From: Deltaproteobacteria bacterium
GTDB lineage: Bacteria > Desulfobacterota > Binatia > UBA9968
Direction: 5' to 3'
Assembly: GCA_030688735.1 (NCBI GenBank)
Contig: JAUYJC010000211.1
Coordinates: 1-44,494, forward strand
DNA length: 44,494 bases
Shown here piece by piece: positions 1 through 44,494 of the stretch. The stretch's first letter is position 1, and each line of letters begins with the position of its first letter. The notes under the pieces are model-generated. The model was not told the origin of the DNA. It did not search any database and saw only the letters and a program-made list of their open reading frames with translations. Position numbers and translations under genes: made by a program.

Positions 1-1
1 T

Positions 2-139
2 ATTCGTGCGGCGTACGAGACCGGTGCGTACGGTTACCAAGAAATCGCCAAACATTTTAAAGTCCATTTTACGACGGTGGGACGAATTATAAGATCGTCG
101 ACGCAGCGGAAAAACACCCTCAAGCAAGAAGGTAGATAA
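2..139 (+). CDS. C-terminal fragment of a transposase-like protein (partial at window start)
   Basis: The frame opening at base 2 stays open to a TAA at 137-139 and encodes 45 residues. It is not in the ORF track because its start lies outside the window. The peptide contains a helix-turn-helix-like segment with YQEIAKHF and VHFTTVGRIIR, followed by a basic tail. This pattern resembles the C-terminal HTH that follows the Y1 domain in REP-associated tyrosine transposases (TnpA_REP family). The catalytic domain is not visible, so any small HTH DNA-binding protein remains possible. It is followed by about 60 bases of non-coding DNA and the convergent end of the FAD monooxygenase gene. Confidence 0.45.
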   Translation: MRAAYETGAYGYQEIAKHFKVHFTTVGRIIRSSTQRKNTLKQEGR

Positions 140-197
140 CGGTCAGCGTTGCTACGTTGCTAGACCTGACCCCCACATTGTCTACATCTTGGTCATT

Positions 198-1379
198 TCA
201 AACTAACTTGACTATGAGAGGATTGTAGGAATAGAGCCACGCGTTTCGGTCGGCGCCTTCGTCGCGCTTGGCGAAGGACGCGCGAATTTCATCGACCGTG
301 CGCAGATGAAAGAGCGTCCGGTTGGCGGTGGATTGGTTGACGATGCGTACGGTTCGGTCGACGCGGTTGCGCTGGTAAAGCTGCAACGCATCGGGAATCG
401 AATCGGCCTGGTCCAGCGCCCGCGTCAACACGGCGCCGTCCTCGATCGCCATACAAGCACCCTGAGCGAGATAAGGTAGCGTCGGGTGCACCGCGTCCCC
501 CAAGAGCGTGGCTCGGCGTGTGCTCCAGTTCCTGATCGCGGGCCGATAGTGCAATGACCAGCGGTAGCAGCCGTCCTTATCGGCCGCGTCGATGATCGTC
601 TGCACATCGGCATGCCAGCCTTGGAAGTCCGCCTTGAACCTTTCCCAGGGAAATTTAGCCGTCCACGATTCCTCGGAAACTTCATCGGTCTCCACCAGCC
701 CGACGAAATTCAGCAGGGCGCCGGCGCGCAGGTAGTAGGCCACGACATGCCGGCCGGGGCCCATCCACACCGTCATGACCTGTTCCATGAATTCTTTCGG
801 CAAGCGTTCCACCGGTACGGTAATACGCCAGGCGGCATCGCCCGTGTACGTCGCGGGAACATTTCCGGCGATTTGTTGGCAGATGACGGACTTGAGACCG
901 TCCGCTCCGACCAAAAGGTCGCCCTGGACAATCGAACCGTCGGCAAGGCGCAGCCTGACGTTGTCGCCGCTCTCGTCGAAGCCAATGACCCGGCAGTTCA
1001 GTCGAATGGCGTCGCGCCTGAGCTCAAGCACCTTCGCCGCAAGCAGAGTGTGAACATCGGCGCGGTGAACCTGATAATACGGCGCGCCGTGCAATTGCTC
1101 ATGCTCATCGGACAGCGCAAATCGGTGAATCTCTTCGCCGGTGTCATGAAGGCGGAAGACGTAGGCCCCTGGTCGAACGCCCACCTTGGCTAACGGCGCT
1201 CCGAGCCCGAGATGGTGGAGCACATGGGTCGCGTTGGCGCTTAGCTGGAGACCCGCGCCGACCTCACTCAGCTCGGATGCCTGCTCGAAGATCGTAACAT
1301 CGTGCCCTGCCTGCAAAAGGTTCGCCGCGGCGGTCAATCCCCCGATGCCGGCTCCGGCGATGACGATCTTGTGCCTCAT
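198..1379 (-). CDS. FAD-dependent monooxygenase (salicylate/3-hydroxybenzoate hydroxylase type)
   Basis: Class A flavoprotein hydroxylase of about 393 residues, the usual length for the family. Motifs in order: an N-terminal dinucleotide-binding GAGIGGLTAA just after the chosen start, the mid-protein DG motif (VGADGLKS), and the GD motif (LLGDAVHPTLPYLAQGA) that contacts FAD. These enzymes hydroxylate aromatic rings with NAD(P)H and O2; the substrate cannot be read from sequence. The track ORF begins 39 codons upstream, but the Rossmann motif should sit near the N terminus. I therefore start at the ATG at 1379 (MRHKIVIAGAG). No catabolic partners are adjacent, so the pathway is unknown. Confidence 0.85.
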   Translation of the reverse strand: MRHKIVIAGAGIGGLTAAANLLQAGHDVTIFEQASELSEVGAGLQLSANATHVLHHLGLGAPLAKVGVRPGAYVFRLHDTGEEIHRFALSDEHEQLHGAPYYQVHRADVHTLLAAKVLELRRDAIRLNCRVIGFDESGDNVRLRLADGSIVQGDLLVGADGLKSVICQQIAGNVPATYTGDAAWRITVPVERLPKEFMEQVMTVWMGPGRHVVAYYLRAGALLNFVGLVETDEVSEESWTAKFPWERFKADFQGWHADVQTIIDAADKDGCYRWSLHYRPAIRNWSTRRATLLGDAVHPTLPYLAQGACMAIEDGAVLTRALDQADSIPDALQLYQRNRVDRTVRIVNQSTANRTLFHLRTVDEIRASFAKRDEGADRNAWLYSYNPLIVKLV

Positions 1380-1681
1380 CACCCAACACTCCGACCGATA
1401 TTGATTCTTTCCGCCGATAAACTCATTCAAGCTCGCGTCGTGGATACAATAACACGCGAGCCCGCCATGAGTTAACCCCGATCGTACGCGAAACACGCGG
1501 GGTCACCGATTCAACCGGCCATCGCCAAGAAAATCGGCGCTTCGCCAAATCCCGTGGACGAGGGTACACGGCAAGCCTTTTATGAGCTAGTAAATAAATC
1601 GCGCCAAGCACAGACGCAGAAGTAGTCATCGCAGCGCGCGCCCGGGTATACCGGACCGACGGATCCGATTCCGGGGCTGGA
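1380..1681. other. Intergenic stretch, no gene seen
   Basis: About 300 bases separate the monooxygenase start from the metallophosphoesterase stop. The track ORF at 1423-1629 (arginine-rich, no motifs) looks like chance coding. I see no RNA gene, strong hairpin or repeat here. It must carry the promoter of the monooxygenase gene, but no convincing -35/-10 pair stands out. Confidence 0.4.
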
Positions 1682-2707
1682 TCAATCCGCGCTCAGGATT
1701 TCAATCAGGACCGCTTCCGGCTCGGCGCCCCAGCGCCATGGAATCATGATGCTGCCGAGGCCGCGCGATACCACGAGCTGGGAAGAGCGAAAGGCATAGA
1801 CCCCTTCGTCCAGGCAAAAGCGGCTCTGGCGGATGAGCGGGCCGCCGTTGGCAAAGCGAATCTGACCGCCGTGGGTGTGGCCCGAGAGCGTCAGCGGCAC
1901 GCCGCACGCTTCGGCTTCGTAGAAATGATCGGGGTTGTGCGCGAGCAGAAGATGCGGCGCGCCGTGGTTCGACGTTAACCCCGACCAATCCGGTTTGCCC
2001 ATAATGAGATCGTCGATGCCGCCGAGCACGAAGCTGGCGCCGCCGTGGGCGATTTTTACCGACTCATTTTTTAGCGTCTTTATATTCACCGACAGCAAGC
2101 CTTGGCGTATCTCTTCCGGGTCTCCGCCGAAGTAGTCGTGATTGCCGAAACAAAACCAGGCGCCGAGCGGCGCTGCCGACAGCGGCGCTAGCGTACTGAG
2201 AACCTGCTTCGCCTCCCTGACGTGGCCGCTGACGAGATCGCCGCCCACGGCCACCAGGTCGGGCCGCAGGTTCATTAAAGAATCAACGATCGCGGACAAC
2301 AGTTCGGGTCTGAGAAAAATGCCGGCATGGATATCTGAGATATAAAGCACTCGCAGCGGCGCAACTCCCTTCGGCCAGCCGACGGGTGACAACGTGCTCT
2401 CGGCCAGACCGAAGCGTCTTTCCAGAAGCCAGCTGTAGGGGTTCCAGAGCTTGGAAAGGTGTGGATACAAGAAACGCGATATGAGGATATCCAAGTTGCG
2501 TTCGATTACTTTTACCAGTCCTTTGTTGGGATTAAGCCACCGGTGTTCCTTGCCCGTCACGACTCGTGGCGGCGCGAGTCGGCGCCTTTTTGGAATTACG
2601 GGTTGGATTTTGCCGGCTGAGACCAGCCCCGGTACGCTAATAACGTCCAATCGGACAGCTGTGTTTATCTCGCTTTCCCGTATTCGGTCGGGATCATAAG
2701 GGGTCAT
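1682..2707 (-). CDS. Metallophosphoesterase (YaeI/YkuE-like)
   Basis: A calcineurin-like phosphoesterase of 341 residues. The five family blocks are present in order in the C-terminal two thirds: SDIHAG, GGDLVSG, GNHDYFGG, LLLAHNPD and LSGHTHGGQ. Together they supply the Asp, His and Asn ligands of the dinuclear metal site. Relatives such as E. coli YaeI and B. subtilis YkuE are membrane-associated phosphodiesterases. This protein instead has about 110 extra N-terminal residues without an obvious signal peptide, including an aromatic-rich stretch (FLYPHLSKLWNPYSWLL) that might bind membrane. The start at 2707 has no good Shine-Dalgarno sequence, so an internal start is possible. The substrate is unknown. 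Confidence 0.8.
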   Translation of the reverse strand: MTPYDPDRIRESEINTAVRLDVISVPGLVSAGKIQPVIPKRRRLAPPRVVTGKEHRWLNPNKGLVKVIERNLDILISRFLYPHLSKLWNPYSWLLERRFGLAESTLSPVGWPKGVAPLRVLYISDIHAGIFLRPELLSAIVDSLMNLRPDLVAVGGDLVSGHVREAKQVLSTLAPLSAAPLGAWFCFGNHDYFGGDPEEIRQGLLSVNIKTLKNESVKIAHGGASFVLGGIDDLIMGKPDWSGLTSNHGAPHLLLAHNPDHFYEAEACGVPLTLSGHTHGGQIRFANGGPLIRQSRFCLDEGVYAFRSSQLVVSRGLGSIMIPWRWGAEPEAVLIEILSAD

Positions 2708-2819
2708 AAGATAATATTTTGCCCCATCGGCTCCGGCGCGGCAATAGCGAACTCACCGGCCGGTAGCGCGCACGGTGGCAAGACGGCCAATGCAAAAGTA
2801 ATTGGGGCAATGATGCCGC

Positions 2820-3826
2820 TCAGCGCCCGGGGGGCATTCCCAGCTCTTGCTGGGCGCGGCGCAAGTAGCTCATGTCGAGGTATTTTTCCGGCGCGGGATA
2901 GGGGCGGCTTTTGAACAACCGGTCGCCCATCAAATCGATGAGCCGCTGAAACCCTTCGCGATTCACCGAGCCGTCGCGGCTGATGATGCCCTGAGCGAGA
3001 TATTCCTCGACGGTGGGGCGGGTGTACTTAAGCTGAATTCCGGTGCGCTTGGTCACCAGGTCCGCGGCTTCTTCCTTATGGGTGTGCGCCCACTGCATCG
3101 CCCGCACCATCGCTTTCAAATAGCGCACGGTGAGCTGGCTGTTGGTCTCGGCCCAGCGGCCGTCGACGATCAGGCTGTGAAATTGCAAGTTCGGTATGTA
3201 ATCTTGCAAGCGCGCGATTTCGGGAAAACCAAGCTCCCGCGACCGAGGCAGATCGCCGCCCAGGATCATCGTCGCCGAGGTGTTGCAGCCTTTGGGCTCG
3301 CCAGCCGCTGCACGGTGGGGCCGTTCTGGATGATTGTGTAATCGCGATTGAGCTCAAGACCCTGGGTTTTGAGCATCTCACGCAAAAATATCGTGCTGCC
3401 GGAAACCAAACTCACCACGCCGAGGGTCGTGCCATTAAGCTCTTTGATCGTTTTGTACTTCGGACATCCGACCAACGTGTAGGCGGCGATGGGCACGGTG
3501 CCGCCGATGATTTTTAACGCGGCGCCGCGCTCGACCGCGTTGATCGCCGCGGAGGGATCGACGATGGCGACATGCACCTGGCCGGCGATGAGCGCCTGGA
3601 CCAGCGTATCGGTCGAGCCGATCAAGACGACGTCGCCCTGAATGCCTTCTTGCGCGAAGAAACCTTTGTCCGTGGCGGCGTAGTTCGGCAGTTGCTCGAC
3701 TGTGCGCGAGACGTTGCCGATGATCACCCTGTCCGCAGCATGGGCCGACGAAGGGCACACGAGGGCCAAGATGCCGGTCAACAACATTCCGGTTAATTTC
3801 AACGGCGCATTAAGTTTCATGATCAT
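2820..3826 (-). pseudogene. ABC-type substrate-binding protein (NMT1/SsuA-like), frameshifted
   Basis: Two track ORFs (3266-3826 and 2820-3269) are halves of one periplasmic binding protein of about 335 residues. The first half has a signal peptide ending SSAHA and the family opening (NYAATDKGFFAQEGI, LVQALIAGQVHVAIVD). The second begins in another frame with SATMILGGDLPRSRELGF and continues to a normal C terminus. The frames join smoothly if one G is restored in the run AAAGGC near 3290, so a single-base deletion explains the break. This may be true gene decay or a sequencing error. The likely start is the ATG at 3820, six bases after GGGAGG. It lies nine bases downstream of the deacetylase stop, so the two were probably co-transcribed. 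Such proteins often bind small aromatic or sulfonate-like ligands; no permease or ATPase is in view. Confidence 0.75.
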
Positions 3827-3835
3827 CCTCCCGAA

Positions 3836-4705
3836 TTACGGTTTCTGATAGTAGTTGGCGTAGTAGTAGTCGGCGATCTCCGCGCCGGTGGTTTTCCAGA
3901 CGCCGTCGTGGGCGCAGATGTAGTCGAGGGCTTGATCTAGATACTTTATGCGGAAGGCCAGGCCGATGACGAACGGATGGAGCGGCAGGGTCATCACCCG
4001 CCCTTGCGTCGCCCCCTCGGCGTACAAGGTATCGAACTGGTCGCACACCATTTGCAGCCAGTCTTTCGGCGTGTGGCCGCCTTGAAAGATGACGCGAATG
4101 TCGTTGAGCCCTTGCTGATAGGGAATCGCGATCATCCGCCCCGACTTGACGCGCATGGCGCAGGGCTGATCGTCGAATCCCCAGTCGCAGACGTAATCGA
4201 ACCCCTCGGCGGCGAGGTGGTCCAGCGTGTGCGGGCTTTCGTCGCCGCCGCCGGGACCGAGCCAGCCGCGCGGCACCTTGCCGGTCGCCGCCGCGATGGT
4301 GTCTTTGATCTGCTTGACCACGGCCCGCTCCTGGTCCGTGGGATATTGATTCATCCGAATGTTGTTGGTCACGCCGTGCCCGAGCCACTCCCAGTTGCGT
4401 TGGTTGCCTTCCTCGATGATCGCCGGATGGTGCGCGCATACGTCGGAGTTAAGCAGCACCGTGGCGCGTATGCCATGTTTGTCCAGCACGTCCATCATGC
4501 GAAAGACACCGATGCGTGAGCCGTAATCGCGCAGCGCGTAACCCGTGACATCCGGCAACTGAGAGCCGGGCGCGCCGGGGATCACTTTGTCGATGTGAAA
4601 GAATTCAATATTGGGCGCCACCATCAAGGCGATGCGCGCGTTATTCGGCCACTTGAACGATTTGCGCCGGATGATCGGCGTGTAATCATAACGATCGGTC
4701 TGCAT
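3836..4705 (-). CDS. Polysaccharide deacetylase family protein (PuuE/allantoinase-like NodB fold)
   Basis: A protein of 289 residues with the NodB-homology pattern: an N-terminal motif where the family has its Asp (VAPNIEFFHID), a helix with LDKHGIRATVLLNSDVC, the HP pair in the second motif, GHGVTNN, and a later WLGPGGG segment. It belongs to the branch that includes PuuE-type allantoinases rather than chitin deacetylases. The usual first Asp appears as Asn-Ile-Glu, so metal use is uncertain. I chose the ATG at 4705 because AGGAG lies just upstream and the MQTDRYDY opening is family-like; the 91-residue upstream extension in the track looks non-coding. The gene is followed after nine bases by the broken binding-protein gene, suggesting uptake plus hydrolysis of one small compound. 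Confidence 0.75.
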   Translation of the reverse strand: MQTDRYDYTPIIRRKSFKWPNNARIALMVAPNIEFFHIDKVIPGAPGSQLPDVTGYALRDYGSRIGVFRMMDVLDKHGIRATVLLNSDVCAHHPAIIEEGNQRNWEWLGHGVTNNIRMNQYPTDQERAVVKQIKDTIAAATGKVPRGWLGPGGGDESPHTLDHLAAEGFDYVCDWGFDDQPCAMRVKSGRMIAIPYQQGLNDIRVIFQGGHTPKDWLQMVCDQFDTLYAEGATQGRVMTLPLHPFVIGLAFRIKYLDQALDYICAHDGVWKTTGAEIADYYYANYYQKP

Positions 4706-4821
4706 CTCGGCGCTCCTGTCGTTTGGCTTTAGGTAATCCGACACTATGACAGTCGCGATCGCGGCGTCAAGGTTCGCCTTGGCGCCGCAGAATAGCGGGT
4801 GAAAGGTGGGGTTCCAGACGG

Positions 4822-4893
4822 CGATAACGCTCGCGCTCACCCGCGACCGTTCGGCGACAGCGTGCGGTCGCCGGGTGCAGCGCGTTGTTATGC
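4822..4893 (-). other. attC-like integron recombination site, copy 1
   Basis: A 72-base imperfect palindrome. On the minus strand it opens with GCATAAC and closes with GTTATCG. Inside, the arms CGCGCT-G-CACCC-G-GCGACCG and CGGTCGC-GGGTG-AGCGCG pair over about 17 bp and leave two extra bases, both in the left arm. A small unpaired AA/AGC spacer lies next to the core boxes, and the apical loop is about 15 bases. This is the attC plan (R''-L''-loop-L'-R') with extrahelical bases in L''. The asymmetry sets the orientation as minus, the same as three of the four genes beside it. The right core deviates from GTTRRRY at its end. No integrase gene is visible. Confidence 0.6.
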
Positions 4894-5063
4894 AGCGGGC
4901 CAAGGAATCGCGGCACTCCGGCGATCGGCTGAGGATAGCACTTCGGACTCTTCGTGGAATCGTGAGGGCAAAGACCATACAAGGAATCCGGCAGGCGACC
5001 GCCAGGCTTGCGGTAGGGAATCAGAACTCCTATCCTCAATCAGTGAACGGAAGCGGAACAGCC

Positions 5064-5801
5064 ATGCGCGCCTATCTCGTGCGAGTCGCAGTGGACCAGA
5101 CGTTCGGAGGGTGGAACTCACCCGTGGACCCGGAGACCAACGAGTTCGTGTACGTCCCCATCCCCGAGCAAAGGGCCATGCGGGCCGCGCTCGCGACACC
5201 GTACAGTCTGGTCCAGCCCGCCTTGGCTCGGTTCACGGACACACATCCCGCAGCGCGGTCTCGGTCCGTTCAACTCCCGTCGGATCTAACCTCGGCAAAC
5301 ATGCACCTCGACCCGGATTTTGAACACCTCACCTACGGTGACAATGGCGTGCGGCGGGGCAAGGGGCTGGCCGGTCTCGGCCGCCGCGATATCGTCGTCT
5401 TCTACAGCGGCCTCAGGCCGGTGGCTGCTTGCCAGCACCGTCTCGTCTACGCGCTCGTCGGTCTGTACCGGGTGCGCGAGGTGGTGCGCCTCGAGTCGGT
5501 CGCCGCGCCTCGGTGGTCCGAAAACGCCCATACGCGCTGCATCAAGCACGTGGGGAGCGACGTCATCGTGCGGGCCGAGCGCGGTTCCAGCGGCCGGCTA
5601 CGGCGGTGCATTCCGATCGGCGAGTTTCGCGACGGAGCCTACCGGCTGACTCACAGGATCCTGGAGGCTTGGGGAGGACTCTCCTGCCGCGACGGCTACC
5701 TTCAGCGAAGCGCCGTCCCACCCAGCCTCCTCGACCCGCGGCGATTCATCAATTGGTTCGAACGGCAGGGCGCGGAGCTGGTCAACGTGAACAACCTTTG
5801 A
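5064..5801 (+). CDS. Nmad3-like hypothetical protein (putative nucleotide-modification associated domain)
   Basis: A cytosolic protein of 245 residues with no signal or membrane segment. It opens with MRAYLVRVAVDQTFGGWNSP, followed by FVYVPIPE, HLDPDFEHLTYGD and DIVVFYSGLRP. This order (GG-SP near the start, PIPE, HLDPD, then a GD-x-FFxGxR-type strand) is what I associate with the Nmad3 family, predicted from genome context to act in DNA base modification systems. The assignment is from memory of the family pattern, not a search. I start at ATG 5064, preceded by GGAAGCGGAA; the 86-residue upstream extension overlaps the attC-like site and looks non-coding. The last 20 bases overlap the convergent gene at 5782-6276. 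Confidence 0.5.
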   Translation: MRAYLVRVAVDQTFGGWNSPVDPETNEFVYVPIPEQRAMRAALATPYSLVQPALARFTDTHPAARSRSVQLPSDLTSANMHLDPDFEHLTYGDNGVRRGKGLAGLGRRDIVVFYSGLRPVAACQHRLVYALVGLYRVREVVRLESVAAPRWSENAHTRCIKHVGSDVIVRAERGSSGRLRRCIPIGEFRDGAYRLTHRILEAWGGLSCRDGYLQRSAVPPSLLDPRRFINWFERQGAELVNVNNL

Positions 5802-6276
5802 TCGCCTTCGCAGACGGAGTCCGGGGCACGCACTTCTTCGAAGTTGTCACGCGGCCAGCACCACCGGCGGAAGATGGTGGAGCGTCCTTCGCCAGGGCGA
5901 GGATGTTCCCTACTTCTCCCACTTCTCCTCGGTCGAGGCTGTTCATGACTTTGCGCACGTTCTTCGAGTACATCCTGTTGGCGAGCTTCGGGGCCAGTTC
6001 AGGGAAACTCGGCCCATCGCACTCGAACAAGAGGAAATGGTCAAAGGTGACGATCAGCCCGGGCTTGCCGGCCTCTGCCCTCTTGTGCGGCCCGATACCG
6101 ATCCAGTTCACCTTGCGGGCCAGCCCGTGCGACTCGGGTTCGGCGCTGATGCCACCCACGCCAATGACCGCCTCGAAACCCCACGTTCGGACTGAGCGCA
6201 TGCAGTCGTGAATGCCGAACCGCCCCTTTTTATCCGGATCGCCTGTGTGGGTTCGCTTGTAGATGAGCGTGCGCAT
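5782..6276 (-). CDS. Conserved hypothetical protein in cassette-like island
   Basis: An unrecognised soluble protein of 164 residues. It opens with MRTLIYKRTHTGDPD, then FGIHDCMRSVR, AVIGVGGIS, WIGIGPHKR and LIVTFDHFLLFECDG. Regularly spaced hydrophobic strands with Gly turns suggest an alpha/beta fold, with a Lys/Ala-rich, poorly structured tail. There is no catalytic signature I can name. The first half (GDPD, HDCM, GVGG, GIGPHK) carries polar and Gly motifs strong enough to suggest a real family. It is convergent with, and overlaps, the Nmad3-like gene by 20 bases. Its start lies 90 bases downstream of the second attC-like site in the same orientation. The final 20 residues are the part that overlaps and may be less constrained. 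Confidence 0.6.
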   Translation of the reverse strand: MRTLIYKRTHTGDPDKKGRFGIHDCMRSVRTWGFEAVIGVGGISAEPESHGLARKVNWIGIGPHKRAEAGKPGLIVTFDHFLLFECDGPSFPELAPKLANRMYSKNVRKVMNSLDRGEVGEVGNILALAKDAPPSSAGGAGRVTTSKKCVPRTPSAKAIKGCSR

Positions 6277-6366
6277 GACCTGGCCCCCTTTAGCCTCACC
6301 GAAAAGACCGCCGCCGGGATCGCGGCGAGCAAGATGCCGTGCCCTCGTCCATAGCTTTCAGCACCT

Positions 6367-6438
6367 GCATAACGCGCGCAGTGAGCAGCCGCGGCGAGCG
6401 GATGCGAGCCAACGGGCTACTCCATTGCGAAGTTAGAC
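6367..6438 (-). other. attC-like integron recombination site, copy 2
   Basis: A 72-base imperfect palindrome. On the minus strand it begins with GTCTAAC (a perfect RYYYAAC box), whose TAA is also the stop codon of the 6433-6981 gene, and it ends with GTTATGC. The arms pair as CGCA/TGCG and GAGTAGCC/GGCTGCTC (one G-T wobble). The linker is one base longer in the left arm, and a TT/CGC spacer loop lies next to the cores. Its right core GTTATGC is the exact reverse complement of the left core GCATAAC of copy 1. That is the relationship expected for the two ends of one excisable cassette. No integrase gene lies nearby. Confidence 0.6.
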
Positions 6439-6981
6439 GTTTGGCACATCGCCCCACACCTGCTGCTCGCTCAGCGGAATGACCTCGACGTCAGGAAATC
6501 GCTCAAGGCGAAGCGGCTTGCAGTCCTCCCCGGGGCAGTAAAAGAACACGTACTTGTGCGTCGCGTCGGTTTCCGCAACCTTCGCCACGTCCTTGACGAG
6601 TTTACGGTTGTTCGTGCGATGGACCGCGGCGAAGACCTCGGCTGCCACACTCTGAGATGCTGATTCGAGGTCGCTCCCAGCGGAGGTGCCGAGATTGAGG
6701 CTGATAGGAGCGGAGCCGGGATGGCGGATGAGGATCTGCTCGGCGGCGGCGAGGGATACCAGATAGGTGAAGGTCTGGTTTACTTGCTCGATCAGGTTGA
6801 GACGCCGATTTTCGATAGGGTGATACCCGAGTTCATGAAACTTCATGCGGACGAAAGCTTCGATCGGTGCTGTTGAACCGGCAAGGTGGGCTATGGCCTT
6901 CGCGGCGTTGGTCGTGGCGGCCGCAATGGTCTTTCGCAGTTGCTCGATCTGCCCGCGATCGTGGATGGTGTGAGATGGCAT
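6433..6981 (-). CDS. Hypothetical protein, possible restriction-endonuclease-like fold
   Basis: A soluble protein of 182 residues, not confidently recognised. The N-terminal half is helical. The second half has a pattern like a PD-(D/E)XK core: a strand ending in an acidic residue (GSDLES), then VAAEVFAAVHRTNNRKLVKDVAKV, then THKYVFFYCPG and a final strand with VEVIPL. In such folds an acidic residue is followed by an E-x-K/Q strand; here E-V-F replaces it, so activity is doubtful and the fold call is inference only. The start at 6981 has GGAGA upstream. The gene lies 21 bases after the 7003-7491 gene in the same direction. Its TAA stop lies inside the attC-like core GTCTAAC, as is common in integron cassettes. 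Confidence 0.55.
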   Translation of the reverse strand: MPSHTIHDRGQIEQLRKTIAAATTNAAKAIAHLAGSTAPIEAFVRMKFHELGYHPIENRRLNLIEQVNQTFTYLVSLAAAEQILIRHPGSAPISLNLGTSAGSDLESASQSVAAEVFAAVHRTNNRKLVKDVAKVAETDATHKYVFFYCPGEDCKPLRLERFPDVEVIPLSEQQVWGDVPNV

Positions 6982-7002
6982 TAAGGTCTCCAGACGTCTG
7001 AA

Positions 7003-7491
7003 TTAAGCCGAGTCGCGAGCGGCTTCGGCTTGAATGAATAGTTGGCCCGATACCTTCTTGATCTGTGATGGCCATGCCCCCGGGCAGTTCATGCCCTTAA
7101 AGTAGACGCGACCGTTGGAGCCTATCGACGAGACAATAAACCTCTGACGGGGATCAGTAGCAATGCCGTCAATTTCAAAGTCCTCTAGCAAAGCAACCTC
7201 ATCTCCCGGCTTTAGATTCAAAGCCTGAAGGGCATGTCGGTTGTCTTGCGATAACTTGTCTCCGATCCGCGCGCTAGCAACCCTAATAGTGTCCTTTGAA
7301 ACTTTAATGCCAATCTCTTCCGCAAACTTCCTCTGACGAGCAGTGGATCTCTTGGGTGGGAGTTGGCCTATCGCTGTCGCAACGGCATCATGAATTCGAG
7401 CAGCTGCTACGTCATGAGTATCATCTGATACGTCGATGCCAAGTTTTGCTGCGATATTCTTTTGGGCGCTTGAGGAGCGAGATTTCCGCAC
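7003..7491 (-). CDS. Hypothetical protein with two tandem N-terminal helical repeats
   Basis: A basic soluble protein of 162 residues starting with GTG at 7491, with GGAGA seven bases upstream. The N-terminal half holds two copies of a roughly 35-residue unit: NIAAKLGIDVSDDTHDVAAARI and KFAEEIGIKVSKDTIRVASARI. The pattern Q-x3-A-x2-(L/I)-G-I-x-V-S-x-D-T resembles small helical DNA- or protein-binding modules seen in phage and mobile-element proteins. The C-terminal half is beta-rich (LKPGDEVALLEDFEIDGIA, RQRFIVSSIGSNGRVYFKG), suggestive of an SH3-like or KOW-like barrel. It is the first gene of a two-gene unit with 6433-6981. The start lies only 19 bases after the core box GTTAGCC (minus strand, 7511-7517), as expected for the first gene of a cassette. 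Function unknown. Confidence 0.6.
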   Translation of the reverse strand: MRKSRSSSAQKNIAAKLGIDVSDDTHDVAAARIHDAVATAIGQLPPKRSTARQRKFAEEIGIKVSKDTIRVASARIGDKLSQDNRHALQALNLKPGDEVALLEDFEIDGIATDPRQRFIVSSIGSNGRVYFKGMNCPGAWPSQIKKVSGQLFIQAEAARDSA

Positions 7492-7819
7492 GACAATTCT
7501 CCGTGTGACGGGCTAACGACCGAGTTGACCGGGGTTCCGGGGACATAATACTAATTTTCAGGAAGCCCCTTCGGCCGAGGTCCTCGCTTTCCTAAGCTGA
7601 GCTGCCGTCCCGTCGGCATATGCGCTACGATCGCTGTCGCTGCTGAAGATGGGGTTGATCGTACGCCCCTCTGGGTTACATGATTTGGATAATCAGGCAC
7701 CACGAGTCTGGAAATCCGAGCCATGGACGAAGCGTATTAGATTGCCTGCGAAGCCGTCAAGAAGAATTTGGTAGTGTGTCCCTGGTATTCCACCATCCCC
7801 GAAGGAGACACTTACGCCC

Positions 7820-7851
7820 AAAAAAAACGGGCTCCGATGTTCTCGGAGCCC
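7820..7851 (-). terminator. Intrinsic terminator reading leftward
   Basis: On the minus strand, GGGCTCCGA pairs perfectly with TCGGAGCCC across a five-base loop, followed by G and a run of seven to eight T. It would end a transcript coming from higher coordinates, from the stretch 7852-8400 where no proper gene is recognised. It would also insulate the cassette-like genes starting at 7491. Confidence 0.85.
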
Positions 7852-8023
7852 ACCTTCGGTGCACAACTGATTTTTGACCACTCCGCTGTCTTTCGGCTAA
7901 CCAGCTTTCCCATGCTGCGCGCGACTCGTTTCGAGTCCGCTTGTGTTTAGCCCCGTCATTTTTTCGCCGCAGCGATTTTCCTGTGCTCAGGATTGGAGTC
8001 GGGGCGTAACAACCAGCAATTCC

Positions 8024-8092
8024 CTACCAAGCTGCTCCGCCTGCGGACAGGGAGTGTGTTTTTAACTGGTCCGGTGGAGTGTCACCACCCAT
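8024..8092 (-). CDS. Possible 22-residue micro-ORF
   Basis: An ATG at 8092 is preceded eight bases upstream by a perfect AGGAGG. The ORF encodes MGGDTPPDQLKTHSLSAGGA plus Ala-Trp and ends with TAG. It is too short for the track. The strong ribosome-binding site is the only support; the peptide has no recognised family. It lies about 170 bases upstream of the minus-strand terminator, so it could be a leader peptide, a peptide gene or a chance match. A second micro-ORF (7897-7959) follows with a weaker ribosome site. Confidence 0.2.
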   Translation of the reverse strand: MGGDTPPDQLKTHSLSAGGAAW

Positions 8093-8428
8093 CAATTGCA
8101 CCTCCTGCGCGCAAAAACGAGCAATGGCCGTGCCAGTTGATCGGGTCGCGATTTTACTAAAACTTTTTCCACCGGCATGAAAACTTCCGGACAATTCTGT
8201 TGCAATTTCTAAGAACGCACGCCAAAAAATTCTCGATCTTCAGAACAAGCGGGGCCGCACACCGACTTCTTTTGTGCTTTGATTAATAGCGTGTTGAAGA
8301 ACTTTTTATTCCTAAAAGCCAAGTGGCGATCAGGTTCTAGATGCGGGCAACCAAATTAGGCGATTCTTTTCAACGCCTCGTTCAGCCAGTTCTTGAAACG
8401 ACTCGATAAAGGCAAGACCGGAATTCCC

Positions 8429-9157
8429 CTAATCGACCACGAGTAGCTTGCCGTCGCGGTGCTCGACCGTGTTGCCGGTAAGTTCCATCCCCGCTTGGGC
8501 CGCGAGGACAAGAGCGTTACCCAAAGATTCCGGCCCAGGCAGACGTTTGCGCGCTTCTTCGGGCGCGTCTTCGGTGGCGATGGCTTGCCTGGGGCTGAAG
8601 GCGACGACACAGACGTTCCATTCTCGTTCTTCCTCAGCGACGAAGCGGGTGAAAGTTCGGATGGCGTCTTTGCTGACGACGTAAGGGGAGGCGCCGTGAT
8701 TTTCCGGCCGGCCTCCGCCCCAGAGGTTGACGATGTTGCCGGAGCGCTGCTCCTCCATGAACGGCACGACATATTTGGTGCAGAGGAAAGTGCCGCCGAG
8801 GTTCGTCTGGATGACACTGTCCCAAAAATCTTTGCTTAAGTGTCGCACCCGTGGCCAGCGCGGGATGCCCCAATTAAAATGGGGCACGACGCCGGCGTTG
8901 TTGATCAGGGCGTCGATCTGGCCGAAGCGATCGGCCACTTCATGGACCATGCGGCGCACGTCCTTTTCATCGCGCACGTCCGTAGGGATAGCGAGGGCCT
9001 CCGCTTTGAGAGCCTGAAGCTCTCTAAATGTTTTGCGCATCCGCTCGACATCCGTGTCGGCAAGTACGACTCTGGCTCCCGCTCTTACCAAAGTATGCGC
9101 CGCGTGGCGCCCGATCCCCTTGGCGGCGCCGGTAACAATGACAACTCTGCCTTGCAT
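8429..9157 (-). CDS. Short-chain dehydrogenase/reductase
   Basis: A classical-length SDR of 242 residues. The cofactor motif TGAAKGIG is at residues 9-16, NNAG is mid-protein, and YVVSK supplies the YxxxK active-site pair. An Asp at the end of beta-2 (VVLADTD) suggests NAD(H). The catalytic Ser expected 13 residues before the Tyr is not visible: that segment reads VNLWGGGRPENHGAS, with Trp in the Ser position. The enzyme may therefore be altered or use the nearby Ser. The start at 9157 has GGAGGGG upstream. It is divergent from the M28 peptidase gene. The substrate is unknown. Confidence 0.85.
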   Translation of the reverse strand: MQGRVVIVTGAAKGIGRHAAHTLVRAGARVVLADTDVERMRKTFRELQALKAEALAIPTDVRDEKDVRRMVHEVADRFGQIDALINNAGVVPHFNWGIPRWPRVRHLSKDFWDSVIQTNLGGTFLCTKYVVPFMEEQRSGNIVNLWGGGRPENHGASPYVVSKDAIRTFTRFVAEEEREWNVCVVAFSPRQAIATEDAPEEARKRLPGPESLGNALVLAAQAGMELTGNTVEHRDGKLLVVD

Positions 9158-9458
9158 GCGTTTCCCCTCCTCACTGACGCCAAATTTTCACAGACAGCCA
9201 ATTCCCAACGACCCGATCCTCCAGTGCTCCATCGCTCCAATAATGCAAACCGCTCCGGCCCCTTGGAGTAATGAAGCGATAGAGCATCGGCTCGATCGAT
9301 TGTCACTAGCTTACCGCCTCTTCCACCTTGAAGCCAATAGCACCGTGGGTGCCGTCGCAGATAGGTACGAAATCAAAAATCCGCGGCATGGCGGCGCAGT
9401 TAAGGTTCATCCCTCTTCAAGCCGCATGGTAAGTCGTGCTAATCTTGTGGTCACTGGT
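9158..9458. other. Divergent intergenic region with degenerate repeat-like tract
   Basis: This separates the SDR and M28 peptidase starts and must hold both promoters. The tract near 9225-9290 has an imperfect inverted repeat: GCTCCATCGCTCCA on one side and TGGAGTAATGAAGCGATAGAGC on the other. Reads of this low-complexity kind are common as extragenic palindrome remnants in environmental genomes. The track starts the peptidase ORF inside this region at 9033, but that extension has no signal-peptide character. Confidence 0.35.
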
Positions 9459-11318
9459 ATGAAGTCGCACCCGTCAATGCTTGTCGCTCTCCGCTCTCGT
9501 TTAACCCGGTTCGTTTTAAGTCTGGTGGTCCTCGGCGGACTAAGCGCCTGGGCCTTCGAGACGCCTAGCCTACTCCCCTCCGCCGGCGACGCGCTTGCGA
9601 AACATGTAAGATTTCTGGCGTCAGACGAGCTTACCGGCCGCGGCGTCGATACGCCCGGGATCAAACTGGCGCGCGACTACATCGCCCGAGAGTTTGCCTC
9701 CTATGGGCTACGCCCCGGCGGCGACAATGGGACCTACTTTCAGAGCTTCGAGGTCGCCACCGGTGTGACGGTCAAGCAGCCGACCGTACTGGTGTTGGGT
9801 GGCGATACCCTTCTGACCTTGAATGAACAGTGGAATCCACTCGGTTCATCGGCTTCCGGTAGCGTCGCGGCGGATGTCGTTTTCGCAGGTTATGGAATTA
9901 CCGCCAAGGATTACGGCTACGACGACTACGCCGGCATCGATGTCAAGGACAAGATTGTTTTGGTGTTGCGCTACGAACCGCCGCCGAAGAACGACAAGAG
10001 CCCCTTTCGCAAGCATCCGGATTATTCAACCTACGCCGCGCTGCGCGCCAAGGCGAACAACGCCCGCGATCACGGCGCCGCGGGCATGATTTTGGTCGAC
10101 CTTCATCAGTCCGGCGATGGGCGACAAGAACTCATCTCGACGAGAAGCACTCTATGGCGTGGCGGAGAAAGCCTGGTCGCGGCCCAGGTGAAACGCGGCG
10201 TCATCGAAGCCTGGCTGGAGACGCGTGGCATTTCACTCAAAGCGTCGAAAGAGAAAATTGACCGGGAGGAAAAGCCCGCATCGATGGCGTTGCCGGGTGC
10301 CCAAATCGCGCTGCAAGTGACCGTAGAAGAGGTGCGCCAGCGAGCCGAAAACGTCGTGGGGATTCTTCCCGGAGCCGACACCGCGTTAAAGGATCAAAAC
10401 ATCGTGATCGGCGCGCACTACGACCACTTGGGCTTCGGCCATTTCGGCACGCTCGATTCCAGCACCGAAGGGCAAATCCATCATGGCGCCGACGACAACG
10501 GCTCGGGGACAGCCGCGCTCTTGCGGATCGCGGAGACAATGGCGCGCTCAACCGCCAGGCCTGCCAGGACCATCGTGTTCGCGGCTTTTTCGGGCGAAGA
10601 GTCGGGACTGGTCGGCTCCCGCCACTACGTCAACCAGCCGCCTTTCCCGCTGGCGTCAACTGTCGCGATGCTCAACCTCGACATGGTCGGACGGCTACGG
10701 GACAATCGTGTCACGGTTTTTGGTGCCCGATCGGCCCAACAGCTCAGCGCCATCGTATTACAGGAGGTGCGCAGCTTGGGCCTCCAGCTCACCGAATCGG
10801 ACGGCGTGGGGCGGAGCGATCACATGTCGTTCTACAACAAGAAAATCCCGGCGCTCCATTTCTTTACCGGCAACCATTCCGACTACCACCGCCCCAGCGA
10901 CACCTGGGAGAAACTCAACACCGACGGTATCGCGAAAGTAGTGGAGCTTGTTTCGGCCACTGCGCAAAGGATCGCGCTGATGAGAGAGCCGCTGAGTTTT
11001 GTGAGCTTGCCTTCGCGCCCGCCGGGCGACGATGGTAGGCCGGGACAGGGATACGGCGCTTATCTCGGCAGCATTCCGGATTTCGGTGATAATTCTGAGG
11101 GCGTGCGGCTCGCGGGAGTGGCCGAGGGCAGCCCGGCGGCACTGGCGGGTCTTCGTGAGGGCGACCTCATCGTTCGCTTCGCCGGCAACAAGGTGCAAAG
11201 TTTGGACGACCTCGCGGGGTTCCTGCGCGGCAAGAAACCGGGAGAAGAAGTCGAAATCGTCGTGCTTCGATCCGGCAATCCGGTTACCGTCATGGCAACC
11301 CTTCGCACTCGAGGCTAA
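9459..11318 (+). CDS. M28-family zinc aminopeptidase with PA and PDZ domains
   Basis: An exported metallopeptidase of about 619 residues. Order: signal peptide (RFVLSLVVLGGLSAWAFE), a family N-terminal segment (LTGRGVDTPG), a PA-type insert (VKDKIVLVLRY), then the M28 zinc core: GAHYDHLG, HHGADDNGSGTA, the EE pair in FSGEESGLVG, NLDMVGR and HSDYHRPSDTW. A C-terminal PDZ domain (AGVAEGSPAALAGLREGDLI) follows. It probably trims peptides in the periplasm. The start is chosen at ATG 9459 so that the signal peptide is N-terminal; ATG 9477 or 9426 are alternatives because no clear ribosome site is seen. All five metal-ligand segments look intact. Confidence 0.88.
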   Translation: MKSHPSMLVALRSRLTRFVLSLVVLGGLSAWAFETPSLLPSAGDALAKHVRFLASDELTGRGVDTPGIKLARDYIAREFASYGLRPGGDNGTYFQSFEVATGVTVKQPTVLVLGGDTLLTLNEQWNPLGSSASGSVAADVVFAGYGITAKDYGYDDYAGIDVKDKIVLVLRYEPPPKNDKSPFRKHPDYSTYAALRAKANNARDHGAAGMILVDLHQSGDGRQELISTRSTLWRGGESLVAAQVKRGVIEAWLETRGISLKASKEKIDREEKPASMALPGAQIALQVTVEEVRQRAENVVGILPGADTALKDQNIVIGAHYDHLGFGHFGTLDSSTEGQIHHGADDNGSGTAALLRIAETMARSTARPARTIVFAAFSGEESGLVGSRHYVNQPPFPLASTVAMLNLDMVGRLRDNRVTVFGARSAQQLSAIVLQEVRSLGLQLTESDGVGRSDHMSFYNKKIPALHFFTGNHSDYHRPSDTWEKLNTDGIAKVVELVSATAQRIALMREPLSFVSLPSRPPGDDGRPGQGYGAYLGSIPDFGDNSEGVRLAGVAEGSPAALAGLREGDLIVRFAGNKVQSLDDLAGFLRGKKPGEEVEIVVLRSGNPVTVMATLRTRG

Positions 11319-11467
11319 AGCCGCCAAACAGCCCGAAGCAGGTCGGCGGTTTCGGCGCCCTTCTGCGCAATAAAAGATCCCAATTTTTCGTCTTTTTGCG
11401 AAAAAAGCTCTCGCAGGTACCCGGAGCATATGCTAAGGTAATAGAAATTAATGGAGGATGGCCGCTG

Positions 11468-12073
11468 ATGATCAAACTGTATACCTTCCCACCTTCGACC
11501 AACTCAAGAAAAGTCAGAATCGCCTTGCTGGAAAAGGGCTTGGAGTTTGAGCGGATCAACGTCGACCTGTCGAAACGGGAGCAAAAGCAGCCCGAATACC
11601 TAAAGATTCATCCTTACGGGCAGGTGCCGGCGTTGGATGATGAAGGGTTTGTCGTTTACGACTCCACGGTTATCAACGAGTACCTCGAAGACGAGTACCC
11701 ATATCCGCCGTTGATGCCAAAGGATTCCGAGGGCCGGGCCCGCGCCCGAATGATGGAAGACTTTCGCGATACCCACTTCAATCCGCCCTGCGTCAAGATT
11801 ATCTACGAGATGCGAAAGCCGCAAGGGGAGCGAGTTGCTGACGTAATCGCAACCGCCAAGGCGGATATCAACAAGTGCTTCGATCGGCTCGAGACGGAGC
11901 TGCAAGGCAAAGAGTACCTGGCTGGCGCTTTCAGCCTCGCCGACGTCGCCTTTATGGCCAACCTCGAACTGCTGGACCGATTTCAAATCGCCGTGGACCC
12001 CAAATACGCAAACACGACAGCGTGGATCGCCCGCCTCAAGACGCGGCCGAGTTTCGCCGCGTCCGCGACCTGA
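11468..12073 (+). CDS. Glutathione S-transferase family protein
   Basis: A protein of 201 residues with a thioredoxin-like N-terminal domain (MIKLYTFPPSTNSRKVRIAL, then PYGQVPALDDEG containing the cis-Pro, and DSTVINEYLEDEYP for the glutathione gamma-glutamyl contacts). A helical C-terminal domain with AGAFSLADVAFMANL matches the N-capping box region. The Ser following PPST could be the catalytic hydroxyl. The start at 11468 is supported by GGAGGA upstream. It is followed after eight bases by the phosphatidylcholine synthase gene, so the two are likely one transcript. The substrate is not predictable. Confidence 0.85.
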   Translation: MIKLYTFPPSTNSRKVRIALLEKGLEFERINVDLSKREQKQPEYLKIHPYGQVPALDDEGFVVYDSTVINEYLEDEYPYPPLMPKDSEGRARARMMEDFRDTHFNPPCVKIIYEMRKPQGERVADVIATAKADINKCFDRLETELQGKEYLAGAFSLADVAFMANLELLDRFQIAVDPKYANTTAWIARLKTRPSFAASAT

Positions 12074-12081
12074 TCGGGTCA

Positions 12082-12777
12082 ATGCCCTTGAGCCTCGTCC
12101 TCGCCTGGCTTGTGCATCTGTACACGGCTCTGGGCGCGGTCATCGCCTTTGCCACCGTCCTTTGCATCGAACAAAAACTCTTTCAAGAAGCTTTCTGGCT
12201 GATGTTTTTGGCGGTGGCGGTGGACGCCACCGACGGCACCCTGGCGCGGGCCTTTCGGGTCAAGGAGCTGATTCCCTGGTTCGACGGCGACCGGCTCGAA
12301 GACATCGTCGATTACGCTAATTACGTCATCGTGCCCGCCTTCTTCTTGGTCCGAGCCGAACTGTTGCCGCGCCAGGATGCTATATGGCTTGCTGCCATGC
12401 CTCTGCTTGCCAGCGCCTATGGTTTCAGCCAGAGGGAGGCGAAGACCGCAGACCATTTCTTTCGCGGCTTTCCTTCCTACTGGAACATCGTGGTTTTTTA
12501 TTTCTACGTCCTCCAGACCCCGCGCTGGGTCAACGCTTTCTCAATGATCATTCTGTCGATTTTCGTTTTCGTCCCCGTCAAGTACATCTACCCAAGCCGT
12601 AGTCCGCTTTACCGTGGTTTGACCAACGGCCTGGGAATTCTCTGGGGTGTGTCGCTCTTGCTTATCATCCATTTGCTGCCGGAACCGCCGCACTACCTGG
12701 TAATGGCGTCGCTCGCCTTCCCGGTTTACTACACGACGCTTTCTTTCTGGCTTGAATTCCGCCGGGCACTCGCGTGA
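12082..12777 (+). CDS. pcs: Phosphatidylcholine synthase (CDP-alcohol phosphatidyltransferase)
   Basis: An inner-membrane enzyme of 231 residues with about seven to eight hydrophobic segments. The CDP-alcohol phosphatidyltransferase signature DG-x2-AR-x8-G-x3-D-x3-D is present as DGTLAR, then the GDRLEDIVD block. The following text (DYANYVIVPAFFLV, FPSYWNIVVFY) matches the Pcs branch that condenses CDP-diacylglycerol with choline. Length matches Pcs of alpha-proteobacteria (about 240). The start is the ATG at 12082, eight bases after the GST stop; the upstream extension in the track overlaps GST and is not coding. An alkaline phosphatase gene follows after 21 bases. This points to phosphatidylcholine in the membrane. 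Confidence 0.82.
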   Translation: MPLSLVLAWLVHLYTALGAVIAFATVLCIEQKLFQEAFWLMFLAVAVDATDGTLARAFRVKELIPWFDGDRLEDIVDYANYVIVPAFFLVRAELLPRQDAIWLAAMPLLASAYGFSQREAKTADHFFRGFPSYWNIVVFYFYVLQTPRWVNAFSMIILSIFVFVPVKYIYPSRSPLYRGLTNGLGILWGVSLLLIIHLLPEPPHYLVMASLAFPVYYTTLSFWLEFRRALA

Positions 12778-12798
12778 CCGGCCCCCTTTGAGGTTAAA

Positions 12799-14229
12799 AT
12801 GAATAAACGACCAAGGTTTCTTTTAAGAGTCCTGTGCACAGCGATTTTTTTCGTCTCGACGATTCATTGGCTGTTGCGTCCGATCCCCGCCGCGCAAACA
12901 GCCGCGCCCAAATACATCTTTTTGTTTCTCGCCGATGGCGGCGGCATTCCGCACATGGAGATTACCCGCCAGTACAACCGGCTGATTCACAACGAAGGCT
13001 TGGTCATCACCGACAAGATCATCAAGGAAGGCACCCTGGGCTTGATGACGACCCATGCCGCCGATACCCTTTCCACCGACTCCGCGGCCGCGGCCACCGC
13101 GATGGCGAGCGGCTGCAAGGCGAATGTCGGCGCGCTCGGCATTTGCGCCGATGGCACCGTTCCCAAGACCGTCATGGAGCTTGCCAAACAACAGGGCAGG
13201 CGCATCGGGTTCGTCACCACGGCGACGGTTTATGACGCCAGCCCGGCCGCGTTTGTGTCCCATGTTCGCAACCGGAGAGATTACGCTGCGATCGTCGACG
13301 GCTATCTCCGATTTGAGCCTGAAGTTCTGTTCGGCGGCGGGCGCGATCAGTTTTTGGCCCATGATGAGCCGGGAAGCCGCCGCAAAGACGGTCGGAATAT
13401 CATCCAAGCGTTTCGCGATAAAGGTTATGGCTATGCTGCGACCAAAGAGCATCTGGCGCAGTTGAAAGGGCGCAAAGCCTTGGGGCTGTTCACCCTGGAG
13501 GATATGAGCTTTGAAATCGATCGAGACGACAAAGTGGAACCCTCCCTCTCAGACATGACTCGGGCCGCGATCCGCGTTCTTGAAGAGGACGCCTCCCGGG
13601 GTTTCATCCTGTTCATCGAAAATGAAAACATTGACACGGCCGGCCATTTCAACGATGTCGCCGCAATGATCCGCGACTACCGTGAATTCGACCGCGCCGT
13701 GGGGCTCGCCTATGATTTTTACCGGAGGTACCCGGGCGAGGCTTTGATTATCGTGACGGCCGATCACGAAACGGGCGGGTTAGGGTTTGTGCAGGCGCTA
13801 AAGGACCTCAGCTCGACGGGGGCGAAAAACCGCTTGGCCGCTACTGCCGAGGACCTAAAGAAGCTTCAATCGATTCGTATTTCGCTGCGCAAGGCGGCGG
13901 CGATTCTCGGCACCCATCCCACCGAAGCCTCGGTGGATCGACTGATGGCCGAGCACTTCAAGGGATTCGTGCTCGCCCCGGAATACAAACAAGCGATCCT
14001 AAAGAGGCAACTATTAAGCCGCACGAATTATATCGATCCGGTGACGGTCGCTCTGGGCTTGATGGTCGCCAACAACACCCAGGCATACTGGCTCACCACC
14101 GCTCATACCAATCAACCGACCATGGTGGCCGCCCTCGGCGTCGGGGCGGAGCTTTTTCGGGGCTACCTGGACAACGCCGATTTTGGAAAAACTCTTAAGG
14201 CATTATTGGAAGGCAAACAAACACCCTGA
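12799..14229 (+). CDS. Alkaline phosphatase (PhoA superfamily)
   Basis: An exported enzyme of 476 residues with a signal peptide (LLRVLCTAIFFVSTIHWLL). Core motifs: a first metal-binding segment LFLADGGGIPHMEI, the nucleophile segment STDSAAAATAMASG with the phosphoserine, ENENIDTAGHFND supplying Asp/His ligands, and TADHETGGLGF for the second metal site. It thus has the standard Zn/Mg phosphomonoesterase site. Some members of this set act as phosphodiesterases or on phospholipid head groups; the neighbour phosphatidylcholine synthase makes a lipid link conceivable. ATG 12799 has TTGAGG upstream. It is the last plus-strand gene before the minus-strand cytochrome island. Confidence 0.88.
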   Translation: MNKRPRFLLRVLCTAIFFVSTIHWLLRPIPAAQTAAPKYIFLFLADGGGIPHMEITRQYNRLIHNEGLVITDKIIKEGTLGLMTTHAADTLSTDSAAAATAMASGCKANVGALGICADGTVPKTVMELAKQQGRRIGFVTTATVYDASPAAFVSHVRNRRDYAAIVDGYLRFEPEVLFGGGRDQFLAHDEPGSRRKDGRNIIQAFRDKGYGYAATKEHLAQLKGRKALGLFTLEDMSFEIDRDDKVEPSLSDMTRAAIRVLEEDASRGFILFIENENIDTAGHFNDVAAMIRDYREFDRAVGLAYDFYRRYPGEALIIVTADHETGGLGFVQALKDLSSTGAKNRLAATAEDLKKLQSIRISLRKAAAILGTHPTEASVDRLMAEHFKGFVLAPEYKQAILKRQLLSRTNYIDPVTVALGLMVANNTQAYWLTTAHTNQPTMVAALGVGAELFRGYLDNADFGKTLKALLEGKQTP

Positions 14230-14265
14230 AAATTCCCGGCAGCCGGGAGACCTTTGTGTTTGAAA

Positions 14266-14311
14266 TTTTCCCAGGCGCTCCAATGATTGAACACTGGAGC
14301 ACCTGGGAAAA
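14266..14311. terminator. Large inverted repeat between convergent genes, possible bidirectional terminator
   Basis: TTTTCCCAGG-C-GCTCCA and TGGAGC-A-CCTGGGAAAA pair around a 12-base loop, with one mismatch in 17 positions. It lies between the stops of the plus-strand alkaline phosphatase and the minus-strand monoheme cytochrome. The A/T tracts are ordered T...A rather than A...T, so it is not a textbook intrinsic terminator. A dispersed palindromic element is the alternative. Confidence 0.4.
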
Positions 14312-14333
14312 GAATGCTATTGGACGTAGCCGG

Positions 14334-14660
14334 TTACTTCGCCAGCGAGCGAACGTAGCCCAAAACCTGCTTTTGCTCGTCCTTGCTGAGGGTTTTTTGC
14401 GCCGGCATCTTACCCGCTCCCTCGGCGATGACTTTGAGCAGTGCGTCGTCCTTTTTCGCCGTGGTTTCTTTGTCGACGATGTTCAGTTCCTTTTCCCCAA
14501 ACATCTTGGCCATGGCAGAATTGCCTTTGCCGTCCGCGCCATGACAGGATACGCAGGACTTTTCAAAAACCGCCTTGCCGGCGTCCGCCGCCAGCGCGGC
14601 GGAGCTTGAAATCCCCACCACCCCTAAACCGAACATCGCAACGATCACTAATTTGCTCAT
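14334..14660 (-). CDS. Monoheme cytochrome c (class I), copy A
   Basis: A small periplasmic c-type cytochrome of 108 residues. Signal peptide (FGLGVVGISSSAALA), heme site CVSCH near residue 36, and a Met-containing GKMPAQ segment that would supply the sixth ligand. The C-terminal helix reads QVLGYVRSLAK. It is 141 bases downstream of a close paralogue (14802-15146), and the two share almost the same central text (KELNIVDKETTAKKDD). It is the last gene of the NrfD/13-heme cluster and likely a soluble electron acceptor or donor for that complex. Confidence 0.9.
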   Translation of the reverse strand: MSKLVIVAMFGLGVVGISSSAALAADAGKAVFEKSCVSCHGADGKGNSAMAKMFGEKELNIVDKETTAKKDDALLKVIAEGAGKMPAQKTLSKDEQKQVLGYVRSLAK

Positions 14661-14801
14661 GCTGCTTTTTCCTTTCTATTCTATCTTGCTCTTTGTTAAA
14701 TGCTTTATTGTATCTTATACCAAACCATCTTTCACAAACCTACCGCTGAGAAAACATTCCGTTACGCCGGTTTCCAAGGCCGTAACGGCGTGGTTCCATC
14801 G

Positions 14802-15146
14802 TTATTTCGCCAGCGATCTCATATAGCTCAGAACATCCGTTTGTTCCTGTTTGTTCAGGTTCTTACCAGAAGCAGGCATTTTACCTGCCCCCTCGACGAT
14901 GACTTTGATCAGTACGTCGTCCTTTTTCGCCGTGGTTTCCTTGTCGACGATGTTCAGTTCCTTTGCCCCCATCATCTTGGCCATAGCCGGGTTGCCTTTG
15001 CCGTCTGCGCCGTGACAGGATACGCAGAGCTTATCGTAAGTCGCTTTCCCCGCCTTGGCGTCTGCAGACCAGGCGGTGGCCCCGCCCGCGACTGTCAACA
15101 GGCAGGCGCTTACCAGGACTGCCAATTTTTTACTGCGCTTTTTCAT
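14802..15146 (-). CDS. Monoheme cytochrome c (class I), copy B
   Basis: A 114-residue paralogue of the preceding cytochrome. Signal peptide (LAVLVSACLLTVAGGATAWSA), heme site CVSCH near residue 42, GKMPASGK for the axial Met, and C-terminal VLSYMRSLAK. The stretch covering KELNIVDKETTAKKDD is nearly identical to copy A even in DNA sequence, pointing to recent duplication or gene conversion. It lies about 140 bases after the NrfD gene in the same direction and is probably a periplasmic shuttle of the same system. Confidence 0.9.
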   Translation of the reverse strand: MKKRSKKLAVLVSACLLTVAGGATAWSADAKAGKATYDKLCVSCHGADGKGNPAMAKMMGAKELNIVDKETTAKKDDVLIKVIVEGAGKMPASGKNLNKQEQTDVLSYMRSLAK

Positions 15147-15287
15147 GTGAGACCTCCCTTTCGTGTTGTTACGTCATCTATGAAAACCGCACCATCCCAC
15201 CGGTACTTAGACGATCTCCGGCGCATTTTCCTTCACGACGCTTCGGCTGTGTTGCTCTCACACTGTCGTCATCGAATCCCGTCAAGA

Positions 15288-16499
15288 TCACGAAGCCACG
15301 GCTTCTTTGGCTTCTGCTGTTTCCGAATCCGGGAACATCTTTAGGAGAACGGCCAGGATAATAAACGGCGCGATGAGCAATCCCAGGGCGGCAATCAAGC
15401 CTTCGATCCCAACCACCTCCATCTTATATGTGGTCAAGCCCCGGAAGCTCTTGGAAAACAATTGGCCGCCGATAACGACGTTCCAGCGCGTGGCGAATAT
15501 CCCCAACTGGATCAAAATTGCCGTAGCAAAATAAAAGAGTCTTCTCAGCTCCTCGTTGATCTTCAACGACTTCACCACAATCAGGATCCCGAGCGGCAGG
15601 AGCATCCCGAGAAAGATCTGTATAACCCACAGACTGATAAACAGTTTGTCAGTGACGAGCCGGGAAAGTATCTTGATTGATTCTTCGCTCTCGTAAAGCC
15701 GGTGGATGAAATCCAGGCCTTCCAGGGTAAAGTCTACGATGACCGCGTAAAAGAGGTAAGAAGTGATTTTATCTAGGCACGCCATGTTCACGCTTTTCCC
15801 GCTGAGGGGAGTAACCACCATGTACAAGAAGACGACGAGAGCAATGCCTGACACGATCGCTGACATCAGGAAAACCAGCGGCATGAGCACGCTGCTCCAC
15901 CAGGGATTGGCTTTCACCGATCCGAAAATAAAGCCCACGTACCCATGAAGCAGAAACGCCGAGGGAATGCCGATCAGAGTGATGATTTTGATGGCTTTGT
16001 GGTCAAACGCGACGGCTCTCTCGCTGATATCGGTAGAGAAAAAAGATAGTATCCGGTAGAGCCAATTCAGCGGGAAAGCCGCCTCGCGGGACCACACAAC
16101 CAAGTCCTTTCGATACTCAAACCAGAGTTCCAACAGCAGTACCGCCATCAAGTACCAGAGATAGACAAAACCAAACATCGCCATCGCTGAACCGAGTTGT
16201 GGCGTGAGAAATATCTCGTACGACCGGAAGGGTTGACCGAGGTGGAGAAGCAGAGGCAAGGGGGCGATAATAAGAAAAGCCAGCGCGGTCAACAGAGCCA
16301 GCCGGTACGTCGGTTGAACTTCTTTAACGTTGAATACCTGAACTAACGACGCAAGGATAAAGGCTCCGGCGACCAGTCCCGTTATGTAAGGATAGACGAC
16401 CACCAAAATCCCCCATTGGATCTCCACTTCGTTGGGATAGATAAAACCGATGACTTCGTTTAGATGTTCTGCCAATCGTTCGAGCAGCTCTCGGTTCAT
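15288..16499 (-). CDS. NrfD/PsrC-family membrane quinone-interacting subunit
   Basis: An integral membrane protein of 403 residues with about nine to ten hydrophobic helices. NrfD-family members exchange electrons between menaquinol and a periplasmic Fe-S partner, sometimes with proton movement. Family-like features are the N-terminal helix with YITGLVAGAFI, the PLPLLLHLGQP segment after helix 2, and repeated helix-loop units. Its ATG overlaps the TGA of the Fe-S gene by four bases (ATGA), indicating translational coupling. With the Fe-S protein and the 8-heme and 13-heme cytochromes it forms a cytochrome-linked quinol complex like the Cbc- or Nrf-type systems. It lacks a molybdopterin partner next door. 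Confidence 0.85.
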   Translation of the reverse strand: MNRELLERLAEHLNEVIGFIYPNEVEIQWGILVVVYPYITGLVAGAFILASLVQVFNVKEVQPTYRLALLTALAFLIIAPLPLLLHLGQPFRSYEIFLTPQLGSAMAMFGFVYLWYLMAVLLLELWFEYRKDLVVWSREAAFPLNWLYRILSFFSTDISERAVAFDHKAIKIITLIGIPSAFLLHGYVGFIFGSVKANPWWSSVLMPLVFLMSAIVSGIALVVFLYMVVTPLSGKSVNMACLDKITSYLFYAVIVDFTLEGLDFIHRLYESEESIKILSRLVTDKLFISLWVIQIFLGMLLPLGILIVVKSLKINEELRRLFYFATAILIQLGIFATRWNVVIGGQLFSKSFRGLTTYKMEVVGIEGLIAALGLLIAPFIILAVLLKMFPDSETAEAKEAVAS

Positions 16500-17245
16500 C
16501 GAACCTCCCCGTCGAGATTCCCGTAATACACCTTGGGCTCGGTATTGAGGTGAGCCTTGAGCACGTGAATCCGCTTGGTCCGCTTAAAGCGCACCAGCCG
16601 GCTCGCCATGCTTCTTAAATCACCGAAAACCCGCGCTTGCGTCGGGCACACTTCGACGCAAGCGGGGAGCAGTCCCTTGACGATTCGGTGATAACAAAAT
16701 GTGCATTTGTCCGCCGTTCGAGTCTCGGGATGCAGATAGCGGGCCCCATAGGGACAGGCTTGAATGCAATAGCGGCAACCGATGCAACGCTTCGAATCCA
16801 CCAGGACGACGCCATCTTCAGTGGAAAAAGTCGCGCCCACGGGGCAAACCTGCACACAAGGGGGATGCTCGCACTGATTGCAAAGTTTCGGCACGAAGAA
16901 ACTTCTCAGGACATCCGCTTCCGTCGTTTTCTCCCCCACCCTGCCTTTCCGAGATTCAATGTTCTCGACTTCCACGCTGCCGTCTTTCTTAATCGTGTAC
17001 CGCTCCACCCAGGTTCGCGTGAAAAAAGGCTCCTTCGGAACGTTGTTCTCGGTCTTGCAGGCTTCGACACACCTGCCGCAGCCGATGCACTTGTCTATGT
17101 CGATGCCCATTCCGTAGAGGTGATTCGCCGGATCGTATCCTTCCGTGGCCGGCTTTGCGTGGCCCTCCTTGACGAAATGGCGGAACAATCCCGCGGCAGG
17201 GATGAACCAAACGGCCTTTTTAAGAAACTTTCTTCTATCGATCAT
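16496..17245 (-). CDS. Periplasmic 4x[4Fe-4S] ferredoxin subunit, Tat-exported
   Basis: A DsrO/HybA/PsrB-like protein of 249 residues. A twin-arginine leader MIDRRKFLKKAVWF starts at the chosen ATG 17245. Four cluster motifs follow: CIGCGRCVEAC, CNQCEHPPCVQVCP, CIGCRYCIQACP and CTFCYHR...CVEVCP, which is the full set for a four-cluster wire. It would pass electrons between the NrfD membrane subunit and the multiheme cytochromes. The start overlaps the stop of the 8-heme cytochrome by four bases, and its own stop overlaps the NrfD start by four bases. The 14 extra residues in the track ORF precede the Tat motif and are probably not used. Confidence 0.9.
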   Translation of the reverse strand: MIDRRKFLKKAVWFIPAAGLFRHFVKEGHAKPATEGYDPANHLYGMGIDIDKCIGCGRCVEACKTENNVPKEPFFTRTWVERYTIKKDGSVEVENIESRKGRVGEKTTEADVLRSFFVPKLCNQCEHPPCVQVCPVGATFSTEDGVVLVDSKRCIGCRYCIQACPYGARYLHPETRTADKCTFCYHRIVKGLLPACVEVCPTQARVFGDLRSMASRLVRFKRTKRIHVLKAHLNTEPKVYYGNLDGEVR

Positions 17246-17997
17246 CTCTTTATCGCGCTCCTTTCGGGGAGATGCGGATAGTGGCAATCCCAGCAGAGGA
17301 ACCTATCCCCATGTGAAGCGAAGTCTATCTTAGGCGCATCTTTTCGGTCCGCTTCTTTCGCATGGCACTTGGCGCAAAATTCCCGGGTCTCAGGTTTCGA
17401 CGGAACCACGCTTCGCGGGCTTATCTTATGTTGCGGCGGAGCGGTGTGACATGTGGAACAGCCAATCAGCGCATGGGGCGAAGCGCTCTTGATATTCGCG
17501 ATCTGGGCGTGACAGGCGGAACACTCGCGCGGAGCTTCGGACGGCACCGGATCATGGGGGCTGTGACAGGTCGTGCAAGGCTTGAGCGGATTGTGGACCA
17601 CCGGATTGATCTGCGGAAAACCGGTGGGCCTTGAGGGATCGTAGGCATGGCAAAAGGCGCAGAATTCCCGTCCCCTGGGAGCGGTGGGCTTGTTTACGGG
17701 GTTTTCTATATGTGTCCGCGCGGCCCCGTGGCATGTTTCACAAGAGACGTTCTTGTGATAGCCCTTGCTTTTCTTGGCCATTTGGTCGACGTGGCAAGTA
17801 GCGCAAACCGTCGCCCCCGCGAAGGCAATGTTTTTAGCGACTTCTCTTTCGACCGTGGAACGATGATGAAATTGCATGTCGAACATAGAGGACGGGAGGA
17901 TGACAAATCGGATCGCGATAACCGCCGCGACGATAGTCCCTATGACAACGGCGAGTCTTCTGATCTGCTCAGGGATTTTTTTCAACACAACCGCCAC
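17242..17997 (-). CDS. Octaheme membrane-anchored cytochrome c
   Basis: A protein of 251 residues with an N-terminal anchor (LAVVIGTIVAAVIAIRFVIL) and eight CXXCH sites: CATCH, CETCH, CAFCH, CTTCH, CSACH, CSTCH, CAKCH and CWDCH. Extra His residues between them (for example HHRST, GYHKN, SPHAL, SHGDRF) can serve as bis-His axial ligands. It faces the periplasm and is translationally coupled to the Fe-S subunit, so it is probably the entry or exit module of the NrfD complex. Spacing of hemes is typical of NapC/NrfH- and c3-like wires, but I do not recognise a named family. Confidence 0.85.
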   Translation of the reverse strand: MAVVLKKIPEQIRRLAVVIGTIVAAVIAIRFVILPSSMFDMQFHHRSTVEREVAKNIAFAGATVCATCHVDQMAKKSKGYHKNVSCETCHGAARTHIENPVNKPTAPRGREFCAFCHAYDPSRPTGFPQINPVVHNPLKPCTTCHSPHDPVPSEAPRECSACHAQIANIKSASPHALIGCSTCHTAPPQHKISPRSVVPSKPETREFCAKCHAKEADRKDAPKIDFASHGDRFLCWDCHYPHLPERSAIKR

Positions 17998-18479
17998 CTC
18001 CAGGCTTTCGCTTTAGACCAGCTCCCCTAATCATAAGGGATAAAACACTAGGCAAGCATACGTTGATATCGTACAGAACCACGCGGGCTGCCCGGGTGAA
18101 CCAGCTATAGAACTGTTTCGAGCGTATGGTGAGCAAGCGTGATGCCAGGCAATAGGGTGGTTGACCTGTCAAAAAAATGCCGCGGCAACCTACCGATTGA
18201 GGCGTCCTAAAAAGAAATTGCCAAGAAAATAAGGGCTTGCCAAGAAAAGCTCGGGGAATGTAGATGCCGAACGCGCCCTCGATCGAATCTCGATCATGCC
18301 TATGTAGAATTGGTTCCTAGATCTAAGAAAAATATATTTATTCGATTGTCACGAACGACAAACCCAGAGGGTCGGGGAAGGGTGATTTTCTCCCCGGCGC
18401 AAAAACATAGATCAACACCCTTTGCCAGGCATTCAAGAGTGGAGCGGAAGAGAGAATTCATGGTTGTTGCCTCGTGCTA
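17998..18479. other. Intergenic region upstream of the octaheme/Fe-S/NrfD genes
   Basis: About 480 bases between the 13-heme gene stop and the octaheme start, with no convincing ORF. It contains a 12-base direct repeat (18218-18248) and AT-rich tracts near 18330-18350. The octaheme operon therefore probably has its own promoter here, independent of the 13-heme gene upstream. Confidence 0.4.
18218..18248. promoter_or_regulatory. 12-base tandem direct repeat, candidate operator
   Basis: TTGCCAAGAAAA occurs twice, at 18218-18229 and 18237-18248, with 19 bases between repeat starts (close to two helical turns). It lies about 220 bases upstream of the octaheme gene start. Direct repeats at this spacing are typical binding sites for response regulators or other dimeric regulators. 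The NarL-type regulator at 20796-21446 is a candidate partner, which is inference. Confidence 0.35.
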
Positions 18480-20291
18480 TTATTTCTTGTTCGCCGGCCG
18501 GAACGGATGACAATCTCGGCAGGCTGTTTTTGGATTGTGGTTCGACTTATCGGCATGGCAGCCGGAACAAACCTCTCTTTTGGCCGCTTGCCACTCATGC
18601 GGAAGATGACAAGTCGTGCAGTCCGCGGCGGCGTGTGTCGCCTTAAGATGCAGCTCTGCGCGGTTGGGATGACATGAAGCGCAGGGTTTGACCGGCTTAA
18701 GGTGCTGTTCCTTAAGATGACAAGTTGAACAAGGAAGAGACGCCATGGGTGCGCCTTTGGGCTGCACGTGACAGGTAACGCACTCCCGCACCATGCCTCT
18801 TCCCCTCGTGTGACACTGATTGCAGCTCAGCACCGCATGCTTTCCCAACAGCGGCCACGGATGCTCGAATTTCTCAGCCGCCGCGACATCGGTGGGTTTT
18901 GGCACCGCGCTGTCCTGGTCGATGATCGTGTGGCAGAGCTGACAATCCCTGCCTAACACTTTGCCTTCCCCGCTCACATGGTTTCCTTCGTGGCAGCGAA
19001 AGCAACCCGGGTATAGTGTATGGCCGATGTTGTCAGGATGGGTGCGCCAGTCTACTTTCATCTCGGGAAAGATGTTGGTCTGATAGATTTTTTGCGTCTC
19101 CGCGATCGCCTTCTTGATCGCTTCGCGCCGGGTCTTGTGAATCTTCGGGTATTGCTTGACGTAGAAACTATCGATCGCGGTGGCGATTCCCTCCCTGGCT
19201 TTTTCCTTGTTCGGATATGTTTGGCTCAACGCGTGCACGGCCTCTCTCTTGATGTAGGGCAGGGTCGAATCGATGAGGCCGGTGAGAAGGGCCAAATCCA
19301 CCGCGCCATCCGGATCGCGGAAGATATGGCTCGGGCGGTTATGGCAGTCGATACAATCCATCCGATGCAACTTGATCTTTTTCAATTGCTCGGGGGTGAG
19401 GGAAACCGAACGATCGAAATACTCGGTGATCCTTCCTTGGTTGTCTTTGATCCTCACCCAGGGAATCTTTTGCCGCTGCGGATCCGTGGCGCCGTACCAC
19501 ACCTCGTTGGCAATATTCATGTGCCAGTGGATTCCTGCGGTGATCCCGGTGGTAGGGCTGCCCCCGCCGATGCGCAGCAGGCTTCTGATTTGCCGTACGC
19601 TGTTCTTCTCGTCGTGGCTAAATCGGGTGATGACTTTGAGTTGGGCGCCGAAGAATTTTTCCGGCCAGTGACACTGTTCGCAGGTTTCCTGGGCCGGTCT
19701 GAGGCTGTGAACCGGAGTCGGAATCGGGCGCGGATATTTATTAAGAAGAACCGAATAAATCTGGTAAGCCCCGGCCAACTTGGATCGAACATACCAGCCG
19801 GCTCCCGATCCCACATGACATTGGGCGCAGGTCACGCGCGCATGGGGAGATTCCTTGTAAGCGGTGTGCTCCGGCTCCATGGGCGTATGACAAAGCTCGC
19901 CGCAAAACGTCACCGACTCGGTAAAATGATAGGCCTGGTAGCTGAGCGTGGAAACGACACCAATCAGCAGAACGGATGACACCACGACAATGAAAAAAAG
20001 CCCGCGGGTTTTCGCTTCATTCAAATCGATCCGGGGATAAGGCGGCAAATCGCCGCCTTTGACCCGTCGCCATCGTTCCAACAAGGCGCCGATGGGAATG
20101 AGGAAAACGCCCAGCAGAAAAAGCACGGGATAGATTATATAAATGAAAATGCCGAGGTAGGGGTTGGCCCTTCCCATGATCGCTTCGATCGATAATAAGA
20201 AGATCACCGAGAAAAGGCTGAACAGAACCAGCCCCATGCCTACGAGACTCAAAGGGTGGCGCAGATAAGCGCGAATGTGACTGTCAACCAA
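18480..20291 (-). CDS. 13-heme membrane cytochrome c with NapC/NirT-like start
   Basis: A protein of 603 residues. Three hydrophobic segments near the N terminus (residues about 12-38, 45-68 and 95-115) anchor it. The first heme site is the unusual CX3CH (CGELCH), followed by MEPEHTAYKESPHARVTCAQCH as in NapC/NirT-type quinol dehydrogenases. Then come CEQCH, CIDCH, CFRCH, CQLCH, CNQCH, CVTCH, CSTCH, CASCH, CTTCH, CSGCH and CRDCH: 13 sites in all. The start is TTG at 20291, with AAAGGGG upstream. It likely draws electrons from quinol or wires the NrfD complex to periplasmic acceptors. It is divergent from a small membrane-protein gene. Confidence 0.85.
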   Translation of the reverse strand: MVDSHIRAYLRHPLSLVGMGLVLFSLFSVIFLLSIEAIMGRANPYLGIFIYIIYPVLFLLGVFLIPIGALLERWRRVKGGDLPPYPRIDLNEAKTRGLFFIVVVSSVLLIGVVSTLSYQAYHFTESVTFCGELCHTPMEPEHTAYKESPHARVTCAQCHVGSGAGWYVRSKLAGAYQIYSVLLNKYPRPIPTPVHSLRPAQETCEQCHWPEKFFGAQLKVITRFSHDEKNSVRQIRSLLRIGGGSPTTGITAGIHWHMNIANEVWYGATDPQRQKIPWVRIKDNQGRITEYFDRSVSLTPEQLKKIKLHRMDCIDCHNRPSHIFRDPDGAVDLALLTGLIDSTLPYIKREAVHALSQTYPNKEKAREGIATAIDSFYVKQYPKIHKTRREAIKKAIAETQKIYQTNIFPEMKVDWRTHPDNIGHTLYPGCFRCHEGNHVSGEGKVLGRDCQLCHTIIDQDSAVPKPTDVAAAEKFEHPWPLLGKHAVLSCNQCHTRGRGMVRECVTCHVQPKGAPMASLPCSTCHLKEQHLKPVKPCASCHPNRAELHLKATHAAADCTTCHLPHEWQAAKREVCSGCHADKSNHNPKTACRDCHPFRPANKK

Positions 20292-20445
20292 GGTGTTTGC
20301 CCCTTTCCATAGGTAGTTTTTCCCTAAACAATAGGCTCTTTATTTCCACTTTTTGGATCTTTTCCGAATCGATTTTTTCCGCGAGATTAGTTAAATTAGA
20401 AACGAAATCAAAAGGCCAGTCAGGTCTAGAAGGAGGAACCAAGCC

Positions 20446-20757
20446 ATGAAACGTTACAATGGCCATCATCGAGTCGAGGCGGGTTTCTATTGGACTCCCG
20501 CGCGATGGGAGATCATCACCGTTCCGAGGGAGGGCGGCATGCTTCCCGGTGGCGAGGAGATCACTTACGTCAGGCTCCCCGTAACGCTGGTGATGCTTGT
20601 CGGCGCCATGCTCGGCGCCGCTTATGTGATCTTTCTCCCCCTGATTGGATTTGTCATCTTCTTTGGCTTTGCCGGCAAGAAACTCTGGCATCTGTTGGCC
20701 AGAGCGCTGAGGCCGATGCTGCCGAATCCGGCACGGGCCCCTGAAGAAGGAGACTAG
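20446..20757 (+). CDS. Small hypothetical membrane protein
   Basis: A protein of 103 residues, the only plus-strand gene I accept within the cytochrome island. It has a soluble aromatic N terminus (HHRVEAGFYWTPARWEI), one long or two short hydrophobic segments (residues about 45-78, VTLVMLVGAMLGAAYVIF and following), and a Pro-rich tail. AGAAGGAGGA directly upstream is an excellent ribosome site. It is divergent from the 13-heme gene and convergent with the response regulator. I do not recognise a family; assembly factor or accessory subunit roles are guesses from position. Confidence 0.7.
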   Translation: MKRYNGHHRVEAGFYWTPARWEIITVPREGGMLPGGEEITYVRLPVTLVMLVGAMLGAAYVIFLPLIGFVIFFGFAGKKLWHLLARALRPMLPNPARAPEEGD

Positions 20758-20795
20758 GGAGTCGTGCGAGCGCGTTGGATCGGGACAGAGACGGG

Positions 20796-21446
20796 TCACT
20801 CGACGATTCCTCGCTGGAGGGCGAACTTAATCAGTTCGGCCCTGTTGTGGATACCGAGTTTGTCGGCGATGTTTGCTCGGTGTGCCATGGCGGTCTTGAC
20901 GCTAATCGTGAGGATCTCGGCGATCTCTTTGTTGGTCTTCCCTTCGGCGACGAGCTTCAAGACCTGTTTCTCCCGGTCCGTCAAGGTCTCGTAAGCATCT
21001 TCTTGCTGCGGCGGCTGACGACCGCCCAGATATCCCTCGATCACGGCAGGGGCGACGTCGGGGTGCAGGAAGGTTCCTCCCCGGTGTACGGATCGAATTG
21101 CGGATACCAGTTCGGCCCCGGCAACGCGTTTTAGAACGTAGCCGGAAACCCCGGCCTTGAGAAAACGATAAAGGTATTCCTGGTTCGCGTACTGTGTGAG
21201 AACGATGATCTTTACCTCCGGACAAATTTTCTTGAGTTCTAAGGTCGCTTCTAATCCACCTAAACCGGGCATCGCTATATCCATCAGTACAATATCAGGA
21301 CGCAGCTTTTTAACCTGGTCAATGGCCTCTTTCCCGTCGGCCGCTTCGCCCGTCACCTCTAAATCTTCGTACTTAGACAGTAGGGCTCTAATCCCCTCGC
21401 GGAACAGAGCATGGTCGTCAGCAATGAAGACTCTGATCTTTTTCAT
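20796..21446 (-). CDS. NarL/FixJ-family response regulator
   Basis: A protein of 216 residues. Receiver domain: acidic pocket ADDHALFREG near the start, phosphoacceptor Asp in PDIVLMDIAMPG, and the conserved Lys in YVLKRV. The C-terminal LuxR-type HTH reads LTDREKQVLKLVAEGKTNKEIAEIL. ATG 21446 is chosen because the receiver starts directly (MKKIRVFIADDH). The start overlaps the end of the histidine kinase gene by 29 bases, so the pair is translationally coupled. It most likely controls cytochrome genes around it; the direct repeat at 18218-18248 is one candidate site. Confidence 0.92.
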   Translation of the reverse strand: MKKIRVFIADDHALFREGIRALLSKYEDLEVTGEAADGKEAIDQVKKLRPDIVLMDIAMPGLGGLEATLELKKICPEVKIIVLTQYANQEYLYRFLKAGVSGYVLKRVAGAELVSAIRSVHRGGTFLHPDVAPAVIEGYLGGRQPPQQEDAYETLTDREKQVLKLVAEGKTNKEIAEILTISVKTAMAHRANIADKLGIHNRAELIKFALQRGIVE

Positions 21447-23304
21447 GTTTCCCGACGTTTGGCTCCAACCAGTCGGCAACCGGGATTTCGACCCTTAGCC
21501 GAGTTCCTGTCTGAGGTGTCGAAGTGACACTGAGATTGCCGTTAAGAAGACTGGCTCGCTCTTTCATTCCGAGGAGACCGAGTGATTTTTCCGCCGACGT
21601 CAACACACTCTTGAGTTCAAAGCCCTTGCCGTTGTCCTCTACTTCAAGACGTATCGAACCGCAACCGTATTGCAGCGTAATCTTGACCGCGTTGGCCTCC
21701 GCGTGTTTGGCAATGTTGGAGATCGCTTCCTGACCAATCCTGAACAGACAGGTCTCGACCTCGGGATTGACTCTTCGCTCGGCTCCGACAATATCGATCG
21801 ACACGTCGATGCCCATCGCTTCTAGCCGATTCTCCGCAATCCACCGTAAAGCGGAAGAGAGGCCAAGATCATCCAGAACGGAGGGTCGCAGGTCATAGAT
21901 CAATTGGTGAATGCTGTCCAGGGCTCTGTTAGCCATGGTCTTCATCCGTAAAAAACCCTCTTTGAGTTCACCGCTAGCGCCGCTGGCGCTGGTTTCGATC
22001 GACAGCAGAAAAGTCGCCAAATCCTGACTGGTCTCATCGTGAAGCTCTCGAGCGATCCTCTTTCGCTCCTCCTCCTGTGCAAGGATCAGTTTCTTCAAGA
22101 GCTCACCCCGGGCTTCCTCTTGCTTTTGCAGTTCTTGGTAGAGAGACTGGATCTCCTGCGTTCTCTCTTGAACTTTTCTTTCCAATTCTCGCTTCCCTTC
22201 GGCGATAGCCTCCATGGAAGTGTTGAGCGTCATGCGCATGTTGTCTAGCGATCGCCCGAGTGAACCTATTTCGTCATCACCTAAAGGCCGGATAGGCTCA
22301 TCGAGATTTCCCTCGCTGATCCGTCTCGCCGCCTGCGTGAGTATCCTCAGGGGTCTCGTCAGGCTTCGGGCCATTCCCCAGGCAAACAAGAGGGCGACCA
22401 GGATCGTCAAAAAGCCCGCCATTAAAAGCGTTCGCCTGACTCCGGAAACAAGAGCCAATGCCTCGTTTTCCGGCTGTCGGATGGTTAGCCCCCAGGGCGC
22501 ATTCGTCAAAGGCGCGAAAGCGATGACCTCTCGCTCCCGATCAGAAGACCCCACCGTCTCATGACAGCTATGGCAAGATCCCACCACCGATTTTTTTTGC
22601 TTGATCAATCCCGCCAAGAAGCGGCCGTGATCGCTATCGATGAACATCCGTTCCGCCTTGGTGGACGCCAATACTCTTCCGCGTCCGTCAATGACGTCCA
22701 TGTAAATGCCTTTACCCAGACGGTTTGAATGGACCAGAGAACTGAAACGGGGGTTTTGTGGATTTAGTTCGCCGCCGACCACCCCAACCAGCTTTCCATG
22801 CCAGTCACGGACCGGAACCGTAGCATAAACTCTCTTAGCCGGTTCGGAAATAAGATTCGAAACCTCCGGCCGACCATCCCGGAGAGCGGCCTGAACCGGC
22901 TGAAGCAAGAATAGGCTCTCGCGAATCCTCTCGATGTGATAAGGCTCCACCCAAACCGTTTTCCCTTGGACGTCAACTAGAAATACACTCTCGGTAAAAA
23001 GGGAACGAAGATAGGTTTCTTGAAGCGCCTTTTTGACGCCTTGAAGATCATTATTCTCCAGGCGGCCTCGAATCGTCAGCGACGCCTCCTGCAACAAGAC
23101 CAGATTCGATTTCAGGACGTAGTCGATATTATCGGCGAGCGCCTGAGCGAGGTGTTGGCGCTCGTTCAATGCCCGCTCGGAAACCTCTTGCGTCCCCCAC
23201 ATGCTGGCAGCAAGCAGTATCGCCGCCAGGGCCACCATCCAAAGGCCGACCAGCAGAATCAACCGCCGCCGCAGGCTCCTGCGCAGAAAAACGAGTTCCT
23301 TCAT
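21418..23304 (-). CDS. Sensor histidine kinase with c-type heme motif in periplasmic domain
   Basis: A NarX/DegS-type kinase of 628 residues. TM1 at about residues 14-33, a periplasmic Cache-like region (about 34-290), TM2 (about 290-312), HAMP (TRPLRILTQAARRI), a coiled coil (ERKVQERTQEIQSLYQELQK), the HisKA_3 box with phospho-His in RELHDETSQDL (about residue 422), and a HATPase domain (EVEDNGKGFE). At about residues 244-248 the sensor domain contains CHSCH, a complete heme c attachment motif, just before the second Cache-like segment. The kinase may therefore sense redox state or a gas through covalent heme. It is coupled to the response regulator and sits between two cytochrome operons. 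Confidence 0.88.
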   Translation of the reverse strand: MKELVFLRRSLRRRLILLVGLWMVALAAILLAASMWGTQEVSERALNERQHLAQALADNIDYVLKSNLVLLQEASLTIRGRLENNDLQGVKKALQETYLRSLFTESVFLVDVQGKTVWVEPYHIERIRESLFLLQPVQAALRDGRPEVSNLISEPAKRVYATVPVRDWHGKLVGVVGGELNPQNPRFSSLVHSNRLGKGIYMDVIDGRGRVLASTKAERMFIDSDHGRFLAGLIKQKKSVVGSCHSCHETVGSSDREREVIAFAPLTNAPWGLTIRQPENEALALVSGVRRTLLMAGFLTILVALLFAWGMARSLTRPLRILTQAARRISEGNLDEPIRPLGDDEIGSLGRSLDNMRMTLNTSMEAIAEGKRELERKVQERTQEIQSLYQELQKQEEARGELLKKLILAQEEERKRIARELHDETSQDLATFLLSIETSASGASGELKEGFLRMKTMANRALDSIHQLIYDLRPSVLDDLGLSSALRWIAENRLEAMGIDVSIDIVGAERRVNPEVETCLFRIGQEAISNIAKHAEANAVKITLQYGCGSIRLEVEDNGKGFELKSVLTSAEKSLGLLGMKERASLLNGNLSVTSTPQTGTRLRVEIPVADWLEPNVGKHEKDQSLHC

Positions 23305-23329
23305 TACCTACCGACCCATGGTTGCCACT

Positions 23330-24082
23330 CTACGGTGAGTCCTCGCCTCGCTCCTTTGAGGTTGCTTCCGGAGCCGTCTCCTGTGGTTTAGCTGCCGTCG
23401 TTTTCATGGTCTCGAGCTGGGCATATTCTATAGGATGTTCCTTTTCTATCCGCTCTTCGCTGATCCTTCCGGTAAAGATGCTCGTATCGATGGGGAAGAC
23501 GTCGGGATTCAAGTGGGCATTGTAAATATGCCAGATCAACACGACCAAGAAAGCCAAAAGCCCCTCGTTTGAATGGGCAACCTGCGCCGCCGGGATAACC
23601 TGGCCGGGTAAAAAGTTCGTAAAGAAAATAGGGAAGTAAAGTATAAAGCCGGTCACGATCATAACGACCCCTCCGAGTACTAGCCCCCAGTATTCGAACT
23701 TCTGTCGGTAATCAAAGCGACCGAACCTGGCCTGTTCCTCGGAAATTCCCAGGTAGTATCGAAGTGTCACGATGGCATCGCGAAAATCTTGCTTGGTTGG
23801 AACCATACTGAGATCGAGCCGCTTTTGGACAGTCAGCCAAAGCCCCACGAGCATGTGTTCCAACGCAGCCAAGCTAAAAAGGATACCTGAAATCCTGTGG
23901 AGCCATCGAACTCGATCGATCCCCCCCAGTTGAACCGTAAGCCATTGAGCCCAACCGGACGCGAAAAACTTTTGCGGAAACCCAGTGAGAGCGAGCACGA
24001 TGAAAAGCACCATGATCAAGAGATGTTCTGTGCGTTGCCGGACGCTGAACCTAATCAAGTATCGCTGGCGAATCTGTTCCAT
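23330..24082 (-). CDS. Cytochrome b subunit (formate-dehydrogenase-gamma/b561-like), module 2
   Basis: An integral membrane protein of 250 residues with four to five helices. His residues suited to b-heme ligation lie in RQRTEHLLIMV, WLHRISGILF, LAALEHML, VAHSNEGLLA and LIWHIYNAHL. The end of the core reads NPDVFPIDTSIFTGRISEER, a motif shared with its paralogue at 25175-26014. The soluble tail is Glu/Lys-rich. The gene starts four bases after the nonaheme cytochrome stop, so the two form one quinone-linked membrane module. It would move electrons between quinone and the nonaheme protein. Confidence 0.85.
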   Translation of the reverse strand: MEQIRQRYLIRFSVRQRTEHLLIMVLFIVLALTGFPQKFFASGWAQWLTVQLGGIDRVRWLHRISGILFSLAALEHMLVGLWLTVQKRLDLSMVPTKQDFRDAIVTLRYYLGISEEQARFGRFDYRQKFEYWGLVLGGVVMIVTGFILYFPIFFTNFLPGQVIPAAQVAHSNEGLLAFLVVLIWHIYNAHLNPDVFPIDTSIFTGRISEERIEKEHPIEYAQLETMKTTAAKPQETAPEATSKERGEDSP

Positions 24083-24086
24083 GCTT

Positions 24087-25178
24087 TTACCTGTTGACCA
24101 CCAGTCTCCAAATGTGGAGCAGGATCTGCAGGACTAGCCCGACGATGACGAACGGGATAAAGATCTTATAGAACAGCTTAACGTAGTACACCAAAGGCGC
24201 CTTCTCGGGACTCGGCTCGTAGTGAGATAGCCAGGCCGACGGAAAATTTTCCGTCGCCGTCGGATGGCATTTTCGGCAAACTCTCAGAAGATTCGCCTTC
24301 ATGACAGAAGATCGAGGATCCTTGACGGCCATAATGTCATGGACGCCATGACAATCGGTGCAAACGGCCGTCAATGCAGCCGGAGCCGCTTGCTCTTTGC
24401 GATAAAAAGAGGCGGTCATGCCGTGGAAGTCGGTCAGGTACGTTCCCAGGACATTCGTTGAGAGCCGGTATTTTTTCATCAGCTTTTCGTCGCTATGGCA
24501 GCGGGCGCAGAGCTCCGGGGACTTGAGATGGAAAGAAGCCGTTCGGGGATCCTCGATATTGTGCGATCGATGGCAATCCGTACAGGCCGGAACATCGTTG
24601 TTGCCATCCTTTGAGAGCGCCTTGCCATGAACGCTCTGACCGTATTGTTCGTAGATCGCCTTATGACAGCGCGCGCAGGTTTCGGAAATACTAGACTTAG
24701 GAACACGGGGGCGAGCCACATAGTGAGCCCCGTGGCAATCTACGCAAAGAGGCGCTTTCAAGTCTCCTCGGGACAATACCGTATAGTGAACGCTGTCGAG
24801 TGTTTTCGTATAGTTATCGAAATGACAGCCCTTGCAGCTCTCGTAATAAGCGACGGTGAATTCTCGGAGATTCTTGAATGTCCTTGGCGGATGGGGATAG
24901 GTGCTGATGTCACTGTGGCAATTCGTGCATCTCACCTTCTCGCCGTGAACGGAACGCCCAAACCGACCCGCGTCCACGTAGAGCGAGCGCTTCTCTCCGC
25001 TCGGCAACACGATCTCCAACGCCTCCTGACCATGGCAAGTCAGGCAAAACTCGACCTCCGGCGCAAGTTTTTCTCCCCACGAACTCGGCGCAAACAGCAA
25101 TGTGATGAAAACAAAGAGGGCAATGCCACCGCAAGCCGCCCCCCTCGTCGACTGCGCATTATGTAATGCCATTCTCAT
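24087..25178 (-). CDS. Nonaheme cytochrome c with C-terminal membrane anchor, module 2
   Basis: A protein of 363 residues with an N-terminal signal peptide (GGIALFVFITLLFAPSSWG), nine CXXCH sites (CLTCH, CTNCH, CKGCH, CVDCH, CARCH, CTDCH, CARCH, CTDCH, CRKCH) and a C-terminal TM helix (IFIPFVIVGLVLQILLHIW). Repeated S-V-H-G-K motifs (for example QSVHGKALSK) between sites supply distal His ligands, as in NrfB/c554-like wires. The start overlaps the stop of the upstream cytochrome b by four bases. It is the paralogue of the 11-heme protein at 26025-27332, with the same order of elements. Confidence 0.88.
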   Translation of the reverse strand: MRMALHNAQSTRGAACGGIALFVFITLLFAPSSWGEKLAPEVEFCLTCHGQEALEIVLPSGEKRSLYVDAGRFGRSVHGEKVRCTNCHSDISTYPHPPRTFKNLREFTVAYYESCKGCHFDNYTKTLDSVHYTVLSRGDLKAPLCVDCHGAHYVARPRVPKSSISETCARCHKAIYEQYGQSVHGKALSKDGNNDVPACTDCHRSHNIEDPRTASFHLKSPELCARCHSDEKLMKKYRLSTNVLGTYLTDFHGMTASFYRKEQAAPAALTAVCTDCHGVHDIMAVKDPRSSVMKANLLRVCRKCHPTATENFPSAWLSHYEPSPEKAPLVYYVKLFYKIFIPFVIVGLVLQILLHIWRLVVNR

Positions 25179-26014
25179 TCCGTTATGAAAGCGAATAACG
25201 TCAAACCGAAAAACACAAAACCGCAGGCAACCACGGAAAAACCGATGAGCTTGCCGAAATTCTTAAGCCAAAGGGGCGGCGGATCGGTTTCGATCGCGGC
25301 CAGGCCGTCTTCAGCCAGCAGTTTCTCATATTCCGCTGGACGTTCTTCCCGCAGCTCGCGCTCGCTCACCCTTCCGGTAAAAATAACCAGATCGATGGGG
25401 AACTTCTCGGGTCGCAGGTGACTGTTAAAGAAATGGATTGTGAAAATAAACCAAACCGCCAGAAGCGCCTCGTCCGCATGGATCAACAGGGCGATATTAA
25501 ATAACCATCCCGGTAAAAAGCTGCCGAAAAACGTGGAGAACCACATCATGAAGCCCGAGGTCCCGATGACCAGCATGCCCCAGAATACCGCCCAGTAGTC
25601 GAACTTTTCCCAGTAAGTGAAGCAGCCGAACCGGGGTCGCGGTCCCTGTCCGAAAAACCACCGAAAGTGCTGCAACATTTCAAAAAAGTCGTTGAGCTGA
25701 GGAACCAGCGAGTTGGCTCCGAAAAAGACGCCAACGTCATGCCTGATGAACACCCTGCGTAGGAGAGTTCCGACATGGATCAAAAAACAGAACGTCAGGA
25801 TGAGCGCGAAGGTCTTGTGAAAAAAGAGCACCGCTCCGAATCCCCCCATAATGTTCGCCAAAGCAGCGGCCCATGGCGCCTGGTTAAACCTGAGCGGCAT
25901 CCCTGACGCCGCCAGCCCCAGAAAGCTGAACATGAGAAAGCCGTGAAGAAGCCGATTGAACAGGTCAAAGCGCAGGAAGTACCTTGGCGCCCGGTCAAGA
26001 CTCTCGTTTCTCAT
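25175..26014 (-). CDS. Cytochrome b subunit (formate-dehydrogenase-gamma/b561-like), module 1
   Basis: A membrane protein of 279 residues with about five helices. Candidate b-heme His residues lie in NRLLHGFLMF, LFFHKTFALI, CFLIHVGTLL, LLIHADEALLA and FTIHFFNSHL. It shares the text PEKFPIDLVIFTGRVSERE with the module 2 cytochrome b. An extra C-terminal helix (IGFSVVACGFVFFGLTLFAF) is absent from module 2. ATG 26014 follows AGGGGAAG and is preferred over the upstream track start. It lies ten bases after the 11-heme gene and overlaps the nonaheme start by four bases, so both modules are one transcript. Confidence 0.85.
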   Translation of the reverse strand: MRNESLDRAPRYFLRFDLFNRLLHGFLMFSFLGLAASGMPLRFNQAPWAAALANIMGGFGAVLFFHKTFALILTFCFLIHVGTLLRRVFIRHDVGVFFGANSLVPQLNDFFEMLQHFRWFFGQGPRPRFGCFTYWEKFDYWAVFWGMLVIGTSGFMMWFSTFFGSFLPGWLFNIALLIHADEALLAVWFIFTIHFFNSHLRPEKFPIDLVIFTGRVSERELREERPAEYEKLLAEDGLAAIETDPPPLWLKNFGKLIGFSVVACGFVFFGLTLFAFITE

Positions 26015-26024
26015 CGTCTTCCCC

Positions 26025-27332
26025 TTAATCGTCGGAGTCAGGCCCCTTTGCCGAGTCCCCATTAGAACCCCTTCGACGCCACACCTCTAAGGAAGATCTC
26101 AACAGCCACAGTACGGCGTGCAAACCAAAAAAAACAAAAACCCCTATGAGCAACCCCTCCATGAAAAGCGTCGCATAGTAAAGCCTTGGGTATTTCTCCT
26201 TATCGGTGGGGTCTCCGTGGGGAGAATAAAGAACAAAATTCTCGTTAGCTTTAGGATGACACTTGCGGCAGGTCGAAACCAAGTTTGTCCCCGACACGGA
26301 AGATTGGCGATCGGAAATCGCGCGAATCTGGTGCGAACCGTGGCAATCCGAACAGCGGGCTACCCGGGTAAAACCCAAAGCCGTAACTTGTCCATGGAAT
26401 GTGTCCCGATAAGTTCTAAGTGACTGTCGATGGCAGGTGCCGCATTCTTTGACGATCTCCAACTTCCACGCAGGCCCCTCAACCCGGCGGATTTCATGCG
26501 CGGTGTGGCAATCGATGCAAACTGGCGCGCCGGAGCTTCCCGCGTTGACCGCCCGACCGTGAACGCTTGTGACATAATCGGCCAGGACTCCAGCGTGACA
26601 AGAGCCGCAGGTCGATGGAACACGGGCTCGGTAAACCTTTGAGTCGCGGTCGTTCTTGGGTTTGATATCATGGGAGCCATGGCAACTTGCACAATGGGCT
26701 GCAACCAGGAGGCCGCTTTTCGCCAGCGCGCGTCCGTGAATCGAATCCATGTAAAGCTGGTACGCATTAGCGACAGGAATGTTATGTTTTTTCGCCAATT
26801 CCGGATTGCCGTGACAGGCGCCGCAGGTGTAGGGCAGTTGCAGCGGATAGACTTTCGACTGGGGATGGGCCGCCTTCATAATATCGTGCTTGCCATGGCA
26901 GTCGCTGCAAGCCGCAGCATCTCCATCACCGTTTGTACGCGCCTTTCCATGCACGCTCTGGGAGTAAACCTTGGCGGCATCCGAGTGACACGTGGCGCAC
27001 TGGACCGGCTTCAGTTCAGCGGCGTGGGGAACCTGAGAAATATCGCTATGGCAGGCCGCGCACGGCAACGGCGCATGCACGGATTGGGAAAAACGCTGCG
27101 GGTCGACGGTCAAGGAAACTTTTTTCCCTTGGCGTTCCTTTTCCAGGCCGGGCACGGAATGACACGACAAACAGACCTCATTTGCAGGGGCCGCCGCAGC
27201 GGAACCCGCAACGGGAAAGAAAATCATCGCGACGAGGACGATCAAGCCAATCAGCACCGGCCATTTTTCTCCAGGTCTATGAACGCGAATAAGACTGCCC
27301 CCTCCGGTTGCGGCGATTGCCGATGTTTTCAC
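26025..27332 (-). CDS. 11-heme cytochrome c with C-terminal membrane anchor, module 1
   Basis: A protein of 435 residues with a GTG start at 27332 (uncertain, because no strong ribosome site is seen). Signal segment (VLIGLIVLVAMIFFPVAGSAAA), then eleven CXXCH sites: CLSCH, CAACH, CATCH, CSDCH, CGACH, CASCH, CGSCH, CIDCH, CGTCH, CSDCH and CRKCH. A C-terminal TM helix (GLLIGVFVFFGLHAVLWLL) follows. Repeated S-V-H-G-(K/R) motifs provide distal ligands. It is the first gene of the two-module operon running to the sensor kinase, with a possible sigma-54 promoter about 190 bases upstream. Confidence 0.88.
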   Translation of the reverse strand: MKTSAIAATGGGSLIRVHRPGEKWPVLIGLIVLVAMIFFPVAGSAAAAPANEVCLSCHSVPGLEKERQGKKVSLTVDPQRFSQSVHAPLPCAACHSDISQVPHAAELKPVQCATCHSDAAKVYSQSVHGKARTNGDGDAAACSDCHGKHDIMKAAHPQSKVYPLQLPYTCGACHGNPELAKKHNIPVANAYQLYMDSIHGRALAKSGLLVAAHCASCHGSHDIKPKNDRDSKVYRARVPSTCGSCHAGVLADYVTSVHGRAVNAGSSGAPVCIDCHTAHEIRRVEGPAWKLEIVKECGTCHRQSLRTYRDTFHGQVTALGFTRVARCSDCHGSHQIRAISDRQSSVSGTNLVSTCRKCHPKANENFVLYSPHGDPTDKEKYPRLYYATLFMEGLLIGVFVFFGLHAVLWLLRSSLEVWRRRGSNGDSAKGPDSDD

Positions 27333-27753
27333 ATGCCGTGACGCATTCCGATCGGCTGATTTCGCTTGTCGCGATTGACGAACGTAAATCAGAGCGAAAG
27401 TGCCACAACTGAGATCAGCGCTTTCCCCGAACGGCTCCCCTATTTCTGGGGTATTGCCGAGTTGCTGTTTTTTCTAACTCTTTTCGCCCTACAGGGCTGC
27501 GTCCGCCTGCTCTCCGGTGAAGCGCAATTGATATGCCATCTCGCTACCAAAGGGGATGCCACGGTGCAGACTGTGGTGCTATCTAACCGTTCAATCTTTC
27601 AGTATTTTTTTTAACTTATCAACGATAAAAGGCTATTTACAGTTTGGTGGGCTAAATCGGGCGGTGGCGCTTCGCAATGCTGCGAAGTAGCTGCGCTAGA
27701 ATTCGCACAGGCGAATTTGATGATGAGAGGACTAAATGGCTCGCTCCAACAAA
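27333..27753. other. Intergenic region upstream of the 11-heme operon
   Basis: About 420 bases without a convincing ORF. Contents seen: a sigma-54-like box on the minus strand (27523-27538), a short hairpin CGCCCTACAGGGCG (27485-27498), CCCC-TATTTCT-GGGG near 27434-27448, and a T-rich tract at 27603-27613. I looked for the conserved GEMM (c-di-GMP) riboswitch core, often found before multiheme cytochromes, and did not see it. Confidence 0.4.
27523..27538 (-). promoter_or_regulatory. Candidate sigma-54 (-24/-12) promoter
   Basis: The minus strand reads TGGCAT-ATCAA-TTGCG, matching TGGCAY-N5-TTGC with correct spacing of the GG and GC dinucleotides. It would fire toward the 11-heme/cytochrome b operon, about 190 bases before its start. 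No enhancer-binding protein gene is visible in the window, and one such match per genome region can arise by chance. Confidence 0.35.
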
Positions 27754-27782
27754 CGAAAAGGGGGGCAATGCCCCCCTTTTCG
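27754..27782 (-). terminator. Strong intrinsic terminator after the c7 gene
   Basis: CGAAAAGGGGGGC and GCCCCCCTTTTCG form a perfect 13-bp stem with an AAT loop, twenty bases beyond the triheme gene stop. The stem ends in an A4/T4 tract, so it can act in both directions. It marks the end of the long operon starting near 38998. Confidence 0.8.
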
Positions 27783-27802
27783 CCAGCCATAGACGATTCG
27801 CG

Positions 27803-28159
27803 TTACTTTTTCACGTGGCACTTGGCACAGTCTTTAGCCTCTTTTGTGGCGAATGCTTTTGTGCCGTTATGGCAACTACCGCAAGACTCGCCCTTATTGA
27901 GGGCAGCCATCTTCATTTTCCCCTTGGCGGCGCCTTTTTTCATTTCGAAAAGCTTCGGGTTCATATGACAATCCGGGCACTGAATCTTTTTCTCGGTCGC
28001 ATGCGATTTATGACTGAAGGTGACCGGCGGTTGAGGCTTCGTGTCCTCCAAAAGGATATCCGGCGGCACCTGCGCGAACGCTTGTTGTTTGCCTGCCCAT
28101 AGACTGAGCAATGAAAACATTATCAGTCCAGCCAGCGTTATAAAAAGTTTCGACTTCAT
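27803..28159 (-). CDS. Triheme cytochrome c7-type protein
   Basis: A periplasmic protein of 118 residues with a signal peptide (LFITLAGLIMFSLLSLWA). Three heme sites (CPDCH, CGSCH, CAKCH) and the distal pair in TFSHKSHATE match the c7/PpcA-like triheme fold, as do the many Lys residues. Such proteins shuttle electrons through the periplasm. I start at ATG 28159 because GGGAGGGG lies six bases upstream; ATG 28165 sits directly on that ribosome site. It is the last gene of the operon containing the Rieske/cytochrome b genes, 85 bases after the cytochrome b stop, and a strong terminator follows. Confidence 0.88.
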   Translation of the reverse strand: MKSKLFITLAGLIMFSLLSLWAGKQQAFAQVPPDILLEDTKPQPPVTFSHKSHATEKKIQCPDCHMNPKLFEMKKGAAKGKMKMAALNKGESCGSCHNGTKAFATKEAKDCAKCHVKK

Positions 28160-28244
28160 ACTCATCCCCTCCCTTAGATTTTTTTCCATCAGATGACGGT
28201 CCCGTTAGAAACACTTTGGTCTATGGCTATTCCTTTTTCAACAA

Positions 28245-29348
28245 CTATTTCGTCGCACTCATGGTGTATCCGAGGTAGGTCAAGACAATCGAATACAAGA
28301 GCAAGGCAATCCCAAACACGGCGGGAAACCGGCTTCGCTGCCCCGCGGCTGCCCGCCGGTCGAGGAACGGCATGAGAATCAAAACGGCGCCGACGACGCC
28401 GAAGCCGAGGACGCCCAGAAGCTCGCCCTCGATGCCCAAAATATGCGCCGGTAAAATTTTGAGCGTCTGAAACATCGCCATGAAATACCATTCGGGCTTG
28501 ATCCCGATGGGGGCGGGCTGAAAGGGATCAGCTTTTTTGCCCAGCTCTGCGGGGTAGAAGGCAGCGAGCGCCGCAAGGATGCCAAGAGCACAGAGCCAAC
28601 CCACCAGGTCACGAAGGAGAAAATTGGGCATAAAGGGCATTACGCGCTTTGACCAGCCGCGCCGTTCGACATCGGGGGGAACGCTCATGCCATGTTTTTG
28701 GACCATGAAGAGGTGCAGGCCGAGGACAAGGGTCACGATCGCGGGAAGCACGGCCACATGAATCCCGTAAAAACGCGTCAGCGTCGCTCCTGTCACGTCG
28801 TCTCCGCCGCGCAGCAGACGCCGCACAAACGGCCCCACCACGGGTATAATGCCGGGTATTTCCGTGCCGACCCGGGTGGCGAAAAAGGATAGTTCGTTCC
28901 ACGGCAAAAGGTAGCCGGTAAATCCGAACCCGAGCGTCAGAGCCAGCAGACCCCCGCCCGAGAGCCACGTCAGCTCGCGCGGAGCGCGGTAGGCCGTCAG
29001 GAACAGCGCGCTGAAGAGGTGAATGAACATGGCGAACACCATCAGATTCGCCGACCAGGAGTGGACCGATCGGATAAGCCAGCCGAATTCCACCTCGGTC
29101 ATGAGAAACTGTATGGACTCGTAAGCTTCGGTGGCACTCGGCCGATAGTACAGCAACAGTAGGATCCCCGACAGAACCTGGACCATGAACAGGAACAGGG
29201 TCATGCCGCCGAAGTAGTACCAAATCGAATGCGGATGCACCGGGATTTCTTTTTTCCTGGCAAGCTTCTCAAGATCCTTCAGCCCGATCCTCTCATCGAG
29301 CCAGTGCCACAATTTTCCGTGCTCCGATTCGCGGTTTTCCATGTCCAT
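28245..29348 (-). CDS. Cytochrome b of a Rieske/cytochrome b complex (full length, b6-type spacing)
   Basis: An eight-helix cytochrome b of 367 residues, joining the b6 and subunit IV regions in one chain. The His pairs are [15 protein letters not shown] (13 residues between) and [16 protein letters not shown] (14 between); 13/14 spacing is of the b6 type rather than mitochondrial b. The quinol-oxidation motif PEWY is present ([10 protein letters not shown]). It ends with a short helix ([16 protein letters not shown]). The start is two bases after the Rieske stop. No cytochrome c1 or f gene accompanies it; the adjacent nonaheme protein probably takes that role. Confidence 0.92.
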
Positions 29349-29350
29349 GC

Positions 29351-29806
29351 CTAGACTTTCTTGCTCACGACGATCTGATCCCCTCTGACATTTACCGCGT
29401 ATTCTTCCAGAGGTTTCGGCGGAGGTCCGGCGATGTTTTTGCCATTCAAGTCAAAATGACCGTTGTGACAGGCGCACCAAATTTCGCTGAGATCGCTCCG
29501 ATATTGAACGATACAAGCCAGATGCGTGCAGGCTGCGGAGAACGCCTTCAGCTCACCCGAGGGTGTATTGACCAGAATCCCCGGCTGACTGCCAAAGCGA
29601 AAAATCTGCCCGCTGTTGGCTTTCACTTCTTTCGGCTTTAATGCCAGCGTCACGGACCGGGCGGTCGATTCCGCAATGGGAGGCGGAGTCAGGTACCGAC
29701 TCAAGGGATAGAGAACGGAAAGAACAAAAGCCCCTGCGGTGGTACCGAGAAACCAGTTAAGAAAATTTCTCCGGTCCATCAATTGTTTCAGCGTTCCTTC
29801 CGCCAT
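29351..29806 (-). CDS. Rieske [2Fe-2S] protein
   Basis: A protein of 151 residues. An N-terminal Tat-like [18 protein letters not shown] serves as membrane anchor, followed by a hinge. The Rieske cluster motifs CTHLAC and CACHNGHFD provide two Cys and two His ligands plus the disulfide Cys pair. A GPPPKPL segment follows, as usual. I choose ATG 29806 (AAGGAG six bases upstream) over ATG 29821 at the end of the previous gene. It sits directly before cytochrome b, forming the core of a quinol:cytochrome c oxidoreductase in the same transcript as the NrfD/Mo genes. Confidence 0.92.
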
Positions 29807-29817
29807 TGTTTTCTCCT

Positions 29818-31104
29818 TCATACCCCTTCCTTCTCGCTGCTCTTCCGTGCGTTCTCCATCTGACGTATTTTGAACACCAAACCAACGATCAAGCCCAGAA
29901 TGATGACGGCTGACACAGCGAGCCATTTGCGCCGAAAGCCCAATTCTTCGAGCGCCTTCAGCCCCCCGGCATAAGCCTTCGCGCTCACCTGAAGCCCCGG
30001 ATCGATCTCCTTTTTCAGCGTCACCACCGAGAAGGCGTGGATGGCCGCGCGTGCTTTAACCAGTGCGGTCTTCGCCTCGTTGAGGTCGAACTCGGCTTGG
30101 CTAACCTCCATGCCGGCATGCCCGGCCTTGAGCAAAATCGCATGAGCCTTATCGTTCTCCTGCCGCAGCGAGTCGATCATCGCGCGCATCGCAGCAGCGC
30201 TCTTCCCTCCCCGATCCTCCGCCGTGTGACATCGAATACACACGGCCTTTTCGCGCGTGCCAATCAGATCGTCACTCGTCTCTAAGATCTGGTGGTTGTC
30301 GTGACAGGTCGCGCAGCCCGGGATCCCCATCTGAACGAACACCTGCGAATGGCGGCTCTTGTTAAATAGTTCTCCGTTGACCGCATGGCACTGACCACAG
30401 ACATTGCCCACCCAAGAAATGCCCGGCGGAGCTGCCCCATGGTTGCCGTGGCAATCGTTGCAGGTTGGGGCTGACAGGTCGCCCTTATTCGCCATCATCC
30501 TCCAATGCACGCTCTTCTTGTAATTCGCCAACTGGTCGGTAGGAATCTTGTACGGCGCCATGTATTCGGCGTTGGCATGACACGACCCACAGGTATCAGC
30601 GACATGCAACGGATGAACGGAGGAGCGCGGGTCACTGGGTGCTTTGATGGAATGAGCCTTGTGACAAGTGGCGCAGGTGGCGACCTTGGAATCCTTTTGT
30701 TCTTTTAGCCTCCGGCCATGGACCGACGTGTAATATTCCGTCACCTGATCCACCCGTAACGCCGGATTGTACTGCCGCATGAAACGGGCATCGGAATGGC
30801 AGCGCCCACAGACGTCCACGATCTTCGTTCCAGTGGGTTTGCCGATGTATCCTTTGGCCGGGCTCATGGCGCTCATTTCGGTGTCCGAGGCATCGCCACC
30901 GTGGCAGGAAACGCAGCCGAACCCCTTGACCGCATGGATATCTTCTTTGAACAACTTTGCCGGTCCCGCAAGCCGCTCATCGGGAAGGCTTTGGTGGCAG
31001 GCAACGCAATTTTCTACTTTCGGCTGACCCATTGCACGTACCGGCAAAAATAAAATGACCGCAATTCCCAACCATAAAAAACCGCGTGATGTTGCTCTAA
31101 TCAC
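29818..31104 (-). CDS. Nonaheme cytochrome c with C-terminal anchor (likely c1 substitute)
   Basis: A protein of 428 residues, starting with GTG at 31104; the GTGA overlaps the previous stop by four bases and GGAGG is upstream. Signal segment (GFLWLGIAVILFLPVRAMG), nine heme sites (CVACH, CVSCH, CGRCH, CATCH, CGSCH, CNDCH, CGQCH, CATCH, CIRCH), then a helical region without hemes (about residues 310-380) and a C-terminal TM (WLAVSAVIILGLIVGLVF). Located between tandem cytochrome c genes and the Rieske gene, it probably replaces cytochrome c1 as electron exit from the bc complex. The heme repeats carry SVHGR/SVHWR motifs for distal His. Confidence 0.85.
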   Translation of the reverse strand: MIRATSRGFLWLGIAVILFLPVRAMGQPKVENCVACHQSLPDERLAGPAKLFKEDIHAVKGFGCVSCHGGDASDTEMSAMSPAKGYIGKPTGTKIVDVCGRCHSDARFMRQYNPALRVDQVTEYYTSVHGRRLKEQKDSKVATCATCHKAHSIKAPSDPRSSVHPLHVADTCGSCHANAEYMAPYKIPTDQLANYKKSVHWRMMANKGDLSAPTCNDCHGNHGAAPPGISWVGNVCGQCHAVNGELFNKSRHSQVFVQMGIPGCATCHDNHQILETSDDLIGTREKAVCIRCHTAEDRGGKSAAAMRAMIDSLRQENDKAHAILLKAGHAGMEVSQAEFDLNEAKTALVKARAAIHAFSVVTLKKEIDPGLQVSAKAYAGGLKALEELGFRRKWLAVSAVIILGLIVGLVFKIRQMENARKSSEKEGV

Positions 31105-32297
31105 TCCCGCCTCCCCCCGAAAGTTTGAAGATAAGCCACGAGGTCCCCCATTTCCTCTTCCGTGAAGGCAGGCCAGGTCACAGATTTTTGCCGCATCTTT
31201 TCGGCCATGCCGCTCGCGTGGTTCCACATGGCCGCTACAACGGTTACGGGCTGATCAAGCTCCTTGGCGCGCTCGAAATCCGGTCCCACATTGCCCCCCT
31301 TACCACGTACCGCATGGCACTTTAAACAGCCTTTACTGGCGAGGAGTTCCTGCCCCCGGCGGGCATCGCCTGGTCTTGCAAAATACTGGACTGAATAAAG
31401 ATAACCGACGATATCAGCCATCTCTCCGGCATTAAGTTGAGGCAAAGGGATCCTTCTGTTGGCCATTTCCTTTGTCATCGCCGGGGCCTTGTTCCACATG
31501 GCGGCGACGAATTGAACCAGGCTCAGCTTAACGGCTCGTTGAGCGAGTTCGCCGCCAACCTGCCCTCCACGCCCTTTGACACTATGGCACTCAATACAGC
31601 TTTTTTGCACGAAAAGCCTCTGGCCCTGAGCGGGGCGACCGGGAAGAAGATAGAGCGGCTGATGTTCTCCCACGGGTGAAGCGGACTTAATAAACGCGAT
31701 CAAGCTTTGTAATTCAGCTTGAGTGAAATTAGGCCGGCTGATACCCGCAGCGCGCATGGCCTCGCTCATGGATGGCCCATGATTCCACATCGCCGCGGCA
31801 AGGAATATGGGAGAGTTATACTGACCCAAGCTGTCGAGGCTCGGACCCGCTACGCCGCCGCTCCCGCCCACCTGATGGCAAGTAATACAACGCTTGTCGC
31901 TAAACACCCGCCGCCCTTCTTTTGGGTCAGCAGCTTTCTCGAAATAGTTCACCGTATAAAGGAAGGCGATCAAATCACCGGTCTCGCTCGGGCTCAGATG
32001 GGGGCGTGCTATGCCTGCTTTACGCATCTGCTCCGTCATCTTGGGCAGGTGATTCCACATCGCCGCGGCAAGATCGTAAAAGGATCGAGATCTTTGGCTG
32101 CGCGCAAGGTCAGGACCCATGGTGCCGCCAACACCGAAGATCGCGTGGCATTTCGCACACCCCTTGTCGCCGAAGATCCGCGAACCGACGAGCGGATCCT
32201 GCGTCGGGCTAAAGAGCGGTTGAGCCAGGCCCGCCCCGCAATACCATGGGAGAATAGCCGCGAGTAAAATAATTATTCTTCGGGCCTGAGTCAGCAT
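31101..32297 (-). CDS. Tetra-domain cytochrome c (four class I-like units), copy B
   Basis: A protein of 398 residues with a signal peptide (RRIIILLAAILPWYCGAGLA) and four consecutive cytochrome c domains of about 95 residues. Heme sites: CAKCH, CITCH, CIECH and CLKCH. Each domain has a downstream AAMWN(H/K)-x3-M motif and a closing helix (GDLIAFLYTV, LQSLIAFIKS, ADIVGYLYSV, GDLVAYLQTF). The Met of that motif is a plausible axial ligand. ATG 32297 follows GGGAGGTGG. It resembles its neighbour 32502-33725 domain by domain, so a four-unit ancestor was duplicated. It likely forms a linear four-heme wire. Confidence 0.87.
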   Translation of the reverse strand: MLTQARRIIILLAAILPWYCGAGLAQPLFSPTQDPLVGSRIFGDKGCAKCHAIFGVGGTMGPDLARSQRSRSFYDLAAAMWNHLPKMTEQMRKAGIARPHLSPSETGDLIAFLYTVNYFEKAADPKEGRRVFSDKRCITCHQVGGSGGVAGPSLDSLGQYNSPIFLAAAMWNHGPSMSEAMRAAGISRPNFTQAELQSLIAFIKSASPVGEHQPLYLLPGRPAQGQRLFVQKSCIECHSVKGRGGQVGGELAQRAVKLSLVQFVAAMWNKAPAMTKEMANRRIPLPQLNAGEMADIVGYLYSVQYFARPGDARRGQELLASKGCLKCHAVRGKGGNVGPDFERAKELDQPVTVVAAMWNHASGMAEKMRQKSVTWPAFTEEEMGDLVAYLQTFGGRRE

Positions 32298-32501
32298 GAT
32301 GCCACCTCCCAAAGCGCGACGATGGCGCGCAACTTTGAGACTGTCAGTAAACGCCAATTTCCTATGCAGGAACACTTTGTCGAATCAATGTCGGGCGACG
32401 ACTGTAACTTGCCGATGACTCGCGATCCATGAAGCCGGCAACGACAGACTGTTAGGCGGGAACTATTTTTGTGAGAACGATGTTGCACGCGGGTTCAAAG
32501 C

Positions 32502-33725
32502 TCATTTTTCTTTGGGTTCCGATTTCTTGCCGTCAGCCGGAGCCGCCGAACTTTTGCGGACTGACAGCAAGTAACTAATGAGGTCGGCCATCTCGCCGCC
32601 CTTGAAAACCGGCCATTCCACGGATTCCTCCAGCATCTTCCGCTCCATCGTACCAACGTGGTTCCACATTTCGGTCACGACTTCCACGGGGGTTTGCAGT
32701 TTTTCGGCGCTCGCCAAGTCCGGTCCGACGGTTCCGCTCACTCCTGGCAAAGTGTGGCAGCCGCCGCAACGCTTTTCTTGGTACACCACGCGCCCCCTTG
32801 CGACATTTCCGGTTGGATCGATGAACTGTAGAAAGTACAGGTAGCTGATGAGATCGGACATCTCCTCAGGCGCCAGCGACGGCACGTTGTCCATCTTCGC
32901 CCACATCTTCGGACCATGGTTCCACATGGCGCCGGCGATGCCGATCAAACTGCCTTTGAGCTTGGTGCGCAGGTCGGGACCGATGCGCGTTCCTTGCGCA
33001 TTGGGCCTGTGACATTGGGCGCAGCGTTTCTGGACAAACAGCTTCTCGCCGACCTGCGGATTACCGGGGCGCACGTAGACTCGTTCGACGCTTCCGGCGG
33101 TGGTCCTAATATAGGCTAACAGATCGGCAATATCGTTTTTCCCGAACGCCGGGCGGGGCACGCGAATCGCCTCCATAACACCCGCCATCGCTTTGCCGTG
33201 GTTCCAGAGACCGGCCGTCAAGTAAAGGGGAGTAGCATATCGTCCGTAGCTATCAAGCTTCGGGCCATGCTTACCCCCTTTCCCCCCCAACGAGTGGCAG
33301 GTTTGGCACTGCTTTTCGCGGAAGAGGCGGGCACCCGCCGCCGCGTCTCCCGGCGGATCCAGTGATCCCAAGTAATAAAGAAACGACAAGAGACTTGCCA
33401 TCTCCGCTGGTTTGAATTGCGGCAGCGCGGTGCGCATTTCCTGAAACAGATGCACCATGCCGGGAGAATGATTCCACATCACGCCGGCGATATCGAGGAG
33501 CGGGCGCTTCAGGATTCCCTGCCCCAACTCAGGCCCAGCGACTCCTCCCACTCCGTAAACCGAATGACAGCCGAGGCAGCCCTTTTCGGAAAAGAGCCGA
33601 CTGCCATCGAGCGGATTGCCGGGGAGGAGATACGAGGCGGACGGCTCCGCGCCGAGAAGCGACGCGTCTTGACCGGCAAAACTAACAACGAAAGCCAAGG
33701 CAAGGAGCGCGAGTCTCAATTTCAT
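32502..33725 (-). CDS. Tetra-domain cytochrome c (four class I-like units), copy A
   Basis: A protein of 407 residues with signal peptide (RLALLALAFVVSFAGQDAS), four cytochrome c units with CLGCH, CQTCH, CAQCH and CGGCH, and a Lys/Glu-rich charged tail. Each unit has a WNH-x3-M element (VMWNHSPGM, GLWNHGKAM, AMWNHGPKM, EMWNHVGTM) and a closing helix such as SLLSFLYYLGS. ATG 33725 overlaps the stop of the small membrane gene by four bases. Paired with copy B, it gives eight homologous c domains between the NrfD complex and the Rieske/cytochrome b complex, suited to carrying electrons between them. Confidence 0.87.
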   Translation of the reverse strand: MKLRLALLALAFVVSFAGQDASLLGAEPSASYLLPGNPLDGSRLFSEKGCLGCHSVYGVGGVAGPELGQGILKRPLLDIAGVMWNHSPGMVHLFQEMRTALPQFKPAEMASLLSFLYYLGSLDPPGDAAAGARLFREKQCQTCHSLGGKGGKHGPKLDSYGRYATPLYLTAGLWNHGKAMAGVMEAIRVPRPAFGKNDIADLLAYIRTTAGSVERVYVRPGNPQVGEKLFVQKRCAQCHRPNAQGTRIGPDLRTKLKGSLIGIAGAMWNHGPKMWAKMDNVPSLAPEEMSDLISYLYFLQFIDPTGNVARGRVVYQEKRCGGCHTLPGVSGTVGPDLASAEKLQTPVEVVTEMWNHVGTMERKMLEESVEWPVFKGGEMADLISYLLSVRKSSAAPADGKKSEPKEK

Positions 33726-33973
33726 CGGTCTCTCCCACGAATGGCCAGGCCCCAGAATACATAAAAGACCACGCTCGCCAGCGCCAGGAAAATCGGGATC
33801 GCCACGAGCGGGATGCCGATGGCGGCCGAGGGCACGTCGCCAAGCCACAACGCGGTGCGCATCAGATGAATGAACCAGGAGATGATTCCCAACACCAACA
33901 CGATGAAGCCGATCATCCATATCCACTGTAGTTTTCTTATCAGCTGATCGGAAGGTGAGCGCAGATTTTCCAT
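33722..33973 (-). CDS. Small two-helix membrane protein
   Basis: A protein of 83 residues with two TM helices (WIWMIGFIVLVLGIISWFI and IPLVAIPIFLALASVVFYVF) and a charged N terminus. It lies 21 bases after the NrfD gene and overlaps the next cytochrome gene by four bases, so it is almost certainly a small subunit or assembly factor of the NrfD complex. In position it parallels the small membrane subunits of alternative complex III, but no sequence match is claimed. Confidence 0.75.
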   Translation of the reverse strand: MENLRSPSDQLIRKLQWIWMIGFIVLVLGIISWFIHLMRTALWLGDVPSAAIGIPLVAIPIFLALASVVFYVFWGLAIRGRDR

Positions 33974-33994
33974 CTCATTTCCTTATTGGCTTCC

Positions 33995-35329
33995 TTACGC
34001 CGCGCCGTTAACCTCGTCCGGCAGGTAGCTTTTGATCCGTTCCTCGACCTCTTTAACTCCCTCTTCACGACCCTCGCGGATCTCCCAGATCGAGATGATC
34101 GGGAACACCTTGGTGAAGAGAAGATAAAATAACGCGAACAGCGCGAGGCTGCCGGCGAATACTCCCAACTCAACCCAAGTCGGCACATAAATCGTTTGCG
34201 GAAACGGCAAGCGGGGAATTGACAGCGTCGGTACGACGATAATAAAGCGTTCGAGCCACATGCCGACGATGATCGACAGCGACGCCGCGAGAACTTTCCC
34301 TACGGTATGCTGGCCAAGCCGCACCAGACAGGCCAGCGGGATAATGAAATTGCAAAGAACCATCGCCCAGAAAAATGGCCAGAATGGACCGGAAAACTTG
34401 GACCAGAATATTTTCATCTCCTCGGGTTCCGCCCCGTAATATCCCGTCAGATACTCGGCAAAGGTAAAATAGAACCAAAGCAGCGCCATGATTAGCAGGA
34501 GCTGACCGAGGTAGCGGAAATGGATCGGCTTAAGAAAAGGCTCGAGCCCGTAAGCCTTCCGGAAAATGATCATGGCGACGATGAGCGCCGCGATGCCGGA
34601 GAAAATCGCCCCGACGACGAAGTAGGGGCCGAAGATCGTGGAGTGCCACATGGGCTGAAGCGTCATGGAAAAGACAAAGGAGACGACGGTGTGTACGGAA
34701 ACAGCGACCGGGATGACAAGCACACACATAATGGCGATGGCGCGGTTGAGAACTCGCTGCTGCGCTTCCGTGCCGGTCCAGCCGAGGGCCAGCACGCTGT
34801 AGAAGAGCTTCCACTTGCCGAGCCTGTCTCTGAGGATGGCGATGTCGGGAATCATCGGCAAATAGAGGTAGGTGAGGCTGGCCGTCAAATAAGCGCTGAT
34901 GCTAGTGGCATCCCAGAGCAGCGGTGACTGGTAGCGGCCGTGACGGATGACGTTGAATATTCGGTCGGGCCGGCCCATATCCACAAGGATCTGACCCGCG
35001 CCGATAAACAGCACCATCGCCGTGATCACTTCGGCCATCCGCGTGATGGGCCGGCGCCACTCCGCCCGGGAAAGTCGCAGGATCGCGGAGATCAGGGTTC
35101 CCGCGTGGCTGATGCCGATAAAGAAAACGAAATTCGTAACGTAAAAGCCCCAACCGACGGGCTGTTGCAGCCCCGTGACTCCCAGTCCGTAATAAAACTG
35201 GAACCCATAGGCGATCGCGCCCCACAGGATGAAAACCCCCAGGCCCGCCACGGCCCAATAGAAGCCCGGCCCCGTGTGTGCGATGGGGGCGAGCAGAATA
35301 TCTTCATGACTGTCCTTGTGCTCAACCAC
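33995..35329 (-). CDS. NrfD-family membrane subunit (QrcD/ActC/PsrC-like)
   Basis: A membrane protein of 444 residues with ten hydrophobic segments. Typical NrfD features: GWGFYVTNFVFFIGISHAGT (helix 2 with the conserved His), RAEWRRPITRMAEVIT, and a later YGLEPFLKPIHFRYLG. The GTG start at 35329 overlaps the Fe-S gene by eight bases. The size and text fit the longer ActC/QrcD branch better than the 403-residue NrfD at 15288. It should be the quinone-reactive subunit of the pentaheme/Mo/Fe-S/NrfD complex. The direction of quinone chemistry is not settled by sequence. Confidence 0.88.
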   Translation of the reverse strand: MVEHKDSHEDILLAPIAHTGPGFYWAVAGLGVFILWGAIAYGFQFYYGLGVTGLQQPVGWGFYVTNFVFFIGISHAGTLISAILRLSRAEWRRPITRMAEVITAMVLFIGAGQILVDMGRPDRIFNVIRHGRYQSPLLWDATSISAYLTASLTYLYLPMIPDIAILRDRLGKWKLFYSVLALGWTGTEAQQRVLNRAIAIMCVLVIPVAVSVHTVVSFVFSMTLQPMWHSTIFGPYFVVGAIFSGIAALIVAMIIFRKAYGLEPFLKPIHFRYLGQLLLIMALLWFYFTFAEYLTGYYGAEPEEMKIFWSKFSGPFWPFFWAMVLCNFIIPLACLVRLGQHTVGKVLAASLSIIVGMWLERFIIVVPTLSIPRLPFPQTIYVPTWVELGVFAGSLALFALFYLLFTKVFPIISIWEIREGREEGVKEVEERIKSYLPDEVNGAA

Positions 35330-36005
35330 CGCCTTCTCCCTCTGTCAGATAGATCACTTTGGGCTTGGTCCCCAACTCTTCTAGCAATTTGAAAGCGCGC
35401 GGACTGCGGGCGAGCTTTGAGACCTCGCTGCCCGGATCGGATAGGTCGCCGAAGACAATGGCTTGCGCAGGACAGGCGTCGGCGCACGCGGTATTATATT
35501 CGCCGGGTTGGATTTCGCGATTTTCCCCGTGCGCTCGCTCGCGCGCCTTTTGCAGGCGATGATGGCAGAAGGTGCATTTCTCCACCACGCCTTTCGGGCG
35601 CAACGACACGTCGGGATTTTGTCCCGGTTGCTCCTTTTGATAGGTGTACCAGTTGAAAAATTTCGCGTTGTAGGGGCAGGCCGCCATGCAGAAACGGCAG
35701 CCGATGCAGCGCTCGTAAATCTGCGCGACGATGCCTTCCGGGTTGCGATAGGTCGCATAAACCGGACAAACCTTGGTGCAGGGCGGGTCGTCGCACTGGA
35801 GGCAGGGCCTGGGAATAAATCGCGTCTTCTCCTCGTGGTGTTCTTCGTCGGTTTCCGTCAGTACCTGCATCCAACTGATGGTGCGACCTTTCGTCGCTTC
35901 TTTGTTGCCAACGGCGGGAACATTATTCTCCGCTTTACAGGCCATAACGCAGGCCTGGCAGCCGGTGCAGCGATCCAGATCTATGACCATGCCCCACAAC
36001 GCCAC
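35322..36005 (-). CDS. 4x[4Fe-4S] ferredoxin subunit of the Mo/NrfD complex
   Basis: A protein of 227 residues with four cluster motifs: CTGCQACVMAC, CLQCDDPPCTKVCP, CIGCRFCMAACP and CTFCHHR with CADACP. The CTFCHH text is part of a cluster motif, not a heme site. There is no export signal, so it probably crosses the membrane as a hitchhiker on the Tat-signalled large subunit. The GTG start at 36005 has AGGAGG seven bases upstream, just after the large-subunit stop. It matches PsrB/QrcC and the C-terminal part of ActB. Compared with the Fe-S protein at 16496 it lacks its own Tat leader. Confidence 0.92.
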   Translation of the reverse strand: MALWGMVIDLDRCTGCQACVMACKAENNVPAVGNKEATKGRTISWMQVLTETDEEHHEEKTRFIPRPCLQCDDPPCTKVCPVYATYRNPEGIVAQIYERCIGCRFCMAACPYNAKFFNWYTYQKEQPGQNPDVSLRPKGVVEKCTFCHHRLQKARERAHGENREIQPGEYNTACADACPAQAIVFGDLSDPGSEVSKLARSPRAFKLLEELGTKPKVIYLTEGEGGG

Positions 36006-36006
36006 G

Positions 36007-38430
36007 TCATGCCCTCCTGATTCTCACCTGGGTTGTATTGAGCACGCCGAATCCCTTGAGCGTATCCGCTTCGTTGGCGATCAGGTCGTTTGGATTAGGT
36101 CCTTCGCCGCCGAAGAGCGGGATATGAACCACCTCGGGCCGCGTGCCTGAATAAATCTTGACGCGCAGCTTGACGCGCCCCTTTGCCGACTCCACCCAAA
36201 CCCAATCATTTTCTTTGAGCTTAAGGTCGGCAGCCGTTTTCGGATGCACTTCTACCCAGCTCTCCCACGGACTGTACAGATGGACCGCAGGCTGTTCGAG
36301 AAGCCAGGGCTGGTTGCGCCCTCCGCCCATGGGCCGGCTCATGAGACGGTAAGTATTGAGGCGCAGCGGAAACGATCCCGTTGGCGCGGGTCGAGGGATC
36401 GCCACCGCCGGCAGAAACAGCAGATCTTCGCTTTTGCCAGCGCCCAGAGTGCTGACAAACGAGTTTGTTGTTCCCTCTTGCTTGACCGCCTTATCGACCA
36501 ACTGCTTTAACTCCGTCGAGTAGAACTCGAACTTGCCGGAAGGCGTTTTGAGCAGCGCATTCAAGCCCACCGGCAAACCTGTGGGGTCCCACCAGGCGCC
36601 GCGCTCGAGCAGCGCATTCCAAAACGCGTCGAAATCCTTGAACTCGGGAATCCAGTATCCCTGGCGCTCGAGGACCTTTCTCAGGGCTTCTTCGGGGGGA
36701 GCGGAAGCGATGTATCCTCGTTTGGAATTGTATAGACCCTCCGCTCCCTGCTTGAGCAGCTCTTCAAATTTTTTCCAGGGAAAATTCTGCGCCACCGGCG
36801 CGCCGAGCGCTTGGGCCACCTGAAGCAATACGTCCGCCGTGTTGCGAGTCTGGTTAAGCGGGGCGGCGGCCGGCCGCGCGAGACTGAAGCAAGTGAAACC
36901 AGCAAGGTGAGTTACCTGATCGTCCTGCCATCGCTCCAGATAGGTCTGGTCCGGCAAGATAAGATCGGCCAGCGCGCTCGATTCGTCGAGGAAGGGCGAA
37001 AAACTGACGATGAACGGGACCTTCTTGAGCGCGCTCGCCAGAGCTTCTTTGGCTGGATGATTCGCCAACGGATTGGTGGCGAAGAAAAACAGCGCGTTAA
37101 CGGGATAGGGAGTTCCGCCGGCAATTCTCTCGGCCAACAGTTGCGGCGCGTCCGGAACCAACAAATACTGCTTCTCTCCCGCTCCGTCGATCCGCGACTG
37201 GGCCGCTCCTTGCTTTGCCGTGGCATCCTGCCGAACCGCCGGCAACGCCGCCAGGGGCAACGCACCTTGGATACGCAGGCCGCCGGCAACGCCGATGTTT
37301 CCGGCAAGTGCATTGAGACTGTGAATCGCCATGCGCGCGTGCAGATCGTCGGGTCCGTAGACCGGGCCGCGCTCGCCGATGACGATGGCCGGCTTGAGCG
37401 TGGCGAGATTTCTCGCGATCTCGATAATGCTCTTTACCGGCACGCCGGTGGCCGCGGAAACAGTCAGCAGCCCATATTCCCTCAAGACGAGATTTTTAAA
37501 ACCTAAATGCTGCTGGCCAGAGCTATCGACCCAGTCTTCGAAGCCGAAAGTGTGCTCCTCGACAAAGTCCTGGTCATAGAGCTGCTCGCGGATCATCGCG
37601 TTGGCGATGCCGAGCGCCAGGACGCCATCGGTCCCCGGCACGATGGAAATCCATCGGTCCGCTTTGATCGCCGTCGGTGAACGGCGCGGGTCTATTTGCA
37701 CGAACAGTCCGCGCCGCCGTTCGCTGCTGCGGCGCAGCCGCGCAAACGCGCGCGAGTTGTGCACCGGGCCGGTCCAGGACTCGAGCAGCCCAGCGCCGAA
37801 GGAGAGAATGAATTGCGCTTCCGCGAGATCGTAACCCAGCGGCTCGGTCACGCCCTGCATGAAGTGATGCGCGAGGGCGGGCCGTTCGGGAGAAAAGCAA
37901 CGGACGCGAATATAATTGGGCGTTCCGTAGCTCTCGGCGAAGCGCTGCCACAAGAGGTCGCGGTAGCCGCGGTACTGCCCGCCGAGGATGACCGCCGTGT
38001 GTGAAAGATTTTTCGCCCTGAGATCGGACAGAGAACTCACAACCTTCGCGATCGCCTCATCCCAGGTAATCGGCTTCCATTTGCCCTGGCCTCGCTCGCC
38101 GGCCCGCGCCATCGGTTCCTTGAGGCGGTTGGCGTCGTAAAGAAGTTGCAGTCCGCCAAATGCCTTGGGACAAAGCGAGCCGCGATTAATCGGATGCTGA
38201 CGATTGCCCGCGATGCCGGAAACCTGTCCATCGTGCGTGCGCACCATGAGCCCGCAGCCGCCGGGGCATTGCTGGCAAATCGATGGAACGATCACCTCCT
38301 CGGGCGTGGCCCACCGCTCGATATCCTCGGCTGCCGCGCCGACTTTGGACGAGAGTTGTCCTTTGGCGACGACGGCCGCTCCAGCGGTTCCGCCCAGCAC
38401 TTGGAGAAAGGTACGCCGAGTAAATCGCAT
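36007..38430 (-). CDS. Molybdopterin oxidoreductase large subunit, Tat-exported (PsrA/QrcB/ActB1-like)
   Basis: A protein of 807 residues. Tat leader MRFTRRTFLQVLGG; [4Fe-4S] motif C52-x2-C55-x3-C59-x27-C87 (CQQCPGGCG and SLCPKA); then the bis-MGD domains (FFFATNPLANHP, SALADLILPDQTYLERW) and a C-terminal beta-barrel (WVWVESAKGRVKL). Cys178 (RVRCFSPERP) lies where PsrA-type enzymes carry the Cys ligand to Mo, so the metal site may be functional. QrcB and ActB, by contrast, are thought to lack Mo. The gene sits between pentaheme cytochrome and Fe-S genes with gaps of seven and one bases. The substrate is unknown: polysulfide, thiosulfate or a purely electron-transfer role all remain possible. 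Confidence 0.88.
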   Translation of the reverse strand: MRFTRRTFLQVLGGTAGAAVVAKGQLSSKVGAAAEDIERWATPEEVIVPSICQQCPGGCGLMVRTHDGQVSGIAGNRQHPINRGSLCPKAFGGLQLLYDANRLKEPMARAGERGQGKWKPITWDEAIAKVVSSLSDLRAKNLSHTAVILGGQYRGYRDLLWQRFAESYGTPNYIRVRCFSPERPALAHHFMQGVTEPLGYDLAEAQFILSFGAGLLESWTGPVHNSRAFARLRRSSERRRGLFVQIDPRRSPTAIKADRWISIVPGTDGVLALGIANAMIREQLYDQDFVEEHTFGFEDWVDSSGQQHLGFKNLVLREYGLLTVSAATGVPVKSIIEIARNLATLKPAIVIGERGPVYGPDDLHARMAIHSLNALAGNIGVAGGLRIQGALPLAALPAVRQDATAKQGAAQSRIDGAGEKQYLLVPDAPQLLAERIAGGTPYPVNALFFFATNPLANHPAKEALASALKKVPFIVSFSPFLDESSALADLILPDQTYLERWQDDQVTHLAGFTCFSLARPAAAPLNQTRNTADVLLQVAQALGAPVAQNFPWKKFEELLKQGAEGLYNSKRGYIASAPPEEALRKVLERQGYWIPEFKDFDAFWNALLERGAWWDPTGLPVGLNALLKTPSGKFEFYSTELKQLVDKAVKQEGTTNSFVSTLGAGKSEDLLFLPAVAIPRPAPTGSFPLRLNTYRLMSRPMGGGRNQPWLLEQPAVHLYSPWESWVEVHPKTAADLKLKENDWVWVESAKGRVKLRVKIYSGTRPEVVHIPLFGGEGPNPNDLIANEADTLKGFGVLNTTQVRIRRA

Positions 38431-38437
38431 TATTCCC

Positions 38438-38998
38438 TCACCGGTGACAGCTGTTGCAGTCGTTCAACAGGCTGCGCGCCGTTACGGAATGCGCCTGTGG
38501 CGCGGTGGTTTTTGCCGCCACGGCTTTCTCGCGGCTCTCATGGCAAGCGATACAGTCATTCATGTCGAGAGTCTTGAGCGGCGTGACCGGCGGCTTGGTC
38601 AGTGTCTCCATCGGCCCGTGACAGGTCTGGCACTCTATTTTTGCGAGGACGACGTGCGCGCGATGAGGAAAGAACACATGGCTCGGTAGACGCCAAACGC
38701 GCCGCCAGGGAACCTCTTGCCCCTTTTCCCCATAGGAGCGCAGCTTTTTGATTTCCTCGCTCTTGGTGTCTCCGCCGGCGTGGCAGGCCATACACAGAGC
38801 CGTCGCGGGCCGCCCTGCCACCGCGCCTTTCTCCGCGCTCTGATGGCAACCGGTGCAGGGCAGTTTGAGATCCAGATGAGTCTTGTGTGGAAATGCAATG
38901 GGCTGATAGACCCCGCCGCTCACCCAACCTGCAGAGTAAGCCCAAGTCAGCACACCTAACCCGACCACCACGATTAGAACGATCCTTTTCAACCCCAC
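38438..38998 (-). CDS. Pentaheme cytochrome c (QrcA/ActA-like)
   Basis: A protein of 186 residues with an uncleaved-looking N-terminal helix (IVLIVVVGLGVLTWAYSAG) and five heme sites: CTGCH, CMACH, CQTCH, CIACH and CNSCH. F-P-H-K-T-H and F-P-H-R-A-H motifs supply distal His ligands, as in c7-like modules. The GTG start at 38998 has AAGGAG ten bases upstream. As first gene before Mo, Fe-S and NrfD subunits it matches the order of qrcABCD and of actA-B-C in alternative complex III. It probably exchanges electrons with periplasmic cytochromes. Confidence 0.88.
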   Translation of the reverse strand: MGLKRIVLIVVVGLGVLTWAYSAGWVSGGVYQPIAFPHKTHLDLKLPCTGCHQSAEKGAVAGRPATALCMACHAGGDTKSEEIKKLRSYGEKGQEVPWRRVWRLPSHVFFPHRAHVVLAKIECQTCHGPMETLTKPPVTPLKTLDMNDCIACHESREKAVAAKTTAPQAHSVTARSLLNDCNSCHR

Positions 38999-39210
38999 GC
39001 TAACCGCACTCCTTCTTTGGGACTAGCAAATTTGCCGTTCGAAACCGCAAGACGCATGCCATCAAATTTGCTGCTTTTTATTAGCGAAACCGAGTGCCGT
39101 TTCTTGAGACTTAGAAAAAATCCTGGTCATTATCGCGCAATTGCGAAACGGGGAACTCACTTGTGTCGGAACTAAAAAAAACTGCGGGAGTTTAGCCAGA
39201 GTGAGGGCGC

Positions 39211-39249
39211 AAAAAAACGCCTCTTCAGTTGCGACACTGAAGAGGCGTT
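39211..39249 (-). terminator. Intrinsic terminator after monoheme cytochrome
   Basis: AACGCCTCTTCAGT and ACTGAAGAGGCGTT pair over 14 bases around a six-base loop; on the minus strand the stem runs into seven T. It lies 30 bases past the stop of the cytochrome at 39282 and separates the MtrAB unit from the pentaheme operon downstream. Confidence 0.9.
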
Positions 39250-39281
39250 AATGAACCGCCGCGTTCGATTAATTTGCGGGG

Positions 39282-39644
39282 TTATTTGGCGAGAGTACGA
39301 ATATAGGCGACAATGTCCGAGATCTCCTGATCGTTTAACTTCTTGCCACTGGCCGGCATAATTGGAGATTTTTTTTGCGACCCGCCGCCGTCCTTGATGA
39401 TGTCGAATAGATATTTGTCGCTGAGCGCCTTCATCGCCTTGCCGTCGCTCATATCTCCCGGCTTCGGATTCAAAACCGCCGCCGCCGCTCCGTCGCCTTT
39501 CCCCGTCTTCCCATGACAGCCGACGCAATTGGCGTCGTATTTAGTTTTCCCCGCTTTCGTGTCTCCCTTGGGTTGGTTCCACGCCGGTCCCGGAATCAGC
39601 GAAAGCAACAACAGGGCGGCGCCGGTGGAGTATGCAAATTTCAT
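39282..39644 (-). CDS. Monoheme cytochrome c, MtrAB-linked
   Basis: A protein of 120 residues with a signal peptide (YSTGAALLLLSLIPGPAW), one heme site CVGCH near residue 40, and SPIMPASGKKL for the axial Met. The C-terminal helix reads DIVAYIRTLAK. It belongs to the same small class I set as the pair at 14334 and 14802 but is clearly diverged, with an inserted KYLFDIIKDGGGSQ. It is 42 bases downstream of the outer-membrane barrel gene and followed by a terminator, so it is the last gene of the MtrAB transcript. It is a likely periplasmic link between MtrA and inner-membrane complexes. Confidence 0.9.
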   Translation of the reverse strand: MKFAYSTGAALLLLSLIPGPAWNQPKGDTKAGKTKYDANCVGCHGKTGKGDGAAAAVLNPKPGDMSDGKAMKALSDKYLFDIIKDGGGSQKKSPIMPASGKKLNDQEISDIVAYIRTLAK

Positions 39645-39686
39645 TTTCCTCGTTTCTCCTCCCGGAATTTTCGACTCGTCTCTCTC

Positions 39687-41957
39687 TTAGAACTTAAGCT
39701 TTACCGCCACAAAACCGACATGTGCCTCATAGGGTCCCTTGAGCCGGTCGCCCAGGAAAATCGAGTTGGCCGTTCCGGTGTCCACATCGCCCATCCAGAG
39801 CTTCATGATATCGACTCCATAGTCCTTTGACGAAAAGCGATTGAAGTAGTAACCGAATTGCAGGTCGACGTTCTTGTGCAGGGCGTATTCGAAGCGGGCA
39901 AGCAGTTCGTGCCAGCGGTTGGTGATGGACGGATAATCGGTCGCCTGGGTACAACCGGCGCAGGTGCTGCCGCCGGAGTGCACGAGACTTTCACCGTAAG
40001 AAAACCCATACTGGAGGCGCAGGCCGAGGATTTTTTCTATGAGCTTCAAGTCGGTCCCCAAGCTGAAGGTGTGAATGCGGTCGACTCCGCGGCTGGTCCA
40101 AACTCTATCCGGATTGAGTGTAGGAGTCTGCGTAGTCGATGTCCGCTCAATGTTTTTCAGTCTCCAATCGAAGCGCTCCCAGTTGTAGTCGCCGAAGAAA
40201 CTCGCCCACATGAGCGGCGCATAGATAAAGCCGACCGACGGTGAATAATTGTTGTCTTTTTGAGTGCCGATTTCGGTTCGCGGATAATCGTCACGGATCA
40301 TATCAAAGCCGCCGTGCAGTGTGAGCATTTCCCACGGACTGATTTGGGCAAACAAGCTGACCTTGTCTCGCTTGCGCGCCGCCTCGTCGAGCTTTCGCAG
40401 TTCCTGGAGTCTATTGGCGATGATGTCCCCTACGTCGTCTCCCGTTTCGTATATGACTTCCCTCCCGGCGTTATACTCATGGGCATCGCGCAAATAGCGC
40501 CTGTAGCTCGCGCGGAACAGGAGCCAGGGGTTGGGCTTAATATCGACTGTGGGACCAAAGCTATGCTCATTCGCGTTCAGCACCTCGCGCCGGTTGCGGT
40601 GCGTCCTCTCCCAGCCATAGCTAAACTTGGCGCTGAGCCATTTGGCGAATTCGTAGCCGGCGTCAAGGCCAAGATTCTGCTTGGAATGGCCGTAGGGAAA
40701 GGAACGCAGCCCGTCGGCTGCGGCCGAAGAACCGGGGCCGGTATCGCTACGGATGTAACCGTCGGGAAGGAGGAGCCGCTTGCTATTATTTTGGAAATCA
40801 AAGTACCGGTAATATGCCTTTAGATCTAAGTTTTTTACGTAGCGGTTTATCAGCGTCAAGTTGACCATGGTCGGCCGCACCTCGCCGTCGAGGCTTTTGC
40901 GGAGCAACCTAGGCGGAGTGATCAGAGCGGCGCTGCAAGCGGCCGGATCGGTGCCGAAACACCGGTTACTCGTGAAGGGCAAAAATTTGTCGTCTTGGAG
41001 TCTCCAGCCGTGCGACACCGTCCCCAAAAAGCTTGTCATTAAAGGCAGTTTCGCCGTTCCCGTCAGAGTAAAATTATGGGCCTGATTGCTCGGGTAAAGA
41101 TCCAGTTGGCTGCGGCAGGTTGAATTCGGGGCGTCCACGCAGGCTGCGCCCAAGCCGGCGCTCGAGCTGAACGGATTGTCCCAAACCAGCGTACTGTCGT
41201 AATTGTGAAAGAGCGACGCATTATATTTCATCCCAAGGGTCCACCAGTTGGCCGCGTATTCCCCCCCCAACTCGATGTTGTGCGTCACGTAGTTGATCGG
41301 CTCGGCCAACTCGACGATGTTGGTAAAACCGTTGGTGACGGTGGCGAAGGCGCGATCGCCGTTGGTGCTCTGGGATGCGTAACCGGCGCTGAACGTCCAT
41401 CCCGGCGATGGGGTGTAGCGCAGCTTGAATCGCGCAAAACCTTGAATGAGCTTGAGATCAATGCCATGCGAACAGGTATTGACCCATCCTTCCACCGAGC
41501 CGACGCCGGCGGGGCAATTCCCCGCGGCGTTCCGCTTCGAAAGTAGACTAAACGTCCCATCGTGCCTGGCGAAGGGAGTGGCCGCCGTGTCGCCGTTGAA
41601 AAAGTGCGGGATCTGGTCCCATTCGACTTCGACGTCCAAGAGACCGTATTTGCCGAGCCGCAGACGAAAATTTTGATCGTCGCGGCCTGGCTTGGTGGCG
41701 TCCCATTCCAGATAGTAGTCGTTTTTCTTACTATCGACTTTAAGCTCAAGGCTAGGCACAATCACCGACTCCGGTAGGTCTCGGTACTCTTCGAATTTCG
41801 CCTTGTGGCCGACATGATTTTGCGGCAACCCGCCCACTTCGGCCGATCCGCTGATGGTATAATTCCCGACGTCGAGTTCGGCCTGCCCTGCCGTAGTGAA
41901 TACCAGGAGAGCCACCAGGCTTACGATTGAGATCCCTGTAATTTTTTTGTGTGCCAT
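39687..41957 (-). CDS. MtrB/PioB-family outer-membrane beta-barrel
   Basis: A protein of 756 residues with a signal peptide (IVSLVALLVFTTAGQA). The rest is a long series of alternating strands (for example YYLEWDATK, FRLRLGKYG, LDVEVEWDQIPHFF, KFSYGWERTH, DLQFGYYFNRFS) ending in AVKLKF, with a terminal Phe as used for barrel insertion. The opening strand and the YDLEWD...LDVEWDQIPH pattern match decaheme-associated porins. The N-terminal CXXC found in Shewanella MtrB is absent. The gene follows the decaheme MtrA gene after 11 bases. It would sheathe MtrA to let electrons cross the outer membrane. Confidence 0.9.
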   Translation of the reverse strand: MAHKKITGISIVSLVALLVFTTAGQAELDVGNYTISGSAEVGGLPQNHVGHKAKFEEYRDLPESVIVPSLELKVDSKKNDYYLEWDATKPGRDDQNFRLRLGKYGLLDVEVEWDQIPHFFNGDTAATPFARHDGTFSLLSKRNAAGNCPAGVGSVEGWVNTCSHGIDLKLIQGFARFKLRYTPSPGWTFSAGYASQSTNGDRAFATVTNGFTNIVELAEPINYVTHNIELGGEYAANWWTLGMKYNASLFHNYDSTLVWDNPFSSSAGLGAACVDAPNSTCRSQLDLYPSNQAHNFTLTGTAKLPLMTSFLGTVSHGWRLQDDKFLPFTSNRCFGTDPAACSAALITPPRLLRKSLDGEVRPTMVNLTLINRYVKNLDLKAYYRYFDFQNNSKRLLLPDGYIRSDTGPGSSAAADGLRSFPYGHSKQNLGLDAGYEFAKWLSAKFSYGWERTHRNRREVLNANEHSFGPTVDIKPNPWLLFRASYRRYLRDAHEYNAGREVIYETGDDVGDIIANRLQELRKLDEAARKRDKVSLFAQISPWEMLTLHGGFDMIRDDYPRTEIGTQKDNNYSPSVGFIYAPLMWASFFGDYNWERFDWRLKNIERTSTTQTPTLNPDRVWTSRGVDRIHTFSLGTDLKLIEKILGLRLQYGFSYGESLVHSGGSTCAGCTQATDYPSITNRWHELLARFEYALHKNVDLQFGYYFNRFSSKDYGVDIMKLWMGDVDTGTANSIFLGDRLKGPYEAHVGFVAVKLKF

Positions 41958-41968
41958 CGTAGTACTCC

Positions 41969-42913
41969 TTAGCGCTGAAAGCGCCGGCCCGACGGGTGAT
42001 TAGAGCCGTGAATTTGGCTATGACAATTGGTGCAGCTACGGTTAAAGACAAACCTGGAATTGGCATTCCGCGGGGTGCTGGGATGTCGCGTGTGCACGTG
42101 GCATTGGGTGCACAACCTTGGGTCAGTGACTTTGAGCAGCCGGTCGTTTACCGAGCCGTGCGCCTCATGGCAATTGGCGCAATTTTCTATGGCCGGGGGA
42201 TGCTCCCAGAGAAAGGGGCCGCGCCGCTCGGCGTGGCACATGAAACAGGTTTCATTGACGCTTGACTTTATGAGCTGAGAAGGATTCGGCGTGCCATGCG
42301 GGTTGTGGCAGTCGGAGCAAACCATCTTGCCTTCGCGCAAGGGCATGTGGGATGAGCGCATGAGCTGGGCTTTACGCTGCAAGTGACACTGGCCGCAGAC
42401 TTCGATCTCCGCCCGGTTGATGGAGAAAGGAGTCTTGTCGCTGAGTTTGGCGAGTTGTTTGCCGCTGGTTTTTTCCATGAGCGTGTGGCAATTGACACAG
42501 GCGATGCCGCGGCTCGCGTGCGGGCCCGCTTCCCAGTAAGTCTGCATGCCGCGCTGATGGCAGCTAAGACAGGCATCGTTCTGGACCTTGGCCGATTCTC
42601 CCGAGTCCTTGCGAAACGTGATCATCCCACCCACGCCCTTGCCGCCACCGGCGGAGACGTGGTTGCTGCCCGGACCGTGGCAACTCTCGCAGGCCCTCCT
42701 TTCCTCCTCGTTGCGCGCGTTGAATAGAAAGATCTTTCCCATCCGGGTCTGGGAGAATTTTTCAAACGCGGGGGCGTGGCAGGCCTTGCAAACTTCGTTG
42801 CCCACGTACGTGGCGGGCCCCGGCTTTGCCGCCTCTTTTTCCGCCGACCAGACCGCCGGCAGATAGCCAAACAAGAACGCGCAGCACCACGCTGCGACGA
42901 TGAATCGTCTCAT
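41969..42913 (-). CDS. Decaheme cytochrome c, MtrA/DmsE/PioA family
   Basis: A protein of 314 residues, typical of MtrA. Signal peptide (FIVAAWCCAFLFGYLPAVWSA) and ten heme sites: CKACH, CESCH, CLSCH, CVNCH, CGQCH, CSDCH, CFMCH, CANCH, CTQCH and CTNCH. Family text such as CSDCHNPHGTPNPSQL, CFMCHAERRGPFLWEH and CANCHEAHGSVN is distinctive. ATG 42913 is chosen for its GGAGGAG ribosome site; the track ORF adds 32 residues upstream. Coupled to the barrel gene, it forms the electron conduit of metal-reducing or Fe(II)-oxidising bacteria. No extracellular MtrC-like cytochrome follows in the window. Confidence 0.93.
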   Translation of the reverse strand: MRRFIVAAWCCAFLFGYLPAVWSAEKEAAKPGPATYVGNEVCKACHAPAFEKFSQTRMGKIFLFNARNEEERRACESCHGPGSNHVSAGGGKGVGGMITFRKDSGESAKVQNDACLSCHQRGMQTYWEAGPHASRGIACVNCHTLMEKTSGKQLAKLSDKTPFSINRAEIEVCGQCHLQRKAQLMRSSHMPLREGKMVCSDCHNPHGTPNPSQLIKSSVNETCFMCHAERRGPFLWEHPPAIENCANCHEAHGSVNDRLLKVTDPRLCTQCHVHTRHPSTPRNANSRFVFNRSCTNCHSQIHGSNHPSGRRFQR

Positions 42914-42996
42914 AGCTCCTCCCTCACGCTTGCGGAAACGCACGACCATGGATAATGTTTTTTCAAATACCACAGGTTGATGGGTTTGGCTAGGGG

Positions 42997-43335
42997 TCAT
43001 ACGGCCCATTTTTCGCGGGTCGAATTAATTTCGTCATCGCACAGCTCAAGAGGGCAGCCCGGATCGGCGCCGCGCGGGCAGCCGATGCTTCTCAGAGCGT
43101 ATATCGCCGCTTCGACGCGGTTCCTTAACTGAAGTTTTCTCAGAATGTTCTCCAGGTGCCGCTTGACGGTGGCGGGGCTGATCCCCAAGACTACCGCGAT
43201 CTCTTTGTTGGTCTTGGCGCGCGACACCAGAGCGATGACTCGTTTTTCGGCAGGGGTCAGCTGCGCCACTTTATTGACGTCGTCCGTCATAAATTTGGCG
43301 GCGCCCTCATCCGTGAAAGTCCTGCCGTAGCGCAT
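42997..43335 (-). CDS. LuxR-type HTH transcriptional regulator without receiver domain
   Basis: A protein of 112 residues. The LuxR/GerE HTH occupies about residues 24-85 (LTPAEKRVIALVSRAKTNKE, then ATVKRHLENILRKLQLRNRV). There is only a short N-terminal segment and a Cys-containing tail (CPRGADPGCPLELC). With no phosphoacceptor domain it must be controlled differently from the NarL-type regulator at 20796; the Cys residues could sense redox or metal, which is speculation. It lies 84 bases upstream of mtrA in the same direction and 20 bases after the cupredoxin gene, so it is a likely local regulator of the conduit. Confidence 0.8.
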   Translation of the reverse strand: MRYGRTFTDEGAAKFMTDDVNKVAQLTPAEKRVIALVSRAKTNKEIAVVLGISPATVKRHLENILRKLQLRNRVEAAIYALRSIGCPRGADPGCPLELCDDEINSTREKWAV

Positions 43336-43355
43336 ATCGTTTGCTTCCTTCCGCG

Positions 43356-43985
43356 TTATTTCTTTTTCAAGTCGAAATTAACATCCACCACTTCCCCGTC
43401 GCGGACAATTGCGACTCCAGTGTCGGTGGTGCCGAGTTGCGGATGCCAGACTTGCACGCGATATTTTCCCAGTGGCACGCCGTCCATGCGGAAGTTGCCG
43501 CGCTTGTCGGCCGCCGCGATATAAGGATGGTCTTTGACAACGATAAACGCTTCCATGGCCGGGTGAGCGTTGCACAGAATGCGCGCGACGCCGGGTTTGT
43601 CGAAAACCTGGCTGCGCGATTTGCCGGGCGGGTAGAGTCCGAGATCGAATGATTTTGCGTCGGATTTGGAATAGACGTTGTGCCAGCTCTTGTCGTTGTT
43701 CGGGAACTCGACCGTCGTCCCCACCACGATGGGCAGTACGTACGGTGTGAATTTCATTTCTCTCTGGTCGAGGAGGGCCTTCTTGGATTTCGCGGCCGCC
43801 AGCCGTGCTTTTGCAGTTTCCTGCGGCACACCTTCCACCGAAACGACCACATCCGCCGTGGGTTTTCCCGCGATGGTGATTGTCCCCTTGACGATGCCAC
43901 CCTTGGCCGCTGTATCGGCGCCGTACGCTTCGGCGCCGAGCAGAAGCGTCGCGACAGCGATCCAGCCAAGACTTCGTCGGTTCAT
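43356..43985 (-). CDS. Exported cupredoxin-like protein with carboxypeptidase-regulatory-type domain, copy B
   Basis: A protein of 209 residues with a signal peptide (LGWIAVATLLLGAEAYGA). It has an N-terminal beta domain, a blue-copper pattern (FPNNDKSWHNVYS giving His, then LCNAHPAMEAF giving Cys-x2-His-x2-Met) and a C-terminal domain (GNFRMDGVPLGKYRVQVWHP) of the Cna-B/carboxypeptidase-regulatory type. The His, Cys, His, Met set is that of a type 1 copper site. It overlaps the stop of a paralogue (43982) by four bases. A periplasmic or outer-surface electron carrier next to MtrAB is the likely role. Confidence 0.8.
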   Translation of the reverse strand: MNRRSLGWIAVATLLLGAEAYGADTAAKGGIVKGTITIAGKPTADVVVSVEGVPQETAKARLAAAKSKKALLDQREMKFTPYVLPIVVGTTVEFPNNDKSWHNVYSKSDAKSFDLGLYPPGKSRSQVFDKPGVARILCNAHPAMEAFIVVKDHPYIAAADKRGNFRMDGVPLGKYRVQVWHPQLGTTDTGVAIVRDGEVVDVNFDLKKK

Positions 43986-44494
43986 TTTTTCACTCCCGGT
44001 TTGGGATTAAAGATAAAATCGACATTGAGGGATGCGCCGGCCTTGACCTCCACCATTTTGTCTTCGGCCCCCAGACTCTCGTGCCACACCCTGAGCCGAT
44101 AATTCCCGGCGGGAACGTCGTTGATCAGATACTCGCCATAGGCGTCGGTGACGGCGTGATAGGGGTGTTCCGTCACGACGATATAGGCGCTCATCCACGG
44201 ATGTACTTCGCACAGGATTTTAACGACCCCGGGTGTTACCAGCGGCTTTCGGCTGGTCCTCCCCGGGTAGAGTCCCACGTTGAAGTGCGGCTGGCCGCTG
44301 GCAAAATAGGCGTGCGCCGTGTGCAAGATCGGGTCGGTATTTTTTAGCAGGACAAACTGCCCGACGCTGGCCGCCTGCACGTGGGGAGCGAAGCGGCATT
44401 TTACGTTGTCGAGCTCATGCTGGACTTCCCTTTCCACCGCCTTTCCTTTGACGATCCCTTCGAGCGTCACCACGGCATAGCGGAGCCCCTGGCT
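43982..44494 (-). CDS. Cupredoxin-like protein with carboxypeptidase-regulatory-type domain, copy A (5' end beyond window)
   Basis: The frame is open to the window edge, so the N terminus is missing; the GTG used by the track at 44473 is internal. The 170 visible residues show the same plan as copy B: KNTDPILHTAHAYF (His), LCEVHPWMSAY (Cys-x2-His-x2-Met) and a C-terminal beta domain with YLINDVPAGNYRLRVWHESL. A type 1 copper site is thus likely. Copies A and B overlap by four bases and are co-translated. Similar proteins occur beside cytochrome genes in metal-cycling bacteria; direct function is unproven. Confidence 0.8.
   Translation of the reverse strand, partial: SQGLRYAVVTLEGIVKGKAVEREVQHELDNVKCRFAPHVQAASVGQFVLLKNTDPILHTAHAYFASGQPHFNVGLYPGRTSRKPLVTPGVVKILCEVHPWMSAYIVVTEHPYHAVTDAYGEYLINDVPAGNYRLRVWHESLGAEDKMVEVKAGASLNVDFIFNPKPGVKK

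Follow-up and report, generated by a model that had tools for sequence, protein, structure and literature searches.

The window analysed here (44,494 nucleotides) is contig C205 of genome bin G000, which comprises 6.76 Mb in 634 contigs (completeness 90, contamination 5.4). Within it, three attC sites in 2.2 kb terminate three consecutive gene cassettes, all read on the minus strand, and together these form an array of about 2.7 kb that runs from 7516 to 4828 (Table 1). The original prediction had named two attC-like palindromes of 72 bases, here attC2 and attC3, and the cassette-sized unit between them. Both sites stand in position and in canonical geometry and the unit is real, but the total of two was too low, a third attC at 6992-7047 having been overlooked, and the array of three cassettes extends well beyond the single unit.

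Table 1. Coordinates of the features in and around the cassette array
Feature	Coordinates	Strand	Remarks
attC3, final site of the array	4822-4893	-	CM R1 36.6 bits, E 1e-6; grammar score 50.5
attC2	6367-6438	-	CM R1 28.5 bits, E 9.6e-5
attC1, aadA/fosE-type	6992-7047	-	CM R1 28.2 bits, E 1.1e-4
Cassette 1	6995-7516	-	162-aa ORF (7003-7491), ends in attC1
Cassette 2	6373-6994	-	182-aa ORF (6433-6981), ends in attC2
Cassette 3	4828-6372	-	164-aa ORF and convergent Nmad3 gene, ends in attC3
Nmad3 (PF18754) gene	5064-5801	+	E 8.6e-22, 78.4 bits (Pfam gathering cut-off 27)
p164, 164-aa protein	5782-6276	-	No Pfam family; motifs LIYKRTHxGDP / CM / VIGxGG conserved
Stretch missing from closest relative	4798-7806		blastn to L010 (161 bp there, ~3 kb here)

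On the minus strand, attC2 (6438 to 6367; GTCTAACTTCGCAATGGAG...GCGCGTTATGC) and attC3 (4893 to 4822; GCATAACAACGCGCTGCACCCGG...GAGCGTTATCG) follow one plan. The R'' box (7 nt) is followed by a 5-nt spacer and three pairs; the 5' arm then has its extrahelical base at position 16, a second bulge lies further in, and on the 3' side a 6-nt spacer precedes the R' box. The spacer, pair and bulge numbers are the same as those of class 1 attC sites in annotated plasmid arrays, and both features that give an attC its orientation, extrahelical bases and unpaired spacers, are present (bulge 16, spacers 5/6). The grammar score of attC3 compares with 48-63 in most class 1 sites. The third site, attC1 (GGCCAACTATTCATTCAAGCCGAAGCCGCTCGCGACTCGGCTTAATTCAGACGTCT), is located between the 162-aa and 182-aa ORFs. 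Overall, the array conforms to the consensus boxes (R'' RYYYAAC, R' GTTRRRY, with crossover at G|TT), the R'' boxes being GGCCAAC in attC1, GTCTAAC in attC2 and GCATAAC in attC3. The R' box of attC2 (G|TTATGC; crossover 6373|6372) is one position off the consensus, and the R' of attC1 has decayed from GTT to GTC (GTCT). The outer R' of attC3 (G|TTATCG; crossover 4828|4827) is degenerate, as expected where an array meets the chromosome; its outer bases would derive from the chromosomal target.

The array starts, on the minus strand, at G(7517)|TTAGCC, and the cores of cassette 1 (start GTTAGCC, attC1 R'' GGCCAAC) match at 6/7 positions. Cassette 3 starts with TTATGC, and the relation originally claimed for the two ends of a single cassette is exact, the R' of attC2 (GTTATGC) being the reverse complement of the R'' of attC3 (GCATAAC) at 7/7 positions. 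The cores of cassette 2 are not complementary, because the R' of attC1 has decayed. Since that box now reads GTCT, the crossover triplet has been lost, and cassettes 1 and 2 are thus probably locked together at attC1. The 182-aa ORF terminates at a TAA that lies inside the R'' box of attC2.

A covariance model (CM R1) was built with a hand-set structure from 14 attC sites, taken from class 1 plasmid integrons and one cyanobacterial plasmid integron; the training set included no site from the present genome, and the window was searched with filters off. Exactly three matches were returned from the 44 kb, all on the minus strand (4821-4893, 6367-6438 and 6992-7047), the fourth-best candidate reaching 9.3 bits. 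Both of the sites first named were thus matched by a covariance model, and the refuting condition set for them, no covariance match at either, did not hold. Because the model was trained on other sites only, this is an independent test of attC identity. In 18 loci of related genomes (158 kb), the same model found nothing even at an E-value limit of 10. Applied at E 0.05 to 59 genomes of the phylum, it gave none in 28 and up to 23 in the others, which is the pattern that a specific model and a patchily distributed element would give. Rfam yielded no match at the gathering threshold.

The rarity claimed for the combination of stems and matching cores was borne out when the window was dinucleotide-shuffled 2000 times. 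A site equalling attC3 arose in 0.85% of the shuffles, and a chance pair (same strand, no more than 3 kb apart, both scoring at least as high as the weaker site, 7/7 core match) in two cases (0.1%), although the test is slightly circular because the grammar was written after aadA2 and attC2/attC3 had been seen. A permissive arm-alignment scan returned dozens of matches per 20 kb and was dropped in favour of the stricter grammar and the CM. By DNA folding, the bottom strand (window plus) is more stable than the top strand in both 72-base sites (-26.6 vs -24.9 and -15.9 vs -12.5 kcal/mol). The palindrome of attC3 is strong (z = -4.2, bottom strand); that of attC2 is weak by energy (z = -1.3 bottom, 0.0 top), and the identification of attC2 depends on the model and on context.

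Over 54 nt, attC1 is 90.7% identical both to the attC that the fosE cassette has in clinical class 1 integrons and to a site on plasmid pHRM2a of Desulforapulum autotrophicum, itself an attC array according to the CM. The fosE attC, like those of some other cassettes, has been assigned to Xanthomonadales-type sources (PMC8352920). attC1 shares its bulges with these fosE/aadA-type class 1 sites; it differs in its R' box, GTCT as against GTTAGGC or GTTATGT in the relatives, and cassette 1 differs in its gene, the 162-aa ORF, which belongs to no family.

The three minus-strand cassette ORFs are absent from 197 other sampled genomes of the phylum, and PADLOC reported nothing for any cassette ORF. 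For the 182-aa protein of cassette 2, a relative is encoded on a Sulfitobacter plasmid, adjacent to a GmrSD-type gene. Cassette 3 contains two genes in convergent orientation, which is unusual: the Nmad3 gene runs opposite to the cassette orientation, and its 3' end overlaps the 3' end of p164. Three further genomes of the family have Nmad3 relatives (33-49% identical), and a p164 relative (44%) adjoins and overlaps an Nmad3 gene on Cupriavidus plasmid pHG1. In another member of the family (G021:C114, locus L094, 1335-2612), a single frame of 426 codons encodes Nmad3 followed by p164 (50% identical). This fusion is bounded by attC-like sites at 1329-1406 and 2628-2686 with exactly matching cores (GTTCGGC/GCCGAAC); the cores of the upstream site pair match as well (GTTATGC/GCATAAC), and the last attC-like site, taken alone, is weak (12.8 bits). 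The adjacency on pHG1 and the fusion within an attC-bounded unit suggest that p164 and Nmad3 are functionally linked and that they travel as a cassette. With respect to the Nmad2/Nmad3 domains (PF18753, PF18754), the present Nmad3 gene stands above the Pfam cut-off and is partnered by p164, which has no Pfam match, whereas in G013:C154 (L096, 2092-3423) Nmad3 is fused to Nmad2, which takes the place of p164. The AlphaFold models of p164 (two sequences, mean pLDDT 46) were left out of the conclusions.

The array occupies an intergenic gap. On one side of the gap is a conserved non-coding block that ends in a terminator, and on the other the promoter of a gene for an allantoinase-like deacetylase, a promoter-like site (TTGACG...CATAGT) lying at 4770-4743. 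The nearest named relatives of the deacetylase gene are found in MAGs that carry the label Deltaproteobacteria or Candidatus Binatia, hence the term Binatota-type used here; the best of them is 94% identical (L010, JACPFE010000337). This closest relative aligns with the window at 1639-4797 and 7807-8301, with 161 bp between the two segments. The array is an insertion, the block being missing from L010. Homology of the flanks stops at a distance of about 30 bp from the array on the attC3 side and of about 290 bp on the cassette 1 side. An empty site in sister strains would read ...GGTCG|TTATCGCC...; when the joined flanks were aligned with L010 they did no better than random 70-mers used as controls, so the exact target site was not reconstructed. 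The segment at 7807-8301 is non-coding, about 85% conserved within the genus, ends in a strong terminator, and has a weak, sub-threshold match to the sRNA BjrC68 (21 bits vs cut-off 39). Elsewhere in the window, a 20-nt inverted repeat with a 6-nt loop (14266-14311) lies between genes and resembles a terminator.

A search for an integrase on the flanking contig, as originally proposed, gave no TIGR02249 match on C205, so that no integron integrase is encoded there; one was found elsewhere in the same bin. Contig C484 encodes a full-length IntI (355-360 aa) that scores 457 bits against the TIGR02249 cut-off of 265, a model that also cross-matches other tyrosine recombinases of the genome. Since this IntI shares 60-80% identity over aligned segments with those of other family genomes, the gene is plausibly native to the lineage and not a binning error. 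IntI above the cut-off was present in 9 of the 25 family genomes searched (G000 included), and attC matches at E 0.05 in 22 of 24. At E < 0.03 the bin has 11 attC matches, which are spread over nine contigs and include two in the window; with filters off, six of the contigs other than C205 carry two or three sites each. The notion that the palindromes could be dispersed non-cassette repeats did not hold, as the other attC sites of the bin differ in sequence and mostly form small clusters, in which two or three sites are separated by ORFs. Genomes G015, G062 and G063 each have many attC matches, scattered singly or in small groups across many contigs or loci; these could be cases of dispersed cassette insertion in nature.

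On C484 (L009, 1141-2935), a lexA gene (TIGR00498, 210 bits) precedes intI on the same strand at a distance of about 90 bp and is itself preceded by the palindrome CTGAAATTAGTTTCAG. This arrangement suggests SOS-coupled expression from one promoter; none of the family's other IntI loci showed the linkage. A long, near-perfect palindrome after intI (3113-3271), ending in GTTAGGC, was considered as an attC and dropped, having neither a bulge nor a CM match; it could be an atypical attC or an attI-side element.

Taken together, we regard it as nearly certain that the locus is a CALIN, i.e., three integron cassettes in a row, with no integrase beside them, in a Binatota-type chromosome. At least two attC sites close together and no adjacent intI, which define such an element, are both found here. 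The initial proposal of an integron array, or of an attC cluster without an integrase, thus agrees with the CM matches, the third attC, the matching cores, the foreign genes and the relative that lacks the block. That the palindromes are terminators or other hairpins resembling attC by chance is exceedingly improbable. Such a reading would draw on attC2, unexceptional by folding energy when taken alone, and on the grammar, which gives about two matches at attC2's score per 44 kb shuffle. It is at odds with three CM matches on one strand and nothing else above 9.3 bits, with the core matches and their low joint chance, and with the empty result in the related DNA; the near-identity of attC1 to the attC of a known cassette, fosE, refutes it in practice.

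A complete integron would have intI with attI beside the array, and here intI lies on C484, not on the contig of the window. The array could still be a piece of one, once adjacent to the bin's intI and then relocated or split off by assembly: C484 is only 3.4 kb long and ends soon after intI, some of the other attC clusters of the bin are near contig ends, and draft assemblies are known to inflate CALIN counts (PMC9024848). The array, however, sits inside a 44 kb contig with both flanks aligning to L010, where the gap between them is about 160 bp. A missing intI would fit only if the contig were chimeric, and we consider this origin unlikely. A genomic island or prophage remnant that carries attC by happenstance might account for the foreign genes, for a p164 relative in one viral contig and for the weak match of Nmad3 to a PHROG. 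It is nevertheless very unlikely, as the block ends almost at the R' box of attC3 and contains only cassette-sized units, and the contig has no TIGR02249 match.

A CALIN is a known sort of element, and what the present one adds is some new detail on the lineage and on the cargo. Relative to the CALINs defined with IntegronFinder 2.0 (PMC9024848), the present one differs in its host, a Binatota-type lineage; among the papers searched, none described integrons in Binatota. CALINs remote from a retained intI have been documented in Xanthomonas (PMC12444791), with intI elsewhere in the genome as in the present bin, and CALIN cassettes are movable in trans (PMC12444791, PMC9668308). By the standard mechanism of integrons, the bottom strand of each attC (window plus) would fold as a single-stranded hairpin, and the tyrosine recombinase IntI would cut between the G and TT of R', excising or inserting cassettes. 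From the sequence we infer that the array most likely arose by insertion of cassettes in trans at a chromosomal site other than attI, or is the remnant of an array that lost its intI; the candidate IntI for insertion in trans would be the one encoded on another contig of the bin. In the outline that PMC12444791 gives of attG insertion (Loot et al. 2024), the present array is likewise intergenic, at a non-attI site and with GTT at both ends, and differs in that its exact empty target was not reconstructed.

With this finding, a little-known and for the most part uncultured lineage joins the carriers of integron cassettes and integrases, and an attC of the clinical resistance-cassette type in such a genome bears on the crossing of phyla by cassettes. 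A role of Nmad3 and p164 in nucleotide modification or defence would follow from the domain name; NMAD-domain systems, not necessarily Nmad3, are among validated and predicted defence candidates (PMC13092281). Thus, we tentatively put forward, as a possibility, that the two form a two-part nucleotide-modification (possibly anti-phage) module which moves as an integron cassette between Binatota-type genomes, as two genes or fused, in a lineage where integrons seem widespread. The Nmad3-p164 pair, fused in a second genome and found in attC-bounded units of two different genera, is a recurring and testable cargo.
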